A stretch of DNA of 64,000 bases, from positions 62,001-126,000 of the forward strand of contig JACOSO010000086.1 in NCBI GenBank assembly GCA_016178785.1, written 5' to 3'. The DNA is from Bacteroidota bacterium. Lineage in GTDB: Bacteria; Bacteroidota; Bacteroidia; Cytophagales; Cyclobacteriaceae. The notes beneath the pieces are model-generated. The model did no database searches and was not told the DNA's origin. It saw nothing but the letters and a program-made list of their open reading frames with translations. Each line of letters begins with the position of its first letter. Positions within the stretch are counted from its first letter, which is position 1. Positions 1 to 64,000 of the stretch are shown in pieces. The translations under genes and the position numbers were made by a program.

Positions 1-1
1 A

Positions 2-568
2 AACGAGAAAGGAGAAACAAAGACTTTTCCTGCCGTTGAAATGGTGTTTCATCCGGAGGCCAATTTGGTGGAGTATCTTTTTTCTCCTGCAAGCATTTCA
101 AAACCCGTTGCTGAAGAAGCAGAATTCATTGCAAAAAAAATAATTTCTGATTTGAAAATGGTTGGCCTTTTGACAGTGGAGATGTTTGTAACCAAAGACC
201 AGAAGGTTTTAGTGAACGAAATTGCACCTCGACCTCACAACAGTGGTCATCAAACCATTGAAGCAAATATCACTTCGCAATATCAGCAGCACCTTCGTGC
301 TATTTTAAATTTGCCCTTAGGCGATACATCAATCATTCGACCAAGCGCCATGGTCAATATTTTGGGTGAGGAAGGTTTTTCAGGCTTGGCCAGGTACAAC
401 GGATTGGAAGAAGTATTAAACCAGTCTGGAGTGTACATTCATTTATATGGAAAGAAATTGACAAAGCCTTTTCGAAAAATGGGTCACGTTACGGTGGTTG
501 ATAATGACATTGAGCTTTTGAAAAAGAAAGCCAATTTTGTAAAACAAACCTTGAAAGTAACAACATGA
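2..568 (+). CDS. purK: 5-(carboxyamino)imidazole ribonucleotide synthase, C-terminal part
   Basis: PurK makes N5-carboxyaminoimidazole ribonucleotide from AIR, bicarbonate and ATP in purine synthesis. Only the C-terminal half is in the window: the reading frame is open back to base 2 with no start, so the gene begins upstream. The motif NEIAPRPHNSGHQTIEA, typical of the PurK ATP-grasp domain, lies in the middle of the fragment, and the tail (HLYGKK, KMGHVTV) fits the PurK C-terminal domain. The stop overlaps the purE start in ATGA, so the two are translationally coupled. The family and operon context make this assignment secure. Confidence 0.95.
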   Translation, partial: NEKGETKTFPAVEMVFHPEANLVEYLFSPASISKPVAEEAEFIAKKIISDLKMVGLLTVEMFVTKDQKVLVNEIAPRPHNSGHQTIEANITSQYQQHLRAILNLPLGDTSIIRPSAMVNILGEEGFSGLARYNGLEEVLNQSGVYIHLYGKKLTKPFRKMGHVTVVDNDIELLKKKANFVKQTLKVTT

Positions 569-1080
569 GCAATCCGGTAATAGGCATAATCATGGGCAGT
601 CAGTCTGATTTGAAAGTGATGAAAGAGGCCGCTGAGTTCTTGGATGAGATAAAGATTCCGTTTGAACTCACAGTTGTTTCAGCCCACCGCACACCTAAGC
701 GAATGATGGATTACGCATCTTCCGCAAGAGGCCGAGGACTCAAAGTAATTATTGCAGGTGCGGGGGGAGCAGCGCACTTGCCTGGTATGGTTGCATCACT
801 CACCTCATTGCCTGTGATTGGGGTTCCAATCAAATCATCAAATTCAATCGATGGATGGGACTCGGTCTTGTCTATTTTACAAATGCCTTCAGGGGTACCG
901 GTGGCTACAGTTGCGCTCAATGGTGCAAAAAATGCCGGAATTTTGGCTGCGCAGATAATCGGTGTAACGGACAAATCGATTGCAAAAAAATTAGATCATT
1001 ATAAAGCCTCCCTTCAAAGGAAAGTGGAGGAATCTTTCAAAGAAATCGAGGATAAGGGTTGGCGAAAGGCGAGCACATAG
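565..1080 (+). CDS. purE: N5-CAIR mutase PurE (class I)
   Basis: PurE moves the carboxylate of N5-CAIR to C4 to give CAIR, the step after PurK. The 171 residues match the normal length. Visible class I motifs are GSQSDLKVM near the N-terminus, VVSAHRTP, and the GAGGAAHLPGM loop with its catalytic histidine, followed by PVIGVP and SILQMPSGVPVATV. The start overlaps the purK stop by 4 bp. The presence of PurK upstream agrees with the class I (bacterial) reaction rather than direct AIR carboxylation. Confidence 0.97.
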   Translation: MSNPVIGIIMGSQSDLKVMKEAAEFLDEIKIPFELTVVSAHRTPKRMMDYASSARGRGLKVIIAGAGGAAHLPGMVASLTSLPVIGVPIKSSNSIDGWDSVLSILQMPSGVPVATVALNGAKNAGILAAQIIGVTDKSIAKKLDHYKASLQRKVEESFKEIEDKGWRKAST

Positions 1081-1150
1081 GCCCCGTTATCTACAGAATA
1101 TGTCTTTATAATTCTGAAAAAAAACGTAACTTCTCGGTCATTTTGGATCC

Positions 1151-2422
1151 ATGAAGCTCTCTGAAAAAGGTTGGTTGATGAAGTACCTCGAGTTTCGAAA
1201 GGAACTGCTGAAGGATTTGACGTCAGAAATAAAAAACGGAGCTCATCCTGACCAATCACTTTATCGGGTAATTCAACCTACGGGACTGATGTACGGACAA
1301 TCGATCGGGGTTGATCATAACGGCAATGATTCACAACCCTGGGCCATCAAGGATCGGATGAAAATTTTACTCGCAGAAAGCCTGATTAGCAGTTCGCTCC
1401 TCTTTCATGATAAACCAATCAAAAATGAAGATGAACTTTCGAGTGTTATCATGAAAACGCTTGAAAACATCGGCAACTTTTACAATCACGTTTTTCCGGA
1501 GCTCTCCACGCCTACTAAGACTTTATTCGGACGAAAAAAAACACCCATTGAACTTGCCGAAAAAATACTGGACAAGCGGATTGATTATTCTGAAGAATTA
1601 AGTCAAAACTTTTGGGTTCAATTTTTTCATAACAGTTTGTTGTTCCTCGACATTTTCATTTTTGGTCAGTGGATCCACACCAACGCAGACCGAATCGTGG
1701 CCGACTTTTTTAAATATGAGCGTGAAGAGTTGCGGTTTTCAGTTGTGAAAGTGATGGCTGCTGCCGCTCATGCTAACACCACTATTGAACCGGAGGAACG
1801 CAAACTCTTAGAATATTTTTTGCAGAGCACTGATCTTACCAATGAGCGGAAAAAGGAAGCAGTCAAAATTTTTGAAGATGGAATTGATATTGAAGAGATA
1901 AACCTGCCCACGAACAATTCATGGATCTTAAAGAAGTATTTTTTGGAGATCGCTATTCTCACTATTTGGTCTGACAAAAAAGTGGAGGGCGATGAGCTTG
2001 ATTTTTTGAAGAGACTTTGCGCTTATATGGGCTTTGGAGAAGACGACCTCGAGAACAGCCTTATGGCTATCGAAGGTTTTGTCCTCGAGCATTGGAATGA
2101 ACTTGATTACCTTCAGAACAAACAAGATTTTCAACAGGTGAGCGAACAGTTCATCAAAAGACTTTCGAAGATCACCGATAACAATAAAAACAGATTACTG
2201 AAAGAAGTTCAAGCGAGCGATGAACTTATGCAGCTTCTGAAGAAATCAAAATCGGGAGATTTAACTGACGAAGAAAAAGTGCAAATGCACAAACATTTGA
2301 TTGTAGTTCTTAAGACAATTCCCACCTTTACAATCATTTCGTTGCCACAGCGCTTTCTTACATTGCCAATGCTTCTCAAAATTTTGCCTGCTAATTTTTT
2401 TGCTGAAGTCAACAGCCGGTAA
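1151..2422 (+). CDS. TerB-like / LETM1-like protein
   Basis: A 423-residue protein without signal peptide. The first 170 residues are not recognised. Residues of about 190-330 are helical and resemble a TerB-like domain (KVMAAAAHANTTIEPEERK, then a second acidic helix pair around KKVEGDELDFLKRLC). The last 70 residues resemble the LETM1 C-terminal region: a TIPTFTIISLPQRFLTLPML run followed by LKILPANFF, the pattern seen in bacterial proteins annotated as LETM1-related. The ATG at 1151 is used; an in-frame ATG at 1178 is possible. It is 2 bp tail to tail with a TerC-family gene, and TerB-like and TerC proteins are known to be functionally linked in tellurite and metal-stress systems. Its exact role is unknown. 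Confidence 0.7.
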   Translation: MKLSEKGWLMKYLEFRKELLKDLTSEIKNGAHPDQSLYRVIQPTGLMYGQSIGVDHNGNDSQPWAIKDRMKILLAESLISSSLLFHDKPIKNEDELSSVIMKTLENIGNFYNHVFPELSTPTKTLFGRKKTPIELAEKILDKRIDYSEELSQNFWVQFFHNSLLFLDIFIFGQWIHTNADRIVADFFKYEREELRFSVVKVMAAAAHANTTIEPEERKLLEYFLQSTDLTNERKKEAVKIFEDGIDIEEINLPTNNSWILKKYFLEIAILTIWSDKKVEGDELDFLKRLCAYMGFGEDDLENSLMAIEGFVLEHWNELDYLQNKQDFQQVSEQFIKRLSKITDNNKNRLLKEVQASDELMQLLKKSKSGDLTDEEKVQMHKHLIVVLKTIPTFTIISLPQRFLTLPMLLKILPANFFAEVNSR

Positions 2423-2424
2423 AC

Positions 2425-3411
2425 TTATTCGGTTTCCTGAGCGCTTTCTTCATTTTTTTGCGGAACCACAACAGATAAAATAATCGAGAAAGTAAGCGTA
2501 ACAATGATTACTGTGAATGAAAGCGTAGGACTGATCTCGTACTGAAATATTTCCAGCAACATCTTTGATCCAATAAAAAACAGAATGATCGACAATCCTT
2601 TTTGCAAAAGGTAAAACTTGTCGATGATGCCGGCCAGTAAAAAGAACATGGCGCGAAGCCCCATCACAGCAAAAATATTGGATGTATAAATCAGAAATTC
2701 ATTTTGGGTAATCGCAAAAGCAGCAGGAATTGAATCAACAGCAAAAATCAAATCTGTAGTTTCAACCAAGGCAACCACTAAAAACAAGGGAGTGAACATC
2801 CACTTGCCGTTGACGACCCCCATGAACTTTCCCCCCATTTCGTCTTGCGTCATGGGCAAATACTTTCGGCATAAGCGAAGGATCGGATTTTTTTCCGGAT
2901 CGATCTTTTCATCGCTGTCTTCAAAATAAATTTTGATACCTGAGTAGATTAGGAAGACACCGAAAATATAAAGTATCCAATGGAACTGAGCGATAAGCAG
3001 CGCCCCAACAAATATAAAAATCCCCCTGAAAACCACTGCCCCCAAAATACCCCAGAACAAAATGGTGTGGTAGTATTCTTCTTTTACGGTAAAATATTTT
3101 AAGATCAGAAGGATCACAAAAATATTGTCTACCGACAAGGCATATTCAGTAAGATAAGCAGAGAAGAACTCTATGGAAGAAGTAAAGCCCCCTTCATCGA
3201 AGTAATAAACAAGGTAGCCAAAGATCGAACTTATAAAAACCCAAAAGATGGATTGATAAAGAGCCGAGCGTGTAGAGATCTTGTGAGCCTTTCTGTTGAA
3301 AACGCCTAAGTCGATAACCAAAAAAATGGCGATCACGGACGCAAACACCCCAAACAAGATCGTTTCGATCTGACTGTTGTTTCGAAAAAGAGAGAAAAGC
3401 AATACGCCCAT
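2425..3411 (-). CDS. TerC family integral membrane protein
   Basis: TerC/Alx family membrane protein with about nine hydrophobic segments. The two family hallmarks are present: YALSVDNIFVILLI in the first half and ALVETTDLIFAVDSIPAAFA in the second, the acidic residues of which lie in the membrane. Family members are linked to tellurite resistance and to manganese or other metal export; the substrate here cannot be read from sequence. I prefer the ATG at 3411; the open frame also extends to a GTG at 3429. The gene ends 2 bp from the convergent TerB/LETM1-like gene with no terminator between them. Confidence 0.9.
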   Translation of the reverse strand: MGVLLFSLFRNNSQIETILFGVFASVIAIFLVIDLGVFNRKAHKISTRSALYQSIFWVFISSIFGYLVYYFDEGGFTSSIEFFSAYLTEYALSVDNIFVILLILKYFTVKEEYYHTILFWGILGAVVFRGIFIFVGALLIAQFHWILYIFGVFLIYSGIKIYFEDSDEKIDPEKNPILRLCRKYLPMTQDEMGGKFMGVVNGKWMFTPLFLVVALVETTDLIFAVDSIPAAFAITQNEFLIYTSNIFAVMGLRAMFFLLAGIIDKFYLLQKGLSIILFFIGSKMLLEIFQYEISPTLSFTVIIVTLTFSIILSVVVPQKNEESAQETE

Positions 3412-3549
3412 GAAGCAGATTAAAGACACAAATAAACGCTAAAGCTACAAATATTATTTATTCGTAAAACTGTACTTTTGTTTATACATAGATACATAAT
3501 TTACGAAGAAAAGAAACCAAAAAAATCTGGGGATTACCTGCGAAAAGAA

Positions 3550-4029
3550 CTAATCTTTCATAGAAAGTACCACCGCCTTTTTGTGAAGTCTAATACCGAG
3601 TGCCTTATAAAACTCCAGTGATCCATCCGGTCGCTCTTTCATTACCGGTTTAGTGTAAAGAAGCGAGTCGTTTCCCATTTTTTGCAGGTTGTCGCCTAGA
3701 TCAACTGACCCTGTTCCTGAAGTGTACGCTTCAATAATCTTTCGCTCAACGGCACGCAGTTCTGAAGTGCTTGGCTGCATGAAAAGAATTTGAACAGCAT
3801 AAACTTTTTCTAGCGAATCGATAAACTTTCGCTCATTACTTTTATTATCCTCAATGATTTTAGTGATTTTGCGAGCGTAAACAAAGGCCGCCTCGGTAAG
3901 TTCAGCATCTGAGACTTTTTTTAATGATTTAGATTCCATGTTTTCGCGCATTTTTTTTCGCTGCTCGCTTGAAAGCGAACCTCCGCACGAGAAAAGAACC
4001 AAAGTTAAAACGACAAAAATAAATTTCAT
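3550..4029 (-). CDS. Putative lipoprotein, unknown function
   Basis: A roughly 159-residue protein that starts with a lipoprotein signal, MKFIFVVLTLVLFSCGG, with the lipobox cysteine in LFSC. The ATG at 4029 is chosen because it puts this signal at the N-terminus; the frame is open further upstream but would bury it. The mature part is helical and charged, and ends with a conserved-looking region (TKPVMKERPDGSLEFYKALGIRLHKKAVVLSM) that loosely recalls the end of DUF3365-type proteins but without a haem CXXCH. It is the last gene of the MoxR/DUF58 operon, 29 bp after the preceding coding region. Function not assignable. Confidence 0.7.
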   Translation of the reverse strand: MKFIFVVLTLVLFSCGGSLSSEQRKKMRENMESKSLKKVSDAELTEAAFVYARKITKIIEDNKSNERKFIDSLEKVYAVQILFMQPSTSELRAVERKIIEAYTSGTGSVDLGDNLQKMGNDSLLYTKPVMKERPDGSLEFYKALGIRLHKKAVVLSMKD

Positions 4030-4058
4030 GCAGTAAAAATAACTCTTTGGCAGTAGAA

Positions 4059-5801
4059 TTAAATCTTGGGCGCAAGCCATAAAAATCCTGACGCAAGAAT
4101 GAAGGTAAGGTAAAAAATCAAAGGTGAGATCTTTTCATTTTCAAACTGAGGAACTGAGCTTTGGGTTTGAAGCGCACTTTGTGCCAGTAAAGTGTTCTTC
4201 ACTTGACTGGCGATACGAAGGGACTTCCACTCGCTGGGTTCAGAAACAAAATAATTCAGTGTTGTAGAATCGTTGGCGGTGAATCGATGCCAACCCGATT
4301 TTCCCGCCCAACTTTTTGTTTTCCAATAATCATCCAGTAATACATCTTCACTTGCAGGCACTTTTATATCGTCAGAACGAATGGCGGGTTTTTCTCCCGA
4401 TGAAAGTACAGACAGTTTGAGTGACTCATTTGGGTAGTAAGGAAAGGGGTTGATCAACTTTAATTCAAATTTTTTATTCCTTTTTCGAGAAGACTTTTCA
4501 ATCAGAGGAGTCCAGATGAAGGCATAATCATTGCTGTTTCCTTCTAATTCAAGCCGATAAGTTTCTTGTAAAAACTGAAAGGCAATTTTGCCTGCACCGT
4601 AAAACCGGTAGCCCGCTAAAACCCTGTCTTTGCTTTTAATCACAGACTCTACAGAGGGTTGCTCAATCACTTTGACCGGCAATACAGAAAATGTACGCTG
4701 AATACCGGGCATACTAAGATGAACTGTATCATTTGAAATGTTTTTCCCCTTTATGAAATAAAAATCGGGTTTGATTGGAACGGAGTTTTGAAGTACAACC
4801 AACCCCAAACCATCGAAAACAGATTTCTTTAAGATAGATTTTTCGTTTTCTGTTAACTCATCAGTTGTTTTTGAATCGATTAAAAGCAAATCGAATGAAT
4901 CCAATAATTCGTGGGTGAATTGGTTTAATCTCGTTTTGGGGAAATTGATAAACTCCTCATTAAAATTGTTTTTTGATGTCTGAGTGCGAATAGCTATGGC
5001 GTGACCCTTGCCCGTAAGAAAATTTTTAAGGAAACGCATTTCGACTGAAGGGAACTTTTGAATGAATAAGATTTTTAGTGCATGCTCCTCAACAACTTCT
5101 ATCGGTAATCTTTCTGATGATTTGTTTCCAAGATGGTCTTCGTACATTAAATTGTATATGAATAGGCCCGATTGCTCGGGGCGAAATGAAAGAGTAAAAG
5201 GAGTACTCCCTTTGTTTAACCTAACAGAATCTTCTACACCCGAGGGGCCAACTAATTTGAGTTTGGTGGATCCGGATGAATTAAATGAACCTGAAATTGA
5301 ATTTTTTCGCTTGGGAAAAACTTTAGGCACTGTCAGTTCAACTATCCCAAAAGGTAAGCGACACGGAACAAATTGAAAGTTTCTTGCGCCCATCAAATCG
5401 AAAATGTAGTCAGCAACACCTTCACCAAAAATGTATTTGATACTCTTATCAGATAAACTTTGAATGGAGCCAAGGACTTCTGAATGAGGATATGATTCGG
5501 TATCAGCTAATCTAAATATTTTTAACTGTGGCTCGAGCCTTAACAAACTGTCCACTTTTGTTTTCTCGAACCCGAGAGTGAGAAGAATAGCTTCTGATTT
5601 TTTCTCTGCTTTAAATGATGGCCGGAGCAACAAAGCAAGAAGGGAAATCAAAATAAGAATTAGGGCAATGACTCTGGGAATGAAGAGCGTCTGTTTTCTT
5701 TTTAACTCCAACCATGCAAAAAAAGCAAAAGCCGAAGCGGAAACAGCAAAAATTACCCACCAGGAGAACAATGGATCAAAACTCATTCTAAAATCACTCA
5801 T
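4059..5801 (-). CDS. Membrane-anchored protein of the MoxR/BatA operon
   Basis: A 580-residue protein with two N-terminal hydrophobic segments (residues about 12-30 and 40-62) and one C-terminal segment (about 560-578). This is the topology seen for BatA-like proteins, but no von Willebrand A metal site is visible. The middle carries a predicted extracytoplasmic beta-rich region and a stretch (HALKILFIQKFPSVEMRFL, then SFDLLLIDSK) that resembles the class I glutamine-amidotransferase-like fold found in large membrane-anchored relatives. It overlaps the DUF4175 gene by 8 bp, so coupling is expected. The function is unknown; position suggests a role in the same envelope chaperone or stress complex. 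Confidence 0.7.
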   Translation of the reverse strand: MSDFRMSFDPLFSWWVIFAVSASAFAFFAWLELKRKQTLFIPRVIALILILISLLALLLRPSFKAEKKSEAILLTLGFEKTKVDSLLRLEPQLKIFRLADTESYPHSEVLGSIQSLSDKSIKYIFGEGVADYIFDLMGARNFQFVPCRLPFGIVELTVPKVFPKRKNSISGSFNSSGSTKLKLVGPSGVEDSVRLNKGSTPFTLSFRPEQSGLFIYNLMYEDHLGNKSSERLPIEVVEEHALKILFIQKFPSVEMRFLKNFLTGKGHAIAIRTQTSKNNFNEEFINFPKTRLNQFTHELLDSFDLLLIDSKTTDELTENEKSILKKSVFDGLGLVVLQNSVPIKPDFYFIKGKNISNDTVHLSMPGIQRTFSVLPVKVIEQPSVESVIKSKDRVLAGYRFYGAGKIAFQFLQETYRLELEGNSNDYAFIWTPLIEKSSRKRNKKFELKLINPFPYYPNESLKLSVLSSGEKPAIRSDDIKVPASEDVLLDDYWKTKSWAGKSGWHRFTANDSTTLNYFVSEPSEWKSLRIASQVKNTLLAQSALQTQSSVPQFENEKISPLIFYLTFILASGFLWLAPKI

Positions 5802-8034
5802 GTTTTACTTGATCGAGGCTTTGTAAAAACTTTTGATTTAGCGAGTGATTCGCGAATTGATGGCGAACAGGTGAAGAAGTTTGCTGAGGCAAGACTTTTA
5901 ACAAAATAGCTTGAAGTCCTCGCAAAGAATTTAGATCTATTTTCTTCTGATTTTCTGACAATGATTTTAATAACGACAGTCCCTTCAAATAAACCACAGG
6001 CTGTTCAATTGCCAATGAAGATAACTCCTGTCCGGCCTTAGAAAATGTTTTTTGACTTTGAGAAGAAACCGATGAAGCATTTTCGACAATCATTTTCTCA
6101 AGGACGATCAATGCCTCACGGATAGCCGGAAATTCTTTTTCTAAGTCAAGCTTTCGAAGATTGGTATTCGTCTTTATTTCTGACAAATCTGCAGTCAACC
6201 GCTTATCTTCTTTAAGTGGAGGCGGATCAAAACCTGAGCGGTGAACAAAAATTCTTGAATCACTGCTGATCTCCTTCAATAAATTCAATGCCTTGTATTG
6301 ATAGGGCAAGGATTTTTCGGGTTGGTACAACCGCAAGTAAAGTTCTGCTTCCCACATCTGCGTGATTGCAGCTTTCAGTTTTGATTTTAATGATTGAATA
6401 AAAAAAGTTGCCTCTTCGGTATTGTCATGTTGGTGCACAAATGCTTTTAACGGATCTTCTTTTTCTTCATCACTTTTGGATTCTGTGGCATGGTCATGTT
6501 TCAGGTTTTTTTGTTCAACCAAGTTGTGTTCGTTCTTTGTATCGTGTTGGTGGCCGTATTGTTTCGTTACATCGCGTTCCTCCTCACTTTGTGGACTCTC
6601 CGCCAACCCAATTCCGGCTTCGTCTTCCTCGCCTAAAAATTGACCGTAACGAAGGCGCAGAACTTTTTGATCATAGCCCAGTTCGTTGCTGGTTGAATTG
6701 AATTGAAATTGAGAAATAGTCTTTTTCCCCCTCAAAAGTTTTTCAGTATCAATGATAATCTGTCGTTGGCTTCTAAAATATTCCGGCATCAAGTCGACAC
6801 CAAGCCCGGAATCCATTGAAGAGATTTCTCTTGCTGTATCTTGTAAGGCAATGAAAAAAGTCTCGGTGCGACTTCGATTTGGTACTGGAACTTTATTGTC
6901 GAATACTTCGACATAAAAATAGAGTTCATCTCCTGGCTCAAGGCCAAATTTTTTGAGATCGAGATCACGCCTTGCTTCCAATCGGTTGCCTGAAATTTTT
7001 TGAGGAGAACTAAATCTTAACTTTTCCTCTCTGAATTTTACACCTTCCCCACTTCCCTTGCTAACGGTAGCGATAATTTGGGCATCGCTCAATCCATAAT
7101 CGTCACTCAAATCAGATTTTAATTCTACAGTAAGCTTGTCGGTGAATTTTAACCTGGTGAATTGATCCAGATTTTTGATTGAAATTTTAGGACTTTGATC
7201 CTTAACCATCTCGATTTTATAAAAATCAGATCGATAGGTTTTGTTTTTATCTGCCCACTGCAATTGATAGAAGCCTGATTCGGTAATTACTTTTTGCAGT
7301 TGGTAGTTCGACTTTTTTTCGAACAAGAAATTTGCGGAGTCTTTTCCCGAAAATAAAATTTTAACGTCAGAAGGCTGTTCTGAAAATTGCGCAAGCCACT
7401 GTACTAGGCTGCCTTCAGGCAAAACCAAATTAAAATCAACTGACTCAAATGATTTAAGGTTCGTGTATCGAGGCGGTGAGACAGTAATTGAAAGAGAGCG
7501 TATAAAAACAGAACCAGAACTTTTATCCGGCCTTATCTCTTTCGGGAATTGCATTAAGCTTTTTGTGCCGGGAAAATTGAGCGAAGATAAAGCCATGGAA
7601 AGCACCACGCAGGCTGTAAAAACACCTAAGGATCGAAATACTCGATGTGGCAATTTTATTTCCGGAAAAATTGTATCAAAGCGCTCAAGCGTTTTCTTTT
7701 TCTGAAGTTGTTGTAATGACGACAACTCATTTTCGTCAATCAATAACAAATCGGCACTTTCATTCATCTGTGGGAAATGCTGATTTAGATAGCTGGTAAA
7801 GAAATTATTGTTCAGTCGATGGAGCCCATAATAAAAAATCATCGAAGTGATTGCTCCAATGGCAAACAGGGCTGACAAGAAAATTCTTAGCAAGAAATCG
7901 GTTGAAAGAAAACCAAGGATAGCGAAAGCAAGTAAAGCAAGGGCCGAAGAAATGAGGGCGATTTCTATCCATCGCAAGAATAGGTAGCGGTATTTCAACT
8001 TATCTAGATGATATCGTGCTTGCTCCCCGCTCAT
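5794..8034 (-). CDS. DUF4175 family membrane protein
   Basis: A 746-residue protein with two N-terminal transmembrane segments (about 20-43 and 48-70) and a third near residue 130-150, followed by a large presumably extracytoplasmic part and a coiled-coil-rich C-terminal half. Length, topology and position next to BatA-like, DUF58 and MoxR genes fit DUF4175 proteins of Bacteroidota. Residues of about 490-535 form a histidine-rich acidic loop with three similar words (YGHQHD, KHDHAT, VHQHD), which could bind metal. The gene overlaps its upstream neighbour by 4 bp and its downstream neighbour by 8 bp, so the whole block is one transcript. Confidence 0.8.
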   Translation of the reverse strand: MSGEQARYHLDKLKYRYLFLRWIEIALISSALALLAFAILGFLSTDFLLRIFLSALFAIGAITSMIFYYGLHRLNNNFFTSYLNQHFPQMNESADLLLIDENELSSLQQLQKKKTLERFDTIFPEIKLPHRVFRSLGVFTACVVLSMALSSLNFPGTKSLMQFPKEIRPDKSSGSVFIRSLSITVSPPRYTNLKSFESVDFNLVLPEGSLVQWLAQFSEQPSDVKILFSGKDSANFLFEKKSNYQLQKVITESGFYQLQWADKNKTYRSDFYKIEMVKDQSPKISIKNLDQFTRLKFTDKLTVELKSDLSDDYGLSDAQIIATVSKGSGEGVKFREEKLRFSSPQKISGNRLEARRDLDLKKFGLEPGDELYFYVEVFDNKVPVPNRSRTETFFIALQDTAREISSMDSGLGVDLMPEYFRSQRQIIIDTEKLLRGKKTISQFQFNSTSNELGYDQKVLRLRYGQFLGEEDEAGIGLAESPQSEEERDVTKQYGHQHDTKNEHNLVEQKNLKHDHATESKSDEEKEDPLKAFVHQHDNTEEATFFIQSLKSKLKAAITQMWEAELYLRLYQPEKSLPYQYKALNLLKEISSDSRIFVHRSGFDPPPLKEDKRLTADLSEIKTNTNLRKLDLEKEFPAIREALIVLEKMIVENASSVSSQSQKTFSKAGQELSSLAIEQPVVYLKGLSLLKSLSENQKKIDLNSLRGLQAILLKVLPQQTSSPVRHQFANHSLNQKFLQSLDQVKHE

Positions 8035-9245
8035 TGATTTCGTTTATAGGCAATGACGCGTTCAACAAACAGGATGATAAGAAGTAAAATGACAAGGAAG
8101 TGATCTGCAGGTGAAGGCAAAATTGCCGCTTCCGTTTTTTTTGAATCAGCTTGTGCCCAAACCATCGAGTCGGGCATCATTCGTCTGTCTTTAGTGTTAG
8201 CAATCTCGCGCAATTGCATCGAAGGAATAATAAGTTCAGCAAATTGGAGCGTTAGATTTCCCTCAAGAGCAACTTCTTCGTTGAGGTGTTTTGTCAACTC
8301 CCATTCATTTGATTTGAAATGAATCAACAGATTATTAGATTTTCTTAGGTGCAATGAAATCAAGCGTAAAGAATTGTTTTCGTGAGGTTTTTTATCACTT
8401 AGCCAAATGCACCAGTCCACTTTAGATGTTGAAAAGGTGAAAGAATTTGTTTCGATGATTTTCAGCTTTATAGGAAAAGCGTTCTCCATCCCTTTTAAAG
8501 CCGCAATGATTATTCCTCGATCGTAACCGTACGAATCATCGCTTACAATCAACACCCGAATTGAATCGGGAGAAGAGACAGAAATTGTATGAGTGAGCGT
8601 CTTAGTTTTTTCTGTCTCAAAATAGCTCTCATCCCCATTTGAATGACCCATTCGAAGAAAGATACTATCACTGTCCAATTGAATTGCTTGCAATGGATAA
8701 TCCTCTTGAGACAAAGACACACTTATCCATTTTAAGTTTGGCATCAGAGGAATCCTCATCCCTTTAAAATTCTCTAAGCGATTTGAAGCAAAGACTACTG
8801 CGTGAGAAAGATTCATTGACTCGAGTTGCTCTGCGAGTTTCCAATAATTGATTTCAGAAACAGTGTCATCACTAAGTGTCATTGGAAAGCCTTCTGCCAA
8901 TTGATGTTGTTCATAACCCTCTTTTCTCAAACTGTCCAGAATAATTTTAATCGATGGCAGATTTTCCAAACTTTTTTCAACTACTACCCACTTTTCATTT
9001 CGGAGACTTGTGCATTGCAATCCGCTTAACAGTAAAGCGAAGATGATAATCATAACGCAGCGCAAAGCGAGAAGCAGAAGTTCATTTAACTTAATACCCT
9101 TGAATTGCTGCGTGCTTGTTTCTTGAATATGCCTGATACTGCCGATGCGAATGACCTTTCCTTCCTTCCGACTGAGCAAATGAACTGCGATCGGAACAGA
9201 TAATCCCAGAAGCGACCAAAGAAATATTGGATTGGTCAACATCAT
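8031..9245 (-). CDS. BatA-domain aerotolerance-type membrane protein
   Basis: The N-terminus (LTNPIFLWSLLGLSVPIAVHLLSR, then KGIKLNELLLLALRCVMIII) is the characteristic BatA N-terminal domain with two transmembrane segments. A third segment lies at the very C-terminus (about residues 378-398). The 404-residue protein lacks a recognisable VWA MIDAS, so it is BatA-like rather than a full BatA. It overlaps DUF58 upstream (9242-9245) and DUF4175 downstream (8031-8034) by 4 bp each. BatA-type proteins act with MoxR ATPases and DUF58 proteins in envelope maintenance and stress tolerance; the precise client is not known. Confidence 0.85.
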   Translation of the reverse strand: MMLTNPIFLWSLLGLSVPIAVHLLSRKEGKVIRIGSIRHIQETSTQQFKGIKLNELLLLALRCVMIIIFALLLSGLQCTSLRNEKWVVVEKSLENLPSIKIILDSLRKEGYEQHQLAEGFPMTLSDDTVSEINYWKLAEQLESMNLSHAVVFASNRLENFKGMRIPLMPNLKWISVSLSQEDYPLQAIQLDSDSIFLRMGHSNGDESYFETEKTKTLTHTISVSSPDSIRVLIVSDDSYGYDRGIIIAALKGMENAFPIKLKIIETNSFTFSTSKVDWCIWLSDKKPHENNSLRLISLHLRKSNNLLIHFKSNEWELTKHLNEEVALEGNLTLQFAELIIPSMQLREIANTKDRRMMPDSMVWAQADSKKTEAAILPSPADHFLVILLLIILFVERVIAYKRNQ

Positions 9246-10135
9246 CGCATCAATTTTTTTCTTGCTGTTAAAAAATCGCGGAGCACTCGTTCGACCGGCT
9301 CATCAATGAAAATAAGTTGATAATTGATCTGTTTCTCCAGCATCCAGCTTCGCGAATGCTGCAGCCAATTTTTTATCCGATTAGAATATTCCTTTCGCTG
9401 AACCATTGTGTTTGCTTTGGTGCGAACTCCGGTTTCAAGATCTTCAAATGTAAATGATCCTTTAAAATCAAACTCAGCTTCGTGCCTACCCATCAGATGA
9501 AATACAATCACCTCGTTGCGGGGATTTTTTAATCTTGAAATGAAACGAAAAAGATCCTCATGATCGTCATACAAATCGGAGATAAACACAATCATCTCTT
9601 TTCCCTGCCGATCGAACAAGCGACTTGTTTCTTCGCGGTGACTCCATCGGCCCTCACTTTCCAGGTGAACGAGCTCATTCAGAAAACGAATGAACTGCTG
9701 TTGTTCAAAACGCGGATGTAGAACGCCTACATTTTTATCATTTACGGTAAACAACCCAAACGTATCACTTTGCTTGCGAGCCAAATAGGCGAGAGCCGCA
9801 GTGATTACCTTGGCATATTGCAGCTTACTAATTTCCTCGGCATAAGACATGGAATTGCTGGCATCTAAAATAAACCTGATGGTGATGTTGGTTTCAATGT
9901 CTGCTTCTTTGATATAATAACGCTCAGACCGGGCAAACATTTTCCAGTCAAGTTGCCGCAAGTCGTCTCCTGCCTGGTAGTTTTTATACTGACTGAATTC
10001 CTGGCCGGCACCAATGGATTGACTTTTGTTGCTACCGCTCATAAACCCTTCCACGATAGTTCGCGCGATCAACTCCAGCCCATTTACTGTGTTGAGGATT
10101 TCGGGTTTTAATAATTCCTTGATTCGCACATCCAC
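9242..10135 (-). CDS. DUF58 domain protein with VWA-like motif
   Basis: The sequence GDDLRQLDWKMFARSERYYIKE is the DUF58 signature, followed by the VWA-type metal site FILDASNSMSY (DxSxS). The 297-residue length matches the family. DUF58 proteins pair with MoxR AAA+ ATPases. The start is a GTG at 10135, supported by alignment of the N-terminus (KELLKPEILNTVNGLELIAR) with the usual beginning of the family. It begins 2 bp after the MoxR stop codon and its end overlaps the BatA-like gene by 4 bp. Confidence 0.92.
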   Translation of the reverse strand: MDVRIKELLKPEILNTVNGLELIARTIVEGFMSGSNKSQSIGAGQEFSQYKNYQAGDDLRQLDWKMFARSERYYIKEADIETNITIRFILDASNSMSYAEEISKLQYAKVITAALAYLARKQSDTFGLFTVNDKNVGVLHPRFEQQQFIRFLNELVHLESEGRWSHREETSRLFDRQGKEMIVFISDLYDDHEDLFRFISRLKNPRNEVIVFHLMGRHEAEFDFKGSFTFEDLETGVRTKANTMVQRKEYSNRIKNWLQHSRSWMLEKQINYQLIFIDEPVERVLRDFLTARKKLMR

Positions 10136-10137
10136 GA

Positions 10138-11148
10138 CTATGGATTTTTTCGAACGCCAATGTTTTCAAGCAGGTGTTTGGTTACATCCTGAGGAGTTAC
10201 ACCCTCAGCTTCAGCTTTGAAATTCATGAGTATGCGATGCCTCAAAACAGGATAAGCAACATGTTTCAGGTCTTCTTGCGTAACTGAGAAGCGCCCTTGA
10301 AGAAGAGCCCTTGCTTTTGCAGTAAGGATCATAGCCTGCCCTGCGCGCGGGCCTGCCCCCCAGCGCACCCACTCGTCAACAAACTTATTTTCGTCTTGAT
10401 TGGGTCGTGTGCCGCGAACAATTCGTTTTACCAAATCGATGAGGTCATCGTTGATATGAACTTCGCGTACTAATTTTTGGGCTTCTAAAATCCTGGAGCC
10501 TTCAATTACTTTTTTAATCGAGCCACCTCGTTTTCCTGTTGTGTTGGCAAGAATGGAATGCTCTTCTTCGACCGAAGGATAATCCACCTTGATGTAAAGC
10601 AGAAAACGGTCGAGCTGCGCTTCGGGCAACGGGAATGTTCCTGATTGCTCAATAGGATTTTGCGTGGCGAGAATAAAAAATGGCCTCTCCAGGGAATAAG
10701 TCACTCCTGCGTAAGTCACTTCAAACTCCTGCATTGCTTCAAGTAATGCAGATTGCGTTTTGGGAGAAGTGCGATTGATCTCATCGGCCAGAATGATGTT
10801 AGCGAAGATCGGTCCTTTATTGAATTTGAAAATTCGCTTTCCTGTGGTATGGTCTTCTTCAAGAATTTCTGTGCCAACGATATCAGACGGCATCAAGTCG
10901 GGTGTGAATTGAATTCTCCTGAAGCGGAGATCAATTGCTTCAGCCAGGCTGCGCACCATCAACGTTTTGGCTAAACCTGGAACGCCCTCGAGCAATGCAT
11001 GACCGCCAGCTAAAAAAGTGATCAGCAGTTGGTCAATCACTTCTTCTTGCCCCACAATCACATTTCCGATCTCACGCTTCAGATCGTTCAGGCTTGCGAT
11101 AATTTCCTGAACGGATTGCTCGACCAATTTTAAACCCGGATTATTCAT
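10138..11148 (-). CDS. MoxR family AAA+ ATPase
   Basis: AAA+ ATPase of the MoxR type, thought to act as a chaperone for assembly or maturation of partner complexes. Walker A is visible as GVPGLAKT, Walker B as ILADEINR, and sensor 1 in ILATQNPIEQ. The region DLMPSDIVGTEI is typical of MoxR. The ATG at 11148 is used; the frame is open two codons further to a TTG. The gene leads the tightly packed block DUF58, BatA-like, DUF4175, and lies 119 bp downstream of the DUF4159 gene. Confidence 0.95.
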   Translation of the reverse strand: MNNPGLKLVEQSVQEIIASLNDLKREIGNVIVGQEEVIDQLLITFLAGGHALLEGVPGLAKTLMVRSLAEAIDLRFRRIQFTPDLMPSDIVGTEILEEDHTTGKRIFKFNKGPIFANIILADEINRTSPKTQSALLEAMQEFEVTYAGVTYSLERPFFILATQNPIEQSGTFPLPEAQLDRFLLYIKVDYPSVEEEHSILANTTGKRGGSIKKVIEGSRILEAQKLVREVHINDDLIDLVKRIVRGTRPNQDENKFVDEWVRWGAGPRAGQAMILTAKARALLQGRFSVTQEDLKHVAYPVLRHRILMNFKAEAEGVTPQDVTKHLLENIGVRKNP

Positions 11149-11267
11149 TAACAAAATTTTTTTACGTTGATAACTAAACTATCTCTATCAAACCATGATT
11201 TAACTGATTCCCTTGATCCTTACTAAAATTGAAAGTATTTTTCTCCCAATACCTAACTCCTAAAAGT

Positions 11268-11891
11268 CTAACTCATGAGCGCGTACATTACGATATTGAC
11301 GCTGAACCTGGTATTATCAATTTTATAAAACCGCTTGTTGCGAAAATCATAATCCCATTCACATCCGTAATCCTTATTGCTGTACAAAACTCCGATTTTT
11401 CTGTTGATCTCTATTGCCTTCAAATAATTGTGAACAATGTCGTCACCCCAGCCATTGAGCTCTTGTGAAGTGGTGGGTGGGCCATCGAATTTGAAAAACG
11501 AAGAATAGAGAGCATGGTTATTTGGAATTTTTTTTAGCTGCCCTATGCCAAACGTTTTTTCCATTTGCGCATCGAATGATTTAGCGAACAGTCCATCAAT
11601 ATCGTGATTGCAATCGTCCACTAACACAAAGCCTCCGTTTTTAACATAGGTTGAGAAATTCTTTTCTTCCTTGGAAGTAAACTCCAACAACTTGTGACCG
11701 CTGAGGTAGCAAAAAGGGCAACGAAAGATTTCATCACTACTAAGGGCCACAATATTCTCTTTTGTTTCAATTTCCAAAGTCGTGTATTCAATTAATGAGT
11801 TTAGCACATTTGAAGGCATTCGCTGGTCAACATCCCAATCGCCCGAATCATACTGTAAACGCGTAAAAAAGAATTTGTTTCCTGGGGGCAT
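11268..11891 (-). CDS. DUF4159 family protein
   Basis: A 207-residue DUF4159-type protein: FFFTRLQYDSGDWDVDQ at the N-terminus, then KNGGFVLVDDC and a final WDYDFRNKRF. DUF4159 genes commonly stand beside MoxR, DUF58 and BatA-like genes, as here. No signal peptide is seen, and an in-frame stop upstream with no intervening ATG fixes the ATG at 11891 as the start, so this copy appears cytoplasmic unless exported in an unusual way. The domain fold resembles glutamine-amidotransferase-like proteins. Function unknown. Confidence 0.82.
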   Translation of the reverse strand: MPPGNKFFFTRLQYDSGDWDVDQRMPSNVLNSLIEYTTLEIETKENIVALSSDEIFRCPFCYLSGHKLLEFTSKEEKNFSTYVKNGGFVLVDDCNHDIDGLFAKSFDAQMEKTFGIGQLKKIPNNHALYSSFFKFDGPPTTSQELNGWGDDIVHNYLKAIEINRKIGVLYSNKDYGCEWDYDFRNKRFYKIDNTRFSVNIVMYALMS

Positions 11892-12145
11892 GAATGAGTG
11901 AACGAAATTTCTGACTTCTCAACTAATTTCTAAAAAGAATTTATACTAGCGGGCATAGAGTTTAAATAAAACATTCATGAATTAAGGAATTCACAATGGG
12001 TGATGAAAGTTAGAGGATATAAAAACATTTATCACCTTGAAACGACTTGTGGAATTTAGCCACTTGATTGAGCACGGTTGCGAGCTCGATGTGCATAAGG
12101 AAACCGTGGGTCATTGGCAACGATTAGGAGATCACAAAAAATTAG

Positions 12146-12278
12146 ACTGTCATCGCGGAGGAGCACGTGATTTAAAGAAATGAATCTCAATCGACTTCCG
12201 CGATCTCCGGTACAGAGCACGCCCAATGGGATACCGGCACACACACATTCTCACTCTGATGCTGGCCGGCATGACAGT
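12146..12278. repeat. Degenerate REP/MITE-like inverted repeat
   Basis: The 133-bp stretch begins with ACTGTCAT and ends with ATGACAGT, a perfect 8-bp terminal inverted repeat. Inside, ATCGCGGAGGAG and its imperfect complement near 12191-12203 form a second stem. The GC content is clearly higher than that of the flanks. The pattern resembles dispersed REP-like elements that end in ATGACAGT in many genomes. Only one copy is in the window, so the call rests on its structure. Confidence 0.4.
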
Positions 12279-12306
12279 TGTGTGGCGGGGATTACGACTT
12301 ACATAA

Positions 12307-12340
12307 AAAATCCCTGACTTCGCGCCAGGGATTTTAAAAA
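12307..12340 (-). terminator. Intrinsic terminator of the first PmbA gene
   Basis: Ten-base stem AAAATCCCTG / CAGGGATTTT with a 9-base loop, followed on the minus strand by a T run. It lies directly after the PmbA stop. A near copy of the stem follows the second PmbA gene at 19225-19260. Confidence 0.85.
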
Positions 12341-12358
12341 ATTGCTTATCAAAGAAGC

Positions 12359-13693
12359 TTAAACAGCATCTGATAAACTCGAAAAGGTAAAGTCTCTGAT
12401 CTTCATCGGTGGAAGAAGATAGTTTTGATTGGACTCCGTACTTACTGTCCGCTCAACTTTACCAAGCTCTTCCAGATTGTTGAGCATGATAATCGGGCTT
12501 TCGTTGAATCTGAAATTTTTGATCGGATATTGAATCTTTCCGTTTTCTATGTAGAAAGTTCCATCGCGAGTCAAACCTGTGAGCAACAACGTCTGCGGAT
12601 CTACATCACGGATGTACCACAATTTGGTAACAAGTATTCCTTTTTTGGTTCCGGCTATAAGCTCTTCCAACGTTTTGGTTCCGCCTTCCATGATAGCTGC
12701 GTCAGGCCCAGGCACTGCCTTCACTCCTTTCTTTTCAGCCCAGTAGCGTGAATAAGAAAGATTTTTGATTACACCTTTTTCTATCCAGGTGACTCTCTCC
12801 TGTGGACGACCATCACCATTCCAGGTACTTGTAGGAAGGTCTGTGTTGAGAGGATCAGAATAAACGTTGACACGTTCATCAACTAATTTTTCTCCCAGCT
12901 TAGTGCCACCACCAGCTTTACTTAAGAAGCTTCTTCCTTCATCTGCCTGACGCGCGTCCAGACCGAAAAATATTCTCTCCATCAATACAGCAGCAGCGGC
13001 AGATTCAAGTATCACGGTGTATTTGCCGGGCTCAATTCCTTTCGCTGCAGCAGACTTCACTGCTTTTTCTGTTGCAATGCGCGTGGCTTCTTTCGCATTG
13101 AATTTAGTTATATCGTTATAACCGCGAATTGCATAACCAGAACCTTTGCCATCCTCTGTACGAACGGTCACTGAAAATTTGGTATCAGTAGACGTGTTGT
13201 AGGCAAATAGTCCCTTAGAATTCATCATAGCCGAGAAGCCGTTGTTGTCTTCAAGAAAACCCGCTGCAATGGCTTTAGCATCTTTTGCTACTTGTAAACT
13301 TTCGGCTACTAAATCAGCTCTCATTTTTGGCGTGATCGCTGCAGTAGCCGGTACAAATGTTTTGGGTTCAGCATAAGTCTGAGGCCCAAGAATAGAAACA
13401 TACTCTGGGTTTTCCGGAGCCAACTGAGCAAGTTCTTCTGATCTGCGCACCACTTTTTCAAGAGATACATCATCAAATTCATTGATGGTGGCAACGCCAG
13501 ACTTTTTTCCGTATGCTGATTGAACTACCAATTGATATTGGCTGATGCTTCCGCTGGTAGAAACTGCATTGCGAGCATAGCGAATATTGCTGCTATTGGT
13601 ACCGCTCAAATTCACCTCGCACTCTTCCGCTTTTGAATAGGCCAATACTTTTTTCAATAAAGCAAAGGCTTCGTCTTTTGTTAGTAATGTCAT
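12359..13693 (-). CDS. TldE/PmbA family protein (copy 1)
   Basis: A 444-residue PmbA/TldE homologue. The N-terminal pattern SNIRYARNAVSTSG and KKSGVATINEFDD, the central EPGKYTVILES, and the C-terminal LTGLTRDGTFYIENGKI with KNFRFNESPI are family features. The HExxxH zinc motif of TldD is absent, as expected for the non-catalytic TldE partner. No signal peptide is present. It follows a TldD gene on the minus strand with a 111-bp palindromic spacer. TldD/TldE proteins cleave or trim peptides (microcin B17 maturation and related peptide processing). It is closely similar to the copy at 19277-20611. Confidence 0.93.
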   Translation of the reverse strand: MTLLTKDEAFALLKKVLAYSKAEECEVNLSGTNSSNIRYARNAVSTSGSISQYQLVVQSAYGKKSGVATINEFDDVSLEKVVRRSEELAQLAPENPEYVSILGPQTYAEPKTFVPATAAITPKMRADLVAESLQVAKDAKAIAAGFLEDNNGFSAMMNSKGLFAYNTSTDTKFSVTVRTEDGKGSGYAIRGYNDITKFNAKEATRIATEKAVKSAAAKGIEPGKYTVILESAAAAVLMERIFFGLDARQADEGRSFLSKAGGGTKLGEKLVDERVNVYSDPLNTDLPTSTWNGDGRPQERVTWIEKGVIKNLSYSRYWAEKKGVKAVPGPDAAIMEGGTKTLEELIAGTKKGILVTKLWYIRDVDPQTLLLTGLTRDGTFYIENGKIQYPIKNFRFNESPIIMLNNLEELGKVERTVSTESNQNYLLPPMKIRDFTFSSLSDAV

Positions 13694-13806
13694 AAAGATT
13701 CAAAATTTAAAATTTCACATTCAGATTGGATTCATTCCATTCAGAGATTTAAATTTTTAGAAAAGTTGCTCTTCAATTTTTAAATCTTGATTTTGGATTT
13801 TGAATT
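13694..13806. repeat. Palindromic spacer, ATTCAAAAT family
   Basis: The gap between the TldD and PmbA genes is one long imperfect palindrome. The outer arms ATTCAAAATTTAAAAT (13698-13713) and the reverse complement of 13790-13805 (ATTCAAAATCCAAAAT) match at 14 of 16 positions, and a nested pair AGATTTAAA / TTTAAATCT lies inside. On the coding strand the element begins inside the TAA stop of TldD and ends about 5 bp before the PmbA ATG. Confidence 0.6.
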
Positions 13807-15439
13807 AAATCTTCCGTGAGGTGTTTATTACATTGACTCCATTAAAACGCGCAGTGGATGATCCGTGAGAAACTGCACTGCTCTGCGAAGGTTGTCCCTT
13901 CCCGTCAAAGAATGATCCGCCCAGGCGGTAATCATTGGCATCGGCAATACCCACGCATGAATTCCAAAACTCTTGCGTGTTCGATTGGTATGCCACATCT
14001 CTCAGCATGCCCACAATTTTTCCATTCTTGATTTCGTAAAACAATTGCCCGCCAAACTGGAAATTGTATCGCTGCTGATCGATCGAGAAAGAGCCATCAC
14101 CTACAATGAAAATTCCTTTCTCCACACCTTTGATCAAATCGTCAGGACTTTTCTTTTCTTTTCCTGGTTGAAGAGAAACGTTTGGCATCCGCTGAAATTG
14201 AACACTGCTCCAGTTGTCGGCATAGCAGCATCCTTGTGATGCATTGAGCCCGAGTATGTGGGCCTGATCGCGAATGGCCTGGTAGTTGACAAGAACTCCA
14301 TCCTTGATAATGTCCCACTGGCCGCACCGCACACCTTCGTCATCATATCCGACAGCACCAAGCGAACCCACTTGTGTCTTATCAGCAACAATGTTAACGA
14401 GCTTGCTTCCGAAGTTGAAATTCTTCGACTGCCATTTGTCGAGTGTTAGGAAACTGGTGCCTGCAAAATTAGCTTCGTAGCCCAGCACACGATCCAGTTC
14501 AGAAGGATGTCCTACTGATTCATGGATTGTCAACCACAAATGAGATGGATCCAAGATCAAATCATATTTTCCTGGCTCTACGGACTTAGCTTTTAGTTTT
14601 TCGCCCGCCTGCGCTCCTGCTGCCTTCGCATCTTCAAGCATGTCGTAGCGTCCCTTGTAAAGAGATGTCACGCTTTGAATTTTATCTTGAGGCCGTGCAT
14701 TCAAATATTCATAGCCCATACCAATAGGTGTGCTCAACGAATTGCGTGTCTCAAATTTTCCTGACGCCTGGTCAATTGTGGTAATAAAAAATGCAGGCCA
14801 TATCCGGTGAATATCCTGATCAATGTAGGAGCCATCGGTCGAGGCGAAATATTTTTGTTCGTTTACCAGGAAGAGAAGAGAAGTAATGTAGTTCGCCCCT
14901 GATTTCATGGCGGCAGCATTTACGCCCAAAAGCAAGTCTGCTTTTTCTTTAATGGGCACTTCGAAAGCATTTTTCTCAATGGGAGCTTTCCAGCTCACTT
15001 CACCATACCCTTTTTGTGGAGCGAGTTGCACAGGCTCGGTGAGCAAACGTGAATTTTCCTTGGCAATGGACACGGCAAGTTTAGCGGCTTGCGCGATGCT
15101 ATCATTGTCGAGTTTATCGGTAGCGGCAAAGCCCCAACCTCCGTTGGCAATCACACGGATGCCCATGCCATACGATTCGGTGTTGACAATGTTTTGCACT
15201 TTGTCTTCGCGCGTCACAACAAACTGGTTGAGGTAACGACCAATGCGCACATCGGTATATGTTGCACCTTGAGAACGGGCTGCGTTGAGGGCAACATCAG
15301 CCATTTGTTTTTTCAAAGCGGGATCAACGCTTTCAAGCATTCGTTCAGGATCGATCGGTCGACCGATTACCGGAATGCCGGGGATCATGGCAGCTGTTGC
15401 ACCCATGCCCGTGAGGTAAAGAAAGTCTCTACGTTTCAA
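13805..15439 (-). CDS. Tat-signal TldD-like metalloprotease (copy 1)
   Basis: A 544-residue TldD homologue. The zinc motif HExxxH is intact as LTIHESVGHPSELDR, and a cysteine late in the protein (EFWNSC, before GKGQPSQ) sits where the third ligand of TldD is expected. Unlike E. coli TldD it starts with a twin-arginine-like signal, MKRRDFLYLTGMGATAAMIPG. The start codon appears to be TTG at 15439; alignment with its two paralogues, both with ATG before KRRDF, supports it. It precedes PmbA copy 1 and lies behind the lipoprotein gene and its terminator. Role in peptide processing is inferred from the family. Confidence 0.9.
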   Translation of the reverse strand: MKRRDFLYLTGMGATAAMIPGIPVIGRPIDPERMLESVDPALKKQMADVALNAARSQGATYTDVRIGRYLNQFVVTREDKVQNIVNTESYGMGIRVIANGGWGFAATDKLDNDSIAQAAKLAVSIAKENSRLLTEPVQLAPQKGYGEVSWKAPIEKNAFEVPIKEKADLLLGVNAAAMKSGANYITSLLFLVNEQKYFASTDGSYIDQDIHRIWPAFFITTIDQASGKFETRNSLSTPIGMGYEYLNARPQDKIQSVTSLYKGRYDMLEDAKAAGAQAGEKLKAKSVEPGKYDLILDPSHLWLTIHESVGHPSELDRVLGYEANFAGTSFLTLDKWQSKNFNFGSKLVNIVADKTQVGSLGAVGYDDEGVRCGQWDIIKDGVLVNYQAIRDQAHILGLNASQGCCYADNWSSVQFQRMPNVSLQPGKEKKSPDDLIKGVEKGIFIVGDGSFSIDQQRYNFQFGGQLFYEIKNGKIVGMLRDVAYQSNTQEFWNSCVGIADANDYRLGGSFFDGKGQPSQSSAVSHGSSTARFNGVNVINTSRKI

Positions 15440-15537
15440 TTTTTTTTTGGGTTAGTGATTTTAATTCAGACGAGTAAGTTAAAAAAAAGTTGCGCGCTGT
15501 ATCGTTAGAGAACCTTTGACGTAAGGATCAGGGACAA

Positions 15538-15569
15538 AAAAAGAGGCTCAAAATTTTGAGCCTCTTTTT
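15538..15569. terminator. Strong palindromic terminator
   Basis: A perfect 32-bp palindrome with A runs and T runs at both ends (stem AAAAAGAGGCTCAAAA and its complement). It can act in both directions. It lies 18 bp after the end of the repeat-rich lipoprotein gene and separates it from TldD copy 1. Confidence 0.9.
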
Positions 15570-15587
15570 AATCTTAAAGAGATAATC

Positions 15588-17876
15588 TTAGTTAACAGTT
15601 ATCTGGTGAGTACCGGTTCCGTAAGTGATGTTTACAGTATATGTTTGACCACTTTGTGCTGTAAGCGGATTAGCCTGAGTTATCGAGAATGCAACAGGAG
15701 AACCACCTTGCGGCATATTCAAGTTTTGAAGATATCCGCTTCCCTGGTTAGTAATGGTAGCAGTTCCGTTCCATACCTGAGCTCCACTGGTATTATGAGT
15801 AAATCCGGACAGTAATACAGTTGCTCCTGCCCCTGGGGCACCAACAACAGTAGGTTGAATAGTGACCCCATAGATAGTATTGTATCCCACTCCAGGTGTT
15901 ATCCCACCCACAGCGGTTATTGCACCGGCTGGTGTTGCAGCTAAACCTGAAATGGTTAAAGTTGTCATTTTAGAAGGCGAAGGTGTAATGTCTGTGATTA
16001 CAACCGCAGGCGCAGTTGCTGAATACAAAGAGGTACGTAACGACAATACACCACCTGAAGGATCATTCAAAGTGACAGTTGTACCAGAGATAGAAAGATC
16101 GTTTAGCAATGTAGTGGCAGCTCCGTTTTGATCCGTAACGCTTGTCGAAACTGTATTTGATATCGGGTATGCGTTCGAATTAGCAATATTAAATTGAACA
16201 TTTGTTGGCAATACCGAATATGCACTGGTGATATTAGCATTATTAAATGTGAATGGCCACTGAAATCCAAAATCAAGGATCTTGAGCACAGGTTGGGCTA
16301 CCGGGGAGCCACCACCAGTGAATGCAGAGATTGTCGGAGCCGATGTATAGCCCACGCCTAGATTAGATACAAAAATACCTCCCACTGAAGAAGAATAAAC
16401 AGGGGTACCTCCTGCACTGGTTGTTCCACCAGCACCGCTGGAGACGACACTAAATGATTGTACATCAGTTGCTGTGGTGAAGGTAACGGTATTATCCACA
16501 CCTAGTGCGCCATTAAACGCAGCGCCCGCATAAGCAACCCTACTTACCAGATTGTAATTAGGACTGCTTGGGTCTATGGTAGAAGTCGTAGGCAACCCTC
16601 CAGTTACATTGTTAAACGTGTAGTCAGCGATTGGTACCAACGCACCCGCTCCATTTGTGTACTGAAAGGTAAGCGTGATGGTACCAGTGTACCCAGATCC
16701 TGCCGTAATAGCCGAAAAACCCGACATTGTCCCAGTTAGTTGTGTTTTTAATACGGCTTGAGTAGATGCACCACCACCGCTTAAAGTGACTATTGGAGAA
16801 GACGAGAAGTTACCAGTACCTCTATCAAATTGATAGGTGGCATTACCTGTGGTGAATGTCGTTGATTGACTGGCAAAGGCCTGATTACCGAATTGCAAAG
16901 TTCTTGGATAACCAGTTGCTGAGAAGACAAAAGCTTTATCCAATCCTGAACCAACTGCTGGAGGATTTGCAAAAACTGCGATGGCACCAGGTATTGCAGG
17001 GATATTGGTTGCCAATCCAGTCGCTGTAGGTCCCCATACAGTGGGTACATTAAAATATTGAGGGGCTGCAAAGTTCACTCCGTTAATTCCATTAACAGCC
17101 ATTTTCTTCGTACCAGTTATATTAGGGACGATCAAATTAATAGGTAAGCCAACGGCAGTAGCAGGAACTTTCATCGTGAAAACCCCGGTAGTGTTATCCA
17201 CCGCACCTGTACCCATACCTGCCTGGTTGAATGTATATGATACTACGATACCACCGACAGTGGGAGGTGTTATATTATTTAAATTGGCGAGAATGGTAAG
17301 GCCCTGAGGAACCTCGAGAGCACTTGTGCTTAAGTCATTCTCAATAGTCACTTTACCGGTAATGGTTGCAAAACTGCCGGTTCCTCCATTTGAATATATT
17401 GGCAATATGGCAGAGCGGGATTGCTTCAAGGGTACAATATTTGTCGTTCCATTCGCTCCAACTACAGTTTGGAAATAGGTAGCGCCTACTGAGCCAAAGT
17501 CAAGCACAGCTGTTGCTGGCGCATAACCCGTTTTGCTAAGGATAACTGTATTAGCGCCTACTCTTACTTTAGTGAACACCGCATTTCCGTTTGCATCGGT
17601 AGTTACCTTAGTTGTTCCACTCGAAACATCATTCGAAATAGTGACATCGACACCTGTCAAAGGTGTGCGATCTTCTACCACTTGTATTGTAACGGATAGC
17701 AATGCACCTGCATCATTCAATTGCTTCAATTGCTGATTTAGTTTTGCTGTGTCTTGCTGTGTCTTGAGTTGAGACTGAAGTTTTAAGAAGTCACTTTCAT
17801 TGAAGTTGTCTTTACAGGCAACGATGACAACTGCGATTATCGCAATCACCGTTATAATAGAAAATAATTTTTTCAT
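15588..17876 (-). CDS. Repeat-rich surface lipoprotein
   Basis: A 762-residue lipoprotein with signal and lipobox (VIVAC, cysteine 21), then a glutamine/lysine-rich coiled coil (about 30-55) and a carboxypeptidase-regulatory/Ig-like domain (about 60-135; PLTGVDVTISND, ANGNAVFTKV). The rest is a Gly/Thr/Ser-rich beta region with several GxGY words (AGSGYTG, LGVGYTSAPTI, PGVGYNTI, QGSGYLQN), often followed by a GGGSP or GAPGAGA turn, so it is built of diverged repeats. It is probably surface exposed through the outer membrane. It follows the PorT-like gene by 18 bp and ends at a strong terminator. No function can be assigned. Confidence 0.85.
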   Translation of the reverse strand: MKKLFSIITVIAIIAVVIVACKDNFNESDFLKLQSQLKTQQDTAKLNQQLKQLNDAGALLSVTIQVVEDRTPLTGVDVTISNDVSSGTTKVTTDANGNAVFTKVRVGANTVILSKTGYAPATAVLDFGSVGATYFQTVVGANGTTNIVPLKQSRSAILPIYSNGGTGSFATITGKVTIENDLSTSALEVPQGLTILANLNNITPPTVGGIVVSYTFNQAGMGTGAVDNTTGVFTMKVPATAVGLPINLIVPNITGTKKMAVNGINGVNFAAPQYFNVPTVWGPTATGLATNIPAIPGAIAVFANPPAVGSGLDKAFVFSATGYPRTLQFGNQAFASQSTTFTTGNATYQFDRGTGNFSSSPIVTLSGGGASTQAVLKTQLTGTMSGFSAITAGSGYTGTITLTFQYTNGAGALVPIADYTFNNVTGGLPTTSTIDPSSPNYNLVSRVAYAGAAFNGALGVDNTVTFTTATDVQSFSVVSSGAGGTTSAGGTPVYSSSVGGIFVSNLGVGYTSAPTISAFTGGGSPVAQPVLKILDFGFQWPFTFNNANITSAYSVLPTNVQFNIANSNAYPISNTVSTSVTDQNGAATTLLNDLSISGTTVTLNDPSGGVLSLRTSLYSATAPAVVITDITPSPSKMTTLTISGLAATPAGAITAVGGITPGVGYNTIYGVTIQPTVVGAPGAGATVLLSGFTHNTSGAQVWNGTATITNQGSGYLQNLNMPQGGSPVAFSITQANPLTAQSGQTYTVNITYGTGTHQITVN

Positions 17877-17894
17877 GTTGGTGTGTTTGGTGTA

Positions 17895-18668
17895 TTAAAA
17901 GTTAAAAATGGTCATTGAGAAATTGAAACTCAGGGATGAGGTATAAAGGTTTCCCCCTATCCCGTTAGCTGCAGGGAATGAACTGGAAGATGTAGACTTA
18001 TTTATAGCATCGGGATATTTAATGAGGTTCACCTGTGTTATTCCCTGACGATAACGGATATCAAACTGGAAGTCTCGCTTATCCGTCTTGAACATCATGC
18101 CAAAACCTACTATAAGGCTAAATTGATTCCTTGTATAATTGTCTGTTACATTCTCGCGCTGATACCCTACATCAACAGATGGCGTAGGAGGAACTCCCGA
18201 ACCGCCATCATTAAAAATATACCTATGCGTTGAGGTCTCAGTAGCCTTTACCATGAATGTATAAGACCCCCCAAGGATCAACTTTGGTATCATAGTTTCA
18301 TCAGTGAATTCGGGTAGCGTCAGTTCTGCCAATATTGGCACCTCGATGTTATGCATGATTACACTTGGATTGATAAATCCAATGGCAGCTACATTGCCTT
18401 CAATGGCACTGTAGTCGATGTAATAGCTCTGGCGAGCTCCACCTTGCATCGAATATTGCGGTTCAACCTTTGCCGTTAGAAAAGGCAAAGCCTTGTAAGC
18501 GGCATAACCGCCTGCAGAAAACCCTATCGTTGTGCCGGGCTGCGTAAACTGGTTAAGGTTTCCGCCCAGCTTTGCACCGACAGAGAACTGCGCTGAAACT
18601 TGCAATGAGAAGACCCCCATAAGGACCAACGTCATTGCCAAAGCGTGTCTCGTTATTTTATTGAACAT
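17895..18668 (-). CDS. PorT-family outer membrane beta-barrel protein
   Basis: A 257-residue protein with signal peptide (ALAMTLVLMGVFSLQVSAQ) followed by FSVGAKLGGNLNQF, the typical beginning of Bacteroidota outer-membrane barrel proteins of the PorT/OMP_b-brl type. Alternating hydrophobic strands continue to the end, which finishes in an aromatic residue (SMTIFNF), as in many outer membrane barrels. It is the first gene of a two-gene unit with the lipoprotein downstream, so the pair may form a barrel and its surface partner. Confidence 0.85.
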   Translation of the reverse strand: MFNKITRHALAMTLVLMGVFSLQVSAQFSVGAKLGGNLNQFTQPGTTIGFSAGGYAAYKALPFLTAKVEPQYSMQGGARQSYYIDYSAIEGNVAAIGFINPSVIMHNIEVPILAELTLPEFTDETMIPKLILGGSYTFMVKATETSTHRYIFNDGGSGVPPTPSVDVGYQRENVTDNYTRNQFSLIVGFGMMFKTDKRDFQFDIRYRQGITQVNLIKYPDAINKSTSSSSFPAANGIGGNLYTSSLSFNFSMTIFNF

Positions 18669-19098
18669 ATTTTGGGTTGTGTGATTTTTGATTTTAGAAT
18701 ATTAATCATACGATTTTCTGTAATCGCATTAGGGGTATTCCCTTGGCCGAATACCTTTCAAGAAGCACCGGCTAAAAAGAAGCATGAGGTAAATTTTTTG
18801 CATATGATAAATTCTAATTATCTATCGCGTAAAAGAAAAGAGACTGCCTAAGCCAGCGAGACATTACCTGAAAAGACATGTTAATGACAGATAGTGATCA
18901 GAAGTAAACTGACATTCGATTTTTTTAACATGTGTTAACTATCCACGTTAGTCAATTTAACTGTTTATTCCCGATTTATGCAATGGTATCCGAATATTTA
19001 TTGCCAATTCTTCAAAGTGAATTCGGTGAAATTCAGTAAAAAAAGCAAGTGAGGTCATTGGAGCCCAATGAAGAGAAGAGTAATGGTAAACGCCTTCT

Positions 19099-19135
19099 CA
19101 TGAATTTCTGACGGAAATTCATGTTTTTGTCTTTT
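19099..19135 (+). terminator. Orphan plus-strand terminator, possible sRNA end
   Basis: Perfect 10-bp stem CATGAATTTC / GAAATTCATG with loop TGACG, followed by TTTTTGTCTTTTT on the plus strand. No plus-strand coding gene lies upstream, so it may end a small RNA. On the minus strand there is no T run. Confidence 0.5.
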
Positions 19136-19224
19136 TACTAAAATCTTTGGTAAGGTTATCCTTAGAAAAATCAGGAATTCCTTAGTCAAGAGAAATGAAG
19201 TAATTGCAATTCACTTCCTAAAAC

Positions 19225-19260
19225 AAAAAAATCCCTGGACTTTGCCGAGGGATTTTTTTT
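19225..19260 (-). terminator. Intrinsic terminator of the second PmbA gene
   Basis: Stem AAAAAATCCCT / AGGGATTTTTT with long A and T runs, 16 bp after the PmbA copy 2 stop. Its stem repeats that of the copy 1 terminator (12307-12340), so the terminator was probably duplicated with the gene. Confidence 0.88.
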
Positions 19261-19276
19261 GTTTTAGTGGCCGTAC

Positions 19277-20611
19277 CTACACAGCATCCGATAAACTCGA
19301 GAAAGTAAAGTCGCGGATTTTCATTGCGGGGATATAGCCGTTAGGGTTACCTTCACTTGTTACCACGCGCTCTTGTTTCCCTAAGGTCTCCAAATTATTC
19401 AGCATGATAATCGGGCTTTCATTGAAGCGAAAATTTTTGATCGGGTGTTTGATCTTTCCGTTTTCGATATAGAAAGTTCCATCGCGGGTAAGCCCTGTGA
19501 ACAAGAGAGTCTGCGGATCAACAGGGCGTATGTACCAAAAGCGCGTAACGAGCACGCCTTTTTTTGTGTCTTTGATCATATCTTCAATAGACGCAGTTCC
19601 ACCTTCCATGATTGCGTTACCCGCGAACGGAACTGGTGCTACATTTTTTTGCGAAGCCCAGTAGCGATCATAAAACAGATTTGAGACAACACCATTTTTT
19701 ATTAAATCCATTTTCTTTCGCCCCTGTCCATCGCCAGACCAGGGAGAGGCTGGTGCTTCATCATGCCACGGATCGGTGTAAATATTTACTCGCTCATCCA
19801 CAATTTTTTCTCCGATCTTAGTGCCGCCACCTTTTTTGGCATAAAAGCTTCTTCCTTCATCGGCTTGTCGGGCATTCATGTTTAACATCAATCGAACAAG
19901 ATCAGCAGCAGCAGAAGACTCCAGAACAACTGTATATTTTCCCGGTTCAAGAGCCTTTGCATTTCTCGACATCAGTGCTTTGTCAATGGCAATCCTCGAG
20001 GCTTCGGCCATTTTTATTTTGCTAACGTCATTATTCGTGCCTGCTGCCCAACCCGAGCCTGTGCCATCGTTGGTGCGCATGGTCACCGTGAAATTCACAT
20101 TTGTTGCTTTGTTGTAGGCGTATAACCCTTTGCTATTCATCAACGCGCTGAAGCCGCGATTGTCTTCGAGAAAGCCAGCCGCAGTAACATCTTTTTTCGA
20201 TGCAGGGTTGATACTGTCTGCCGCTACCTGTGCTCGAAAATCGGGAGTAATGTTTGCCGTGGATTCTGAAAATGTCTTCGATTCACCTCCATATGTTTGT
20301 TGTGGAAGCGGCTCCATGAATTCCGGATTTTCAGGCGCAAGCTGCGCAAGCTCTTCTGCTCGCCTCACGCATTTCTCGAGCGAAGCGTCATCGAATTCAT
20401 TGATCGTTGCTGTTCCTGATTTTTTCCCGTAATAAGAGTTCACGGCCAGGCTCACATTGCTGTCTTCGCCTGAAGTAGAGACGCTGTTTCGCGCATAGCG
20501 AATGTTGCCTCCGTCATTTCCGTTGAGCGTGGCCTGGATTCCATCTGCTTTAGAAAAACCGATCACCTTCTTGAGGATTTGCTCGGCTTCGTCTTTTGAA
20601 AGTATTGCCAT
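19277..20611 (-). CDS. TldE/PmbA family protein (copy 2)
   Basis: A 444-residue paralogue of the gene at 12359-13693, of identical length and with the same motif set (GGNIRYARNSVSTSG, KKSGTATINEFDDASLEK, EPGKYTVVLESSAAADL, LTGLTRDGTFYIENGKI, KIRDFTFSSLSDAV at the end). It has no HExxxH and no signal peptide. The C-terminal 14 residues are the same in both copies. It follows TldD copy 2 with a 95-bp palindromic spacer and ends at its own terminator. Confidence 0.93.
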   Translation of the reverse strand: MAILSKDEAEQILKKVIGFSKADGIQATLNGNDGGNIRYARNSVSTSGEDSNVSLAVNSYYGKKSGTATINEFDDASLEKCVRRAEELAQLAPENPEFMEPLPQQTYGGESKTFSESTANITPDFRAQVAADSINPASKKDVTAAGFLEDNRGFSALMNSKGLYAYNKATNVNFTVTMRTNDGTGSGWAAGTNNDVSKIKMAEASRIAIDKALMSRNAKALEPGKYTVVLESSAAADLVRLMLNMNARQADEGRSFYAKKGGGTKIGEKIVDERVNIYTDPWHDEAPASPWSGDGQGRKKMDLIKNGVVSNLFYDRYWASQKNVAPVPFAGNAIMEGGTASIEDMIKDTKKGVLVTRFWYIRPVDPQTLLFTGLTRDGTFYIENGKIKHPIKNFRFNESPIIMLNNLETLGKQERVVTSEGNPNGYIPAMKIRDFTFSSLSDAV

Positions 20612-20706
20612 ATTTGTTCGTTAATGGTTAATCGTTATTTGTTATTCGTGAGTATTGATTAATCGTTTCCGCCTATTAGCTATTAACGGATAACGATTAA
20701 CGTTTT
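20612..20706. repeat. Palindromic spacer, GTTAATCGTTATCC family (copy 1)
   Basis: The arm GTTAATCGTTATTTGTTA (20627-20644) faces 20684-20701, whose reverse complement is GTTAATCGTTATCCGTTA (16 of 18 match), with a further AATCG word between them. On the coding strand it begins right after the TAG stop of TldD copy 2 and ends just before the PmbA ATG. The 18-base right arm is identical to that of the copy at 22348-22427. Confidence 0.7.
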
Positions 20707-22347
20707 CTATATTGATCTTCCTGTGTTGATGACATTGATTCCATTGAATCGTGCCGTTGCTGATCCGTGTGATACCGCATTTGATTGGCCGGGTTGTCCT
20801 TTGCCATCATTGAACGCACCACCAAGTCGGTAGTCACGCTCGTCACAGATTTGTGTGCACGAATTCCAGAACTCCTGTGTGTTGGCCTGGTACGCCACAT
20901 CCTTCAACATGCCCTCTATTTTTCCGTTTTTGATTTCGAAGAAAAGCACACCTCCAAACTGAAAATTGTAACGCTGCTGATCTATTGAGAATGAACCGTC
21001 TTTAACAATGTAAATTCCTTTCTCAACCCCAGCCACCATTTGATCGGGAGTAAGCTGTTCTTTACCAGGCTGCAGAGACACATTTGCCATACGCTGGAAC
21101 TGCACATCGGCCCAACTCTGGGAATAGCAGCAACCATGTGATTCTTTTTGCCCGATGATATTCACTTGATCACGAATGGCCTGATAGTTTACCAAAATTC
21201 CATCTTTAACTAAATCCCATTTCTTACACTTCACTCCTTCATCGTCATAACCAACTGCCCCGAGCGAACCAACTTGTGTTTTATCGGCTATCACGTTTAC
21301 GATCTTGCTTCCAAAATTGAATTTCTTCGTTTGCCATTTATCGAGTGTGAGGAAGCTTGTCCCGGCATAGTTTGCTTCGTACCCAAGTACACGATCGAGT
21401 TCGGTTGGGTGACCAACTGATTCATGAATGGTGAGCCACAAATGTGAAGGCTCAAGTACCAAATCATATTTACCAGGCTCAACGGATTTTGCTGCAATCA
21501 TTTGCTTCACTTGTTCTGCCGCCATCGTTGCGTCTTCAATGATGTCGTAAGATTTGTTGTACAAAGTAATTCCCCCCGGGCCTTTGACTTTATCTTCGGC
21601 CTTACCGTCAAGGTATTCATAACCCATTCCTACTGGTGAACTAAACGCAGGCCTGCTTTTGAACTGACCTGAAGCGCGGTCAACCGCGTTAACATTAAAG
21701 CCAGGTAATATGCGGTGGATGTCCTGATCAATGTATGAGCCTTCAGACGAGGCAAAATATTTTTGTTCATTCACCAAAAAAATCTGGCTGTTTACAAAGC
21801 TGGCTCCCTTTTCTAAAGCTTTCGCATTCGCGGAAAGCAGAAGATCAACTTTATCTTTTATCGGAACTTCAAATCCGTTTTTTACGATCGGGGTTTTCCA
21901 GGTCACTTCTCCAAACGATGCTGTTGGGGCAAGTTTTACCGGCTCTTTTTGGAATTTGGAATTCGCTTTCGCAATGGCAACCGCTCGCTCGGCTGTCTTT
22001 TTGACTCCTTCAGGAGTTACGCTGTTGCTTGCGGCAAATCCCCACGTACCATTAACGATCACCCGAATACCAACACCGAATGATTCTGTGTTGACAATAT
22101 TCTGCACTTTCTTCTCTCGGGTAATTATGAATTGGTTGAGGTAGCGACCGATCCGTACGTCAGTGTAGGTAGCACCGAGACTTTTGGTTGTGTTGAGCGC
22201 AACATCTGCCAATTGTTTTTTCTGAGAAGGATCAAGCAGAGGATCAAGAAGCCTTGACACCTCTACCGAATTGGAAAACGATGTGAACGGAAGCATCATC
22301 GCGCCCGCGCTCATCCCCGTGAGTTGAATAAAATCTCGTCTTTTCAT
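20707..22347 (-). CDS. Tat-signal TldD-like metalloprotease (copy 2)
   Basis: A 546-residue paralogue of the TldD genes on either side. It has the twin-arginine-like start MKRRDFIQLTGMSAGAMMLPF, an intact LTIHESVGHPTELDR zinc motif, the stretch KTQVGSLGAVGYDDEGVKC, and the late cysteine in EFWNSC. The ATG at 22347 is clear. It is followed by PmbA copy 2, as TldD copy 1 is followed by PmbA copy 1, so a pair was duplicated. Confidence 0.92.
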   Translation of the reverse strand: MKRRDFIQLTGMSAGAMMLPFTSFSNSVEVSRLLDPLLDPSQKKQLADVALNTTKSLGATYTDVRIGRYLNQFIITREKKVQNIVNTESFGVGIRVIVNGTWGFAASNSVTPEGVKKTAERAVAIAKANSKFQKEPVKLAPTASFGEVTWKTPIVKNGFEVPIKDKVDLLLSANAKALEKGASFVNSQIFLVNEQKYFASSEGSYIDQDIHRILPGFNVNAVDRASGQFKSRPAFSSPVGMGYEYLDGKAEDKVKGPGGITLYNKSYDIIEDATMAAEQVKQMIAAKSVEPGKYDLVLEPSHLWLTIHESVGHPTELDRVLGYEANYAGTSFLTLDKWQTKKFNFGSKIVNVIADKTQVGSLGAVGYDDEGVKCKKWDLVKDGILVNYQAIRDQVNIIGQKESHGCCYSQSWADVQFQRMANVSLQPGKEQLTPDQMVAGVEKGIYIVKDGSFSIDQQRYNFQFGGVLFFEIKNGKIEGMLKDVAYQANTQEFWNSCTQICDERDYRLGGAFNDGKGQPGQSNAVSHGSATARFNGINVINTGRSI

Positions 22348-22427
22348 TCGCTAAAATTAGTTAATGGTTATGCGTTATTAGTTAATCGTTGTCCATCCTT
22401 TTAACGGATAACGATTAACATTTTTTT
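22348..22427. repeat. Palindromic spacer, GTTAATCGTTATCC family (copy 2)
   Basis: The arm GTTAATGGTTATGCGTTA (22360-22377) faces 22402-22419 (reverse complement GTTAATCGTTATCCGTTA, 16 of 18 match). The element fills the 80-bp gap between two TldD genes, starting at the TAG stop of TldD copy 3. Its right arm is identical over 18 bases to that of the preceding spacer. Confidence 0.7.
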
Positions 22428-24062
22428 CTAAATAGTTCTTCCCGTATTAATCACATTCACTCCGTTAAATCGTGAAGTCGAGCTTCCATGTGATACTGCA
22501 CTCACTTGTGAGGGCTGACCTTTGCCATCGAAGAAGGAGCCAAACATGCGGTAATCCTTCTCATCACAAATCTTGGCACAGCTATTCCAAAATTCTTGCG
22601 TGTTTGATTGATAGGCAACATCAACGAGCATGCCCGCGATCTCTCCGTTTTTAATTTCATAGAAGGTGGTACCGCCAAACTGAAAGTTGTAACGCTGCTG
22701 ATCGATTGAGTACGAACCTCGGCCTGCGATGTAAATTCCTTTCTCCACATCCTTAATCATCTGTTCGCTGCTGTAGGGCTCTTTGCCGGGGGCAAGAGAA
22801 ACATTTGGCATTCGCTGAAACTGAACATCGCTCCAACTTTGCGCGTAACAACAACCGTGAGATTCCTTTTGCCCGACAATATGAACCTGATCCCGGATTG
22901 CTTCAACGTTGACGAAAATTCCATCTTTGATCAAATCCCATCTTTTGCTTTTCACTCCTTCATCGTCATAACCAACTGCACCAAGCGAGCCCACTTGAGT
23001 TTTGTCTGCAAAGATGTTAACCTGTTTGCTTCCATAATTAAATGTGCCCGACTTGAGTTTGTCTAACGTTGCGAAACTTGTTCCAGCGTAATTAGCTTCG
23101 TAGCCCAAAATGCGATCAAGTTCAAGCGGATGACCTATCGATTCGTGAATGGTTAATCCCAAATGATTTGGTTCGAGTACTAAATCATATTTTCCTGGCT
23201 CAACCGACTTTGCTGTGATCATCTCCTTCGCCTGCTTCGCAGCGATAGATGCATCTTCAACAATATCATAACTATTGCGATACAAATTCATTCCAGCCGG
23301 GCCGGAGAGTTTGTCTTCGTTTTTCGGGATCATGTATTCATAGCCCATGCCCATGGGCGCACTCATGGCATCGCGCGTTTTGAATTTACCTGACGCACGA
23401 TCAATAACAGAAACCGTAAACGTTGGCCAGATGCGGTGAATATCCTGATCGATGTATGATCCATCGGTTGAAGCAAAATACTTTTGTTCGTTTACTTGAA
23501 ATAGATTGGAGCTGGCAAAGCTTGCTCCATTCTTTAAAGCCCCAGCGTTGGTGCGAAGCAGCAAATCAACTTTTTCTGAAACAGGAACTTCGAATGAATT
23601 TTTTTGAATCGGAGTATTCCACACGACTTCGCCATGTCCTGTGTTTGCTGCGAGCGTGACCGGTTCCTTTTGGAATTTTGAATTTGCCTTTGCAATCGCA
23701 ATGGCGCGTTCAGTGATTTTTTTAATTCCGTCTGCCGATACATCATTAGTCGCAGCAAATCCCCAAGTACCTTTAGCAATCACACGAACGCCCACGCCAA
23801 ACGACTCGGTGTTGGCAATATTCTGCACTTTGTTTTCGCGAGTGCTAATGAATTGATTTAAGTAACGCCCGATGCGAACATCGGTGTAGGTTGCGCCTAA
23901 TGATTTGGCAGTATTGAGAGCTATATCGGCTAATTGTTTTTTTACAGCAGCTGGTAAAGATGGCGCTAACAAAGATTCGAGAGGAACAGTATTACCCATC
24001 AAAGGCAATGACATTCCTGCGATACTCATTCCTGTTAAGCCAATGAAATCTCTTCTCTTCAT
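22428..24062 (-). CDS. Tat-signal TldD-like metalloprotease (copy 3)
   Basis: A third TldD paralogue of 544 residues, with the signal MKRRDFIGLTGMSIAGMSLPL and the zinc motif LTIHESIGHPLELDR. It is first in a minus-strand run with TldD copy 2 and PmbA copy 2, and has no PmbA of its own. The region before the zinc motif reads NHLGLTIHE where the other two have SHLWLTIHE. The whole chain is intact, so it is probably active. Confidence 0.92.
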   Translation of the reverse strand: MKRRDFIGLTGMSIAGMSLPLMGNTVPLESLLAPSLPAAVKKQLADIALNTAKSLGATYTDVRIGRYLNQFISTRENKVQNIANTESFGVGVRVIAKGTWGFAATNDVSADGIKKITERAIAIAKANSKFQKEPVTLAANTGHGEVVWNTPIQKNSFEVPVSEKVDLLLRTNAGALKNGASFASSNLFQVNEQKYFASTDGSYIDQDIHRIWPTFTVSVIDRASGKFKTRDAMSAPMGMGYEYMIPKNEDKLSGPAGMNLYRNSYDIVEDASIAAKQAKEMITAKSVEPGKYDLVLEPNHLGLTIHESIGHPLELDRILGYEANYAGTSFATLDKLKSGTFNYGSKQVNIFADKTQVGSLGAVGYDDEGVKSKRWDLIKDGIFVNVEAIRDQVHIVGQKESHGCCYAQSWSDVQFQRMPNVSLAPGKEPYSSEQMIKDVEKGIYIAGRGSYSIDQQRYNFQFGGTTFYEIKNGEIAGMLVDVAYQSNTQEFWNSCAKICDEKDYRMFGSFFDGKGQPSQVSAVSHGSSTSRFNGVNVINTGRTI

Positions 24063-24170
24063 TCTTATCTAAAATTTAGAAATGAAATTTAATGAAAAGA
24101 CGAATCGATTTTACGGAAATCTTTCCAGCGAATGGATTTTTATTTGAATGGCAATTAAAGGAAATAAAAA

Positions 24171-24205
24171 AAGCGTCAGTGAATAATTCGACTGACGCTT
24201 CTCGT
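24171..24205 (-). terminator. Intrinsic terminator of gdhA
   Basis: Ten-bp stem AAGCGTCAGT / ACTGACGCTT with a 10-base loop (24171-24200), followed on the minus strand by a T run. It lies 20 bp after the gdhA stop. Confidence 0.85.
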
Positions 24206-24220
24206 GGTAGCTAATAAATT

Positions 24221-25573
24221 TTAAATCACTCCCTGTGCCTGCATTGCTTTCGCTACTTTCAAAAAGCCCGCAATGTTTGCACCAATCATATAGTTGCCTG
24301 GCTTGCCGTATTCTTTTGCTGCAGCGAGTGAAGTATCGTGAATGTTTCTCATAATGTTCAACAACTTGGCATCCACTTCTTCGCGCGTCCAGTTTTGACC
24401 CATGTAGTTTTGAGTCATCTCCAAACCTGAGGTTGCAACGCCACCTGCATTTGATGCTTTGCCAGGAGCATACATTACACCATTGTCGATTAAAATATTA
24501 ATTGCTTCAGGAGTTGTTGGCATATTAGCCCCTTCGGCTACCAACTTCACTTTGTTCTTCACTAAGTTATTAGCGTCTTTATCGTTCAATTCATTTTGAG
24601 TGGCACAAGGGAAAGCGCAATCAGCTTTTACAGCCCACAACGGATTAGATGATTCGTTAGCATTGACTGCTACAAACTTGCAATTGTATTTGTCTGCATA
24701 TTCTTTGATGCGCCCTCTTCGAACATCTTTGAGGTCTTTTAAGAAAGCGAGTTTTTCCATGGTGAACCCGGCTTCGTCATAAATAAATCCGCTTGAATCG
24801 GAGGCAGTCACCACTTTTCCGCCCAAGTGAATTATTTTTTCGATAGCGTATTGCGCAACATTTCCAGAGCCCGAAACCAAACATGTTTTTCCTTTCAGTG
24901 AATCTTTGTTTGCCTGCATCATATTCTCGGCAAAATAGATCAGGCCGTAGCCAGTTGCTTCGGTGCGAATCAAGCTTCCTCCCCAGCCAATCCCTTTGCC
25001 GGTGAGGATTCCAGAAAATTCATTCTTGATTTTTTTGTATGCACCAAACAAATAACCGATTTCTCTTCCGCCTACGCCAATATCTCCGGCAGGAACATCG
25101 GTACGATCATCGATATGGCGAGCTAGTTCGCCCATGAAGGCTTGGCAAAACTTCATTACTTCGTTATCGCTTTTTCCTTTGGGGTCAAAATCACTTCCAC
25201 CTTTACCTCCGCCCATTGGCAAACCGGTCAAAGCATTTTTAAAAATCTGTTCGAAGGCCAGAAACTTCAAAACGCTTGCAGTAACTGATGGGTGAAATCG
25301 AAGACCACCTTTATATGGGCCGATGGCGCTGTTCATTTGCACACGGTAACCGCGATTGTACTGCACTTGCCCCTTGTCATCAAGCCAGGTCACGCGGAAG
25401 TAAATCAAGCGTTCAGGTTCTGTCATACGTTCGAACAATTTCAAGTTGCGAAAGTCCGAATGACGATCAAGCACAGGCATAACCGACATCAATACTTCAT
25501 CTACTGCCTGAATGAATTCCGGCTCGTTGGGGTTGCGTTTTTTTACAAGGGATAAGATTTCTTCTTGCGTCAT
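24221..25573 (-). CDS. gdhA: Glutamate dehydrogenase
   Basis: Converts 2-oxoglutarate and ammonia to glutamate, probably NADP dependent as in the E. coli-type hexameric family. Seen: GYRVQMNSAIGPYKGGLRFHP, the catalytic-lysine region GLPMGGGKGGSDFDPKGK, DVPAGDIGVGGREIGYLFG, and the dinucleotide-binding VSGSGNVAQYA. The ATG at 25573 gives 450 residues, close to the usual length of about 447; the frame reaches a TTG at 25603. Single-gene unit with its own terminator. Confidence 0.95.
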   Translation of the reverse strand: MTQEEILSLVKKRNPNEPEFIQAVDEVLMSVMPVLDRHSDFRNLKLFERMTEPERLIYFRVTWLDDKGQVQYNRGYRVQMNSAIGPYKGGLRFHPSVTASVLKFLAFEQIFKNALTGLPMGGGKGGSDFDPKGKSDNEVMKFCQAFMGELARHIDDRTDVPAGDIGVGGREIGYLFGAYKKIKNEFSGILTGKGIGWGGSLIRTEATGYGLIYFAENMMQANKDSLKGKTCLVSGSGNVAQYAIEKIIHLGGKVVTASDSSGFIYDEAGFTMEKLAFLKDLKDVRRGRIKEYADKYNCKFVAVNANESSNPLWAVKADCAFPCATQNELNDKDANNLVKNKVKLVAEGANMPTTPEAINILIDNGVMYAPGKASNAGGVATSGLEMTQNYMGQNWTREEVDAKLLNIMRNIHDTSLAAAKEYGKPGNYMIGANIAGFLKVAKAMQAQGVI

Positions 25574-25695
25574 AGGTTTAGGATTTATGAAAATCGGGCG
25601 CAAGATAAGAGAATACTTGCAAACGATTGAAACATCGGATTTCGAATGTAACCCAGACTGAAGAACCTGCGTCCAAGGGCAACAAATTGTAAAAT

Positions 25696-26484
25696 ATGAA
25701 GCAAGTATTTTCTCTATTATTTGCAGTGATAATCTTCACATCGCTAAATGCTCAAACTAAATCAAAGGCGCTCGTGCTCGGCACTTACCACATGGAAAAT
25801 CCGGGGCTAGACAAATTCAATATGAAGGCAGATGACATCGGTACACTTAAGCGCCAGGATGAAGTGGAGGCATTTGTTAATCATCTCGCTTCTTTTAAAC
25901 CGACAAAAATTTGTTTGGAATATCCCTATGCTAAAAGACAAAAATTAAATGAGAATTATGCCGCCTACCTCAACGGCAAGTATGAGTTGAGGAAAAATGA
26001 AATTGATCAGATCGGCTTTCGCCTTGCCAAAAAGCTGGGATTGAAAGAAGTCTTTGCTGTTGACAAGGAAGCGCCCTTCGAATTTGATACTGTAGTAACT
26101 GTTGCGCAGAAATATCAGTTTTTTTCTTTTCTAGAATTTTTGGGAAAACTTCCTGGTTGGCTCGAGGAGGAAAATCAAAAGCTTTATTCCAAGACCATAA
26201 CTCAGTACTATCAGTATTTAAATACTCCCGAGAATGTTCGCAAAGGGCATGGATTTTATTTGAGCACTGCGGCCGTTGGGAAAGACGATAATTATGCCGG
26301 TGCGGATTTGGTGGCCGATTGGTATGAGCGCAACCTTCGAATCTATCGGAACATCTTAAACATAGATCGCAAGCCTGAAGACCGCTTCTTTATTTTATTC
26401 GGAGCAGGTCATTCGAAAATTCTTCAGGACTTGATTGATGATTCCGCAGGCTTTGAGTTGGTTCAGTTGAAAGATTTGAAATGA
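25696..26484 (+). CDS. DUF5694 / TraB-like secreted protein
   Basis: A 262-residue protein with signal peptide (MKQVFSLLFAVIIFTSLNAQ). The mature part begins KALVLGTYHMENPG and ends FFILFGAGHSKILQDLIDD, the pattern of DUF5694 and related TraB/ChaN-like proteins, in which GTYHxxNPG and GAGH form the likely active region. Role unknown. It is divergent from gdhA, and its stop is followed at once by a fragment of the GTTAATCGTTATCC-type repeat (26486-26497). Confidence 0.8.
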   Translation: MKQVFSLLFAVIIFTSLNAQTKSKALVLGTYHMENPGLDKFNMKADDIGTLKRQDEVEAFVNHLASFKPTKICLEYPYAKRQKLNENYAAYLNGKYELRKNEIDQIGFRLAKKLGLKEVFAVDKEAPFEFDTVVTVAQKYQFFSFLEFLGKLPGWLEEENQKLYSKTITQYYQYLNTPENVRKGHGFYLSTAAVGKDDNYAGADLVADWYERNLRIYRNILNIDRKPEDRFFILFGAGHSKILQDLIDDSAGFELVQLKDLK

Positions 26485-26485
26485 T

Positions 26486-26497
26486 CGGATAACGATT
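26486..26497. repeat. Fragment of GTTAATCGTTATCC-family repeat
   Basis: The 12 bases CGGATAACGATT, immediately after the DUF5694 stop codon, equal the core of the right arms at 20684-20701 and 22402-22419. Only one arm is present here. Confidence 0.45.
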
Positions 26498-26536
26498 GTT
26501 AGTAAAGCTACCATCTGAAATATTTATATTTACATT

Positions 26537-26767
26537 ATGAACGCATCAGATTTCATTGAGATCAATCCAAAAGTGATGATGGGTAAGCCAGTGATCAAGG
26601 GCACAAGGGTTACGGTAGAGATCATTCTCGAGAAATTGTCGCATGGTTTTGGTTTCTCTGAAATTTTAAAGGCATACCCCAATCTCACAGAGGAGAAAAT
26701 TAAAGCGGCTCTGGCCTTTGCAGCTGAGTTACTTAATGGAGATGCCGTTTATCCTGTCTCAAAATGA
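26537..26767 (+). CDS. DUF433 antitoxin-like protein
   Basis: A 76-residue DUF433 protein: IEINPKVMMGKPVIKGTRVTVEIILEKL and a helical tail with LTEEKIKAALAFAAELL. DUF433 proteins act as antitoxins for PIN-like or DUF5615 toxins in many genomes. The stop overlaps the start of the next gene in ATGA, as usual for such pairs. Confidence 0.88.
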   Translation: MNASDFIEINPKVMMGKPVIKGTRVTVEIILEKLSHGFGFSEILKAYPNLTEEKIKAALAFAAELLNGDAVYPVSK

Positions 26768-27111
26768 ATTTTCTCGCTGTTGAAGGCGTTGACTTTCCTG
26801 TTATAGTTCGACTTAGAGAAAATGGCCACGATGTCAAATCGATATTAGAAGAATTTCCAGCTTCTGCTGACGATCTTGTTTTGGGTCTTGCAAATGAAGA
26901 AAATAGAATTCTTATAACACTGGATAAAGACTTTGGTGAACTCGTCTTTCGTCTTCAGAAAATACATGCTGGAATAATTTTGCTGCGATTGGAAGAGTTA
27001 ACTTCTGAAGTCAAAGCAGAAATCCTAATCAAAATTATCGAACAACATGGCGAAGAGCTTCTAAATGCTTTCACAGTTGTAAGAGAGAATTTCGTTCGGA
27101 TCAGAAAATAA
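26764..27111 (+). CDS. DUF5615 PIN-like protein, probable toxin
   Basis: A 115-residue DUF5615 protein. DUF5615 is a PIN-like nuclease fold usually paired with DUF433. The middle reads ADDLVLGLANEENRILITLDKDFGELV, with the acidic residues expected of the fold. The N-terminus is FLAVEGVDFPVI, where the family more often has FLADE, so one expected acidic residue near the N-terminus is a valine. It ends 4 bp before the convergent mqo. Activity is uncertain. Confidence 0.85.
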   Translation: MNFLAVEGVDFPVIVRLRENGHDVKSILEEFPASADDLVLGLANEENRILITLDKDFGELVFRLQKIHAGIILLRLEELTSEVKAEILIKIIEQHGEELLNAFTVVRENFVRIRK

Positions 27112-27115
27112 CTCC

Positions 27116-28615
27116 TCAAATAGTAAGATCCAAAACTTTCGATGTCCGCTGACGAGTTTCTTTCAGAAGTTTCTCCTCTTTTGATAAGGAAACTCCAAAC
27201 GATGGCGTCATCTCTTTCAACTTCCTTTGCCAAGCTTCAGATTTGCTTTCCTTCGTAAAACATTTTGGAAGTAGCCCCAACATCGCAGCAACAGCAGTTG
27301 ATGCCCCGGGCGATGCACCAAGCAACGCTGCAACAGTTCCGTCCTCAGAGACAACTACCTCCGTTCCGAATTCAAGGATGCCACCTTCCTTTTTGTCTTT
27401 CTTGATAACTTGCACTCGCTGACCCGCTTCCTTCAACTCCCAATCTTTTGATTGCGCATTGGGAACATATTCGCGAAGTGCAGCAACACGGTCTTCATGA
27501 GTTAGTCGCAATTGCTCGATGAGGTATTTCGTGAGCGGCACGTTGCGAATACCCGCAAAGACCATCGGGATGAGATTATCAAACTTGATGGACTTAGGAA
27601 GATCCATCAGCGATCCGTTTTTCAAAAACTTGGTAGAAAATCCTGCGAAAGGTCCAAACAGCAATTCTTTTTTTCCATCAATCATCCGCGTGTCGATGTG
27701 CGGCACTGACATGGGTGGAGAGCCAACAGATGCCTTGCCATATACTTTGGCATCATGTTGCTTAATGATCTTTTCATTTAAGCACTTAAGCCACAATCCA
27801 CTCACCGGAAACCCGCCATAGCCTTTTCGTTCTTTAATTTCGGCTCTTTTCAAAAGATGAAGGGTTGCACCACCAGCACCGATAAAAACAAATTTGGTAT
27901 TCGATTTATCTTTTTCTCCGCTAAGTAAATTTTTCACAAACACATTCCACCCGCCTTTTCCATCAGGATCAAGATCAAGTGCTTCAACATTGTAGTGAAT
28001 AGTAACGCCTTTCATTTTTTCAAGACATCGGATCATGCTTCTGGTGAGCGCCCCGAAGTTCACGTCTGTTCCCATCTCCATTCTTGTCGCAGCAATAGGT
28101 TGATCATCGCGTCCTTGCATCACTAGTGGGGCCCAATTGGAAATCTGGTTTTTGTCTTCAGCGTAAACCATGTCTTTAAAAAGCGGGCTGGCCTTTAGTA
28201 ATTCATATCGCTTGCGCAAAAAATTCACATTGTCATTTCCCCAGACAAAACTCAGATGAGGAACGGCTGAAATGAATTCAGATGAATTGGGCAAATATTT
28301 TTTTTGAACGAGATACGCCCAAAACTCTCGCGAGACTTCAAATTGCTCGGCAATTTTTACGGCCTTAGAAATATCTATTGATCCATCGGCTTTTTGGGGC
28401 GTGTAATTCAGTTCACAGAAAGCCGAATGGCCAGTGCCTGCGTTGTTCCATGCATCAGAGCTCTCTGTACCCGCCACTTCTAGCCGTTCAAAAATCTGAA
28501 TCGTGATTTCAGGATTAAGTTCTTTGAGAATCATCCCGAGTGTGGCACTCATGATTCCCGCACCCATCAGTACAACATCGGTTTTCGGAACAAGCGGTCT
28601 GATTGCCTGCGACAT
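27116..28615 (-). CDS. mqo: Malate:quinone oxidoreductase
   Basis: Membrane-associated FAD enzyme oxidising malate to oxaloacetate with quinone as acceptor. The FAD motif DVVLMGAGIMSATLGMIL, ERLEVAGTESSDAWNNAGTGHSAFCELNYTPQ and the late LLGASPGASTAVAAML are family hallmarks. The 499 residues match the usual length. The gene is a single unit, convergent with the DUF5615 gene (4-bp gap). Confidence 0.95.
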   Translation of the reverse strand: MSQAIRPLVPKTDVVLMGAGIMSATLGMILKELNPEITIQIFERLEVAGTESSDAWNNAGTGHSAFCELNYTPQKADGSIDISKAVKIAEQFEVSREFWAYLVQKKYLPNSSEFISAVPHLSFVWGNDNVNFLRKRYELLKASPLFKDMVYAEDKNQISNWAPLVMQGRDDQPIAATRMEMGTDVNFGALTRSMIRCLEKMKGVTIHYNVEALDLDPDGKGGWNVFVKNLLSGEKDKSNTKFVFIGAGGATLHLLKRAEIKERKGYGGFPVSGLWLKCLNEKIIKQHDAKVYGKASVGSPPMSVPHIDTRMIDGKKELLFGPFAGFSTKFLKNGSLMDLPKSIKFDNLIPMVFAGIRNVPLTKYLIEQLRLTHEDRVAALREYVPNAQSKDWELKEAGQRVQVIKKDKKEGGILEFGTEVVVSEDGTVAALLGASPGASTAVAAMLGLLPKCFTKESKSEAWQRKLKEMTPSFGVSLSKEEKLLKETRQRTSKVLDLTI

Positions 28616-28856
28616 ATAGACGTTTGGTTAATAAACTTTCAATTTAGAGGATCAACCATTGGCCCGCAACAACGATTAAATTTAATTAAGGTGGAAAACC
28701 CATCTATGACTTCTTCATCAGGACTTCGTGGTTGCTCCTCCTGATTTGAAATCTTATCCCCTCTTTGTAAATTAACAAAATACTTAGGCTCCTGTGAGCA
28801 TCGAAGTGAACGTTGTCCATTTTAAGCAGCAATCGTGTAGAAATGATTTTATAAAG

Positions 28857-31800
28857 ATGCGCAAAAGCGTTTCCACAGTTCTCATTCTTTGTATTTCAAC
28901 AATCGGTTGGGGTCAACCTTCGAACCTCCGACTTGAAAACTTTAATACAGAGGCTGGATTGTCTCAAAACTTAGTCTATTCAATCGCCCAGGATAAACAA
29001 GGATTTCTGTGGTTTGGAACGGACGAAGGTCTCAACCGTTTTGATGGATACGAGTTTAAAGTATTCAGACACTCGCCTCAAGACTCAACGTCAATCGTTG
29101 ATAATTCGATTCATTCATTGTTGGTAGACCACACCGGAATTTTATGGATTGGCACTAACAATGGCATAAGCAAATATAACCCGATCACAGAATCGTTTGA
29201 AAATTTGCAGGTTGACTTCCTCGATGTTACTAAGCCCAATGGCACAGGTGTAAATGTTATTAAAGAAGACAAGAACGGAAATATTTGGATAGGATATTTG
29301 GGGAGCGGAATAGATGTATTTAAACCGGGAGAAAAAATAATTCTTCATTACACCACTCACCGCGAGGCAAACGATCCGCAAAGACTCCCTGATGATTACA
29401 TCACCTCTCTTGAATTTTTAGAAATGGGTGAGACAGTAGTAGGTACGCGCAGTGGTTTGGTTTTTATCGGAGCAGATGGAAACTTGATGCCAACTGAAGT
29501 GGCAAGGAAAAAATTTCCCTGGAAAGATGAAATTGATCCTTCAGTCAAGTGCATCTCTGTTTCATCAAACAAAAAAAACCTTTGGGTTGGCACCGAGTCA
29601 AAAGGTTTTTATTGGGTGAATCTTCAGAGCAATTCCGCTAAAAATTTCAATACGAAAAATAGCTCCTTACTTTTTAATAATAATGTTCCGGCTGTACTAG
29701 AAGACTCCAGGGGAAACGTATGGATTGGGGGAGAGGCAATTTATATTTTTGAAAAAAAGAACAATGACCTGTTGACTTACAACGAGCGCGGTGTGCTCAA
29801 TAATGCTGAAAACAAAAACCCGGTGCTCTCGATTTTTGAGGATGCCGAACACAACGTATGGTTTGGAACGTTCAGACTGGGCACTCTAAAGTATAACTTA
29901 CAAGCAGCACAAATACTTCACTACCATTCCGATCAGGGCAATGGCAGCATCAAGAATAACCAGGTGCTTTCTTTTGTTCAAGATAACAACTCCGGAATTT
30001 GGGTGGGTACTGATGGTGGTGGACTCTTTAAATTAAAACGTGATATGTCAGGTTTTGAGCCGGCCTTTGGTAGCAACAATTTCACTTCCCAAGTGATCAA
30101 GTGCATGTATAAGGATGGGTCGGGCAATTTTTGGATTGGAACATGGGATGGGGGGATGATGAAATACAATTCATTGACAGGCGCTGTTGAGATTTTCAGT
30201 CTGGAGAAAAAAAACTTTGCCAGCAGACACGTTTGGGATTTTCAAGGTGATTCAAACGGAGATTTGTGGATCGCAACTTTGCGCGATGGACTCTGCCACT
30301 TTAATCTTAAAACAAAATCATACACATATTATAAAAGTGACCCGGGCGATTCAACTTCTTTAGTTAACAATGACGTTTTAACCATCTTCCTTGATTCTGA
30401 AAATATTTTGTGGATTGGAACAGCAGACGGACTGAGCGTCCTTTATCCGGGAAGCAAAAAATTTGTAAACCGGCAAAAGAAGGACAGCATCGCGAATGCG
30501 CTTTGTTTTTATGAAGACCGGCTCAAACGAATATGGATAGGTACAAACGGTGGTGGGATTATTCTGATAGACAAGAAATTGCACATTTTGAAAATGATCA
30601 CAGAGAAAGACGGCCTTCCCAGTTCAACCATTTGTGCAATTCTGCCCGATGAAAAAAATAATTTATGGGTGACTACCTATAGAGGTTTGGTGAAAATTGA
30701 TTTGAAAGATTTTGTTATTGAGGAAGTGCCCCAAGCCGCAGGGCTACAAGGAAAAGAATTTATTGCGAGGTCTGCCTTGAAGACCAATGACGGAAGGTTG
30801 CTTTTTGGCGGTGTCAATGGCTTTAATTTGTTCCATCCAGACAGTCTCATCGTTAATCCGACCATTACTAAAATCGTTTTCACTTCACTAAAGATCCAAA
30901 GCGAAGAAATCAAGCCCGGCCAAGTTTACAAGGGCAGAAAAATATTGGACGAGTCCATTTCCGTAGCAGAAAAAATCATATTAAGCTATCAGGACAATTC
31001 CTTCACTCTTTCCTTTTCACCTTTAGTTTACAACTGGCAGAGCAATATTCGCTACAGTTACCAACTAGAAAATTTCGACCCCGACTGGCAATACATCAGT
31101 ACGCAAGGGAGGTATTTGCACTACACCAGTTTGGACCCTGGTAACTACAATTTAAAAATCAGGACCTCATTCGATGGAAAACATTGGAAGGAATTAAAAC
31201 AACTTCAGATTATCGTAACCCCGCCCTGGTGGGAAACGACAGTTGTTAAAGCACTTGCGATTGCATTAGCAGGTCTGCTTCTTTATAGCATTTACCTGGG
31301 AAGAGTGAAGTTATTAAAAAGACAAAAAGAAAAATTGGAAACATTAGTTCTAAAAAGAACGAGTGATCTGAAAAAATCAAATAATGAGATTCAACTTTTG
31401 CTGAGAGAATCGGCCGAACAAAAACACCAGATTGAGGAGCAGAACCATGAACTTAAGCAAACCAATGATGCCGTTGTTCAACAGCGCGATGTGCTTGAGC
31501 TGAAAAGTGTTGAACTTGAGAAAGCACATCAAAAAATGCAAGAAATCAACTCTAACCTTGAGTTGCTGGTGGAGAAGAGAACACAAAAACTTTCCAACAC
31601 GTTGAGAGAACTGGAAACTTTCCTTTATCGGGCTTCCCATGATTTACGCGGCCCTATTTCAAGCATGCTTGGATTACTGAATGCAGGCGCGCTTGAAGAC
31701 CAGGGTCAACTGAACACCGTGTATTCAGGGCTTTTTCGCAAGACAGTTTTAAAACTGGATAACACCCTTACGAAACTTTTACTGAAACATACCCTTGAGA

Positions 31801-32297
31801 GAAAGAAGGTTGTAAGCGAAATTTTTTCAAAAGCGGAATTAGAAAAATTCATCAAAAATATTCTGCCGGAGATTCCTTCCTTTAGAATTGATGATTTTGA
31901 AATGAAAATAGAGGAGCATGTCCGGCTCTCTACGGACCGCCTTATATTGAAAACAATTTTGGTCAGTTTGTTGGAGAATGCATTTTTTTTCAGCGCCTCA
32001 TCATCGAATAAAAAAGTAATGCTCGTAATGAAAGAATCTACTAACGGATGCATTCTTGAAGTGAAGGATTTTGGTGCCGGAATAAATCCGGAACAGAAAG
32101 AGAAAATTTTCCAAATGTTTTATCGGGGTCACGAGTTATCAACAGGAAACGGCCTTGGCCTTTATATGCTAAAAAGTGCACTTGAAAAAATTAACGCCCG
32201 GGTTGAGGTTATTTCTGAGGAAGGAAAGTTTTCAATCTTTGTCGTGCATTTTTCAGTTGTACCAATTCACTCAACTACCCAGTTTCCTTTCATATGA
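28857..32297 (+). CDS. Propeller sensor histidine kinase
   Basis: A 1146-residue kinase starting at an ATG at 28857 so that the signal peptide (MRKSVSTVLILCISTIGWGQ) is N-terminal; the frame is open upstream to a GTG. About 14 propeller repeats of the two-component regulator type (WFGTDEGLNRFDG, WIGTNNGISKYNP and so on) fill the periplasmic part, followed by a Y_Y_Y domain (about 710-800), one membrane segment, a coiled coil, a HisKA box with SHDLRGP (His 928) and a HATPase with DFGAGINPEQ and GLGLYML. There is no receiver or AraC domain, so it is shorter than hybrid HTCS proteins. A separate response regulator is not seen nearby. Confidence 0.9.
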   Translation: MRKSVSTVLILCISTIGWGQPSNLRLENFNTEAGLSQNLVYSIAQDKQGFLWFGTDEGLNRFDGYEFKVFRHSPQDSTSIVDNSIHSLLVDHTGILWIGTNNGISKYNPITESFENLQVDFLDVTKPNGTGVNVIKEDKNGNIWIGYLGSGIDVFKPGEKIILHYTTHREANDPQRLPDDYITSLEFLEMGETVVGTRSGLVFIGADGNLMPTEVARKKFPWKDEIDPSVKCISVSSNKKNLWVGTESKGFYWVNLQSNSAKNFNTKNSSLLFNNNVPAVLEDSRGNVWIGGEAIYIFEKKNNDLLTYNERGVLNNAENKNPVLSIFEDAEHNVWFGTFRLGTLKYNLQAAQILHYHSDQGNGSIKNNQVLSFVQDNNSGIWVGTDGGGLFKLKRDMSGFEPAFGSNNFTSQVIKCMYKDGSGNFWIGTWDGGMMKYNSLTGAVEIFSLEKKNFASRHVWDFQGDSNGDLWIATLRDGLCHFNLKTKSYTYYKSDPGDSTSLVNNDVLTIFLDSENILWIGTADGLSVLYPGSKKFVNRQKKDSIANALCFYEDRLKRIWIGTNGGGIILIDKKLHILKMITEKDGLPSSTICAILPDEKNNLWVTTYRGLVKIDLKDFVIEEVPQAAGLQGKEFIARSALKTNDGRLLFGGVNGFNLFHPDSLIVNPTITKIVFTSLKIQSEEIKPGQVYKGRKILDESISVAEKIILSYQDNSFTLSFSPLVYNWQSNIRYSYQLENFDPDWQYISTQGRYLHYTSLDPGNYNLKIRTSFDGKHWKELKQLQIIVTPPWWETTVVKALAIALAGLLLYSIYLGRVKLLKRQKEKLETLVLKRTSDLKKSNNEIQLLLRESAEQKHQIEEQNHELKQTNDAVVQQRDVLELKSVELEKAHQKMQEINSNLELLVEKRTQKLSNTLRELETFLYRASHDLRGPISSMLGLLNAGALEDQGQLNTVYSGLFRKTVLKLDNTLTKLLLKHTLERKKVVSEIFSKAELEKFIKNILPEIPSFRIDDFEMKIEEHVRLSTDRLILKTILVSLLENAFFFSASSSNKKVMLVMKESTNGCILEVKDFGAGINPEQKEKIFQMFYRGHELSTGNGLGLYMLKSALEKINARVEVISEEGKFSIFVVHFSVVPIHSTTQFPFI

Positions 32298-32432
32298 TCG
32301 TCTCTACCCACTTGCATCTATTATAAAATTTTTTGATGCCGTGGCACATTGAAATACGCCTCTTCATTTCAGTAGTTCAATTTTTTTACAATCTTTGGAA
32401 TTGATCAAACGGATAACCATACCTAAACCATT

Positions 32433-33299
32433 ATGAGAGCAATCATTCAACGAAAAGTTTCACTTGCGATTTGCTTCATGGCAAGTGTTAATATGTACGC
32501 ACAACTAACAGGTACTACTTATGCCGAAGCTCAAAAATCAAAAACAGCAATATGGACTTTTGATTATACGGAAACCCCTGGTTTTGCAAGCAAGCAAACG
32601 AATGGATCAATACAAGGTCTGGCTGTTGAGGTGATGAAAAAGTTTGCCGACTACGTTCAGCAAACAGAAGGTATCAAAGTGGTTTACGAATTTAAAGGGA
32701 AAGATCCGGCAGACTTCAAGGGTTTTCTGGAGGAAGTTAAAGCCAGCAAAGGAGGCGTTTTTGGATTGGGAAATATCACGATCACCGAAGCCAGAAAGAA
32801 AGAATATCAATTCAGCCCTTCCTTTATAAAAAACATTTCCTTGCTCTGCACACACAAGGATGTGCCAACACTGGAAAGTTTGGATAAAGCCGCAACGGCA
32901 TTCGCTAACTTTAAAGGCATTGCAGTGGCTGGATCTACTAATGAAAAGGCGGTAATGAACCTAAAAGCAAAATATATTCCGACCGCAGTTATCCAGCGCG
33001 TGGAGAGTAACCAGGAAGCAGTTGATGCAATAGTGAAAGATAAGCAGGCATTCACTAACACCGACTTCACATTTTACTTGAATGCACAACGCCTAGGCTT
33101 CCCAATCAAACGACACCCTGTAGGAGATGAATCCTCGGAGGAGTTTGGTATTATCATGCCTAAGAGCAACGACTGGGCACCACTCATGAATAAATTTTTA
33201 ACTGCCGAATTTCTAAAATCAGATGACTACAAGAAAATGCTTTATGCAAATATCGGTGCAAACGGAGTGAAGTTAATGGAGTCTTTTGGGAAGAAATAA
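32433..33299 (+). CDS. Family 3 solute-binding protein, orphan
   Basis: A 288-residue protein with a signal sequence ending near YAQ. The core (FDYTETPGF, GLAVEVMKKFADYV, FGLGNITITEARKKEYQFSPSFI, FKGIAVAGSTNEK, EEFGIIMPKSNDWAPLMNKFL) is the SBP_bac_3 fold used for amino acid binding. No ABC permease or ATPase is adjacent. It lies 135 bp after the sensor kinase in the same direction, so it may serve in sensing rather than uptake; that is inference. Confidence 0.85.
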   Translation: MRAIIQRKVSLAICFMASVNMYAQLTGTTYAEAQKSKTAIWTFDYTETPGFASKQTNGSIQGLAVEVMKKFADYVQQTEGIKVVYEFKGKDPADFKGFLEEVKASKGGVFGLGNITITEARKKEYQFSPSFIKNISLLCTHKDVPTLESLDKAATAFANFKGIAVAGSTNEKAVMNLKAKYIPTAVIQRVESNQEAVDAIVKDKQAFTNTDFTFYLNAQRLGFPIKRHPVGDESSEEFGIIMPKSNDWAPLMNKFLTAEFLKSDDYKKMLYANIGANGVKLMESFGKK

Positions 33300-33390
33300 G
33301 AATTAATGATCTAATCAATAAATACCTTTCTCAACATTGCGTGCATAGACTTTAGACAAACTGTGATTGAATAACTAGCGGGGAGTAAGT

Positions 33391-35037
33391 ATGACTAAGT
33401 GGCTCATTATTTTTTTGACATTCTCTCAGTTGGCATTTGCCCAACAGATAATCAGCGGAAAAATTGTTGATGCAGAAACCGGCAAGCCAATTTCATTTGC
33501 TTCTGTCAGTATAGTCGGAACTTCCAAAGGCACGAGTTCCAATCTCAATGGCGAGTTCACCTTGCCCGTTTCAGAATCTGTTTCTTTAAAAATAACCTGT
33601 GTTGGTTACGAATCTGTCGAGATCAATGGAGCGGCAGGAAACCAACTGATTCAAATGAAACCAATCGCCATACTCCTGAATGCGGTTGTTGTTTTTAATA
33701 AGGCCGTTAATCCGAAAAAAATTGTGCGCAGGGCTTTTGCCAGTATTGATCAGAACTATATCGATCATTCTTTCATGCAAAAATTCTTTTACAGGCATTA
33801 TTGCAAAGATGATTCGGCTTACGGACGGTTGATCGAGGCATTTGTGGATGTGTGGAAAAATGAAGGCTATCATTCACGTCAAAAGTCAGCGGTTGACAAA
33901 GAGGAAATTCGGGTTACGCAGCTCAGAAGAAGTTTAGATAGAACAACTTTGGCTCAGGGGCATGAGCCAATCTCTGTTAAAAATATTTTACAAACTGATA
34001 TCGTAGCATATCAAACCGCAATAAAAAGCGACCACATGTCTTTTTACACGGAAGTAAGCAATCTCAAAACTGATCTCGATAGTTATTCTTTCACATTTGA
34101 AGGTATAACTACTTATGATGGCCAGGAGGTTTATGAAATTAGTTATGCGTATAAAAAAGATTCTGCCCTCACTACATCGGGGCAATACCTGACTCTAACT
34201 CAAGCTACCGGCTCTTTATTTATTACCACCGATACCTATGCCTTTGTTAAAACTGAAGAAGCAAAACAGTTTGAGCGAAATACCATTCGATCTTCGACTT
34301 ATTACCGGAAATACAACAACCGGTATTATCCCTATCAATTGATCCGCGAAGGAGAAAATTATCTCTCGGATAACGGCATTCATTCCTTTCATATCGATCT
34401 TATGTCGGTGGAAATACGAACTGACGCAAAAGAAAAATTTGTTGGTCATGAACCAGGAAGAGAAGAGTTGCTGAACATTCCTTATGATTCTGTTTTTTGG
34501 AGCAACAATGCAGTTTTGAAAACCACGCCCCTCGAAGATGAAATCATTCGCGATTTAGGTGAAGGTATCTCACTAAATAAGCAATTTTATATGTATCGCC
34601 AGTACGAAGCAAACTTGCGCGATGGCGGTAAAAATGGAGTCGAAAAATTTAACTGGTTTAAAAAGGAAAGTAAGGGTAAGCGCATTCTTTACCTCTTCTT
34701 TTGGTCGAGTGATTGTAAATTGTACTTGACAGATTTGGAGCTTGCCAAACAACTCAATAAAAAATACCGGAATAGAATTGCTTTTGTCTTCCTCTCTTTG
34801 GACGAAGATGAAATGCAATGGCAACAAACAGTTTCAAAGTACGCTTTGTATGCAGATGGAATTATCAACTATCGAATTGGAGAATATTCGGAAATACAGA
34901 AATTCTTTAGGGTTGCTGACCCTCCCGCCTTTATTCTAATATCCCGAAGTGGCGAAGTGTTCGATTCAAATGGCAAACGCCCGAGCAATCCTGCTCTTGA
35001 AGACGATTTTAAATTATTGTTGGGAAAATCGAATTGA
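33391..35037 (+). CDS. Carboxypeptidase-regulatory plus thioredoxin-like protein
   Basis: A 548-residue secreted protein: signal peptide, then a CarboxypepD_reg/TonB-receptor-type domain at about 20-90 (GKIVDAETGKPISFASVSIVGTSKG), a long middle region of unclear fold (residues 100-390), and a C-terminal thioredoxin-like domain (about 430-545; ILYLFFWSSDCKLYLTDLEL, ADPPAFILI). The redox CXXC is degenerate: only one cysteine (SSDCKLY) is at the usual place. It is preceded by a GGGAG ribosome-site-like word and ends at a bidirectional terminator. Function unknown. Confidence 0.8.
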   Translation: MTKWLIIFLTFSQLAFAQQIISGKIVDAETGKPISFASVSIVGTSKGTSSNLNGEFTLPVSESVSLKITCVGYESVEINGAAGNQLIQMKPIAILLNAVVVFNKAVNPKKIVRRAFASIDQNYIDHSFMQKFFYRHYCKDDSAYGRLIEAFVDVWKNEGYHSRQKSAVDKEEIRVTQLRRSLDRTTLAQGHEPISVKNILQTDIVAYQTAIKSDHMSFYTEVSNLKTDLDSYSFTFEGITTYDGQEVYEISYAYKKDSALTTSGQYLTLTQATGSLFITTDTYAFVKTEEAKQFERNTIRSSTYYRKYNNRYYPYQLIREGENYLSDNGIHSFHIDLMSVEIRTDAKEKFVGHEPGREELLNIPYDSVFWSNNAVLKTTPLEDEIIRDLGEGISLNKQFYMYRQYEANLRDGGKNGVEKFNWFKKESKGKRILYLFFWSSDCKLYLTDLELAKQLNKKYRNRIAFVFLSLDEDEMQWQQTVSKYALYADGIINYRIGEYSEIQKFFRVADPPAFILISRSGEVFDSNGKRPSNPALEDDFKLLLGKSN

Positions 35038-35047
35038 TCAGAATAAA

Positions 35048-35070
35048 AAAACCCGGAATCTCCGGGTTTT
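35048..35070. terminator. Bidirectional terminator
   Basis: Nine-bp stem AAAACCCGG / CCGGGTTTT with loop AATCT, A-rich and T-rich at the two ends, between the convergent carboxypeptidase-regulatory and acyl-CoA dehydrogenase genes. Confidence 0.9.
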
Positions 35071-35104
35071 ATCTTACCACTTACTTATGTCTTGAATTTT
35101 TTGT

Positions 35105-36907
35105 CTAAAAAGGATACTCGCCTTTTTCAATCGCATAGTTTGCTACTTTGCGTCTGGCATTTTTCAAGTTGTAGGGATCGATTTTAGCGAAGCGTTTCAG
35201 GCCAAGCATCATCAGACGAAGCTCATCGCCTTCAGCAAAAGCATAGACCGCTTGCTTACCTGCAGAGGCAGCTTTCTCTACAGCTGAATGCAAATAGATA
35301 AGCGCCATTTCTTTCTGAATCTCACACGCCTTCTCACCTCTCTGGCTAATCAGCTTTTCTACGCGAAGCAAAACAGACTCAGCGACATAAATTTCGATGA
35401 GCATATCAGCCAGGTTCATGAGCACTTCCTGTTCATCTGAAAGTTTCATCATGAATTTTTGAACTGCTGCGCCCGCTACTACAAGCCCCGCCTTTTTCAA
35501 ATTCGCCAATGCCTTTTTCTCTTTCACAAAAATTCCTTCTTCATCGCTTGCTCCAAAGTCAGGTATGGACATCAATTCTTTTTGCACCGCCATAGCCGGA
35601 CTCATTAAGTCAATAGAGCCTTTCATGGCACGCTTCATCAGCATGTCGATAGTAAGCAAACGGTTGATCTCGTTTGTCCCTTCAAAAATTCTGTTGATGC
35701 GCGCATCGCGATAGGCACGGTCCATAGGGCCTTCGGCCGAGAAGCCCATGCCACCATATATCTGAACGCCTTCGTCTACAGTAAAATCCAATACTTCAGA
35801 GCCATGCACTTTCAGGATGGCACATTCAATGGCAAAATCTTCCAGCGCCTTTAAACGTGCTTTAGCTGAATCCATTCCTCCGGCAACCAAAGCATGATAA
35901 GCATCATCGATGTTTTGTGAAGCACGATAGTGCGCAGATTCGCTTGCAAAAATTCTAGTTACAGCCTCGGCAATCTTGTGTTTGATCGCACCGAAATTTG
36001 ATATCGGTGTTCCAAACTGCTTGCGCTCGGTTGAATATTTGATCGCCTTTGAAATCGCCATCTTACTTCCGCCCACAGCCGCCACTCCTAATTTGATTCG
36101 GCCAATATTCAAAATGTTTACTGCGATCTTAAACCCATTCTCACGTTCGCTCAACAAATTTTCGACAGGCACTTTGCAGTCGTTGAAGAAAATCTGGCGG
36201 GTAGACGAGCCTTTGATGCCCATCTTCTTTTCTTCTTCATTCATGGTAATTCCACCGAAAGCTTTCTCAACGATGAACGCGCTCAAATTTTTGTCGTTAT
36301 CAATTTTCGCAAAGACTACATAGATGTCGGCAAAGCCGCCATTGGTGATCCACATCTTTTGTCCGGTGATCACATAGTGCTTTCCATCGGGAGTCAATAC
36401 AGCTTTGGTTTTTCCGCTGTTGGCGTCCGACCCAGAATCTGGTTCGGTTAAGCAGTAAGCAGCTTTCCATTCTCCTGTAGCCAGTTTAGGAATATATTTT
36501 TTCTTCTGAGCATCGCTACCATAGTATAAAATCGGAAGGGTGCCGATGCCGGTGTGTGCAGAAAGAGCAACCGCAACGGAGTGACCACCTCCAATCACCT
36601 CAGCTACGAGCATGGTTGTATTGAAGTCCATGCCAAAGCCCCCGAGTTCTTGCGGCACTGATGTGCCGAGCAAACCAAGTTCGCCCGCCTTGTCCAAAAT
36701 ATGTGGCATCAACTTCGGGTCTTTCATCGAATCGATTTCATCCAGCTTGGGATAAACTTCTTTCAAAAGAAAATCTTTGCATTGCTGCATGATCATCTTT
36801 TGCTCTTCATTGAATTCTTCAGGAATGAAGATGTCCTGTGCCTGAGTTTCGCGAATGAGGAACTCGCCTCCCTTGATTGCTTTTTTTGTTTCTACCGTTG
36901 TTTGCAT
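35105..36907 (-). CDS. Acyl-CoA dehydrogenase
   Basis: FAD enzyme for the first step of fatty-acid beta-oxidation. Family motifs: YCLTEPDSGSDANSGKTKAVL, MWITNGGFADIYVVFAKID, RKQFGTPISNFG and the C-terminal YGGMGFSAEGPMDRAYRDARINRIFEGTNEI with catalytic-type acidic context. At 600 residues it is longer than the usual 380; the extra 180-200 residues at the C-terminus (helical) fit the longer, VLCAD-like group. It is the last gene of the beta-oxidation operon. Confidence 0.93.
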   Translation of the reverse strand: MQTTVETKKAIKGGEFLIRETQAQDIFIPEEFNEEQKMIMQQCKDFLLKEVYPKLDEIDSMKDPKLMPHILDKAGELGLLGTSVPQELGGFGMDFNTTMLVAEVIGGGHSVAVALSAHTGIGTLPILYYGSDAQKKKYIPKLATGEWKAAYCLTEPDSGSDANSGKTKAVLTPDGKHYVITGQKMWITNGGFADIYVVFAKIDNDKNLSAFIVEKAFGGITMNEEEKKMGIKGSSTRQIFFNDCKVPVENLLSERENGFKIAVNILNIGRIKLGVAAVGGSKMAISKAIKYSTERKQFGTPISNFGAIKHKIAEAVTRIFASESAHYRASQNIDDAYHALVAGGMDSAKARLKALEDFAIECAILKVHGSEVLDFTVDEGVQIYGGMGFSAEGPMDRAYRDARINRIFEGTNEINRLLTIDMLMKRAMKGSIDLMSPAMAVQKELMSIPDFGASDEEGIFVKEKKALANLKKAGLVVAGAAVQKFMMKLSDEQEVLMNLADMLIEIYVAESVLLRVEKLISQRGEKACEIQKEMALIYLHSAVEKAASAGKQAVYAFAEGDELRLMMLGLKRFAKIDPYNLKNARRKVANYAIEKGEYPF

Positions 36908-36929
36908 ATTTCTTGATTTGGAGTGATTC

Positions 36930-37013
36930 AGTCAATAGTAGGCAGTCGGCAGGATGCAGTTGACAGTTCTAAAAAATTTCTGCCTACTGCTACCTGCCTA
37001 CTGCTGACTTTTA
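36930..37013. repeat. Palindromic spacer, GGCAG family (copy 1)
   Basis: The left arm GTCAATAGTAGGCAGTCGGCAG (36931-36952) pairs with 36987-37008 (17 of 22 matches). Four GGCAG/CTGCC words are present. On the minus strand it begins at the thiolase stop, giving TAAAAGTCAGCAGTAGGCAG, the same sequence, with a one-base gap, as that following the fadJ-type stop. Confidence 0.7.
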
Positions 37014-38186
37014 ATTTAATAGCTCATAAATCCCCGCAACTCCCTGCCCACCTCCAACACACGCTGTCACCATTCCGTACTTTTTCTTTTGCCTTCTCAA
37101 TTCATTGAAGAGTTGGACTGACAAACGAGCGCCTGAAGAACCGAGTGGATGACCTACCGCAATGGCTCCGCCATTCACATTTAATTTTTTGCGATCAATG
37201 TTTAATTCTTTGGCTACTGCCAATGACTGGGCAGCGAAAGCTTCATTCAACTCGATTAAGTCAATGTCATTCAATTTCAGGTTTGCATTTTTCAATGCCT
37301 TCGGAATCGCTGCTACAGGACCAATGCCCATAATTCTAGGATCAACACCTGCAGTAGCATAGCTCACCATTCTTGCGATTGGTTTGAGGTTTAATTGCTT
37401 TACCATTCTCTCGCTCATCACCGCTACAAAGGCAGCGCCATCAGAAGTTTGTGAAGAGTTTCCTGCTGTCACTGTTCCGCCAACAGCAAACACAGGCTTT
37501 AATTTTGATAACCCTTCGACAGTAGTATCTGAGCGAATACCTTCGTCCGTAGCGACAACAAACTCCTTGGTTTTCTTTTTCATATTCTCATCCACGTAAG
37601 TTTCTTTTACCGTGATGGGAACAATTTCATCTTTAAATTTTCCTTCTTTCCATGCTGCGGCTGCTTTCATATGCGATTCGTATGAAAACTGATCCTGCTC
37701 TTCGCGCGAAATTTTGTACTGCTTCGAAACTTCTTCAGCAGTCAAACCCATGCTGGTGTAGTACGTAGGATTATCTTTAGCAATACTATAATTCAATGCT
37801 GTCTTAAAACCCATCACCGGCACGAGCGACATTGACTCGGTGCCTCCGGCAATAATTATTTCTGCCTGGCCCGCCTGAATACGCTGACTTGCTATAGCAA
37901 TTGTTTCAACTCCTGATCCGCAGTAGCGATTCACTATCATACCCGGCACATCTGTACCGAGTGCAAGAAGGGCGATGATTCTTCCCATCTGCATACCTTG
38001 CTCAGCTTCGGGCACGGCATTACCTACGATGAGGTCATCGACCATTTTATTTTCCAATCCCGGAATTGATTTGACCAAATGTTTGATCACGTCAGCCGCC
38101 AAGTCGTCAGGGCGCGTAAATCTGAATCCTCCCTTCTTTGCTTTACCTACTCCGGTGCGAAAGCCGGCAACTATATATGCATCCAT
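37011..38186 (-). CDS. Acetyl-CoA acyltransferase (thiolase)
   Basis: Thiolase of the beta-oxidation type, cleaving 3-ketoacyl-CoA. The active-site cysteine is in MIVNRYCGSGVETIA (near residue 90), the histidine in NGGAIAVGHPLGSSGAR, and the second cysteine in GMVTACVGGGQGVAGIYE near the C-terminus. The length of 391 is normal. It lies between two GGCAG-type palindromes in the operon fadJ-type, S23, thiolase, acyl-CoA dehydrogenase. Confidence 0.95.
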   Translation of the reverse strand: MDAYIVAGFRTGVGKAKKGGFRFTRPDDLAADVIKHLVKSIPGLENKMVDDLIVGNAVPEAEQGMQMGRIIALLALGTDVPGMIVNRYCGSGVETIAIASQRIQAGQAEIIIAGGTESMSLVPVMGFKTALNYSIAKDNPTYYTSMGLTAEEVSKQYKISREEQDQFSYESHMKAAAAWKEGKFKDEIVPITVKETYVDENMKKKTKEFVVATDEGIRSDTTVEGLSKLKPVFAVGGTVTAGNSSQTSDGAAFVAVMSERMVKQLNLKPIARMVSYATAGVDPRIMGIGPVAAIPKALKNANLKLNDIDLIELNEAFAAQSLAVAKELNIDRKKLNVNGGAIAVGHPLGSSGARLSVQLFNELRRQKKKYGMVTACVGGGQGVAGIYELLN

Positions 38187-38197
38187 AAGTTGTTATT

Positions 38198-38281
38198 TTA
38201 AGTTGGCAGTAGGCAGACGGCAATTGGCAGTCTCACTACTAATTAATTTGTTTACTAAAATCTAAAGTCAGCAGTCACTTA
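38198..38281. repeat. GGCAG-family spacer (copy 2)
   Basis: AGTTGGCAGTAGGCAG (38201-38216) and a further TTGGCAG word stand in the gap between S23 and thiolase; AAAGTCAGCAGTCAC near 38264-38278 is a direct-orientation variant. The element ends at the S23 stop (TAA at 38279-38281). It is less palindromic than copies 1 and 3. Confidence 0.55.
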
Positions 38282-38689
38282 CACTTCAACTTTTATTTTT
38301 TCTTTCGGCAAAAATTTTTCTGGGTTTTCTAACATGCCGTTGAGCATTCTGCCCACCTCTTCTGCATCTTGTTCTAATTCCAAAAATTTTTCGTGCTCGA
38401 TATAAGAACTCTCAATTGAAAATTCTAGCCAAACTATAGTTTCACTGTTTTCGCCATCAGCATCAGAGATCTTATTGACAAAATATCCTTGGTATTTTCG
38501 TTTCCTATAAGCTTCGGCAATGCAAGTGCAAACAGAACGAGATGACCTTCGAATTTGATCTGTCAAAGAATATTTTTCTTCAGGCGGAAAAGCCTTTGTG
38601 ATATGGAATATTTTCATTGCCAAAGCAAATGCCTTTTGATAAACAATTAAATCTCTATATCCCTTTGACTTTGTCATACTGCCTTTCAT
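38279..38689 (-). CDS. S23-type four-helix-bundle protein
   Basis: A 136-residue protein of the S23/four-helix-bundle family: YRDLIVYQKAFALAMKIF, FPPEEKYSLTDQIRRSSRSV, CIAEAY and a final glutamate-rich helix. Family members occur in 23S rRNA intervening sequences and as free genes; some are accessory proteins of diversity-generating retroelements, but no reverse transcriptase or variable repeat is here. It sits inside a beta-oxidation operon, flanked by GGCAG palindromes on both sides. A start at 38677 (M5) is possible. Function unknown. Confidence 0.9.
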   Translation of the reverse strand: MKGSMTKSKGYRDLIVYQKAFALAMKIFHITKAFPPEEKYSLTDQIRRSSRSVCTCIAEAYRKRKYQGYFVNKISDADGENSETIVWLEFSIESSYIEHEKFLELEQDAEEVGRMLNGMLENPEKFLPKEKIKVEV

Positions 38690-38695
38690 AATTTG

Positions 38696-38768
38696 AAAAG
38701 TTGGCAGTCTGCAGAATGCAGCGGCAGCCTGATTACTGCCTACTGGAAACTGCCTACTGCTACTTTTA
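38696..38768. repeat. Palindromic spacer, GGCAG family (copy 3)
   Basis: AAAAGTTGGCAGTCTGCAG (38696-38714) pairs with the reverse complement of the right side, AAAAGTAGCAGTAGGCAG (ending 38767), matching at 15 of 19 positions with one gap. On the minus strand the fadJ-type stop runs straight into the word: TAAAAGTAGCAGTAGGCAG. Confidence 0.7.
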
Positions 38769-41165
38769 GTTTCTCAATGGTTTCCCTCCTGTCAATATTG
38801 CCTGAATCCTTTCCAATGTTTTCTTCTCCCCGGTGAGCGATAAAAATGCTTCGCGCTCGAGGTCAAGTAAATATTGTTCGCTTACTTCCTGGGGAGAAGT
38901 CAGGTCGCCTCCGCACATTACGTTAGCAATCCACTTCGCTACTTTGGCATCATGATCGGAAATATAATTTCCCATGCGCATGCCTTGCAAGCCTGCGAGG
39001 AAGAGCGCCTGACCTGTGCGACCTAATACTTTTATATTTTTTGCTTGCGGCAACATGGTGTAGCCTGCATCGGCAAGTTCTATTACTGCCTCTTTCGCAT
39101 CTGCGAGCTGACGGTCTTTGTTCATTGAAACACGATCCAGCTTTTTCAAGATTCCAAGTTCACGGGCTTCTTCAGCTGATGTTGCAACTTTTGCTGTCGC
39201 AATGGTCATGAATGCATTTTGCAGCGCATTCAATTCTACGTCACCTTCCTCCATCGCATCGCTGACGCGCTTGGTGAATTCTTTGGTGCCACCACCACCA
39301 GGGATAAGCCCCACACCTACTTCAACCAAGCCGATATAAGTTTCAGCAGCGGCCTGTGCTATGTCGGCATGCATTGTCATTTCACAGCCTCCACCCAGCG
39401 TGCGCCCTTGCGGACAAACCACCACCGGAACTGACGAATAACGAATGCGCATCACCGAATTCTGAAATGCCTTGATCATAAAATCGATCTCGTCATATTC
39501 TTGCTCGATGGCGTACATGAATACAAGACCAAGGTTAGCACCCAATGAAAAATCTGGCCCCTGGTGACCGATCACCAATCCACGATAATTTTTTTCTGCA
39601 AGGTCTATTGCCTTGTTCATTCCCTCGATCACCGCACTTCCCAGCGTATAGCTTTTGCTGTGCCACGCGAAGTCGAGCACACCATCTCCGGTGTCGTAAA
39701 TTCTGGAGTCAGCATTTTTCCAAACGATGTTTTCACTTTTGTTTTCAAGAATGATGAAGCTCTCCTTGCCGGGAATGGCTTTGTATGACTTTGTGGGTAT
39801 GTCATAATATTTTTTCTGGCCACCTTCACTTTTGTAAAATGATTTGTTGCCCGAAGCAATCATGTCATAAACCCATTGTGCGGGTTTGTAGCCGGCAGCT
39901 TCCATGAGAGGAAGACTTTTTTCGGCACCCACCGCATCCCATGTTTCGTATGGGCCGAGTTCCCAGCCAAAACCTCCACACACGGCATCATCTATTCTGA
40001 AAAGTTCATCGCTGATTTCCGGAATTCGATTACTTACATATTTAAACAGGTCGAAAAAACAATCACGATAGAAATCACCGGCCTTGTCTTTACCTCCAAG
40101 CAAAACTTTGAAGCGATCTTTCAGGTTGTCGATCGTTTTCGTGGTTTCGAGTGTAGCAAATTTGATTTTCGTCTTGGGTTTATATTCTAATGTCTTAAGA
40201 TCGAGCGTGAGGATTTCAGTTTCGCCTTTGGCGCTCTTGGATTTCTTATAAAAGCCCTGACCTGTTTTATCTCCCAGCCATTTGTTTTGATCAAGCCTGC
40301 CTACAACTTCCGGAAGTTTAAACATTTCGCGGCCCTCATCATTTACTAAGCCCGCGTATAGGTTATTGGCAACCTTCACAAGTGTGTCAAGGCCAACTAC
40401 ATCCGAAGTTCTGAATGTTGCAGACTTTGGTCTTCCGATTACTGGCCCCGTGAGTTTGTCGATCTCGTCAACGTTGAGGTCAAATTTTTTCATGGAATCG
40501 ATCACTTTCAAAAGCCCCCAAACACCTACACGATTGCCAATGAAAGCCGGAGTGTCCTTGCAGAGTACGGTTGTTTTGCCAAGGAAGAGGTCACCATAAT
40601 GCAATAAGAATTTAGTGACTTCCGGGTCGGTCTTAGGTGTCGGAATAATCTCCAGAAGTTTTAAATAACGGGGAGGATTGAAAAAGTGTGTGCCCGCAAA
40701 ATGTTTCTGAAAATCTTCACTTCTTCCTTCGGCCATCAAATGAATTGGAATTCCTGATGTGTTAGAAGTAATCAGTGTGCCCGGTGTTCTATGTTTCTCT
40801 ACTTCTTCGTAAACTTTCTTTTTGATATCGAGATTTTCAACCACAACCTCGATGATCCAATCCATGCTTTTGATTTTAGGCATATCATCCGTGAAGTTGC
40901 CAAGCTTTACCCTGGAAGCAAGCTTCTTGCTGAAGAGTGAAGCGGGGTTGGATTTCAAAGTTGCATCGAATGAGCTCTGCACGATGCGATTCTTAACAGC
41001 AGGATGATCGAGCGTCAGATTCTTTTTCTTCTCGTCATCGGTAAGATCTTTGGGGGCGATGTCAAGCAGTAAAACTTCGCAGCCGATATTTGCAAAATGG
41101 CAAGCAATGCGCGAGCCCATGATACCCGAGCCAAGGACGGCTACTTTCTTGATGGTTCTGTTCAT
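38766..41165 (-). CDS. 3-hydroxyacyl-CoA dehydrogenase / enoyl-CoA hydratase fusion
   Basis: Bifunctional beta-oxidation enzyme of 799 residues. The dehydrogenase comes first: VAVLGSGIMGSRIACHFANIG near residues 8-28 is the NAD site, and SNTSGIPIHLMAEG and HFFNPPRYLKLLEIIP follow. The hydratase half is at about 500-720, with GPDFSLGANLG and GRTLGGGCEMTMHADIAQAA (oxyanion hole) and GLVEVGVGLIPGGGGTKEF. The order, dehydrogenase then hydratase, differs from E. coli FadB/FadJ (hydratase first) and matches the version common in Bacteroidota. It follows MarR in the same operon. Confidence 0.93.
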   Translation of the reverse strand: MNRTIKKVAVLGSGIMGSRIACHFANIGCEVLLLDIAPKDLTDDEKKKNLTLDHPAVKNRIVQSSFDATLKSNPASLFSKKLASRVKLGNFTDDMPKIKSMDWIIEVVVENLDIKKKVYEEVEKHRTPGTLITSNTSGIPIHLMAEGRSEDFQKHFAGTHFFNPPRYLKLLEIIPTPKTDPEVTKFLLHYGDLFLGKTTVLCKDTPAFIGNRVGVWGLLKVIDSMKKFDLNVDEIDKLTGPVIGRPKSATFRTSDVVGLDTLVKVANNLYAGLVNDEGREMFKLPEVVGRLDQNKWLGDKTGQGFYKKSKSAKGETEILTLDLKTLEYKPKTKIKFATLETTKTIDNLKDRFKVLLGGKDKAGDFYRDCFFDLFKYVSNRIPEISDELFRIDDAVCGGFGWELGPYETWDAVGAEKSLPLMEAAGYKPAQWVYDMIASGNKSFYKSEGGQKKYYDIPTKSYKAIPGKESFIILENKSENIVWKNADSRIYDTGDGVLDFAWHSKSYTLGSAVIEGMNKAIDLAEKNYRGLVIGHQGPDFSLGANLGLVFMYAIEQEYDEIDFMIKAFQNSVMRIRYSSVPVVVCPQGRTLGGGCEMTMHADIAQAAAETYIGLVEVGVGLIPGGGGTKEFTKRVSDAMEEGDVELNALQNAFMTIATAKVATSAEEARELGILKKLDRVSMNKDRQLADAKEAVIELADAGYTMLPQAKNIKVLGRTGQALFLAGLQGMRMGNYISDHDAKVAKWIANVMCGGDLTSPQEVSEQYLLDLEREAFLSLTGEKKTLERIQAILTGGKPLRN

Positions 41166-41235
41166 AAATTAATTTTCAATTTTCCAATTCTCAATTAGCC
41201 AATTTAAAAAAATCGGCCAGTTGAATCATTGACTA
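41166..41235. repeat. Word-iterated spacer, AATTG family
   Basis: Plus-strand AATTTTCAATTTTCCAATTCTCAATTAGCCAATTT repeats a CAATT word four times (41168-41204), and TTGACTAATCAGTTAATTG-type sequence at 41229-41247 forms an imperfect complement. It reaches the MarR stop codon (41233-41235) on one side and the fadJ-type ATG on the other. Confidence 0.4.
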
Positions 41236-41685
41236 ATCAGTTAATTGTTTTTTATAAATGTCCGTTCGCTTTGAGAGTGCCTGAATCTGCTGAATCACAT
41301 CGAAAAACGTATTCAGCTTCTGCAGCGGAATTTCTTCACGAACTAATTCATTGAACTTGATAACGATTTCCTTCGCGTTCTCTCTTTGCTTTCTTCCTTC
41401 TCTTGTCAAAAAAATCCGGACTGAGCGCTTATCTTTTTTATCCGTTTTGCGGATAATCAATTTCTTGTCTTCCATCGATTTTAACAATCGGGTAAGACTC
41501 CTGGGTTCCAATCCCATTTGCGGTGCTATTTTCGTAGCAGGTGTTCCGTCATCGCCATGAATGGTAAGCAAAGCAAACCCAATGGACATTGTGCCACCGA
41601 ATTTCGCAGCCTGTTGATTATAAAAGCGTGAAATGCCGTGCCAAGCCGTGCGTACGTGATGATCGATGGTTTCTTCGCGCTTCAT
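41233..41685 (-). CDS. MarR family transcriptional regulator
   Basis: A 150-residue winged-helix regulator: GTMSIGFALLTIHGDDGTPATKIAPQMGLEPRSLTRLLKSMEDKKLIIRKTDKKDKRSVRIFLTREGR carries the MarR helix-turn-helix, the arginine-rich wing and the DKRSV motif. The ATG at 41685 is used; the frame reaches a GTG at 41721. As first gene of the beta-oxidation operon it probably controls this operon in response to acyl-CoA; divergent to it is the rhodanese gene at 41806. Confidence 0.9.
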   Translation of the reverse strand: MKREETIDHHVRTAWHGISRFYNQQAAKFGGTMSIGFALLTIHGDDGTPATKIAPQMGLEPRSLTRLLKSMEDKKLIIRKTDKKDKRSVRIFLTREGRKQRENAKEIVIKFNELVREEIPLQKLNTFFDVIQQIQALSKRTDIYKKQLTD

Positions 41686-41805
41686 TATAGGATGACGAAG
41701 GTATAAAAATTTGTTATGCACGCATACTATTTGTTAAATTTTTTTTGCGACCTGACGCCAAAGCATTCAAAGACGATTTCTTACCTTCATAAAATAAAAC
41801 CATTT

Positions 41806-42345
41806 ATGAAAATTATTCTATTCTTAGTTTTAGGTGCGTTGGGCTTTACTTTTCAGAATCAGAAGGACAAAGAACTTGTATGCCTCCCTTGCGGACGCGA
41901 ATGCGATAATCAAGTCTATTCTAAACCAGGAAACTGCCCTTCATGCAACATGAAAATGGTGGAAAAATCCTCCATTCACTTTAAAAACATCTCGGTTAAT
42001 GAACTTTGTAATCAAATAAAATCCAATCCTGATGCAATACTCCTTGATGTTCGCTCTGCTGGAGAATTTGGCGGATCATCAAAAGAAGTACCCACTTTCG
42101 GGCATTTTAAAAATGCGATTAATGTGAATGTCACTGATTTAGAAAATCGGGTGAAGGAGTTGGAGAAATACAAGGCAAAAGAGGTCTTGGTTTACTGCAG
42201 CCATGCGCACCGAAGTGCAGTAGCAAGCTATTTTCTAAGCACCCATGGTTTTACAAATGTGAAAAATATGAAGGGAGGGGTCTCAACCATTGATCAGCAA
42301 AGCAATGATTGCCTAAAGAAATCTTTTGTGGTCCACGACCATTAA
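41806..42345 (+). CDS. Metal-binding rhodanese-domain protein
   Basis: A 179-residue secreted protein. After a signal peptide (ATG at 41806; MKIILFLVLGALGFTFQ) a cysteine-rich metal-binding segment follows (CLPCGRECDNQVYSKPGNCPSCNMKMVEKS, two CxxC pairs, the heavy-metal-binding pattern), then a rhodanese domain with DVRSAGEF and the active-site cysteine in VYCSHAHRSAVAS. It may move sulfur or bind copper-type metal in the envelope; unproven. The frame extends further upstream without a better start. Confidence 0.85.
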   Translation: MKIILFLVLGALGFTFQNQKDKELVCLPCGRECDNQVYSKPGNCPSCNMKMVEKSSIHFKNISVNELCNQIKSNPDAILLDVRSAGEFGGSSKEVPTFGHFKNAINVNVTDLENRVKELEKYKAKEVLVYCSHAHRSAVASYFLSTHGFTNVKNMKGGVSTIDQQSNDCLKKSFVVHDH

Positions 42346-42470
42346 AGAATGAACATATTGTTTACCCTCTCTTTATCCTTCTAACTACTTGCGCGCCAAG
42401 GCTGATTGACCTTACAAGGCTTGTGGATTTTGTTCACATTAATGGAATCTGATTAGTATTTTGCATTACT

Positions 42471-44381
42471 ATGTTTAAGTGGGTCCTTGTTTTTTCTTTT
42501 TTCTTTTTTATCCTTTCAACTAAGCTTGATTTTGCGCAAACAATCGAAAGTGCGGATAGCCTAAAAGGGCTGCTTGACAGAAAAGAAGATTCTGTGAAAG
42601 TTGATATCCTCAATCAGTTAGTTATTCACTTGCGTGAAGGCAACAATGTTGAGGCAATGCAGTATGCTGAACAAGCCCGCGATCTTTCTGAAAAACTAAA
42701 TTACAAAAGAGGGCTGGCTGGCGTCTTGGGCAACATTGGTTGGATCCATTACAGGAGAGGTGAATTCCCGGCTGCACTCGAGCAGGCCACGCAGTCACTC
42801 GCTATTTCTGAATCAATTAAGGATTATGATGAACTAGGCAGGGGTCTCAACAATCTCGCTTCTATTTATGTAGAGCAAAAGGATTACACAAAGGCTTTGA
42901 GCAATTTCAAGCAGGCACTTGCCTGGGGTAAAAAAACTAAAAACAAGTACACCATTGGTCGCAGCTACAATAACATTGCTTATGTTTTCTTCCTCACCAA
43001 TCAACTCGATTCATCCAAACGCTATGCAGAGTCCGGAGTGATCGCTACGCAGGGTTATTCGGCTGGTTTTGCCTGGCGTACTTTGGGAGACATCTATGAA
43101 AAACAAAATAAAATCCCTGCGGCCGAAAAAAATTATTTAAAGTCAATCGCAGTCGCTGATTCGAATAAGAATTATACACTTCGTGTCTCTACGGCACATC
43201 GTCTGGGCAAGATGTATCTTAACCACGGGCAATCAACAAAAGCGGAATACGTCCTGAAAGCAAATGAAGAACTTTGCAGCAAATTTCATTTCAGAAATGA
43301 GCTAGTGAATACCTATAAACTACTAGCCCTTCTTTACAAGGGCAACTCAGACTTTGGTAAGGCTACCAGTTACTATGAGAAATTTATTTCCCTTAACGAC
43401 TCGCTTTATAATGAAACAACGGTAAAGCAGTTGGCAATGCAGGAAGACAGATACAAATCGCAGCTTCAGCAATCGAAAATAGATTTGCTTACTAAAGAAA
43501 GTGAATTAAAGGACAAGGAAATCAAAACACAGCGATTGACTTCCGTAGTAGCTGTAATCGTGCTGATGTTATTTATTGCGCTGGCAACCCTATTGTATAG
43601 AAGCAATCAGAAGATCAAATCGACAAATCAACAACTCGAACAAAAAAATACCGAGATACTGGCCCATGACGAAGAACTTTCGCGGCTCAATGCCACTAAA
43701 GACAAACTTTTTTCCATTATCTCACACGATCTTCGCGGCCCATTCAATTCTCTCAGCGGCCTGCTGCACATGAATGAAAAGGGATATATCAATGAAGGTG
43801 ATTTCAAAAAACATATAGAAGAACTTTCTAAGAATACGTTTCGAACAAAAGAACTATTGAACAATCTTTTGCTGTGGAGTACTGCCCAACTAAAAATAGA
43901 TAAAGCCCGGCCAGTTAAATTCAATATTAAATCCGTAGTGAATGAGGTGATTTTGTTATACGAAAGCCCGGTGCGAGAGAAAGATATCAAGATCGTTAAC
44001 CAAGTAACAGATCAACAAGCATGGGCAGACGCTGACATGATCAGCGTAGTGCTAAGGAATATTCTTTCGAATGCGATTAAATTTTCTTTTAAGGGTAGTA
44101 CCATTACTATCGGCTCCAGTGTTGAAAATCATGAGTTAAAGTGTTTTGTAAAAGATGAAGGACAAGGGATACCGAAAATTTTTCTCGACAAACTTATTTC
44201 CGGAGAAATAATGACAACCAAAGGTACTGCTAATGAAGTGGGGACTGGCCTTGGACTTCAGTTATGCATTGATTTTGTAAATAAAAATGGAGGCCGCCTT
44301 GGAGCCGAGAGCGAAGGTAGCGAAGGCGCAACATTCTGGTTTACTTTGCCACTCAAAGGCGAGGGCCAGCGAATTTCTTGA
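42471..44381 (+). CDS. TPR-containing sensor histidine kinase
   Basis: A 636-residue kinase: signal peptide, about six tetratricopeptide repeats (residues 40-330, for example GLAGVLGNIGWIHYRRGEFPAALEQA and GRGLNNLASIYVEQKDYTKAL), a coiled coil, one membrane segment near 358-378, HisKA with ISHDLRGPFNSLSGLL (His 419) and HATPase with ILSNAIKFSF and GLGLQLCIDF. This TPR-kinase arrangement is common in Bacteroidota. No partner response regulator is adjacent; the gene stands between two rhodanese genes. Confidence 0.92.
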   Translation: MFKWVLVFSFFFFILSTKLDFAQTIESADSLKGLLDRKEDSVKVDILNQLVIHLREGNNVEAMQYAEQARDLSEKLNYKRGLAGVLGNIGWIHYRRGEFPAALEQATQSLAISESIKDYDELGRGLNNLASIYVEQKDYTKALSNFKQALAWGKKTKNKYTIGRSYNNIAYVFFLTNQLDSSKRYAESGVIATQGYSAGFAWRTLGDIYEKQNKIPAAEKNYLKSIAVADSNKNYTLRVSTAHRLGKMYLNHGQSTKAEYVLKANEELCSKFHFRNELVNTYKLLALLYKGNSDFGKATSYYEKFISLNDSLYNETTVKQLAMQEDRYKSQLQQSKIDLLTKESELKDKEIKTQRLTSVVAVIVLMLFIALATLLYRSNQKIKSTNQQLEQKNTEILAHDEELSRLNATKDKLFSIISHDLRGPFNSLSGLLHMNEKGYINEGDFKKHIEELSKNTFRTKELLNNLLLWSTAQLKIDKARPVKFNIKSVVNEVILLYESPVREKDIKIVNQVTDQQAWADADMISVVLRNILSNAIKFSFKGSTITIGSSVENHELKCFVKDEGQGIPKIFLDKLISGEIMTTKGTANEVGTGLGLQLCIDFVNKNGGRLGAESEGSEGATFWFTLPLKGEGQRIS

Positions 44382-44403
44382 CGCATTTGAGGGTTATTTT
44401 TTT

Positions 44404-44417
44404 GTTAATCGTTTTCC
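44404..44417. repeat. Possible GTTAATCGTTATCC-family fragment
   Basis: GTTAATCGTTTTCC matches 13 of 14 bases of the arm of the spacers at 20612-20706 and 22348-22427. It lies 23 bp after a kinase stop codon. Only one arm is clear. Confidence 0.3.
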
Positions 44418-44500
44418 TACCCGGCCTTTTTGGCTTTGCATCCGTTTAACCGTTGTTTGCACATAGGAAAAGGTATTTCAAAACCTCAAAATCAAAGTCT

Positions 44501-45379
44501 ATGAAAAAGATAGCTCTGTTCCTTTTTGGCATTCTTCAAATCAACTATTCGCAAGCGCAAGACATCACTGTTCTAGTAAGTCCTCAGTGGCTGTCTGAGC
44601 ACAAGTCGGATGCAAACCTTGTTCTGCTCCAAGTGAATTTTTTAAAAATCGATTATGATGACGAGCACATTGCCGGTGCCCGTTATTTATGGCCAGGCTG
44701 GCTTGCGCCTGATTCTCCGGTCGGTGCGATGAATGATCCCGATCCCGTCAAAGCAAAAGAAGTAATTGAATCTCTGGGCATTTCAAATGACTCTCATGTT
44801 GTTCTTTGCCATGTGCGCGGAGAAGTCTCTCCAACAGCGCGAATGTTTTTGACATTAGAGAATTTCGGATTAAAGGGTCACGTTTCATTTCTCAATGGTG
44901 GTGTTGATGCATGGAAGAAAGCTGGGTATCCTGTGACCAAGGATGTCCCAACTTTTAAAAAAGGAAAATTCAAAATAAACAAGGGAGCATTGGTTGTGGA
45001 CAAGAATTATGTGTTGAAGCATTTACATTCAGATTCAGTTACTATTGTCGATGCCCGCATGAAAAGGTTCTATGACGGAGAATCAACAGGCAATCCTCGT
45101 GATGGTCACATTGCCGGGGCGAAAAACATTCCGTATACAGAAATGATTGACGCGACCAACGTTTTCAAATCAGATGAACAACTTCAAGCTTATTTCACTC
45201 CCGTAAGTGAAGCAAAAAAACCGATGGTGGTTTATTGTTTCATCGGTCAGACCGCGAGTGTGGTTTATATGGCCGGAAGAATCTTGGGCTACCCCATGAA
45301 ATTGTATGACGGCTCAATGCAGGAGTGGAGCCGCATCAAAGAATTGCCGATGGAAGTCACAGAAAAAAAAGAAAAGTAG
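44501..45379 (+). CDS. Two-domain thiosulfate sulfurtransferase, secreted
   Basis: A 292-residue tandem rhodanese with signal peptide (MKKIALFLFGILQINYSQAQ). First domain: HIAGARYLWPGW, LCHVRGEVSPTARMF; second: VDARMKRFYDGESTGNPRDGHIAGAKNIPYTEM and the catalytic loop VVYCFIGQTASVVYMAGRILG with cysteine in CFIGQTA. Sulfur transfer from thiosulfate or a related donor is the family activity. The ATG at 44501 is preferred over a TTG at 44453. It probably serves sulfur or cyanide handling in the periplasm. Confidence 0.88.
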   Translation: MKKIALFLFGILQINYSQAQDITVLVSPQWLSEHKSDANLVLLQVNFLKIDYDDEHIAGARYLWPGWLAPDSPVGAMNDPDPVKAKEVIESLGISNDSHVVLCHVRGEVSPTARMFLTLENFGLKGHVSFLNGGVDAWKKAGYPVTKDVPTFKKGKFKINKGALVVDKNYVLKHLHSDSVTIVDARMKRFYDGESTGNPRDGHIAGAKNIPYTEMIDATNVFKSDEQLQAYFTPVSEAKKPMVVYCFIGQTASVVYMAGRILGYPMKLYDGSMQEWSRIKELPMEVTEKKEK

Positions 45380-45500
45380 CTGACTTAATTTGATTGCACC
45401 TTTTCGCGTTTACGAATCCGACTACTGCGTCTTTGACTCACTGGGTGTTTAAGCCTTTCGCATTTCTTTTATTACTTTCATTGCCGAATAATGTAAGTCC

Positions 45501-47153
45501 ATGTCAAACATCTCCGTATTGAATTCTTTTTTGAAGTGGGAAAAAGAAAAACCCGATCTTATTTTTCTTCGTCAACCCGTGCAAGGCAAATGGCACGAGT
45601 GGTCATACAAAAGCGCAGGGCAAGAGATTAGAAAAATTGCTTCGGGCCTTCAGTCGATGGGCTTGCCCAATCGGAGCAACATCGCCATCCTTTCAAAAAA
45701 CTGTGCTCATTGGCTGATGGCAGATCTCGCTATTATTATGGCAGGCTATGTTTCGGTTCCGCTTTATGCTAACATCAGTGACGCCTCTATCAGACAAATT
45801 TTAGAGCACAGCGAGTCCAAAGCAATCTTCATTGGCAAGCTGGATGATTATGAAAAGCAGAAAGAAGGAATTCCATCATCCGTAAAAAAGATCAGTATCG
45901 ATTTTTTCGGAATTGCAGAGGGTGAATTGGTCAGCGAATGGTTATCTAATCAAAAACCGCTTGAAAAAATTGCCGAATGGAATCCGGATGAGTTACTGAC
46001 AATCATGTACACTTCGGGAACAACGGGTAAACCCAAAGGAGTAATGTTCAATCCTCAAGCTTTCGGTCATGCTATAAAAGTTGTCATGGATTATCTCGAT
46101 CGCGTGAAACCTCTCCCTCCACATCCTGTTTTATTTTCGTACTTGCCACTGTGTCACATTGCCGAACGCCATCTTACGGAAGCGTTGGGCTGCGAAACCG
46201 GTGCTTCGATTTCTTTTGTTGAGTCGCTTGATACCTTCGCACGAGATCTGGCTTCGGTTCGACCCCATTTATTTTTTGGTGTGCCTAGGATATGGGCGCG
46301 TTTTCAGGAAAAAATATTGGAAAAACTTCCTCCCAAGAAATTGGATATCTATTTGAAAATTCCTTTGCTGAATTCTTTCATAAAAAAAATACTGTCAAAA
46401 AAGCTCGGGCTGTCACGAAGTGTAATCAATGCTTCAGGTGCTGCTCCGATGCCCGCTTCGCTTCTCACGTGGCTTGATCAGTTAGGAATTGAAGTACACG
46501 AGATATACGGAATGACAGAGAATTGCGCACTATCGCATGGCAATCAGGAAGAAAGACGCCACGGTACAGTTGGCAAATTGATGAAGTCGGTCGAAGCAAA
46601 ATTTTCAAACGAAGGAGAAATACTTACTCGTCATAAAGCTTTGATGATGGGCTACTACAAAGAACCTGTTATGACTGCCGAAGTTTTTGCATCGGATGGT
46701 TTTTTGAAAACTGGTGATATCGGATCCCTGGACAAAGACGGATTTCTCACCATCACCGGGCGTATGAAAGACAATTTCAAAACGGATAAGGGAAAATATG
46801 TGTCACCCTTGCCAATGGAATTGCGATTGTCAAAAAACAGCGACATAGGGCAAGTGTGTGTCGTAGGTATGGGAATACCTCAGCCTATTGCACTCATCAA
46901 TTTGTCGGAAGTTGGTAAAGCAAGATCAAAGGGAGAGATCATCAAAAGCCTGTCAGCTTCTATCGCTGAAGTAAACAATACGGTGGAAGATTATGAGAAA
47001 TTAAAGAAAGCTGTCATCATGAAAGAGGATTGGACGATTACAAATGGATTAATGACACCGACCCTAAAAATCAAGCGTAACGAAGTCGAGAAAATTCATT
47101 TGCCAAAGTACCCGATGTGGTACACGATTGAGGGACCTGTTGTATGGGAATAG
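45501..47153 (+). CDS. AMP-forming acyl-CoA synthetase
   Basis: A 550-residue adenylate-forming enzyme, likely a long-chain fatty acid-CoA ligase. Motifs: P-loop MYTSGTTGKPKG, IYGMTE, GFLKTGDIGSLDKDGFLTITGRMKD and the C-terminal catalytic-lysine region LMTPTLKIKR. It would feed the beta-oxidation operon 4 kb away. Its stop TAG (47151-47153) is the first three bases of the CCCTCTCCC palindrome. Confidence 0.9.
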   Translation: MSNISVLNSFLKWEKEKPDLIFLRQPVQGKWHEWSYKSAGQEIRKIASGLQSMGLPNRSNIAILSKNCAHWLMADLAIIMAGYVSVPLYANISDASIRQILEHSESKAIFIGKLDDYEKQKEGIPSSVKKISIDFFGIAEGELVSEWLSNQKPLEKIAEWNPDELLTIMYTSGTTGKPKGVMFNPQAFGHAIKVVMDYLDRVKPLPPHPVLFSYLPLCHIAERHLTEALGCETGASISFVESLDTFARDLASVRPHLFFGVPRIWARFQEKILEKLPPKKLDIYLKIPLLNSFIKKILSKKLGLSRSVINASGAAPMPASLLTWLDQLGIEVHEIYGMTENCALSHGNQEERRHGTVGKLMKSVEAKFSNEGEILTRHKALMMGYYKEPVMTAEVFASDGFLKTGDIGSLDKDGFLTITGRMKDNFKTDKGKYVSPLPMELRLSKNSDIGQVCVVGMGIPQPIALINLSEVGKARSKGEIIKSLSASIAEVNNTVEDYEKLKKAVIMKEDWTITNGLMTPTLKIKRNEVEKIHLPKYPMWYTIEGPVVWE

Positions 47154-47216
47154 CCCTCACCCGTCCTCGTTCCTTGGACACCCTCTCCCCCAGGGAGAGG
47201 GAAGGGGTGAGGGCTA
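47151..47216. repeat. CCCTCTCCC/GGGAGAGGG palindrome between convergent stops
   Basis: A 66-bp GC-rich element with a perfect 12-bp terminal inverted repeat (TAGCCCTCACCC / GGGTGAGGGCTA) and an inner 9-bp hairpin CCCTCTCCC / GGGAGAGGG with a 3-base loop. The outermost TAG and CTA are the stop codons of the acyl-CoA synthetase and of the UbiA gene. Similar CCCTCTCCC-type repeats occur in many bacteria. It may also terminate both genes. Confidence 0.75.
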
Positions 47217-48098
47217 GAAGTACTGCCCAACATGACTGTTGGCGAAAAAGAAATAAATAAAAAATCCATTCAAACAGGTAGCTGAAATGAAGTTAAGGCC
47301 CATCGTGTTTGAAAAATTTGCTTTTACAGGATCATTCCACACCCTCACGAACCAAATCATAAAAAAAAGAATCACTGGGGCTAATGCAACCACAAATGCA
47401 AAACTATACTCGGAGGAAAAATAGGTATTGAAATAAAGAATGAATCCGAGCGATGCCAACGCAAAAACGAGTTGAACAAAAATAAAGGTGCCCCGAATAC
47501 CGAGAAGCATGCTCATCGTTTTATCACCATGTTTAGCATCTTCTTCGTGCTGATATACTTGAGTCATCGGGTAATTACCGAGCAGCATAATTGTAGTGAG
47601 CAACGCAGGCAATATAACTTTAGCTTTCATCAAATTATCAATTTCAAAATTATTGATGGCGATGTAGCTCATCATGAACGTGAAGCAACCTTGAAAAAGG
47701 CCAACGGTGAGCCAACCGATCACCGGATATTTTTTTAATCGAATAGAAGGGTGGCTGTAAGCTTTTGATATAAGTCCGTAAATCAAAATCAGTGCAGCAA
47801 AAAGCAAATTGATTTTTAAGTAGGCGAGAGCTATCGCCATTGAATCAAACAAGAGAGAAACATAATAAAGACTCTTATTTACAGGTGGAGGATTCTTCAA
47901 TCCACCTATACTCTTTTCGTCTTTATCAAAATAACTATTATATCCATTGCTTGCGGGATACAACAACAGATGAATAATTACAAACGACCACAGCAGCCGA
48001 CTTTCATTAAAATTTGGCGAGATCCCGAGGGCAAAAAGATAGACGGGTAGAAGAAAATAAGAAAACGAAATTCTTAAGTGGAGTAGGGTGGATAGCAT
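47214..48098 (-). CDS. UbiA family prenyltransferase
   Basis: A 294-residue multi-pass protein with about eight hydrophobic segments. The two acidic prenyltransferase motifs are visible: NGYNSYFDKDEKSIGG and EEDAKHGDKTMSM. UbiA enzymes transfer a polyprenyl or similar group to an aromatic or other acceptor in the membrane; which acceptor cannot be said, and no quinone gene is adjacent. It is convergent with the acyl-CoA synthetase gene. Confidence 0.8.
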   Translation of the reverse strand: MLSTLLHLRISFSYFLLPVYLFALGISPNFNESRLLWSFVIIHLLLYPASNGYNSYFDKDEKSIGGLKNPPPVNKSLYYVSLLFDSMAIALAYLKINLLFAALILIYGLISKAYSHPSIRLKKYPVIGWLTVGLFQGCFTFMMSYIAINNFEIDNLMKAKVILPALLTTIMLLGNYPMTQVYQHEEDAKHGDKTMSMLLGIRGTFIFVQLVFALASLGFILYFNTYFSSEYSFAFVVALAPVILFFMIWFVRVWNDPVKANFSNTMGLNFISATCLNGFFIYFFFANSHVGQYF

Positions 48099-48146
48099 TT
48101 GCGGTAATTGCAGTTGAAGATACTGCTTACCCTTAAAGAATAAAAT

Positions 48147-48458
48147 TTATGTCAATGACAGCATCACTTTTTTCATCAATGTCTTTTCATCCGCACTCAA
48201 TTCAACTTTTTCTTCCGGATGATTTGTGAAGGACTCCAAATCAAAATAAAAACGCAGTCGGTATTTCCATATCAAATCTGCGCCAATGGCCTTCTTTAGT
48301 TCTTTCAAGTCACTGCGGTTATGCACCCAAAATAACTGTACTTCTTTATGAGGAATCTCCACAGTTACCTGTCCGCGAAGAAATCTTGAATTGTCATCCA
48401 AGCGCTTATGGTGCAGTTCAACGAATCCAGGGTTTCCAACGATATATATAGTTTGCAT
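48147..48458 (-). CDS. Small hypothetical protein
   Basis: A 103-residue protein without signal or membrane segment. It begins MQTIYIVGNPGFVELHHKRL and ends in a lysine-rich helix (SADEKTLMKKVML). Composition is ordinary and the frame is clean, so it is likely real. No family recognised. It stands 48 bp upstream of the UbiA gene on the same strand. Confidence 0.6.
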   Translation of the reverse strand: MQTIYIVGNPGFVELHHKRLDDNSRFLRGQVTVEIPHKEVQLFWVHNRSDLKELKKAIGADLIWKYRLRFYFDLESFTNHPEEKVELSADEKTLMKKVMLSLT

Positions 48459-48709
48459 AGCTTAAAAAATCAGAAGTCGCTAAAACTTACCTCTGCGTAC
48501 CTTCCTTTACGACAAATTTAGTGCAATGGTTTTACGCAATTTATGTGGTTACACAACCTAATAACATAACAAAACAGGGCCCAATCAATCTTTCTTAGAA
48601 CTAATGTAATCAAACGCCCAATAAAATTTTTGACGGAAGACTTTTGGCACAATTTTTAATAATTTTAGTTTTATTTTAAATCAGTTCATTAGCTAACAAA
48701 AATCAGGTT

Positions 48710-49255
48710 ATGAAAAAGATCATTTGGTGTTTGTCATTGCTTGCGGTTTTATCATCGTGTGGTTCAAGTCCATTTGGACAAAAAGTAAAAGAACCTTTTC
48801 GGGGAAGCGCTTATGAATCAAACAATCGTTTCTTTCGTGGAACTGGCAAGGGCGAAAGCTCAGCTGATAATATTGCTCGTGGCAAAGCAGATATTGAAGC
48901 AAAAACCATTTTGGCAGGCCAGGTGAATACCACTATGAAGCAAGTTGCTGATCAATACCTCGGTCAAACTCAAAACGATCGAGCAGCCGATGTGGCTGAT
49001 AAATTTCAAACACTTTCTCGCGAGGTAATGAATACCAACATTGCAGATCTGCGCAAGATTGGTGAACAGAAATATTTCAACAAAAAAGAAAATAAGTACA
49101 CTGTTTTCATTGCCTACGAAATAAAAAAGAATGCAATGTTTCGTTTCATGAAAAAGCAGGCGAAGACCAACCAACAAATTGACGAACGGCAACAGGAAGT
49201 GATCCAGAAAATTTTGGATGAAGAGTTAAAGAAGGCTGATAAGGAAGGCGACTGA
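48710..49255 (+). CDS. LPP20-like lipoprotein
   Basis: A 181-residue lipoprotein: MKKIIWCLSLLAVLSSCGSS with the lipobox cysteine in LSSC. The mature part (FFRGTGKGESSADNIARGKADIEAKTILAGQV and then YTVFIAYEIKK) resembles the LPP20 family. The tail is charged and helical. It probably sits in the outer membrane. It is convergent with the M28 gene through a word-iterated palindrome that starts at its own TGA stop. Confidence 0.78.
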   Translation: MKKIIWCLSLLAVLSSCGSSPFGQKVKEPFRGSAYESNNRFFRGTGKGESSADNIARGKADIEAKTILAGQVNTTMKQVADQYLGQTQNDRAADVADKFQTLSREVMNTNIADLRKIGEQKYFNKKENKYTVFIAYEIKKNAMFRFMKKQAKTNQQIDERQQEVIQKILDEELKKADKEGD

Positions 49256-49321
49256 TTTGAAAATGAGTTGATTTGCTAATTTGAAAATGCTACTCTCAAC
49301 TACAAATTTTCAAATTTGCTA
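49253..49321. repeat. Palindromic spacer between convergent genes, AATTTGAAAAT family
   Basis: TAATTTGAAAAT (49277-49288) and the reverse complement of 49306-49317 (AAATTTGAAAAT) match at 11 of 12. An additional GATTTGAAAATG word begins at the LPP20-like stop. The element runs from the TGA stop of that gene to the TAG stop of the M28 gene (49319-49321), so both stops lie at its borders. Confidence 0.6.
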
Positions 49322-50320
49322 CTCCTCAAAATACACGACATTCAACAACGTAGTACCCACAGCGCCTAACGTTTCTTTGCTTATAATTGAAAGGTTGTCT
49401 TTGCGCGAGTGATGGTAATCACCAAAAAAACCAACGCCTGTTTGATAGTGTACAATATCAATCATTGGGATTTTGCCAATCTTATTGACAAACACATGAT
49501 CATCGGTGATGATGCCTGCAACGTTTGCTTTCACGAAGTAATCCGTATAACCCAATCGCGAAGCAGTGTTCCAAACTTTTTCTACCACAGTCGGGGCAAA
49601 TTCCAACGAAGTCCATTCCCGAAAAAATTGCGCGTGCTTAGCGCCAACCATGTCAAGTAAAATCCCAAAATAAGCTGTATAGTTTTTCTTATGCTTATGC
49701 TTCGCCCAGTATTGCGACCCCAGGCACCACCAGTCTTCATAACCATCGGGCAATTTTAACTTGCTCTCTTCATTTATTTTTTCGCCCCAATCTTCGCCAT
49801 CAAATAATATCAAGTCAACACCAACTGTTGGAGAATTACTTTTTGAAAGAACGCGTGCTACTTCAAGTAAAACGCCCACGCCACTTGCTCCGTCATTAGC
49901 TCCGTCAAAGGGGGCATCTTTTTTCTCTCCATCTTTGTCTGCATATGGTCTTGTATCCCAATGCGCTGCCAGTAAAATTCTTTTTTGTGCTTGTGGGTTA
50001 TAGCTCGCAATGATGTTTTTCAATTGCACTTTTTGGTTATCCCAGGTAGTGGCATCAAAATCCTGAGTAATAACGGTAGCTCCGAATTTTTTAAACTGAT
50101 TGATGAAATAGTCAGCAGCTTGTTGGTGCGGCTTCGTATTGGGTACGCGCGGGCCAAACTTTACTTGTTGTTCTACAAAGAAATAGGCGGAGTCAGCATT
50201 AAATTGAGGTACTTGAATTATTCGTGCGGGCTTTTCTTCCACCGATTTTTTCTTAGAGGTACATGAGCTTAATGCAAATAAAATTGAGGCCCCAATCAGA
50301 ATTGATTTTTTGTCGATCAT
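49319..50320 (-). CDS. M28 peptidase / glutaminyl cyclase-like lipoprotein
   Basis: A 333-residue lipoprotein (MIDKKSILIGASILFALSSCTSKK; lipobox LSSC). The zinc-enzyme motifs of the glutaminyl-peptide cyclotransferase branch of M28 are present: LLAAHWDTRPYAD, DGANDGASGVGVLLE, LFDGEDWGE, DDHVFVN and DYHHSRKDNL. It could cyclise N-terminal glutamine or hydrolyse peptides in the periplasm. It follows the membrane protein gene by 4 bp on the same strand. Confidence 0.9.
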   Translation of the reverse strand: MIDKKSILIGASILFALSSCTSKKKSVEEKPARIIQVPQFNADSAYFFVEQQVKFGPRVPNTKPHQQAADYFINQFKKFGATVITQDFDATTWDNQKVQLKNIIASYNPQAQKRILLAAHWDTRPYADKDGEKKDAPFDGANDGASGVGVLLEVARVLSKSNSPTVGVDLILFDGEDWGEKINEESKLKLPDGYEDWWCLGSQYWAKHKHKKNYTAYFGILLDMVGAKHAQFFREWTSLEFAPTVVEKVWNTASRLGYTDYFVKANVAGIITDDHVFVNKIGKIPMIDIVHYQTGVGFFGDYHHSRKDNLSIISKETLGAVGTTLLNVVYFEE

Positions 50321-50324
50321 TAGC

Positions 50325-51734
50325 CTATTCTTGAATTACTTTTTTCCGTTCGTAAAGAACGCCATTTCGCTGGTAATGTTTCCCTGTTAAGGGCAGTCTT
50401 GAAAATATTTCCTTCATCTTGTTTTTTTCATCGACAATTATATCGGGCGGATCTTTTTGGAATGATTCGTTGATCCAGACCAGATCTTTGAAATAATCGT
50501 GCAACTCAAAAATTTTGACCGACAAATTCCAATTCAAAAAATAGGAAGCCATTTTATTGTTTTCGTACAAGCCAATATTGTTCGATAAGACAAGAATTCG
50601 TTTGTCTTTGATCGCTGTTTTTTGATCGGAATTTTCTACGTACATATTTGTATAATCAATCCCAGTCATTTTTTTCTCTTTTGCAGCGAAACTTATTCCG
50701 ATGATGCCAATGATGAAGATCCATAGCATTGCCTCGGCAATCCATTTTCTACGAATGAGCAGCAGATAATGACTGATAAAATAGGCCACAGAAGGAAGGA
50801 ACGTTATAAAACTATGAGGGGTACGTTCACGCGCAATAAACACGTTTAATAATGCGATCAGCAACCAAATCAACATCACCTGCAAAAGCTGCGATTGATA
50901 GCGGGTAAACCTCGCCTCACGACTTAACATCACCATTGAAAAGAAAAAATAGATGAGAACGGTCAAGCCAAGCCAAAAAAGAGATTGCCAGGATATGAGG
51001 ACAGTTGAATTAATGGTAAAGTTTGCTCCGTAAAAAAAACCGCCCAGTTCAGAAAGCCCACCTTTGAAGTAATAAAACATTACTAACAAAGAATGCGGAA
51101 ACAGAAATCCAAACAATAACAGCAGAGACTTTCTTAAATCTATTCGTGTATATGAAAGTAGAATCACGTAAGCACCGATCAGGAAAATCGAATAACTGAA
51201 CACAAACATCGATGCTATGCCGAGGTACACCCCAAGGTTGAGAATTATTTCATCGCGTTGCACCCTGAATTCGATCTCTTTAAATAGATTGTTGAGGGCG
51301 AACAATAAAAATGTGGAAGCCCAAAGCTCGTCTGATAACGAAAGCAGGTCAAACGAAAAGAAGCAAAGCACACCAAAAATCAGTGCGGGGAAGTAATTGT
51401 TCTCGTTATAGGCTTTGTTGCGAATGAGGACGAACGAAAAAAATGCGGCTTGAAAAAAAAGAATCAGTAATGCGAGTACATGTCTTGATATCAGCGATCT
51501 GCCAAAAATCAACTCAATCCACTTGGCAAACTGTGAGGCAAGCCAGGGTGTGTCGTCTACCACTTGCGCGTACATCGATTTTCCATCATTAAGTGCTTCG
51601 CCCAACACCATGTCCTTCAATTCTTGAAGAGTAATTACTTCATGATTAATTAAAAACGGAAGTGAGACAATTACCATCAACCCTAGAACGCCCAAGAGGC
51701 GATATGGATCATTGACTCTGAAAAATCGTAGCAC
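50325..51734 (-). CDS. Multi-pass membrane protein, unknown
   Basis: A 469-residue protein with about ten hydrophobic segments and a soluble C-terminal region of about 120 residues (KDKRILVLSNNIGLYENNKMASYFLNW). The start is a GTG at 51734; the frame has no nearby ATG until residue 20, and the N-terminus RFFRVNDPYRLLG looks genuine. It resembles DUF6427-type membrane proteins in length and pattern, but I am not sure. It precedes the M28 gene in one transcript. Confidence 0.7.
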   Translation of the reverse strand: MLRFFRVNDPYRLLGVLGLMVIVSLPFLINHEVITLQELKDMVLGEALNDGKSMYAQVVDDTPWLASQFAKWIELIFGRSLISRHVLALLILFFQAAFFSFVLIRNKAYNENNYFPALIFGVLCFFSFDLLSLSDELWASTFLLFALNNLFKEIEFRVQRDEIILNLGVYLGIASMFVFSYSIFLIGAYVILLSYTRIDLRKSLLLLFGFLFPHSLLVMFYYFKGGLSELGGFFYGANFTINSTVLISWQSLFWLGLTVLIYFFFSMVMLSREARFTRYQSQLLQVMLIWLLIALLNVFIARERTPHSFITFLPSVAYFISHYLLLIRRKWIAEAMLWIFIIGIIGISFAAKEKKMTGIDYTNMYVENSDQKTAIKDKRILVLSNNIGLYENNKMASYFLNWNLSVKIFELHDYFKDLVWINESFQKDPPDIIVDEKNKMKEIFSRLPLTGKHYQRNGVLYERKKVIQE

Positions 51735-52032
51735 TTGGAAATTTTCTTAGCTGCAAATAAATCAAAAATTTAACTGTGATTGCACTGACTACATGACGCT
51801 AAAGAAAACTTTTAACCCTGTGGTCTTCCAAAGGGCTTGGGATTGAGTAAAAAATTGGTCCACTGATTTTTCTTCAAAATCATGTAAGCGTCAGCATTGT
51901 ACCTTCGCAATATCAATTAACCCTTCAGTTTAATCATGCAAATCGAGTAAATCATTCGTTTCTCTTAAGAAGCAAACTAACAATCAAGCCCAAAAAATTT
52001 TTCCTGTGAATAATCAAGGTTATCTTTACAGC

Positions 52033-52392
52033 ATGAGCGTGAGGCAGCAAAAATACGGGCGGTTGATCCAAAAAGAGTTAAGTGACATTTTTTTTCGCGA
52101 CAAGCGAAGCATCCTTGATAATGCCTTCATCACTATTGCCGAAGTAAAAATGAGCCCCGATCTGAGCGTGGCCAAGGTTTTTTTGAGCATGACTTTGGCA
52201 AAAAATAAAAATGTGGTATTGGCCAGCATCAATTCTCATAAAAGTGAAATCCGAAAAGCATTGGGCGACCGCATCCGTAACCAGGCACGCATTGTGCCAG
52301 AGTTGGTGTTTGTGATCGATGAAGTAGAAGAGAATGCCCAGCGCATTGAAGACCTGATCAAAAGCCTGAATATTCCTAAGGAAGAAAAATAA
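52033..52392 (+). CDS. rbfA: Ribosome-binding factor A
   Basis: A 119-residue RbfA, needed for late 16S rRNA processing in the 30S subunit. It has the KH-like fold pattern: RQQKYGRLIQKELSDIFF, FITIAEVKMSPDLSVAKVFLSM, and the late ELVFVIDEVEENAQRIEDLI. The ATG at 52033 is used; the frame reaches a GTG at 52006. It is 15 bp upstream of the permease gene. Confidence 0.93.
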   Translation: MSVRQQKYGRLIQKELSDIFFRDKRSILDNAFITIAEVKMSPDLSVAKVFLSMTLAKNKNVVLASINSHKSEIRKALGDRIRNQARIVPELVFVIDEVEENAQRIEDLIKSLNIPKEEK

Positions 52393-52407
52393 TCTGCTTC
52401 TTTGCTG

Positions 52408-53631
52408 ATGAATTTACCTCTCTTCATTGCCAGGCGCTATTTTTTCTCCAGGCGTAAAACAAATTTCATCAACGTCATTTCCGGACTGTCAATGGTAGGC
52501 GTAGCTTTTTCAACGGCTGCTTTGGTGATCGTGCTTTCAGTGTTTAATGGATTGGAAGGACTGCTAAGGTCTCTGAATAATTCCTTCGACCCGGAAATAA
52601 AAATCGAAGCTGTTAAAGGAAAATCGTTTGAGATTGATAATGCTTTTTTGAATCGGATCAAGTCTGTAAAAGGAGTAGAAGTTGTTACTGAGGTGGTTGA
52701 AGACTACGCGCTACTTCGTTACCGCGATGCTGATATGGTTGTGACCATGAAAGGAGTAAGCCCCAATTTTATTGATCAACATCGACTGGATAACAGTATT
52801 GTAGAAGGTGAATTGAAACTTCACGATTCACTTGGTAATTATGCAATCATAGGTCGGGGAGTCAGGTATATGCTTTCTGTTCCTGTTACAGAAACAATTT
52901 ATCCGCTACAAGTCTTTTATATCAAAAATGCGAAGGCATCCGTGATTGACCCCTCTAAGCTTTATAGTTCAAGGAATATTATGCCTGGCGCGGTCTTCTC
53001 TATCGAAAAAAATGTAGATGAGAATAATATTTTCCTTCCGCTGGATTTTGTAACTGATTTAATGGGCTATGAGAACAAACGCACTTCACTTGAAATAAAG
53101 ATTGAGGCAAGGGTTGACCCCAAAAGGGTACAAGCTGCCATTCGAAAAGAACTGGGAGAAAAATTTCAAGTGCTCACGAACGATGAGCAACATAAAGACC
53201 TTTACCGACTGCTCAATCTTGAAAAGCTTTTTACTTTTATCTCACTTACTCTACTGATCATCATCGCATCGATCAATATTTTCTTTTCGTTAATGATGCT
53301 TGCTATTGATAAGAAAAAGGACATTTCTATTCTCGCAGCGGTTGGCGCTCAGCCTGGTTTGATCAAGAAAATATTTTTGGGTGAAGGTGCCCTCATTGCA
53401 TTCAGCGGTGCGGCATTCGGATTATTGTTGGGCGGAATTATTTGCTGGGCTCAGGATCAATTCGGACTTGTGGGTATGGGTATGGAGAGCTCGCTTGTCA
53501 ACGCCTATCCGGTTGAGATGAGAGTTGCAGATTTTTTTTTGGTAGCTTCAGTAATCGTTGCGATTACATTTTTGATTTCATTTTATCCGGCATCACTTGC
53601 TTCGCGATCGTATTCTGCTCAGCAGCTTTAA
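52408..53631 (+). CDS. LolC/E-type ABC transporter permease
   Basis: A 407-residue FtsX-like permease. MNLPLFIARRYFFSRRKTNFINVISGLSMVGVAFSTAALVIVLSVFNG is the LolC/E-type N-terminus with the first membrane helix, then a large periplasmic domain (about 50-270), then three helices (SLTLLIIIASINIFFSLMML and two more). LolCDE releases lipoproteins from the inner membrane. The ATG at 52408 is chosen; two non-ATG codons precede it. No ATPase gene is adjacent; the following gene has a LolA/B-like look. Confidence 0.88.
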   Translation: MNLPLFIARRYFFSRRKTNFINVISGLSMVGVAFSTAALVIVLSVFNGLEGLLRSLNNSFDPEIKIEAVKGKSFEIDNAFLNRIKSVKGVEVVTEVVEDYALLRYRDADMVVTMKGVSPNFIDQHRLDNSIVEGELKLHDSLGNYAIIGRGVRYMLSVPVTETIYPLQVFYIKNAKASVIDPSKLYSSRNIMPGAVFSIEKNVDENNIFLPLDFVTDLMGYENKRTSLEIKIEARVDPKRVQAAIRKELGEKFQVLTNDEQHKDLYRLLNLEKLFTFISLTLLIIIASINIFFSLMMLAIDKKKDISILAAVGAQPGLIKKIFLGEGALIAFSGAAFGLLLGGIICWAQDQFGLVGMGMESSLVNAYPVEMRVADFFLVASVIVAITFLISFYPASLASRSYSAQQL

Positions 53632-53736
53632 GGGATTTTGATTTCAGTTTCTCCTAAAAAACAGGTACTTTCAGTTCCTTTTTTGAAACTAATTCCCACA
53701 GTTAACGTCTTTGAGTAAATCAAATAATCAAACCCT

Positions 53737-54489
53737 ATGAAAAATAAACTATTACTAGTTTTAATTGCCTTTGTTGGCTCTCATGTTGCACAAGCTCAAA
53801 CGGTCGATGAAATCATCTCCAAATACTTTGAGAATACAGGCGGCATCGACAAATGGAAATCCCTTCAGAACATGAAGATGACTGCAACCGGAAAACAGGG
53901 AGCGCTTGAGTTCCCAATGACAATCGTACAGTTAAAAGACGGCAGGCAAATGTCCGCGGTTACCTTTCAAGGCAAAGTAATAAAGCAAGGAGTTTATGAT
54001 GGCTCTACACTATGGTCTCACAATTTTACAAATATGAAGGCTGAAAAAAGTGATGCCGAGGCTACTGAGAATTATAAACAAGATATTGGCGAGTTCCCAG
54101 ACCCATTTTTGAATTACAAGGAGAGAGGCTTAAAAGCAGAACTAATTGGCAAGGAAAAAATAGATGGCACTGAAACATTTAAAATAAAGTTGACAAAGAA
54201 GCCCATCAAAGTTGACGGAACACCCACCGATAATGTTGTCTTCTATTATTTTGATGCAGAAAATTTTGTGCCGATCATGACTGAATCAGAAATTAAATCT
54301 GGACCCGCTAAAGGTCAAATATCTCAAAATAAGATGAGCGACTACCAGGAAGCAAGTGGGCTTATGTTTCCGTTTTCTTTTGCTCAAGGTTTAAAAGGTC
54401 AGCCTAGCGGGTTTTCGATGACAGCATCCAAGGTTGAGGTCAATGTAAAAGTAGACGACAAGGATTTTGCCTTCCCCACTGAGAACTAA
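53737..54489 (+). CDS. LolA/LolB-like secreted protein
   Basis: A 250-residue protein with signal peptide (MKNKLLLVLIAFVGSHVAQAQ). TVDEIISKYFENTGGIDKWKSLQNMKMTATGK and the later TFKIKLTKKPIKVDGTPTDNVVFYYFDAENFVPI resemble proteins annotated as outer membrane lipoprotein-sorting proteins. Position after a LolC/E-type permease fits but does not prove a transport role. Ends at an intrinsic terminator. Confidence 0.75.
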   Translation: MKNKLLLVLIAFVGSHVAQAQTVDEIISKYFENTGGIDKWKSLQNMKMTATGKQGALEFPMTIVQLKDGRQMSAVTFQGKVIKQGVYDGSTLWSHNFTNMKAEKSDAEATENYKQDIGEFPDPFLNYKERGLKAELIGKEKIDGTETFKIKLTKKPIKVDGTPTDNVVFYYFDAENFVPIMTESEIKSGPAKGQISQNKMSDYQEASGLMFPFSFAQGLKGQPSGFSMTASKVEVNVKVDDKDFAFPTEN

Positions 54490-54512
54490 AAATCATGAAT
54501 CAATAGGATTTT

Positions 54513-54544
54513 AAATACTTCAAAAGATTTGAAGTATTTTTTTT
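54513..54544 (+). terminator. Intrinsic terminator
   Basis: Twelve-bp stem AAATACTTCAAA / TTTGAAGTATTT with a 3-base loop followed by a T run, 24 bp after the LolA/B-like stop. Confidence 0.9.
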
Positions 54545-54562
54545 ACCATAAAAAATACCAGA

Positions 54563-57500
54563 ATGAAAAAAATCTATTTTCTCATCACACAATTGCTTTT
54601 TCTTCAGGCAACTTCATCTTTTGGTCAGGACGCAGTGGCCAAAGGAAAAGAGCTGTTTGGAGATCTTCGAGCGCGTCACATAGGCCCTGCTTTAATGAGC
54701 GGCCGCATCTCTGATCTCGAATTGCATCCTACCAATGATCGAATAATTTTAGCAGGCACTGCCGGTGGAGGTGTTTGGAAGAGCACTAATGGCGGAGCCA
54801 CATTCAATTCCATCTTTGATGACTATTGTCAATCGATTGGGGCAGTGGAAATTGATCCCTCCAATCCTGACAATGTGATCTGGGTAGGCACAGGCGAGAC
54901 ATGGACGAGAAACAGTGTCTCCATTGGCGATGGCTTATACAAAACCGTTGATGGTGGCAGCAACTGGGTGAAAATGGGATTCGACAAATCGGAGCGCATA
55001 GCCGGTGTTCAGGTGAATCCGAAAAATCCGGATGAAGTATACGTTGCGGTACTCGGTCCACTTTGGAGTGACAGTGAAGAGCGTGGTCTATACAAGACTA
55101 TGGATGGGGGAAAAACCTGGAATAAAATTTTGTACGTCAACCAAACCACCGGCTGCAGCGATCTAACCCTTGATCCTAAAGATCCCAATATTGTTTATGC
55201 AACCTTCTGGGATTTTAGAAGACAGCCATGGGCGTTCAGGTCGGGCGGAGAGAACAGTGGATTGTACAAATCAACTGACGCTGGAAAGACTTTCAATAAA
55301 ATTCACAATGGATTTCCGAAAGGAAAACTCGGACGTATGGCTATAGCTGTTGCTCCCTCTAATTCAAAAATTTTGTATACCGTAATTGAATCGGAACAAG
55401 ATAAGGACAAGGGGCTATACCGGAGTGATGATGCCGGAGCGAGCTGGAAGCAACTCAATAATGACTTTGGAATTGTAGTGCGCCCATTCTATTTCTCACG
55501 CATTGAAGTCGACCCAAGAAACCCTGAAGTGGTGGTAAAAGCGGGGCTGCTCGGTTCCATTTCGCGTGATGGAGGGAAAACTTTCAAAAATTTGGGCCCC
55601 AATCATTCCGATGTGCATGACATTGTTTTTGATATCCATAATTCTGATCACTTGTATGCGGCCACTGACGGTGGCATTTATCGCTCATGGGATGGAGGCA
55701 CAACGTTGGAAATAGTAGAGAACATGCCTGTCTGTCAATTCTATCACGTCAGCGTTGATAATGAAGAGCCATACAATGTGTATGGAGGCCTTCAGGACAA
55801 CGGCTGCTGGTTTGGTCCTTCGCAATCACCTGGAGGTGTGGAAGCAAAGGATTGGAGACGTGTTGGCTTTGGTGATGGCTACCGCGTTTATCCTCATCCA
55901 ACGAAGAAATTAATTTACTCTGAAATGCAGGGTGCTGAAAACGTTTGGCGTTTTGACCCAGCAAAAGATCAGGCAAAGACTATTCAGCCTTTAGCCGGTG
56001 CAGGAGAAACTGATGCTAAACACAAACTGCGTTTCAACTGGAATGCAGCGATGGCAATCAGTGTGCATAAGCCTGACCGTTTTTACATGGGCAGTCAGTT
56101 TGTTCATCGTTCGGAAGATATGGGCGAAACGTGGACAAAAATTTCCCCGGATCTTACAACTAATGATCCTAATAAACAGAATCAAGAAAATTCTGGAGGG
56201 TTGTCAAAAGACAATTCGGGTGCCGAAAATCACTGTACTGTTTTCACGATTGCCGAATCCCCGCTGGATGAAAACATTATTTGGGCCGGAACCGATGATG
56301 GCAATTTGCAATTGACGAAAGATGGAGGAAAAACATGGACGAACGTGATTGCGAATGTTCCGGGTCTCCCCAAAAGCACAATGGTCTATCATATTGAAGC
56401 CAGCGTTTTCGGAAAGGGTAATGCGTACGCTGTTTTCACAGGCTATCAAATCGGGGATAAGAACACCTACGTGTACAAAACGACAGATTTTGGAACAACC
56501 TGGAAGTCAATCGCCACCCCGGATATCTATGGTTTCGCCAGGAATATTCAGGAAGATTATGCCAATGAAAACCTTCTGTTTTTGGGAACGGAGTTCGGAT
56601 TATACGTCACACTGAATGGCGGTGGAAGTTGGTACAAGTTCACCAACAACATGCCCGCTGCCAATGTGCATTTTATCGAGCTGCATAAGAAGACAAATGA
56701 TCTCGTTATTGCAACTCATGGTCGTGGAATAATTATCATCGATGATATTAGTCCGTTGCGTCAGTTGACTGAGGAAGCCATGAATAAAGATCTCTTCTTT
56801 TTCACAACTAAACCAACACACATTTCAGAAACTAATGGCTTTGGTGGTGCAAGCACAGAGACACAATTTGTCGGAGAGAATCCAAGCACGGCAGCAAGGA
56901 TAATTTATTACCTGAAGAAAAGACATACGCTTGGAAAGATGACCATGGAAATTCAGGATGCCACCGGAAATAAAGTCATGGAACTCACTCCAGGAAAATC
57001 GAAAGGCATCAACGTGGTAGAGTGGAATTACAACATCAAACCGCCAAAAGTTGCGACAGGCAAGACGTTCTCGTTTGGCGGATTTACTTCGCAACGTGTT
57101 CCTGCGGGCACTTATAAAGTGGTCATTCAAAAAGGCAAGGACACATACACCAATAATCTCGTAATTGAATATGACCCTAAATCAGAGGTTCCTTTGGCGG
57201 ATCGCAAGCTTCAGGAGGAAACAACCAAGAAGCTCTATAACATGTCACAGGAATTGGCTTACATGGTTTACGAGATTGATGAGACGGTTAAATATGCAGA
57301 AGGCGTAAAATCAAAAAATGCTGCTGCTGCTAAATCAATAACTCCTTTAATCACTGAACTCACAAAACTGAAAGAGACTCTTGTGGTTATGAAAGGAGAC
57401 AACTACGTGGGTGCTGCCGAGCCACAGCTTCGCGAAAAATTGTCTGATCTCTATAGCAAAGTTGCAAGTAGTTACTACAAGCCAAACACAGCCGAATTAG

Positions 57501-57661
57501 GAAACCTTCAAGCCCTTGAAACCAGATTCAATAATTCTAAAACGGAATTCAAAAAGATCAAGGATAAGGAACTGAAAAAATTAACTTCATTGCTTACTCC
57601 TGAAAACAAATTCGGATCGGTGCCAATGAAATCATACGATGAGTATATAAAAGAGCCTTGA
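54563..57661 (+). CDS. Sortilin/VPS10-type BNR-repeat protein
   Basis: A 1032-residue secreted protein with signal peptide. Ten Asp-box type words ([ST]xDxGxxW) can be read, such as TVDGGSNWVK, TMDGGKTWNK, SRDGGKTFKN and TKDGGKTWTN, forming beta-propellers. These are the repeats of sortilin/VPS10 and glycosyl-hydrolase-type proteins, and HGRGIIIIDDI near residue 715 is a typical closing strand. The last 250 residues include an FlgD-like/Ig-type part (GINVVEWNYNIKPP, AGTYKVVIQKG) and a helical tail. Role in surface carbohydrate or protein handling is inferred. Confidence 0.88.
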   Translation: MKKIYFLITQLLFLQATSSFGQDAVAKGKELFGDLRARHIGPALMSGRISDLELHPTNDRIILAGTAGGGVWKSTNGGATFNSIFDDYCQSIGAVEIDPSNPDNVIWVGTGETWTRNSVSIGDGLYKTVDGGSNWVKMGFDKSERIAGVQVNPKNPDEVYVAVLGPLWSDSEERGLYKTMDGGKTWNKILYVNQTTGCSDLTLDPKDPNIVYATFWDFRRQPWAFRSGGENSGLYKSTDAGKTFNKIHNGFPKGKLGRMAIAVAPSNSKILYTVIESEQDKDKGLYRSDDAGASWKQLNNDFGIVVRPFYFSRIEVDPRNPEVVVKAGLLGSISRDGGKTFKNLGPNHSDVHDIVFDIHNSDHLYAATDGGIYRSWDGGTTLEIVENMPVCQFYHVSVDNEEPYNVYGGLQDNGCWFGPSQSPGGVEAKDWRRVGFGDGYRVYPHPTKKLIYSEMQGAENVWRFDPAKDQAKTIQPLAGAGETDAKHKLRFNWNAAMAISVHKPDRFYMGSQFVHRSEDMGETWTKISPDLTTNDPNKQNQENSGGLSKDNSGAENHCTVFTIAESPLDENIIWAGTDDGNLQLTKDGGKTWTNVIANVPGLPKSTMVYHIEASVFGKGNAYAVFTGYQIGDKNTYVYKTTDFGTTWKSIATPDIYGFARNIQEDYANENLLFLGTEFGLYVTLNGGGSWYKFTNNMPAANVHFIELHKKTNDLVIATHGRGIIIIDDISPLRQLTEEAMNKDLFFFTTKPTHISETNGFGGASTETQFVGENPSTAARIIYYLKKRHTLGKMTMEIQDATGNKVMELTPGKSKGINVVEWNYNIKPPKVATGKTFSFGGFTSQRVPAGTYKVVIQKGKDTYTNNLVIEYDPKSEVPLADRKLQEETTKKLYNMSQELAYMVYEIDETVKYAEGVKSKNAAAAKSITPLITELTKLKETLVVMKGDNYVGAAEPQLREKLSDLYSKVASSYYKPNTAELGNLQALETRFNNSKTEFKKIKDKELKKLTSLLTPENKFGSVPMKSYDEYIKEP

Positions 57662-57680
57662 TTTTAAAATAGCTCTAACT

Positions 57681-57715
57681 AGAAGAGGCCGCCCATTTCG
57701 TGGGCGGCCTCTTCT
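57681..57715. terminator. Bidirectional terminator
   Basis: Fifteen-bp GC-rich stem AGAAGAGGCCGCCCA / TGGGCGGCCTCTTCT with loop TTTCG, between the convergent sortilin-type and prfA genes. Confidence 0.93.
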
Positions 57716-57730
57716 TCTTACAAAATAATT

Positions 57731-58801
57731 TTACTTCTGGCCCTCAGCCATCTTCTCTGCTGTTTCTGCGATCTTCAATTGCTCAATGAAATCGTCCACC
57801 TCACCATTCATTATGGCTGGAAGGTTGTGTTGCGTGTACCCAATACGGTGATCAGTCACACGGCTCTGAGGATAATTGTATGTTCTGATTTTTTCTGAGC
57901 GATCGCCACTGCGTACCTGACTTCTGCGTGATGCGCCAATTTCTGCCTGTTGTTTCTCCACCTCCATTTCATAGAGCTTCGTGCGGAGCATTTGTAAGGC
58001 GCGTTCGCGGTTGCCGTGTTGTGAACGCTCAACCTGGCAAGTGATCACGATGCCGGTCGGCTTGTGCGTGAGTTGCACTTTGGTTTCTACTTTGTTTACA
58101 TTCTGACCTCCTGCTCCGCTTGATCTTGCGGTTTGAAATTCAAGATCGGCAGGATTAAGTTCAACATCTACCTCTTCAGCTTCCGGCAACACAACTACAG
58201 ATGCGGCCGATGTATGCACTCTTCCTTGCTGTTCTGTGGCTGGCACACGCTGTACCCGATGAACCCCTGATTCATATTTCAACAAACCATAAGCGCCTTC
58301 ACCTTCCACACTGGTGATCACTTCTTTGTAGCCTCCTGCGGTTCCTTCAGTTACGTCCATCACTAAAAACTTGTAGCCCCTCCTTTCGCAAAAGCGCTGA
58401 TACATTCTCCAGAGGTCTCCGGCAAAAATCGCGGCCTCATCACCACCTGTTCCCGCGCGGATTTCAAGAATGGCATTCTTTTCATCGTTCGGGTCTTTAG
58501 GCATCAGCAATTCTTTGATTTCGATTTCAACGGCATCACGCTTGGGTTCGAGCTCATCAATTTCCATTTTGGCTAGTTCACGCATCTCGGGATCTTTCTC
58601 TTTTTGGAGAACTTCTTTGGCGTGTTTAATTCCATCCAAAGCAGATTGATACAGATCGTATTTGATTACCACTTTTTCCAGGTCGCGATATTCCTTGCTC
58701 AACTGCTGGAATCTTTTCTGATCCTTCACGGTCTCGGGTTGAACCAGCAGCATTCCTACTTCTTCGAATCGGTTCTTTATTTCTACTAACTTCTCAATCA
58801 T
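57731..58801 (-). CDS. prfA: Peptide chain release factor 1
   Basis: RF1, terminating translation at UAA and UAG. The codon-recognition region [17 protein letters not shown] carries the PAT-type tripeptide of RF1, and the catalytic GGQ is in [19 protein letters not shown]. At 356 residues the length is standard. Single-gene unit. Confidence 0.97.
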
Positions 58802-59210
58802 AACCTTGATTATTCATTATTAAAGCTCATTCCATGATAACTAAGTTTCTCTATCACATTAAACGGAATGATTATTCTGATTTCCCTGATAAAATGACGA
58901 TTTAGAATATGCGTGATAGATCTAGAAACAAGATCGATGAAGCCCATGAGCAATAAGTCATGTGAATCAGATTAATCATTGGTTTCGATCGAGTTGCTTT
59001 CAGTATTTTTAAGCAAAACAGTGGCAGATGCATATCCTGGTTTAAAATGAGGCGCAAGTTAGTAAATCATTGGTGGTCGGTCACTGTTCACTTTTTTTAA
59101 AACGACTGTTCATTTTTCGACACCTGTCAAATTTAAAGCTCCTTTTTTCACGGATTTCTAAGTTTTAAAATTCAGAACGGTTTTTGTGACTGCCCCTAAA
59201 ACGAAATCAC
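58802..59210. other. 409-bp gap with possible LytTR-type sites
   Basis: No convincing gene. The region upstream of the small membrane protein holds a pair of similar 9-base words (59083-59113) that fit a LytTR-type operator. The rest is AT-rich and without clear structure. Confidence 0.5.
59083..59113 (+). promoter_or_regulatory. Direct repeat, possible LytTR-type operator
   Basis: ACTGTTCAC (59083-59091) and ACTGTTCAT (59105-59113) are direct repeats of nine bases separated by 13, the spacing of LytTR boxes, with a GTT core. They lie about 100-130 bp upstream of the gene at 59211. No LytTR gene is in the window. Confidence 0.5.
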
Positions 59211-59516
59211 ATGGTCAAGGCATTCTCATTTTTGATTATCAGCCTCTTACTTTTGATAGCCGTGCCGATATGTATCGGAATTGCTGGAGGAATATTTGGA
59301 TTAATCTTTGGGTTAATTGGTGGAGTGATCGGCTTAATTTTTGGGATAATCGGAGGAATATTTGAATTCATCGGATGGATTTTTAGCTCGATGATGCACC
59401 TTTTGTTTGGAGGGCACTCCCACTTTGGGTTTCACCCATGGCACTGGCATTTCAATGGTTTTGTTTTTGCCGCTTTGGTTATTTTGATCATAGCGATTTC
59501 ACAAAGAAGGAAATAG
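59211..59516 (+). CDS. Small glycine/isoleucine-rich membrane protein
   Basis: A 101-residue protein, mostly hydrophobic: GIAGGIFGLIFGLIGGVIGLIFGIIGGIFEFIGWIF is a tandem of GGxxGxIFG words, so the membrane helices are likely built by repetition. Then a histidine-rich loop HSHFGFHPWHWHF (six histidines) and a last helix ending RRK. Function unknown; histidines suggest metal contact. It ends 1 bp from the convergent next gene. Confidence 0.7.
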   Translation: MVKAFSFLIISLLLLIAVPICIGIAGGIFGLIFGLIGGVIGLIFGIIGGIFEFIGWIFSSMMHLLFGGHSHFGFHPWHWHFNGFVFAALVILIIAISQRRK

Positions 59517-59517
59517 A

Positions 59518-60540
59518 TCAAATTTTTAACTCAGACCGAAGCGCAAGTATGTGATTCCTAAGCCCATCTTGCCATGATTCATCGGCATCCCACTTCGTTC
59601 CTAAGAAAATATTTCCGTACTCCGTGTTCTTAAAATAGAATTTGTAAATCATTTTTTTAGCTCGGATGGTTTTGATTTTCTGTTCATCGTTTTCAAAATA
59701 ATTCGTTGAAAGTGAGCTTGCAGTTTGTGTGACATCATATCCCAAAATCTCTCGTGCCACATCACCGCGAGTGTGAACAAACCGAAGCACCAATCGATAT
59801 CCTTTCTCTTCCAATTCTGAATCTGTTAAATCCGGGTCTACCAAATCATACTTCGTTGGCAGCGTTTCTTTCAGAAAAACCTCAAGTTCTTTGTCGTCAG
59901 ATTCATTACCAAAACGAGGAATCGCTGTTTTAAACTGACGCACATCGGGCGAAAAACGTTCGTCTCGTTTTCCCCTGTAAAAATTTAGTGAAGCACCTGC
60001 CTCGGGAAGATCGCTGATCAAAAAATTAGCCTTCCTCTCTGAGCTAACGGCAAACCGATAAACCGTGCGCAACAGTTCTCGGAGTGAAGCATTGCTCTGT
60101 TTCCATGAAGTGTGCTCTTTGTCTGCAAGATTTCTTGTATTGTTGTATTCAGTAATGATAATCTGATACCTGTCTTTTTCTTTTTGAAGAAGAATAAGAA
60201 ATTTAATTGCTCGCGTATTGAAATAATTTGAAAGTACGCGTGAAGGGTCGATTCCTGAAAGTACATAGTCTACATCGAGATAAGATACTGCATCAATACC
60301 CGCCTGCTGAAAATGTTTTTGCACTTCCTGAAGTTCTTCGTTTGTGTAGGCGATCTCGTACAACACAATTGATCGCTGAGAAAGTATCCCCTTAGGGAGG
60401 GAGGAGCCAAAATTTAGTCGGGATGTAAGATTATCTTCTTCTGAAGATGGCTGCGCAGCGCAGAACGCAGAAATCGAGAAAAGAAAAATGAAAAGTGGTA
60501 GCCGCACGATTAAGTTTGTTGCTGGAACGGATTTTTTCAA
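59518..60540 (-). CDS. Secreted hypothetical protein
   Basis: A 340-residue protein with signal peptide ending in AFCAAQ. The start is probably the TTG at 60540, since no ATG precedes the signal in frame; a GTG at 60507 is the alternative. The mature part is mixed alpha/beta with a terminal GTKWDADESW. No family recognised. It ends 1 bp from the convergent small membrane protein gene. Confidence 0.65.
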   Translation of the reverse strand: MKKSVPATNLIVRLPLFIFLFSISAFCAAQPSSEEDNLTSRLNFGSSLPKGILSQRSIVLYEIAYTNEELQEVQKHFQQAGIDAVSYLDVDYVLSGIDPSRVLSNYFNTRAIKFLILLQKEKDRYQIIITEYNNTRNLADKEHTSWKQSNASLRELLRTVYRFAVSSERKANFLISDLPEAGASLNFYRGKRDERFSPDVRQFKTAIPRFGNESDDKELEVFLKETLPTKYDLVDPDLTDSELEEKGYRLVLRFVHTRGDVAREILGYDVTQTASSLSTNYFENDEQKIKTIRAKKMIYKFYFKNTEYGNIFLGTKWDADESWQDGLRNHILALRSELKI

Positions 60541-60628
60541 AGGATATTGGTTGCTTCTTCACAAAAGTGGCAAAACTTTGTACCGTTCTCAATAAATCAA
60601 AGAGCTAAAATTCATTTAATAGTTTTTA

Positions 60629-60660
60629 TTTGTACTGAAACCTTTAGCATTACATTTTTG
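60629..60660 (+). promoter_or_regulatory. Candidate Bacteroidota promoter of uvrA
   Basis: TTTG (60629-60632) and TACATTTTTG (60651-60660) with an 18-base spacer approach the TTTG-N19-TANNTTTG pattern of Bacteroidota. The start codon is 17 bases downstream of the second box, so the 5' leader would be very short. Confidence 0.4.
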
Positions 60661-60676
60661 TACTCTTATCCAACTC

Positions 60677-63523
60677 ATGTCTTCCACGTCAGCAAAAAAA
60701 AGTATTGATTACTCAGGTCACGAGTTCATCGAAGTGATTGGCGCTCGTGAGCACAACCTGAAAAACATCAGTGTGGCTCTGCCGCGCAATCAGTTCATCG
60801 TGATCACAGGCATCAGTGGAAGTGGCAAATCATCTTTAGCTTTTGATACTATTTATGCCGAAGGCCAACGTAGGTACATGGAGAGCTTTTCAGCTTACGC
60901 AAGAAGCTTCATTGGCAATCTTGAAAGACCGGATGTTGATAAGATTAACGGTCTCAGCCCTGTTATTTCCATCGAGCAGAAAACGACTTCGCGCAATCCA
61001 CGATCAACTGTTGGGACAGTAACTGAGATCTATGATTTCATGCGTCTGCTTTTTGCCCGTGCGGGCGAAGCGTTCTCCTATCTCACAGGCGAACGGATGA
61101 TCCGTCAATCAGAAGACCAAATTCTCGATTCGATCATTTCAAATTTCTCAGGAAAGAAGTTGACGCTCCTCGCCCCGGTTGTTAAGGGTCGCAAAGGCCA
61201 TTATCGCGAATTGTTTGTACAGATCAGGAAGCAAGGCTACACCAAAGTGCGTGTGGATGGAGTTGTGCAAGACATTGTGGCAAAAATGCAGGTGGATCGT
61301 TTCAAAATACATGACATTGAAATTGTGATTGATCGAATTGTTCCGGATTCAAAGGACAGGCATCGCATCGGGCAATCTTTGACTACCGCTTTGAAAGAAG
61401 GCAAAGGAGTTATTATTGCCTTAGAGGAACACGGAAGGACACATCACTTTTCCAAATTTTTAATGGACCCGAAGACCGGGTTATCGTATGATGAACCGGC
61501 TCCAAATAATTTCTCTTTCAACTCTCCCTATGGCGCTTGCCCCGTATGTACTGGTTTAGGAGTAATCGAAGAAATCACGGAGGAGTCAATCATTCCGGAT
61601 AAAAAATTGAGTATCAGCCGTGGAGGAATTTTGCCTTTGGGTGAATACCGAGACATCTGGATTTTCAAAAAGGTAGAAGCCATACTTAAGCGGTATAAAC
61701 TTACGCTCACTACTCCCATCAAGGAAATTCCGAAAGAAGTGATGCACATTTTGCTGTATGGCGATGACGTGCCGGTTGCCGTTCCTTCAGTAAAATATCC
61801 GGATACCGAGTGGAACACCAAATTTGAAGGCATCATCAGCTTTCTACAAAAATTAAAGGAGGAAAGTACAGAGAACATGAAAAGGTGGGTTGAGGATTTT
61901 ACCGTCACCAAAGTTTGCCCTGAGTGTCACGGAGCGCGCTTGAAAAAAGAATCACTTCATTTTAAAATCGATGAAAAAAACATTGCTCAGCTCTCTGAAC
62001 TGAATATTGATGCTCTTAAAAAATGGTTTGACGGATTAGAAAAACGGCTCAATGAAAAGCAAAAAGTAATTGCCGCTGAAATTTTGAAGGAGATTCGAAA
62101 GCGGATCGGTTTTCTGTTGGATGTCGGTTTAGATTATCTGCATCTCAATCGGCCGTTAAGAACTTTAAGTGGGGGTGAAGCGCAGCGCATCAGGCTTGCC
62201 ACTCAAATCGGAACGCAGCTTGTAGGGGTGCTTTACATTTTGGATGAGCCCAGTATTGGCCTTCATGCCCGCGACAATGTAAAACTAATTAAAGCTTTGA
62301 AAGACCTGCGTGACCTTGGTAATTCTGTAATTGTTGTTGAGCACGACAAAGAGATGATGCTTGAGTGCGACTACCTCATCGATATTGGCCCTGGTGCCGG
62401 ACGGCACGGTGGAAATATTGTAGGTGAAGGAACGCCCAAAGAATTTTTAAAGAACAAGAGTACTACGGCAAAATATTTAAATGGCGAGCTTTCAATTAAT
62501 TATTCGAAAGACCGCAGAAAAGGAACCGGTGAAAAACTTTCGTTGCTTGGAGCCACTGGTAACAATCTGAAAAACGTTGATCTCGAAATAGCTTTAGGTA
62601 AGCTTACCTGTATCACAGGAGTTTCGGGAAGTGGAAAGTCAACGTTGATCCATGAAACTCTTTTCCCGATTTTAAATCAGCATTTTTTTAACTCAAGGAC
62701 TGAGCCCCTAGCTTACAAAAAAGTGGATGGATTAAAACTGATCGACAAAGTGATTGAAGTTGATCAATCACCTATCGGCAGAACACCGCGATCAAACCCT
62801 GCGACATACACAGGCGTTTTCACTGACATCCGCGATTTGTTCTCTCAAATGCCTGAGGCAAAAATCCGCGGGTACAAAACAGGGAGGTTTTCTTTTAATG
62901 TAAAAGGAGGCCGTTGCGAAACTTGTGAAGGAGCCGGCTTGCGTTTGATCGAAATGGAATTTTTGCCTGATGTTTACGTGCCTTGTGAAACGTGCAAAGG
63001 CAAACGCTATAATCGCGAAACATTAGAGGTACGCTTCAAAGGAAAATCCATCAGCGATGTGCTCGACATGACTGTAGAGGAAGCTGTGACTTTCTTCGAA
63101 AATCAACCCAGGATTTTGCGCAAGATTGAAACGCTCAATGAAGTAGGCCTTGGATACATTTCACTCGGACAACACGCAACAACCCTTTCTGGGGGAGAAG
63201 CTCAACGCGTAAAGCTTGCAACGGAGCTCAGTAAGCGTGATACCGGAAAAACATTGTACATTTTAGATGAACCCACCACTGGCTTGCATTTTCAAGACAT
63301 CAGCCATTTGCTTGATGTCCTTCAAAAACTGGTGGACAAAGGAAACACGGTGCTTGTCATTGAACATAACATGGACGTGATCAAATCTGCTGATCATATC
63401 ATCGACCTTGGGCCTGAAGGTGGCGCGGGTGGAGGAAGGATAATTGCAACCGGAACACCCGAGCAAGTTTCCAAAAACCCTGCGAGTTATACTGGGAAGT
63501 TTTTGAAAATGGAGCTTAGTTAG
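60677..63523 (+). CDS. uvrA: Excinuclease ABC subunit A
   Basis: UvrA, damage-recognition ATPase of nucleotide excision repair, 948 residues. The two ABC modules show GISGSGKSSLAFDTIYAEGQRRY, LRTLSGGEAQRIRLA, GVSGSGKSTLIHETL and ATTLSGGEAQRVKLATEL. The second zinc finger is complete (CETCEGAG and CETCKGKR). In the first, C288 and C291 (CPVC) are present but the earlier CxxC is absent, replaced by FSKFLMDPKTGLSYDEP. It overlaps the convergent next gene by 4 bp. Confidence 0.97.
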   Translation: MSSTSAKKSIDYSGHEFIEVIGAREHNLKNISVALPRNQFIVITGISGSGKSSLAFDTIYAEGQRRYMESFSAYARSFIGNLERPDVDKINGLSPVISIEQKTTSRNPRSTVGTVTEIYDFMRLLFARAGEAFSYLTGERMIRQSEDQILDSIISNFSGKKLTLLAPVVKGRKGHYRELFVQIRKQGYTKVRVDGVVQDIVAKMQVDRFKIHDIEIVIDRIVPDSKDRHRIGQSLTTALKEGKGVIIALEEHGRTHHFSKFLMDPKTGLSYDEPAPNNFSFNSPYGACPVCTGLGVIEEITEESIIPDKKLSISRGGILPLGEYRDIWIFKKVEAILKRYKLTLTTPIKEIPKEVMHILLYGDDVPVAVPSVKYPDTEWNTKFEGIISFLQKLKEESTENMKRWVEDFTVTKVCPECHGARLKKESLHFKIDEKNIAQLSELNIDALKKWFDGLEKRLNEKQKVIAAEILKEIRKRIGFLLDVGLDYLHLNRPLRTLSGGEAQRIRLATQIGTQLVGVLYILDEPSIGLHARDNVKLIKALKDLRDLGNSVIVVEHDKEMMLECDYLIDIGPGAGRHGGNIVGEGTPKEFLKNKSTTAKYLNGELSINYSKDRRKGTGEKLSLLGATGNNLKNVDLEIALGKLTCITGVSGSGKSTLIHETLFPILNQHFFNSRTEPLAYKKVDGLKLIDKVIEVDQSPIGRTPRSNPATYTGVFTDIRDLFSQMPEAKIRGYKTGRFSFNVKGGRCETCEGAGLRLIEMEFLPDVYVPCETCKGKRYNRETLEVRFKGKSISDVLDMTVEEAVTFFENQPRILRKIETLNEVGLGYISLGQHATTLSGGEAQRVKLATELSKRDTGKTLYILDEPTTGLHFQDISHLLDVLQKLVDKGNTVLVIEHNMDVIKSADHIIDLGPEGGAGGGRIIATGTPEQVSKNPASYTGKFLKMELS

Positions 63524-63960
63524 TCTCTTCTCAGTCTTGGTGGCCTTCCGGAAGCAAGTGCATGAAGTAGCACGGCATCAAATTTTTTCTGTTGCTTGTC
63601 ATTGCAGAGTGCTCGCACTTTTTTAAAATGTTCGTAGAGGCTCATCTCAAATTCAGCTTGCTTTTTCCCAATAGCATCGACAATGACTTGGCTGCTTGAA
63701 CCAATAACTTCGTAATTCAAAAGTTGTTTTCGTAAATCGGTAATGTCGCCCTCTAAAGGATCGGCAATCAGACGATGCTCGTGAATTAGTTCGCGATAAG
63801 CTTCCATTTGAGAATCAGTCAGCTGAAGTTCTTTCCTTAAAATATCTTCTGGCCTGGGTGGATGCTTGCGCGGACCAAACCATTGCCAACTTATCGTCAA
63901 TACGTTAATTACTACGAGTCCTGCAATGATGTATTGATATGCTTTGATCTGTTTGTCCAT
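63520..63960 (-). CDS. Spy/CpxP-like periplasmic protein
   Basis: A 146-residue protein with an N-terminal membrane or signal segment (YQYIIAGLVVINVLTISWQWFG), then PRPEDILRKELQLTDSQMEAYRELIHEHR and a helical tail (MSLYEHFKKVRALCNDKQQKKFDAVLLHAL). This matches the CpxP/Spy or periplasmic heavy-metal sensor pattern. Such genes usually follow an ECF sigma factor; upstream is outside the window. Its stop lies inside that of uvrA on the opposite strand. Confidence 0.8.
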   Translation of the reverse strand: MDKQIKAYQYIIAGLVVINVLTISWQWFGPRKHPPRPEDILRKELQLTDSQMEAYRELIHEHRLIADPLEGDITDLRKQLLNYEVIGSSSQVIVDAIGKKQAEFEMSLYEHFKKVRALCNDKQQKKFDAVLLHALASGRPPRLRRD

Positions 63961-64000
63961 GATTATTGATTTGAATAAACAGAAGTAGAATTGAATTGAT

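Follow-up and report, generated by a model that had tools for sequence, protein, structure and literature searches.

The S23 gene in the beta-oxidation operon of the window (the whole stretch of 64,000 nucleotides that was analysed) stands between inverted arrays of short tandem repeats, and this S23-array unit is real and general across Bacteroidota and cyanobacterial plasmids. Sequence comparisons also showed that the arrays are coupled to the S23 lineage; recognition and copying of the arrays by the S23 protein would be the step behind this coupling. We consider it rather probable that the locus is a copy of a widespread mobile S23-array unit that settles at operon gene ends, in which S23 specifies and renews the arrays. 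To our knowledge, the function of the S23 family has remained unknown since its discovery in split 23S rRNAs, and we know of no explanation for intergenic heptamer repeats since their first descriptions in cyanobacteria. Through the lineage coupling these two questions become linked and both become testable, the own array being the predicted ligand of each S23.

The S23 locus and its host operon

Genes were called by a simple ORF rule rather than by a gene finder. Pfam and NCBIfam models identified, on the minus strand, a beta-oxidation operon with the gene order fadJ-like, S23, thiolase, acyl-CoA dehydrogenase. The features of the locus are as follows.

35105..36907, minus strand: acyl-CoA dehydrogenase, host operon (Pfam)
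36926..37010, unstranded: solo heptamer hairpin without S23, in the gap between thiolase and acyl-CoA dehydrogenase (z -6.1)
37011..38186, minus strand: thiolase, host operon (Pfam)
38187..38278, unstranded: heptamer array in the gap between S23 and thiolase, mainly one CTGCC arm (coding strand; z -1.7)
38279..38689, minus strand: S23 gene, 136 aa, predicted four-helix bundle (PF05635, TIGR02436, AlphaFold, Foldseek)
38690..38765, unstranded: heptamer array in the gap between the fadJ-like gene and S23, a GGCAGT arm plus a CTGCC arm, whole hairpin (z -5.4)
38766..41165, minus strand: fadJ-like hydroxyacyl-CoA dehydrogenase / enoyl-CoA hydratase, host operon (Pfam)

The first-pass annotation had described GGCAG-type tracts in all three gaps of the operon, and this was confirmed. 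When GGCAGTNGGCAG was searched with up to 2 mismatches, 27 matches were found in the window against 8.9 ± 2.9 in shuffled sequence (27 was reached in 0 of 100 shuffles), with clusters at 36941-37005, 38205-38230 and 38703-38761. The same annotation held that the fadJ-like and thiolase genes end in the same element; both stop contexts indeed read as it had quoted them (TAAAAGTAGCAGTAGGCAG for fadJ and TAAAAGTCAGCAGTAGGCAG for thiolase). The array at 38690..38765 starts at the fadJ stop codon. The solo hairpin at 36926..37010 starts at the thiolase stop codon, and its family is that of the S23 flanks.

The GGCAG tracts of the window are degenerate tandem heptamers (period 7), with GGCAGTN on one arm and the complement on the other. 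When folded as RNA, 36926-37016 and 38690-38771 formed whole hairpins (z -6.1 and -5.4, respectively), and 0 of 200 shuffles were equally good in either case. The tract at 38196-38290, mainly one CTGCC arm, gave a z of -1.7, with 12 of 200 shuffles equally good. A known RNA family was ruled out for the tracts, the number of Rfam matches at the gathering score in the window being zero.

Other repeats were also seen in the window. A different 7-base repeat, AATTTTC-type and unrelated to GGCAG, lies upstream of the fadJ-like gene (41171-41204). At 20612-20706, a solo inverted heptamer array of the GTTAATCG type takes up the whole space between two genes of the minus strand, one of which ends at 20611 and the other starts at 20707. 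The tandem repeat at 4015-4071 has 2.8 copies of a 20-base unit ending in GGGCAGT.

The S23 protein

The window S23 matched PF05635 (E 6e-33, 113.6 bits, cut-off 33.8) and TIGR02436 (E 3e-29, 101.5 bits, cut-off 24). Its AlphaFold model (pLDDT 95) has helices at residues 14-30, 35-61, 66-92 and 98-120, and Foldseek matched the model to 2gsc and 2rld (E 1e-5, TM.78 by query). The modelled protein is a four-helix bundle as in 2gsc and 2rld, in keeping with membership of the family. The Avd proteins of diversity-generating retroelements (4dwl, 8ub8) were remoter, with a TM of.70-.72 by query. The likeness of S23 to Avd lies in the four-helix fold and in a match to PF22296 (bAvd) above the cut-off (46 bits, cut-off 40), and passages of PMC10053308 liken PF05635 to Avd. 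In contrast, the NCBIfam Avd model scored 36 bits on the window S23, far below its cut-off of 80. No reverse transcriptase was found beside the window S23, and in its own genome PF00078 matched only on contigs C53 and C14, not on the window contig C80.

The median dN/dS of S23 was.069 and the maximum.22 (43 pairs), and S23 is by these ratios a maintained protein under purifying selection. In the aligned S23 set, Q41, R44, S48, E55, R60 and E79, numbered from the second methionine, were the commonest residue in 98-100% of the proteins. Some alignment columns distinguish S23 proteins with octamers from those with heptamers, but descent confounds them and they were set aside. It may be noted that at one locus (L012) the S23 reading frame continues into the downstream array, giving the protein a C-terminal tail with repeated LLRT.

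Heptamer and octamer arrays at other S23 genes

By profile search, S23 was present in 49 of 58 genomes, the window's own genome included. The latter has six PF05635 matches, one of which (L006) is below the cut-off. Outside the window, L003-L006 of this genome each lie between co-directional genes and each have a flanking tract of their own that is unrelated to GGCAG. L001, on a contig of 3.9 kb (G000:C14), is an S23 gene without a clear array. A reverse transcriptase domain is found on the same short contig (C14:3339-3845), and the two are perhaps part of a retroelement or of a stray contig.

Arrays were scored as the best 35-base lag identity in 150 bp on each side of S23. The 76 genus/order loci came from profile searches and from 40 fetched stretches, mostly the best-scoring end of a longer list; six S23 frames with short flanks were left out of the flank analysis. 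For the 76 distinct S23 genes, the mean lag-7 identity was.573 upstream and.539 downstream, compared to about.40 for shuffles. Lags 3-6 and 8-13 gave.37-.44, and lag 14 gave.52 and.50. A lag-7 identity of at least.6 in either flank was reached by 51 of the 76 S23 genes; among 371 other genes from the genus, the number was 18. For both flanks at once, the counts were 17 of 76 and 2 of 371. Eleven of the 76 were below.5 on both sides at lag 7; several of these carry octamers.

The lag-7 peak was also obtained with a phylum sample of 29 loci (157 genomes had a match, and 29 of them contributed their best-scoring locus) and with 85 loci of named genomes, a set that was built from the best 80 of 585 relatives through a 7-row alignment of one clade and leans to that clade. 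In the pooled non-redundant set, from which 3 identical proteins were left out, 123 of 187 S23 genes reached.6 at lag 7, 72 at lag 14, 28 at lag 8 and 18 at lag 15; the remaining lags from 4 to 13 gave at most 7 each. At 39 of the 187 loci there was neither a lag-7 array at.6 nor an inverted match of 16, and some of these carry octamers. Since the loci are related by descent, such counts and p values overstate independence.

The plasmid set consisted of 14 loci fetched out of 29 plasmid records with an S23 match, and all 14 were cyanobacterial. Their lag-7 means were.69 and.63, and 11 of the 14 reached.6, among them L366, which is AT-rich and doubtful. The units are sometimes perfect or nearly so (e.g., GGGAGTA, AAAGCTA). 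By eye, L371 and L378 look octameric.

The two flanks as a matched pair

When the upstream flank of each S23 gene was aligned to the reverse complement of its own downstream flank, the mean score was 16.3, compared to 9.5 for mismatched loci. The direct match between flanks was weak (10.7 own, 9.1 mismatched). Consensus units could be compared at 91 loci with arrays on both sides: they differed by a mean of 1.60 within a locus and 2.88 between loci, and the inverted orientation was better in 77, the direct one in 7, with 7 ties.

There were 69 distinct units among these 91 loci. GGCAG, which the first-pass annotation took as the mark of the S23 unit, is therefore not a general one, as the 7- or 8-base unit varies by S23 subfamily; a count of GGCAGT words near S23 genes would for this reason miss the association. 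Its broader proposal, that S23 and the hairpins form a unit at gene ends, is largely supported by the inverted matched flanks, the period-7 excess and the coupling to S23.

Crossed arms paired less well than own arms in 329 of 344 comparisons of loci that share a genomic place and have S23 proteins of 50-70% identity; at higher identities, own and crossed arms hardly differed. The former result implies that both arms change together. Such a joint change could be concerted rewriting or replacement of the whole unit, and the sequence data fit both.

Unit letters and unit length in relation to S23 descent

The similarity of flanking words was determined for pairs of S23 genes that lie beside unrelated genes. 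It was about 0 below 60% S23 identity, where the protein fails to predict the unit letters,.10 at 60-70% (108 pairs),.42 at 70-85% (15 pairs) and.59 above 85% (3 pairs). For all such pairs of at least 50% identity the mean was.011, above all of 5000 permutations (maximum.003). For example, S23 proteins that start with MNYFKELK have TTGTATA-type units at three kinds of place (in the gap from fadJ to thiolase, ahead of fadJ and next to an unrelated gene), and MHNLKELK proteins have TTTGAGA-type units at several places.

Octamer arrays were found at 22 S23 loci (e.g., L032, L219, L276, L295) and heptamers at 118. The nearest S23 relative was also octameric for 15 of the 22 octamer loci (3.3 expected; maximum 12 in 5000 permutations), and for 11 of the 22 when only relatives of less than 70% identity were allowed. 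On the S23 tree, unit length changed 12 times against 20.7 with shuffled labels (minimum 17), and the octamer lineages cluster. It is clear from these comparisons that close S23 relatives share unit letters even beside unrelated genes and that, deeper in the tree, unit length tracks descent. The faster turnover of the letters, relative to unit length, suggests that arrays are renewed, not passively inherited. We infer that reading and renewal of the arrays by S23 would best explain the lineage coupling.

The beta-oxidation operon in relatives

S23 lies inside the beta-oxidation operon at 29 of the 76 genus/order loci, with L047, L052 and L061, which stand beside another thiolase with truA downstream, counted outside it. 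The figure was 8 of 29 for the best-scoring loci of the phylum sample, where, as in the named set, truA-type neighbours were not excluded. Thus, the earlier view that S23 has no metabolic link is not supported. Beyond the genus, S23 occupies the same operon gaps in genera such as Pedobacter, Hymenobacter, Mesonia, Raineya and Chryseobacterium.

A thiolase gene was detected in 41 of 44 genomes, and the comparison covered 30 thiolase loci. S23 adjoins thiolase at 20 of 25 genus loci and, in this set, at 0 of 5 loci from other families. Hence 10 of the 30 loci are without S23, and most of the gaps that hold or neighbour S23 carry arrays; an operon that always contains S23 without the repeats, which would have spoken against the unit first proposed, is not what the relatives show. 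An S23 gene occupies both gaps at four loci (L107, L113, L116, L117). At loci with S23 in one gap, a solo hairpin of the same heptamer family is often present in the other. For the 12 of 30 thiolase loci that qualified for this comparison (L121, with unparsable gaps, was dropped), the similarity of S23 flank and solo hairpin was.464 within the own genome and.218 for mismatched genomes (permutation p 5e-5). The own flank ranked first in only 4 of the 12, because relatives share heptamer families; L100 and L114 do not fit the match.

In filled operon gaps, the array starts at most about five bases from the upstream stop codon. Among the loci without S23, the gaps of L106, L119, L120, L122 and L123 are short and array-free, and L112 has kept GGCAG-like traces. 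At L108, the short gap after thiolase has the look of an S23 3' end together with an array, and is likely a remnant of a lost or deleted S23 unit. The S23 tree required at least 21 changes between the operon and other places, computed with L047, L052 and L061 still placed in the operon, against 57 with shuffled labels. The operon place is therefore kept within clades, and has also been reached or left many times.

Solo arrays in S23-bearing and S23-less genomes

The GGCAG pattern had 129 matches in the window's own genome against 14 for the reversed pattern. In 0.94 Mb of this genome there were 53 period-7 arrays, compared with 17 at lag 14 and between 0 and 7 at any other lag. Seven of the 53 lie inside ORFs. 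The other 46 comprise 37 in tandem, 7 in divergent and 2 in convergent gaps, the background of gaps being 329 tandem, 80 divergent and 57 convergent; a preference of solo arrays for convergent gene ends was accordingly rejected.

Stretches of seven other genus genomes that were not chosen for S23 gave 1 array in 320 kb. Eight S23-less genomes gave 1 real array and one N-run artefact in 784 kb, compared to 9 arrays in 720 kb of 11 S23-bearing genomes and 49 in 873 kb of the own genome. One genome with 9 S23 matches (G086) had 0 arrays in 100 kb. The own genome is unusually rich in solo arrays. Outside it, the contrast between S23-bearing and S23-less genomes is supportive but weak.

Relation to known elements

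For the 23S rRNA intervening sequence (IVS) of Coxiella burnetii, passages of PMC4990558 describe terminal inverted repeats, an S23 ORF and, immediately ahead of its start codon, tandem heptamers (GACAGAT) in up to three copies. They term the IVS a selfish element, report that RNase III cuts it and describe its S23 ORF as decaying. S23 ORFs in rRNA insertions of CPR bacteria are described in passages of PMC11270868. The window unit is like these IVSs in having an S23 ORF between inverted repeats with heptamers. It differs in lying between protein genes, whereas the IVS lies within the 23S rRNA gene. The units studied here further differ from the Coxiella IVS as described there in that they vary by S23, that solo hairpins are dispersed and that S23 is under purifying selection. 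The first-pass annotation had stated that the IVS context is absent. This holds for the rRNA itself, as the window S23 has protein-gene neighbours and the window has no Rfam match; it does not hold for the anatomy, since S23 ORF, heptamers and inverted repeats are all present. The S23-array unit is the IVS anatomy outside rRNA, which suggests that the 23S rRNA insertions are a special case of a mobile unit of S23 plus repeats.

Tandem intergenic 7-base units, some of them inverted, are also known as heptanucleotide repeats (STRR, GGGNATC, TAACTGA) from cyanobacteria, Xanthomonas and Beggiatoaceae (PMC4692102, PMC4679880). The passages that describe those of Xanthomonas and Nostoc (PMC4692102) and of Beggiatoaceae (PMC4679880) make no mention of S23. 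The cyanobacterial S23 loci carry such arrays; unlike the repeats as described in these passages, the arrays here are tied to S23 and mirrored around it. Among the open-access papers listed by our literature searches, none connects free-standing S23 genes with heptamer or octamer arrays.

Mechanism and alternatives

In the proposed mechanism, a unit made of an S23 gene between two inverted short-tandem-repeat arrays, of 7 bases or, in some lineages, 8, would lodge between co-transcribed genes. The Avd-like four-helix bundle of S23 would recognise its own array at the DNA level, in hairpin or single-stranded form, and would promote copying and renewal of the array. In this way solo hairpins would reach other gene ends, as would, on rarer occasions, the whole unit. 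S23 would be expressed by read-through of the host operon, and units that disturb the operon would be lost. The helix of 23S rRNA that holds the known IVS would be a further site at which the same unit landed. Several observations count against this explanation: the few solo arrays in S23-bearing relatives (1 in 320 kb of the genus), the 39 of 187 loci with neither a lag-7 array nor an inverted match, the own flank ranking first in only 4 of 12 genomes, the misfit of L100 and L114, and the unit letters that are not predicted below 60% identity. The loci compared also showed no movement of a unit and no empty site with a target duplication.

The arrays may instead act at the RNA level. Their arms would pair in the operon mRNA, RNase III would cut the stem as in the 23S rRNA IVS, S23 would bind the hairpins and tune decay or translation of the operon, and selection for RNA pairing would keep the arms. 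Two of the three window tracts fold far better than shuffles, and the Coxiella IVS is excised by RNase III (passages of PMC4990558), as this reading would have it. S23 is moreover co-directional with both neighbours at 68 of 75 loci, against a background of 200 of 389 (p 3e-13, inflated by kinship), and so strong a co-direction means that read-through expression or selection against antisense copies matters. However, 2 of the 14 cyanobacterial units (L365, L366) are antisense to both neighbours, which are ribonucleotide reductase genes in the one case and transporter genes in the other, and the unit letters vary among S23 genes. In RNA stems kept by selection, G-U mismatches should be in excess, yet the arm mismatches of 127 loci were 156 G-U and 151 A-C (12 and 11 in solo gaps). 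The equality of the two argues against RNA-pairing selection as the main force and favours a DNA-level process for the arrays, with RNA processing possible in a secondary role. We regard an RNA-level element as quite unlikely. Another account, which we also find unlikely, puts the arrays first: polymerase slippage would make heptamers at tolerant gene ends, where S23 would insert or persist inertly, and the cassette would be passively co-inherited. Solo arrays without S23 in the own genome would fit this, as would the sharing of letters by close S23 relatives only and the dominance of heptamers among long simple repeats in many bacteria (passages of PMC4679880). It accords poorly with the octamer length shared with the nearest S23 of less than 70% identity at 11 of 22 loci despite changed letters, with arms that stay matched as letters change, and with the single real array in 784 kb of S23-less genomes.

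In REP/RAYT elements, short sequences in inverted orientation flank a gene, and further copies stand alone at scattered intergenic positions. The window unit resembles them in both respects, but the flanked gene is S23, not a Y1 transposase, and the arrays do not need PF01797. We consider it highly improbable that the hairpins are moved by a Y1 tyrosine transposase encoded at another place in the genome, with S23 as a passenger. Short hairpins are indeed dispersed between genes, and PF01797 has 5 matches in the own genome and is present in 27 of 35 genomes searched (own included). Nevertheless, G007, G015 and G018 have no PF01797 match (completeness 100, 99 and 97%, respectively), yet have 5, 3 and 9 S23 matches and carry arrays (L104, L107 and L117), so that a Y1 transposase is not needed as the driver. 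G047 has PF01797 and no S23, with 1 array in 100 kb. A transposase of this kind also gives no reason for the array following S23.

The mobile S23-array unit can be extended to a wider proposal, which we offer tentatively. S23 proteins would make the intergenic heptamers and octamers of Bacteroidota and cyanobacteria, each S23 lineage being both the ruler (unit length) and the reader (letters) and rewriting both arms together, possibly with the help of a polymerase of the host or of a reverse transcriptase, the kind of partner that Avd works with. On this view, cyanobacterial STRRs, the heptamers of Bacteroidota and the IVSs of 23S rRNA would all belong to a single class of mobile element that spreads in a way of its own.

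S23 ORFs also occur among cas genes (passages of PMC3936711). On the cyanobacterial plasmids, the order cas6-S23-cas4 was found at two loci (L367, L369), both with heptamer arrays, and cas10-S23-cmr3 at one (L371). An S23 gene between cas genes would be explained as an intercistronic mobile unit, not as a defence gene.
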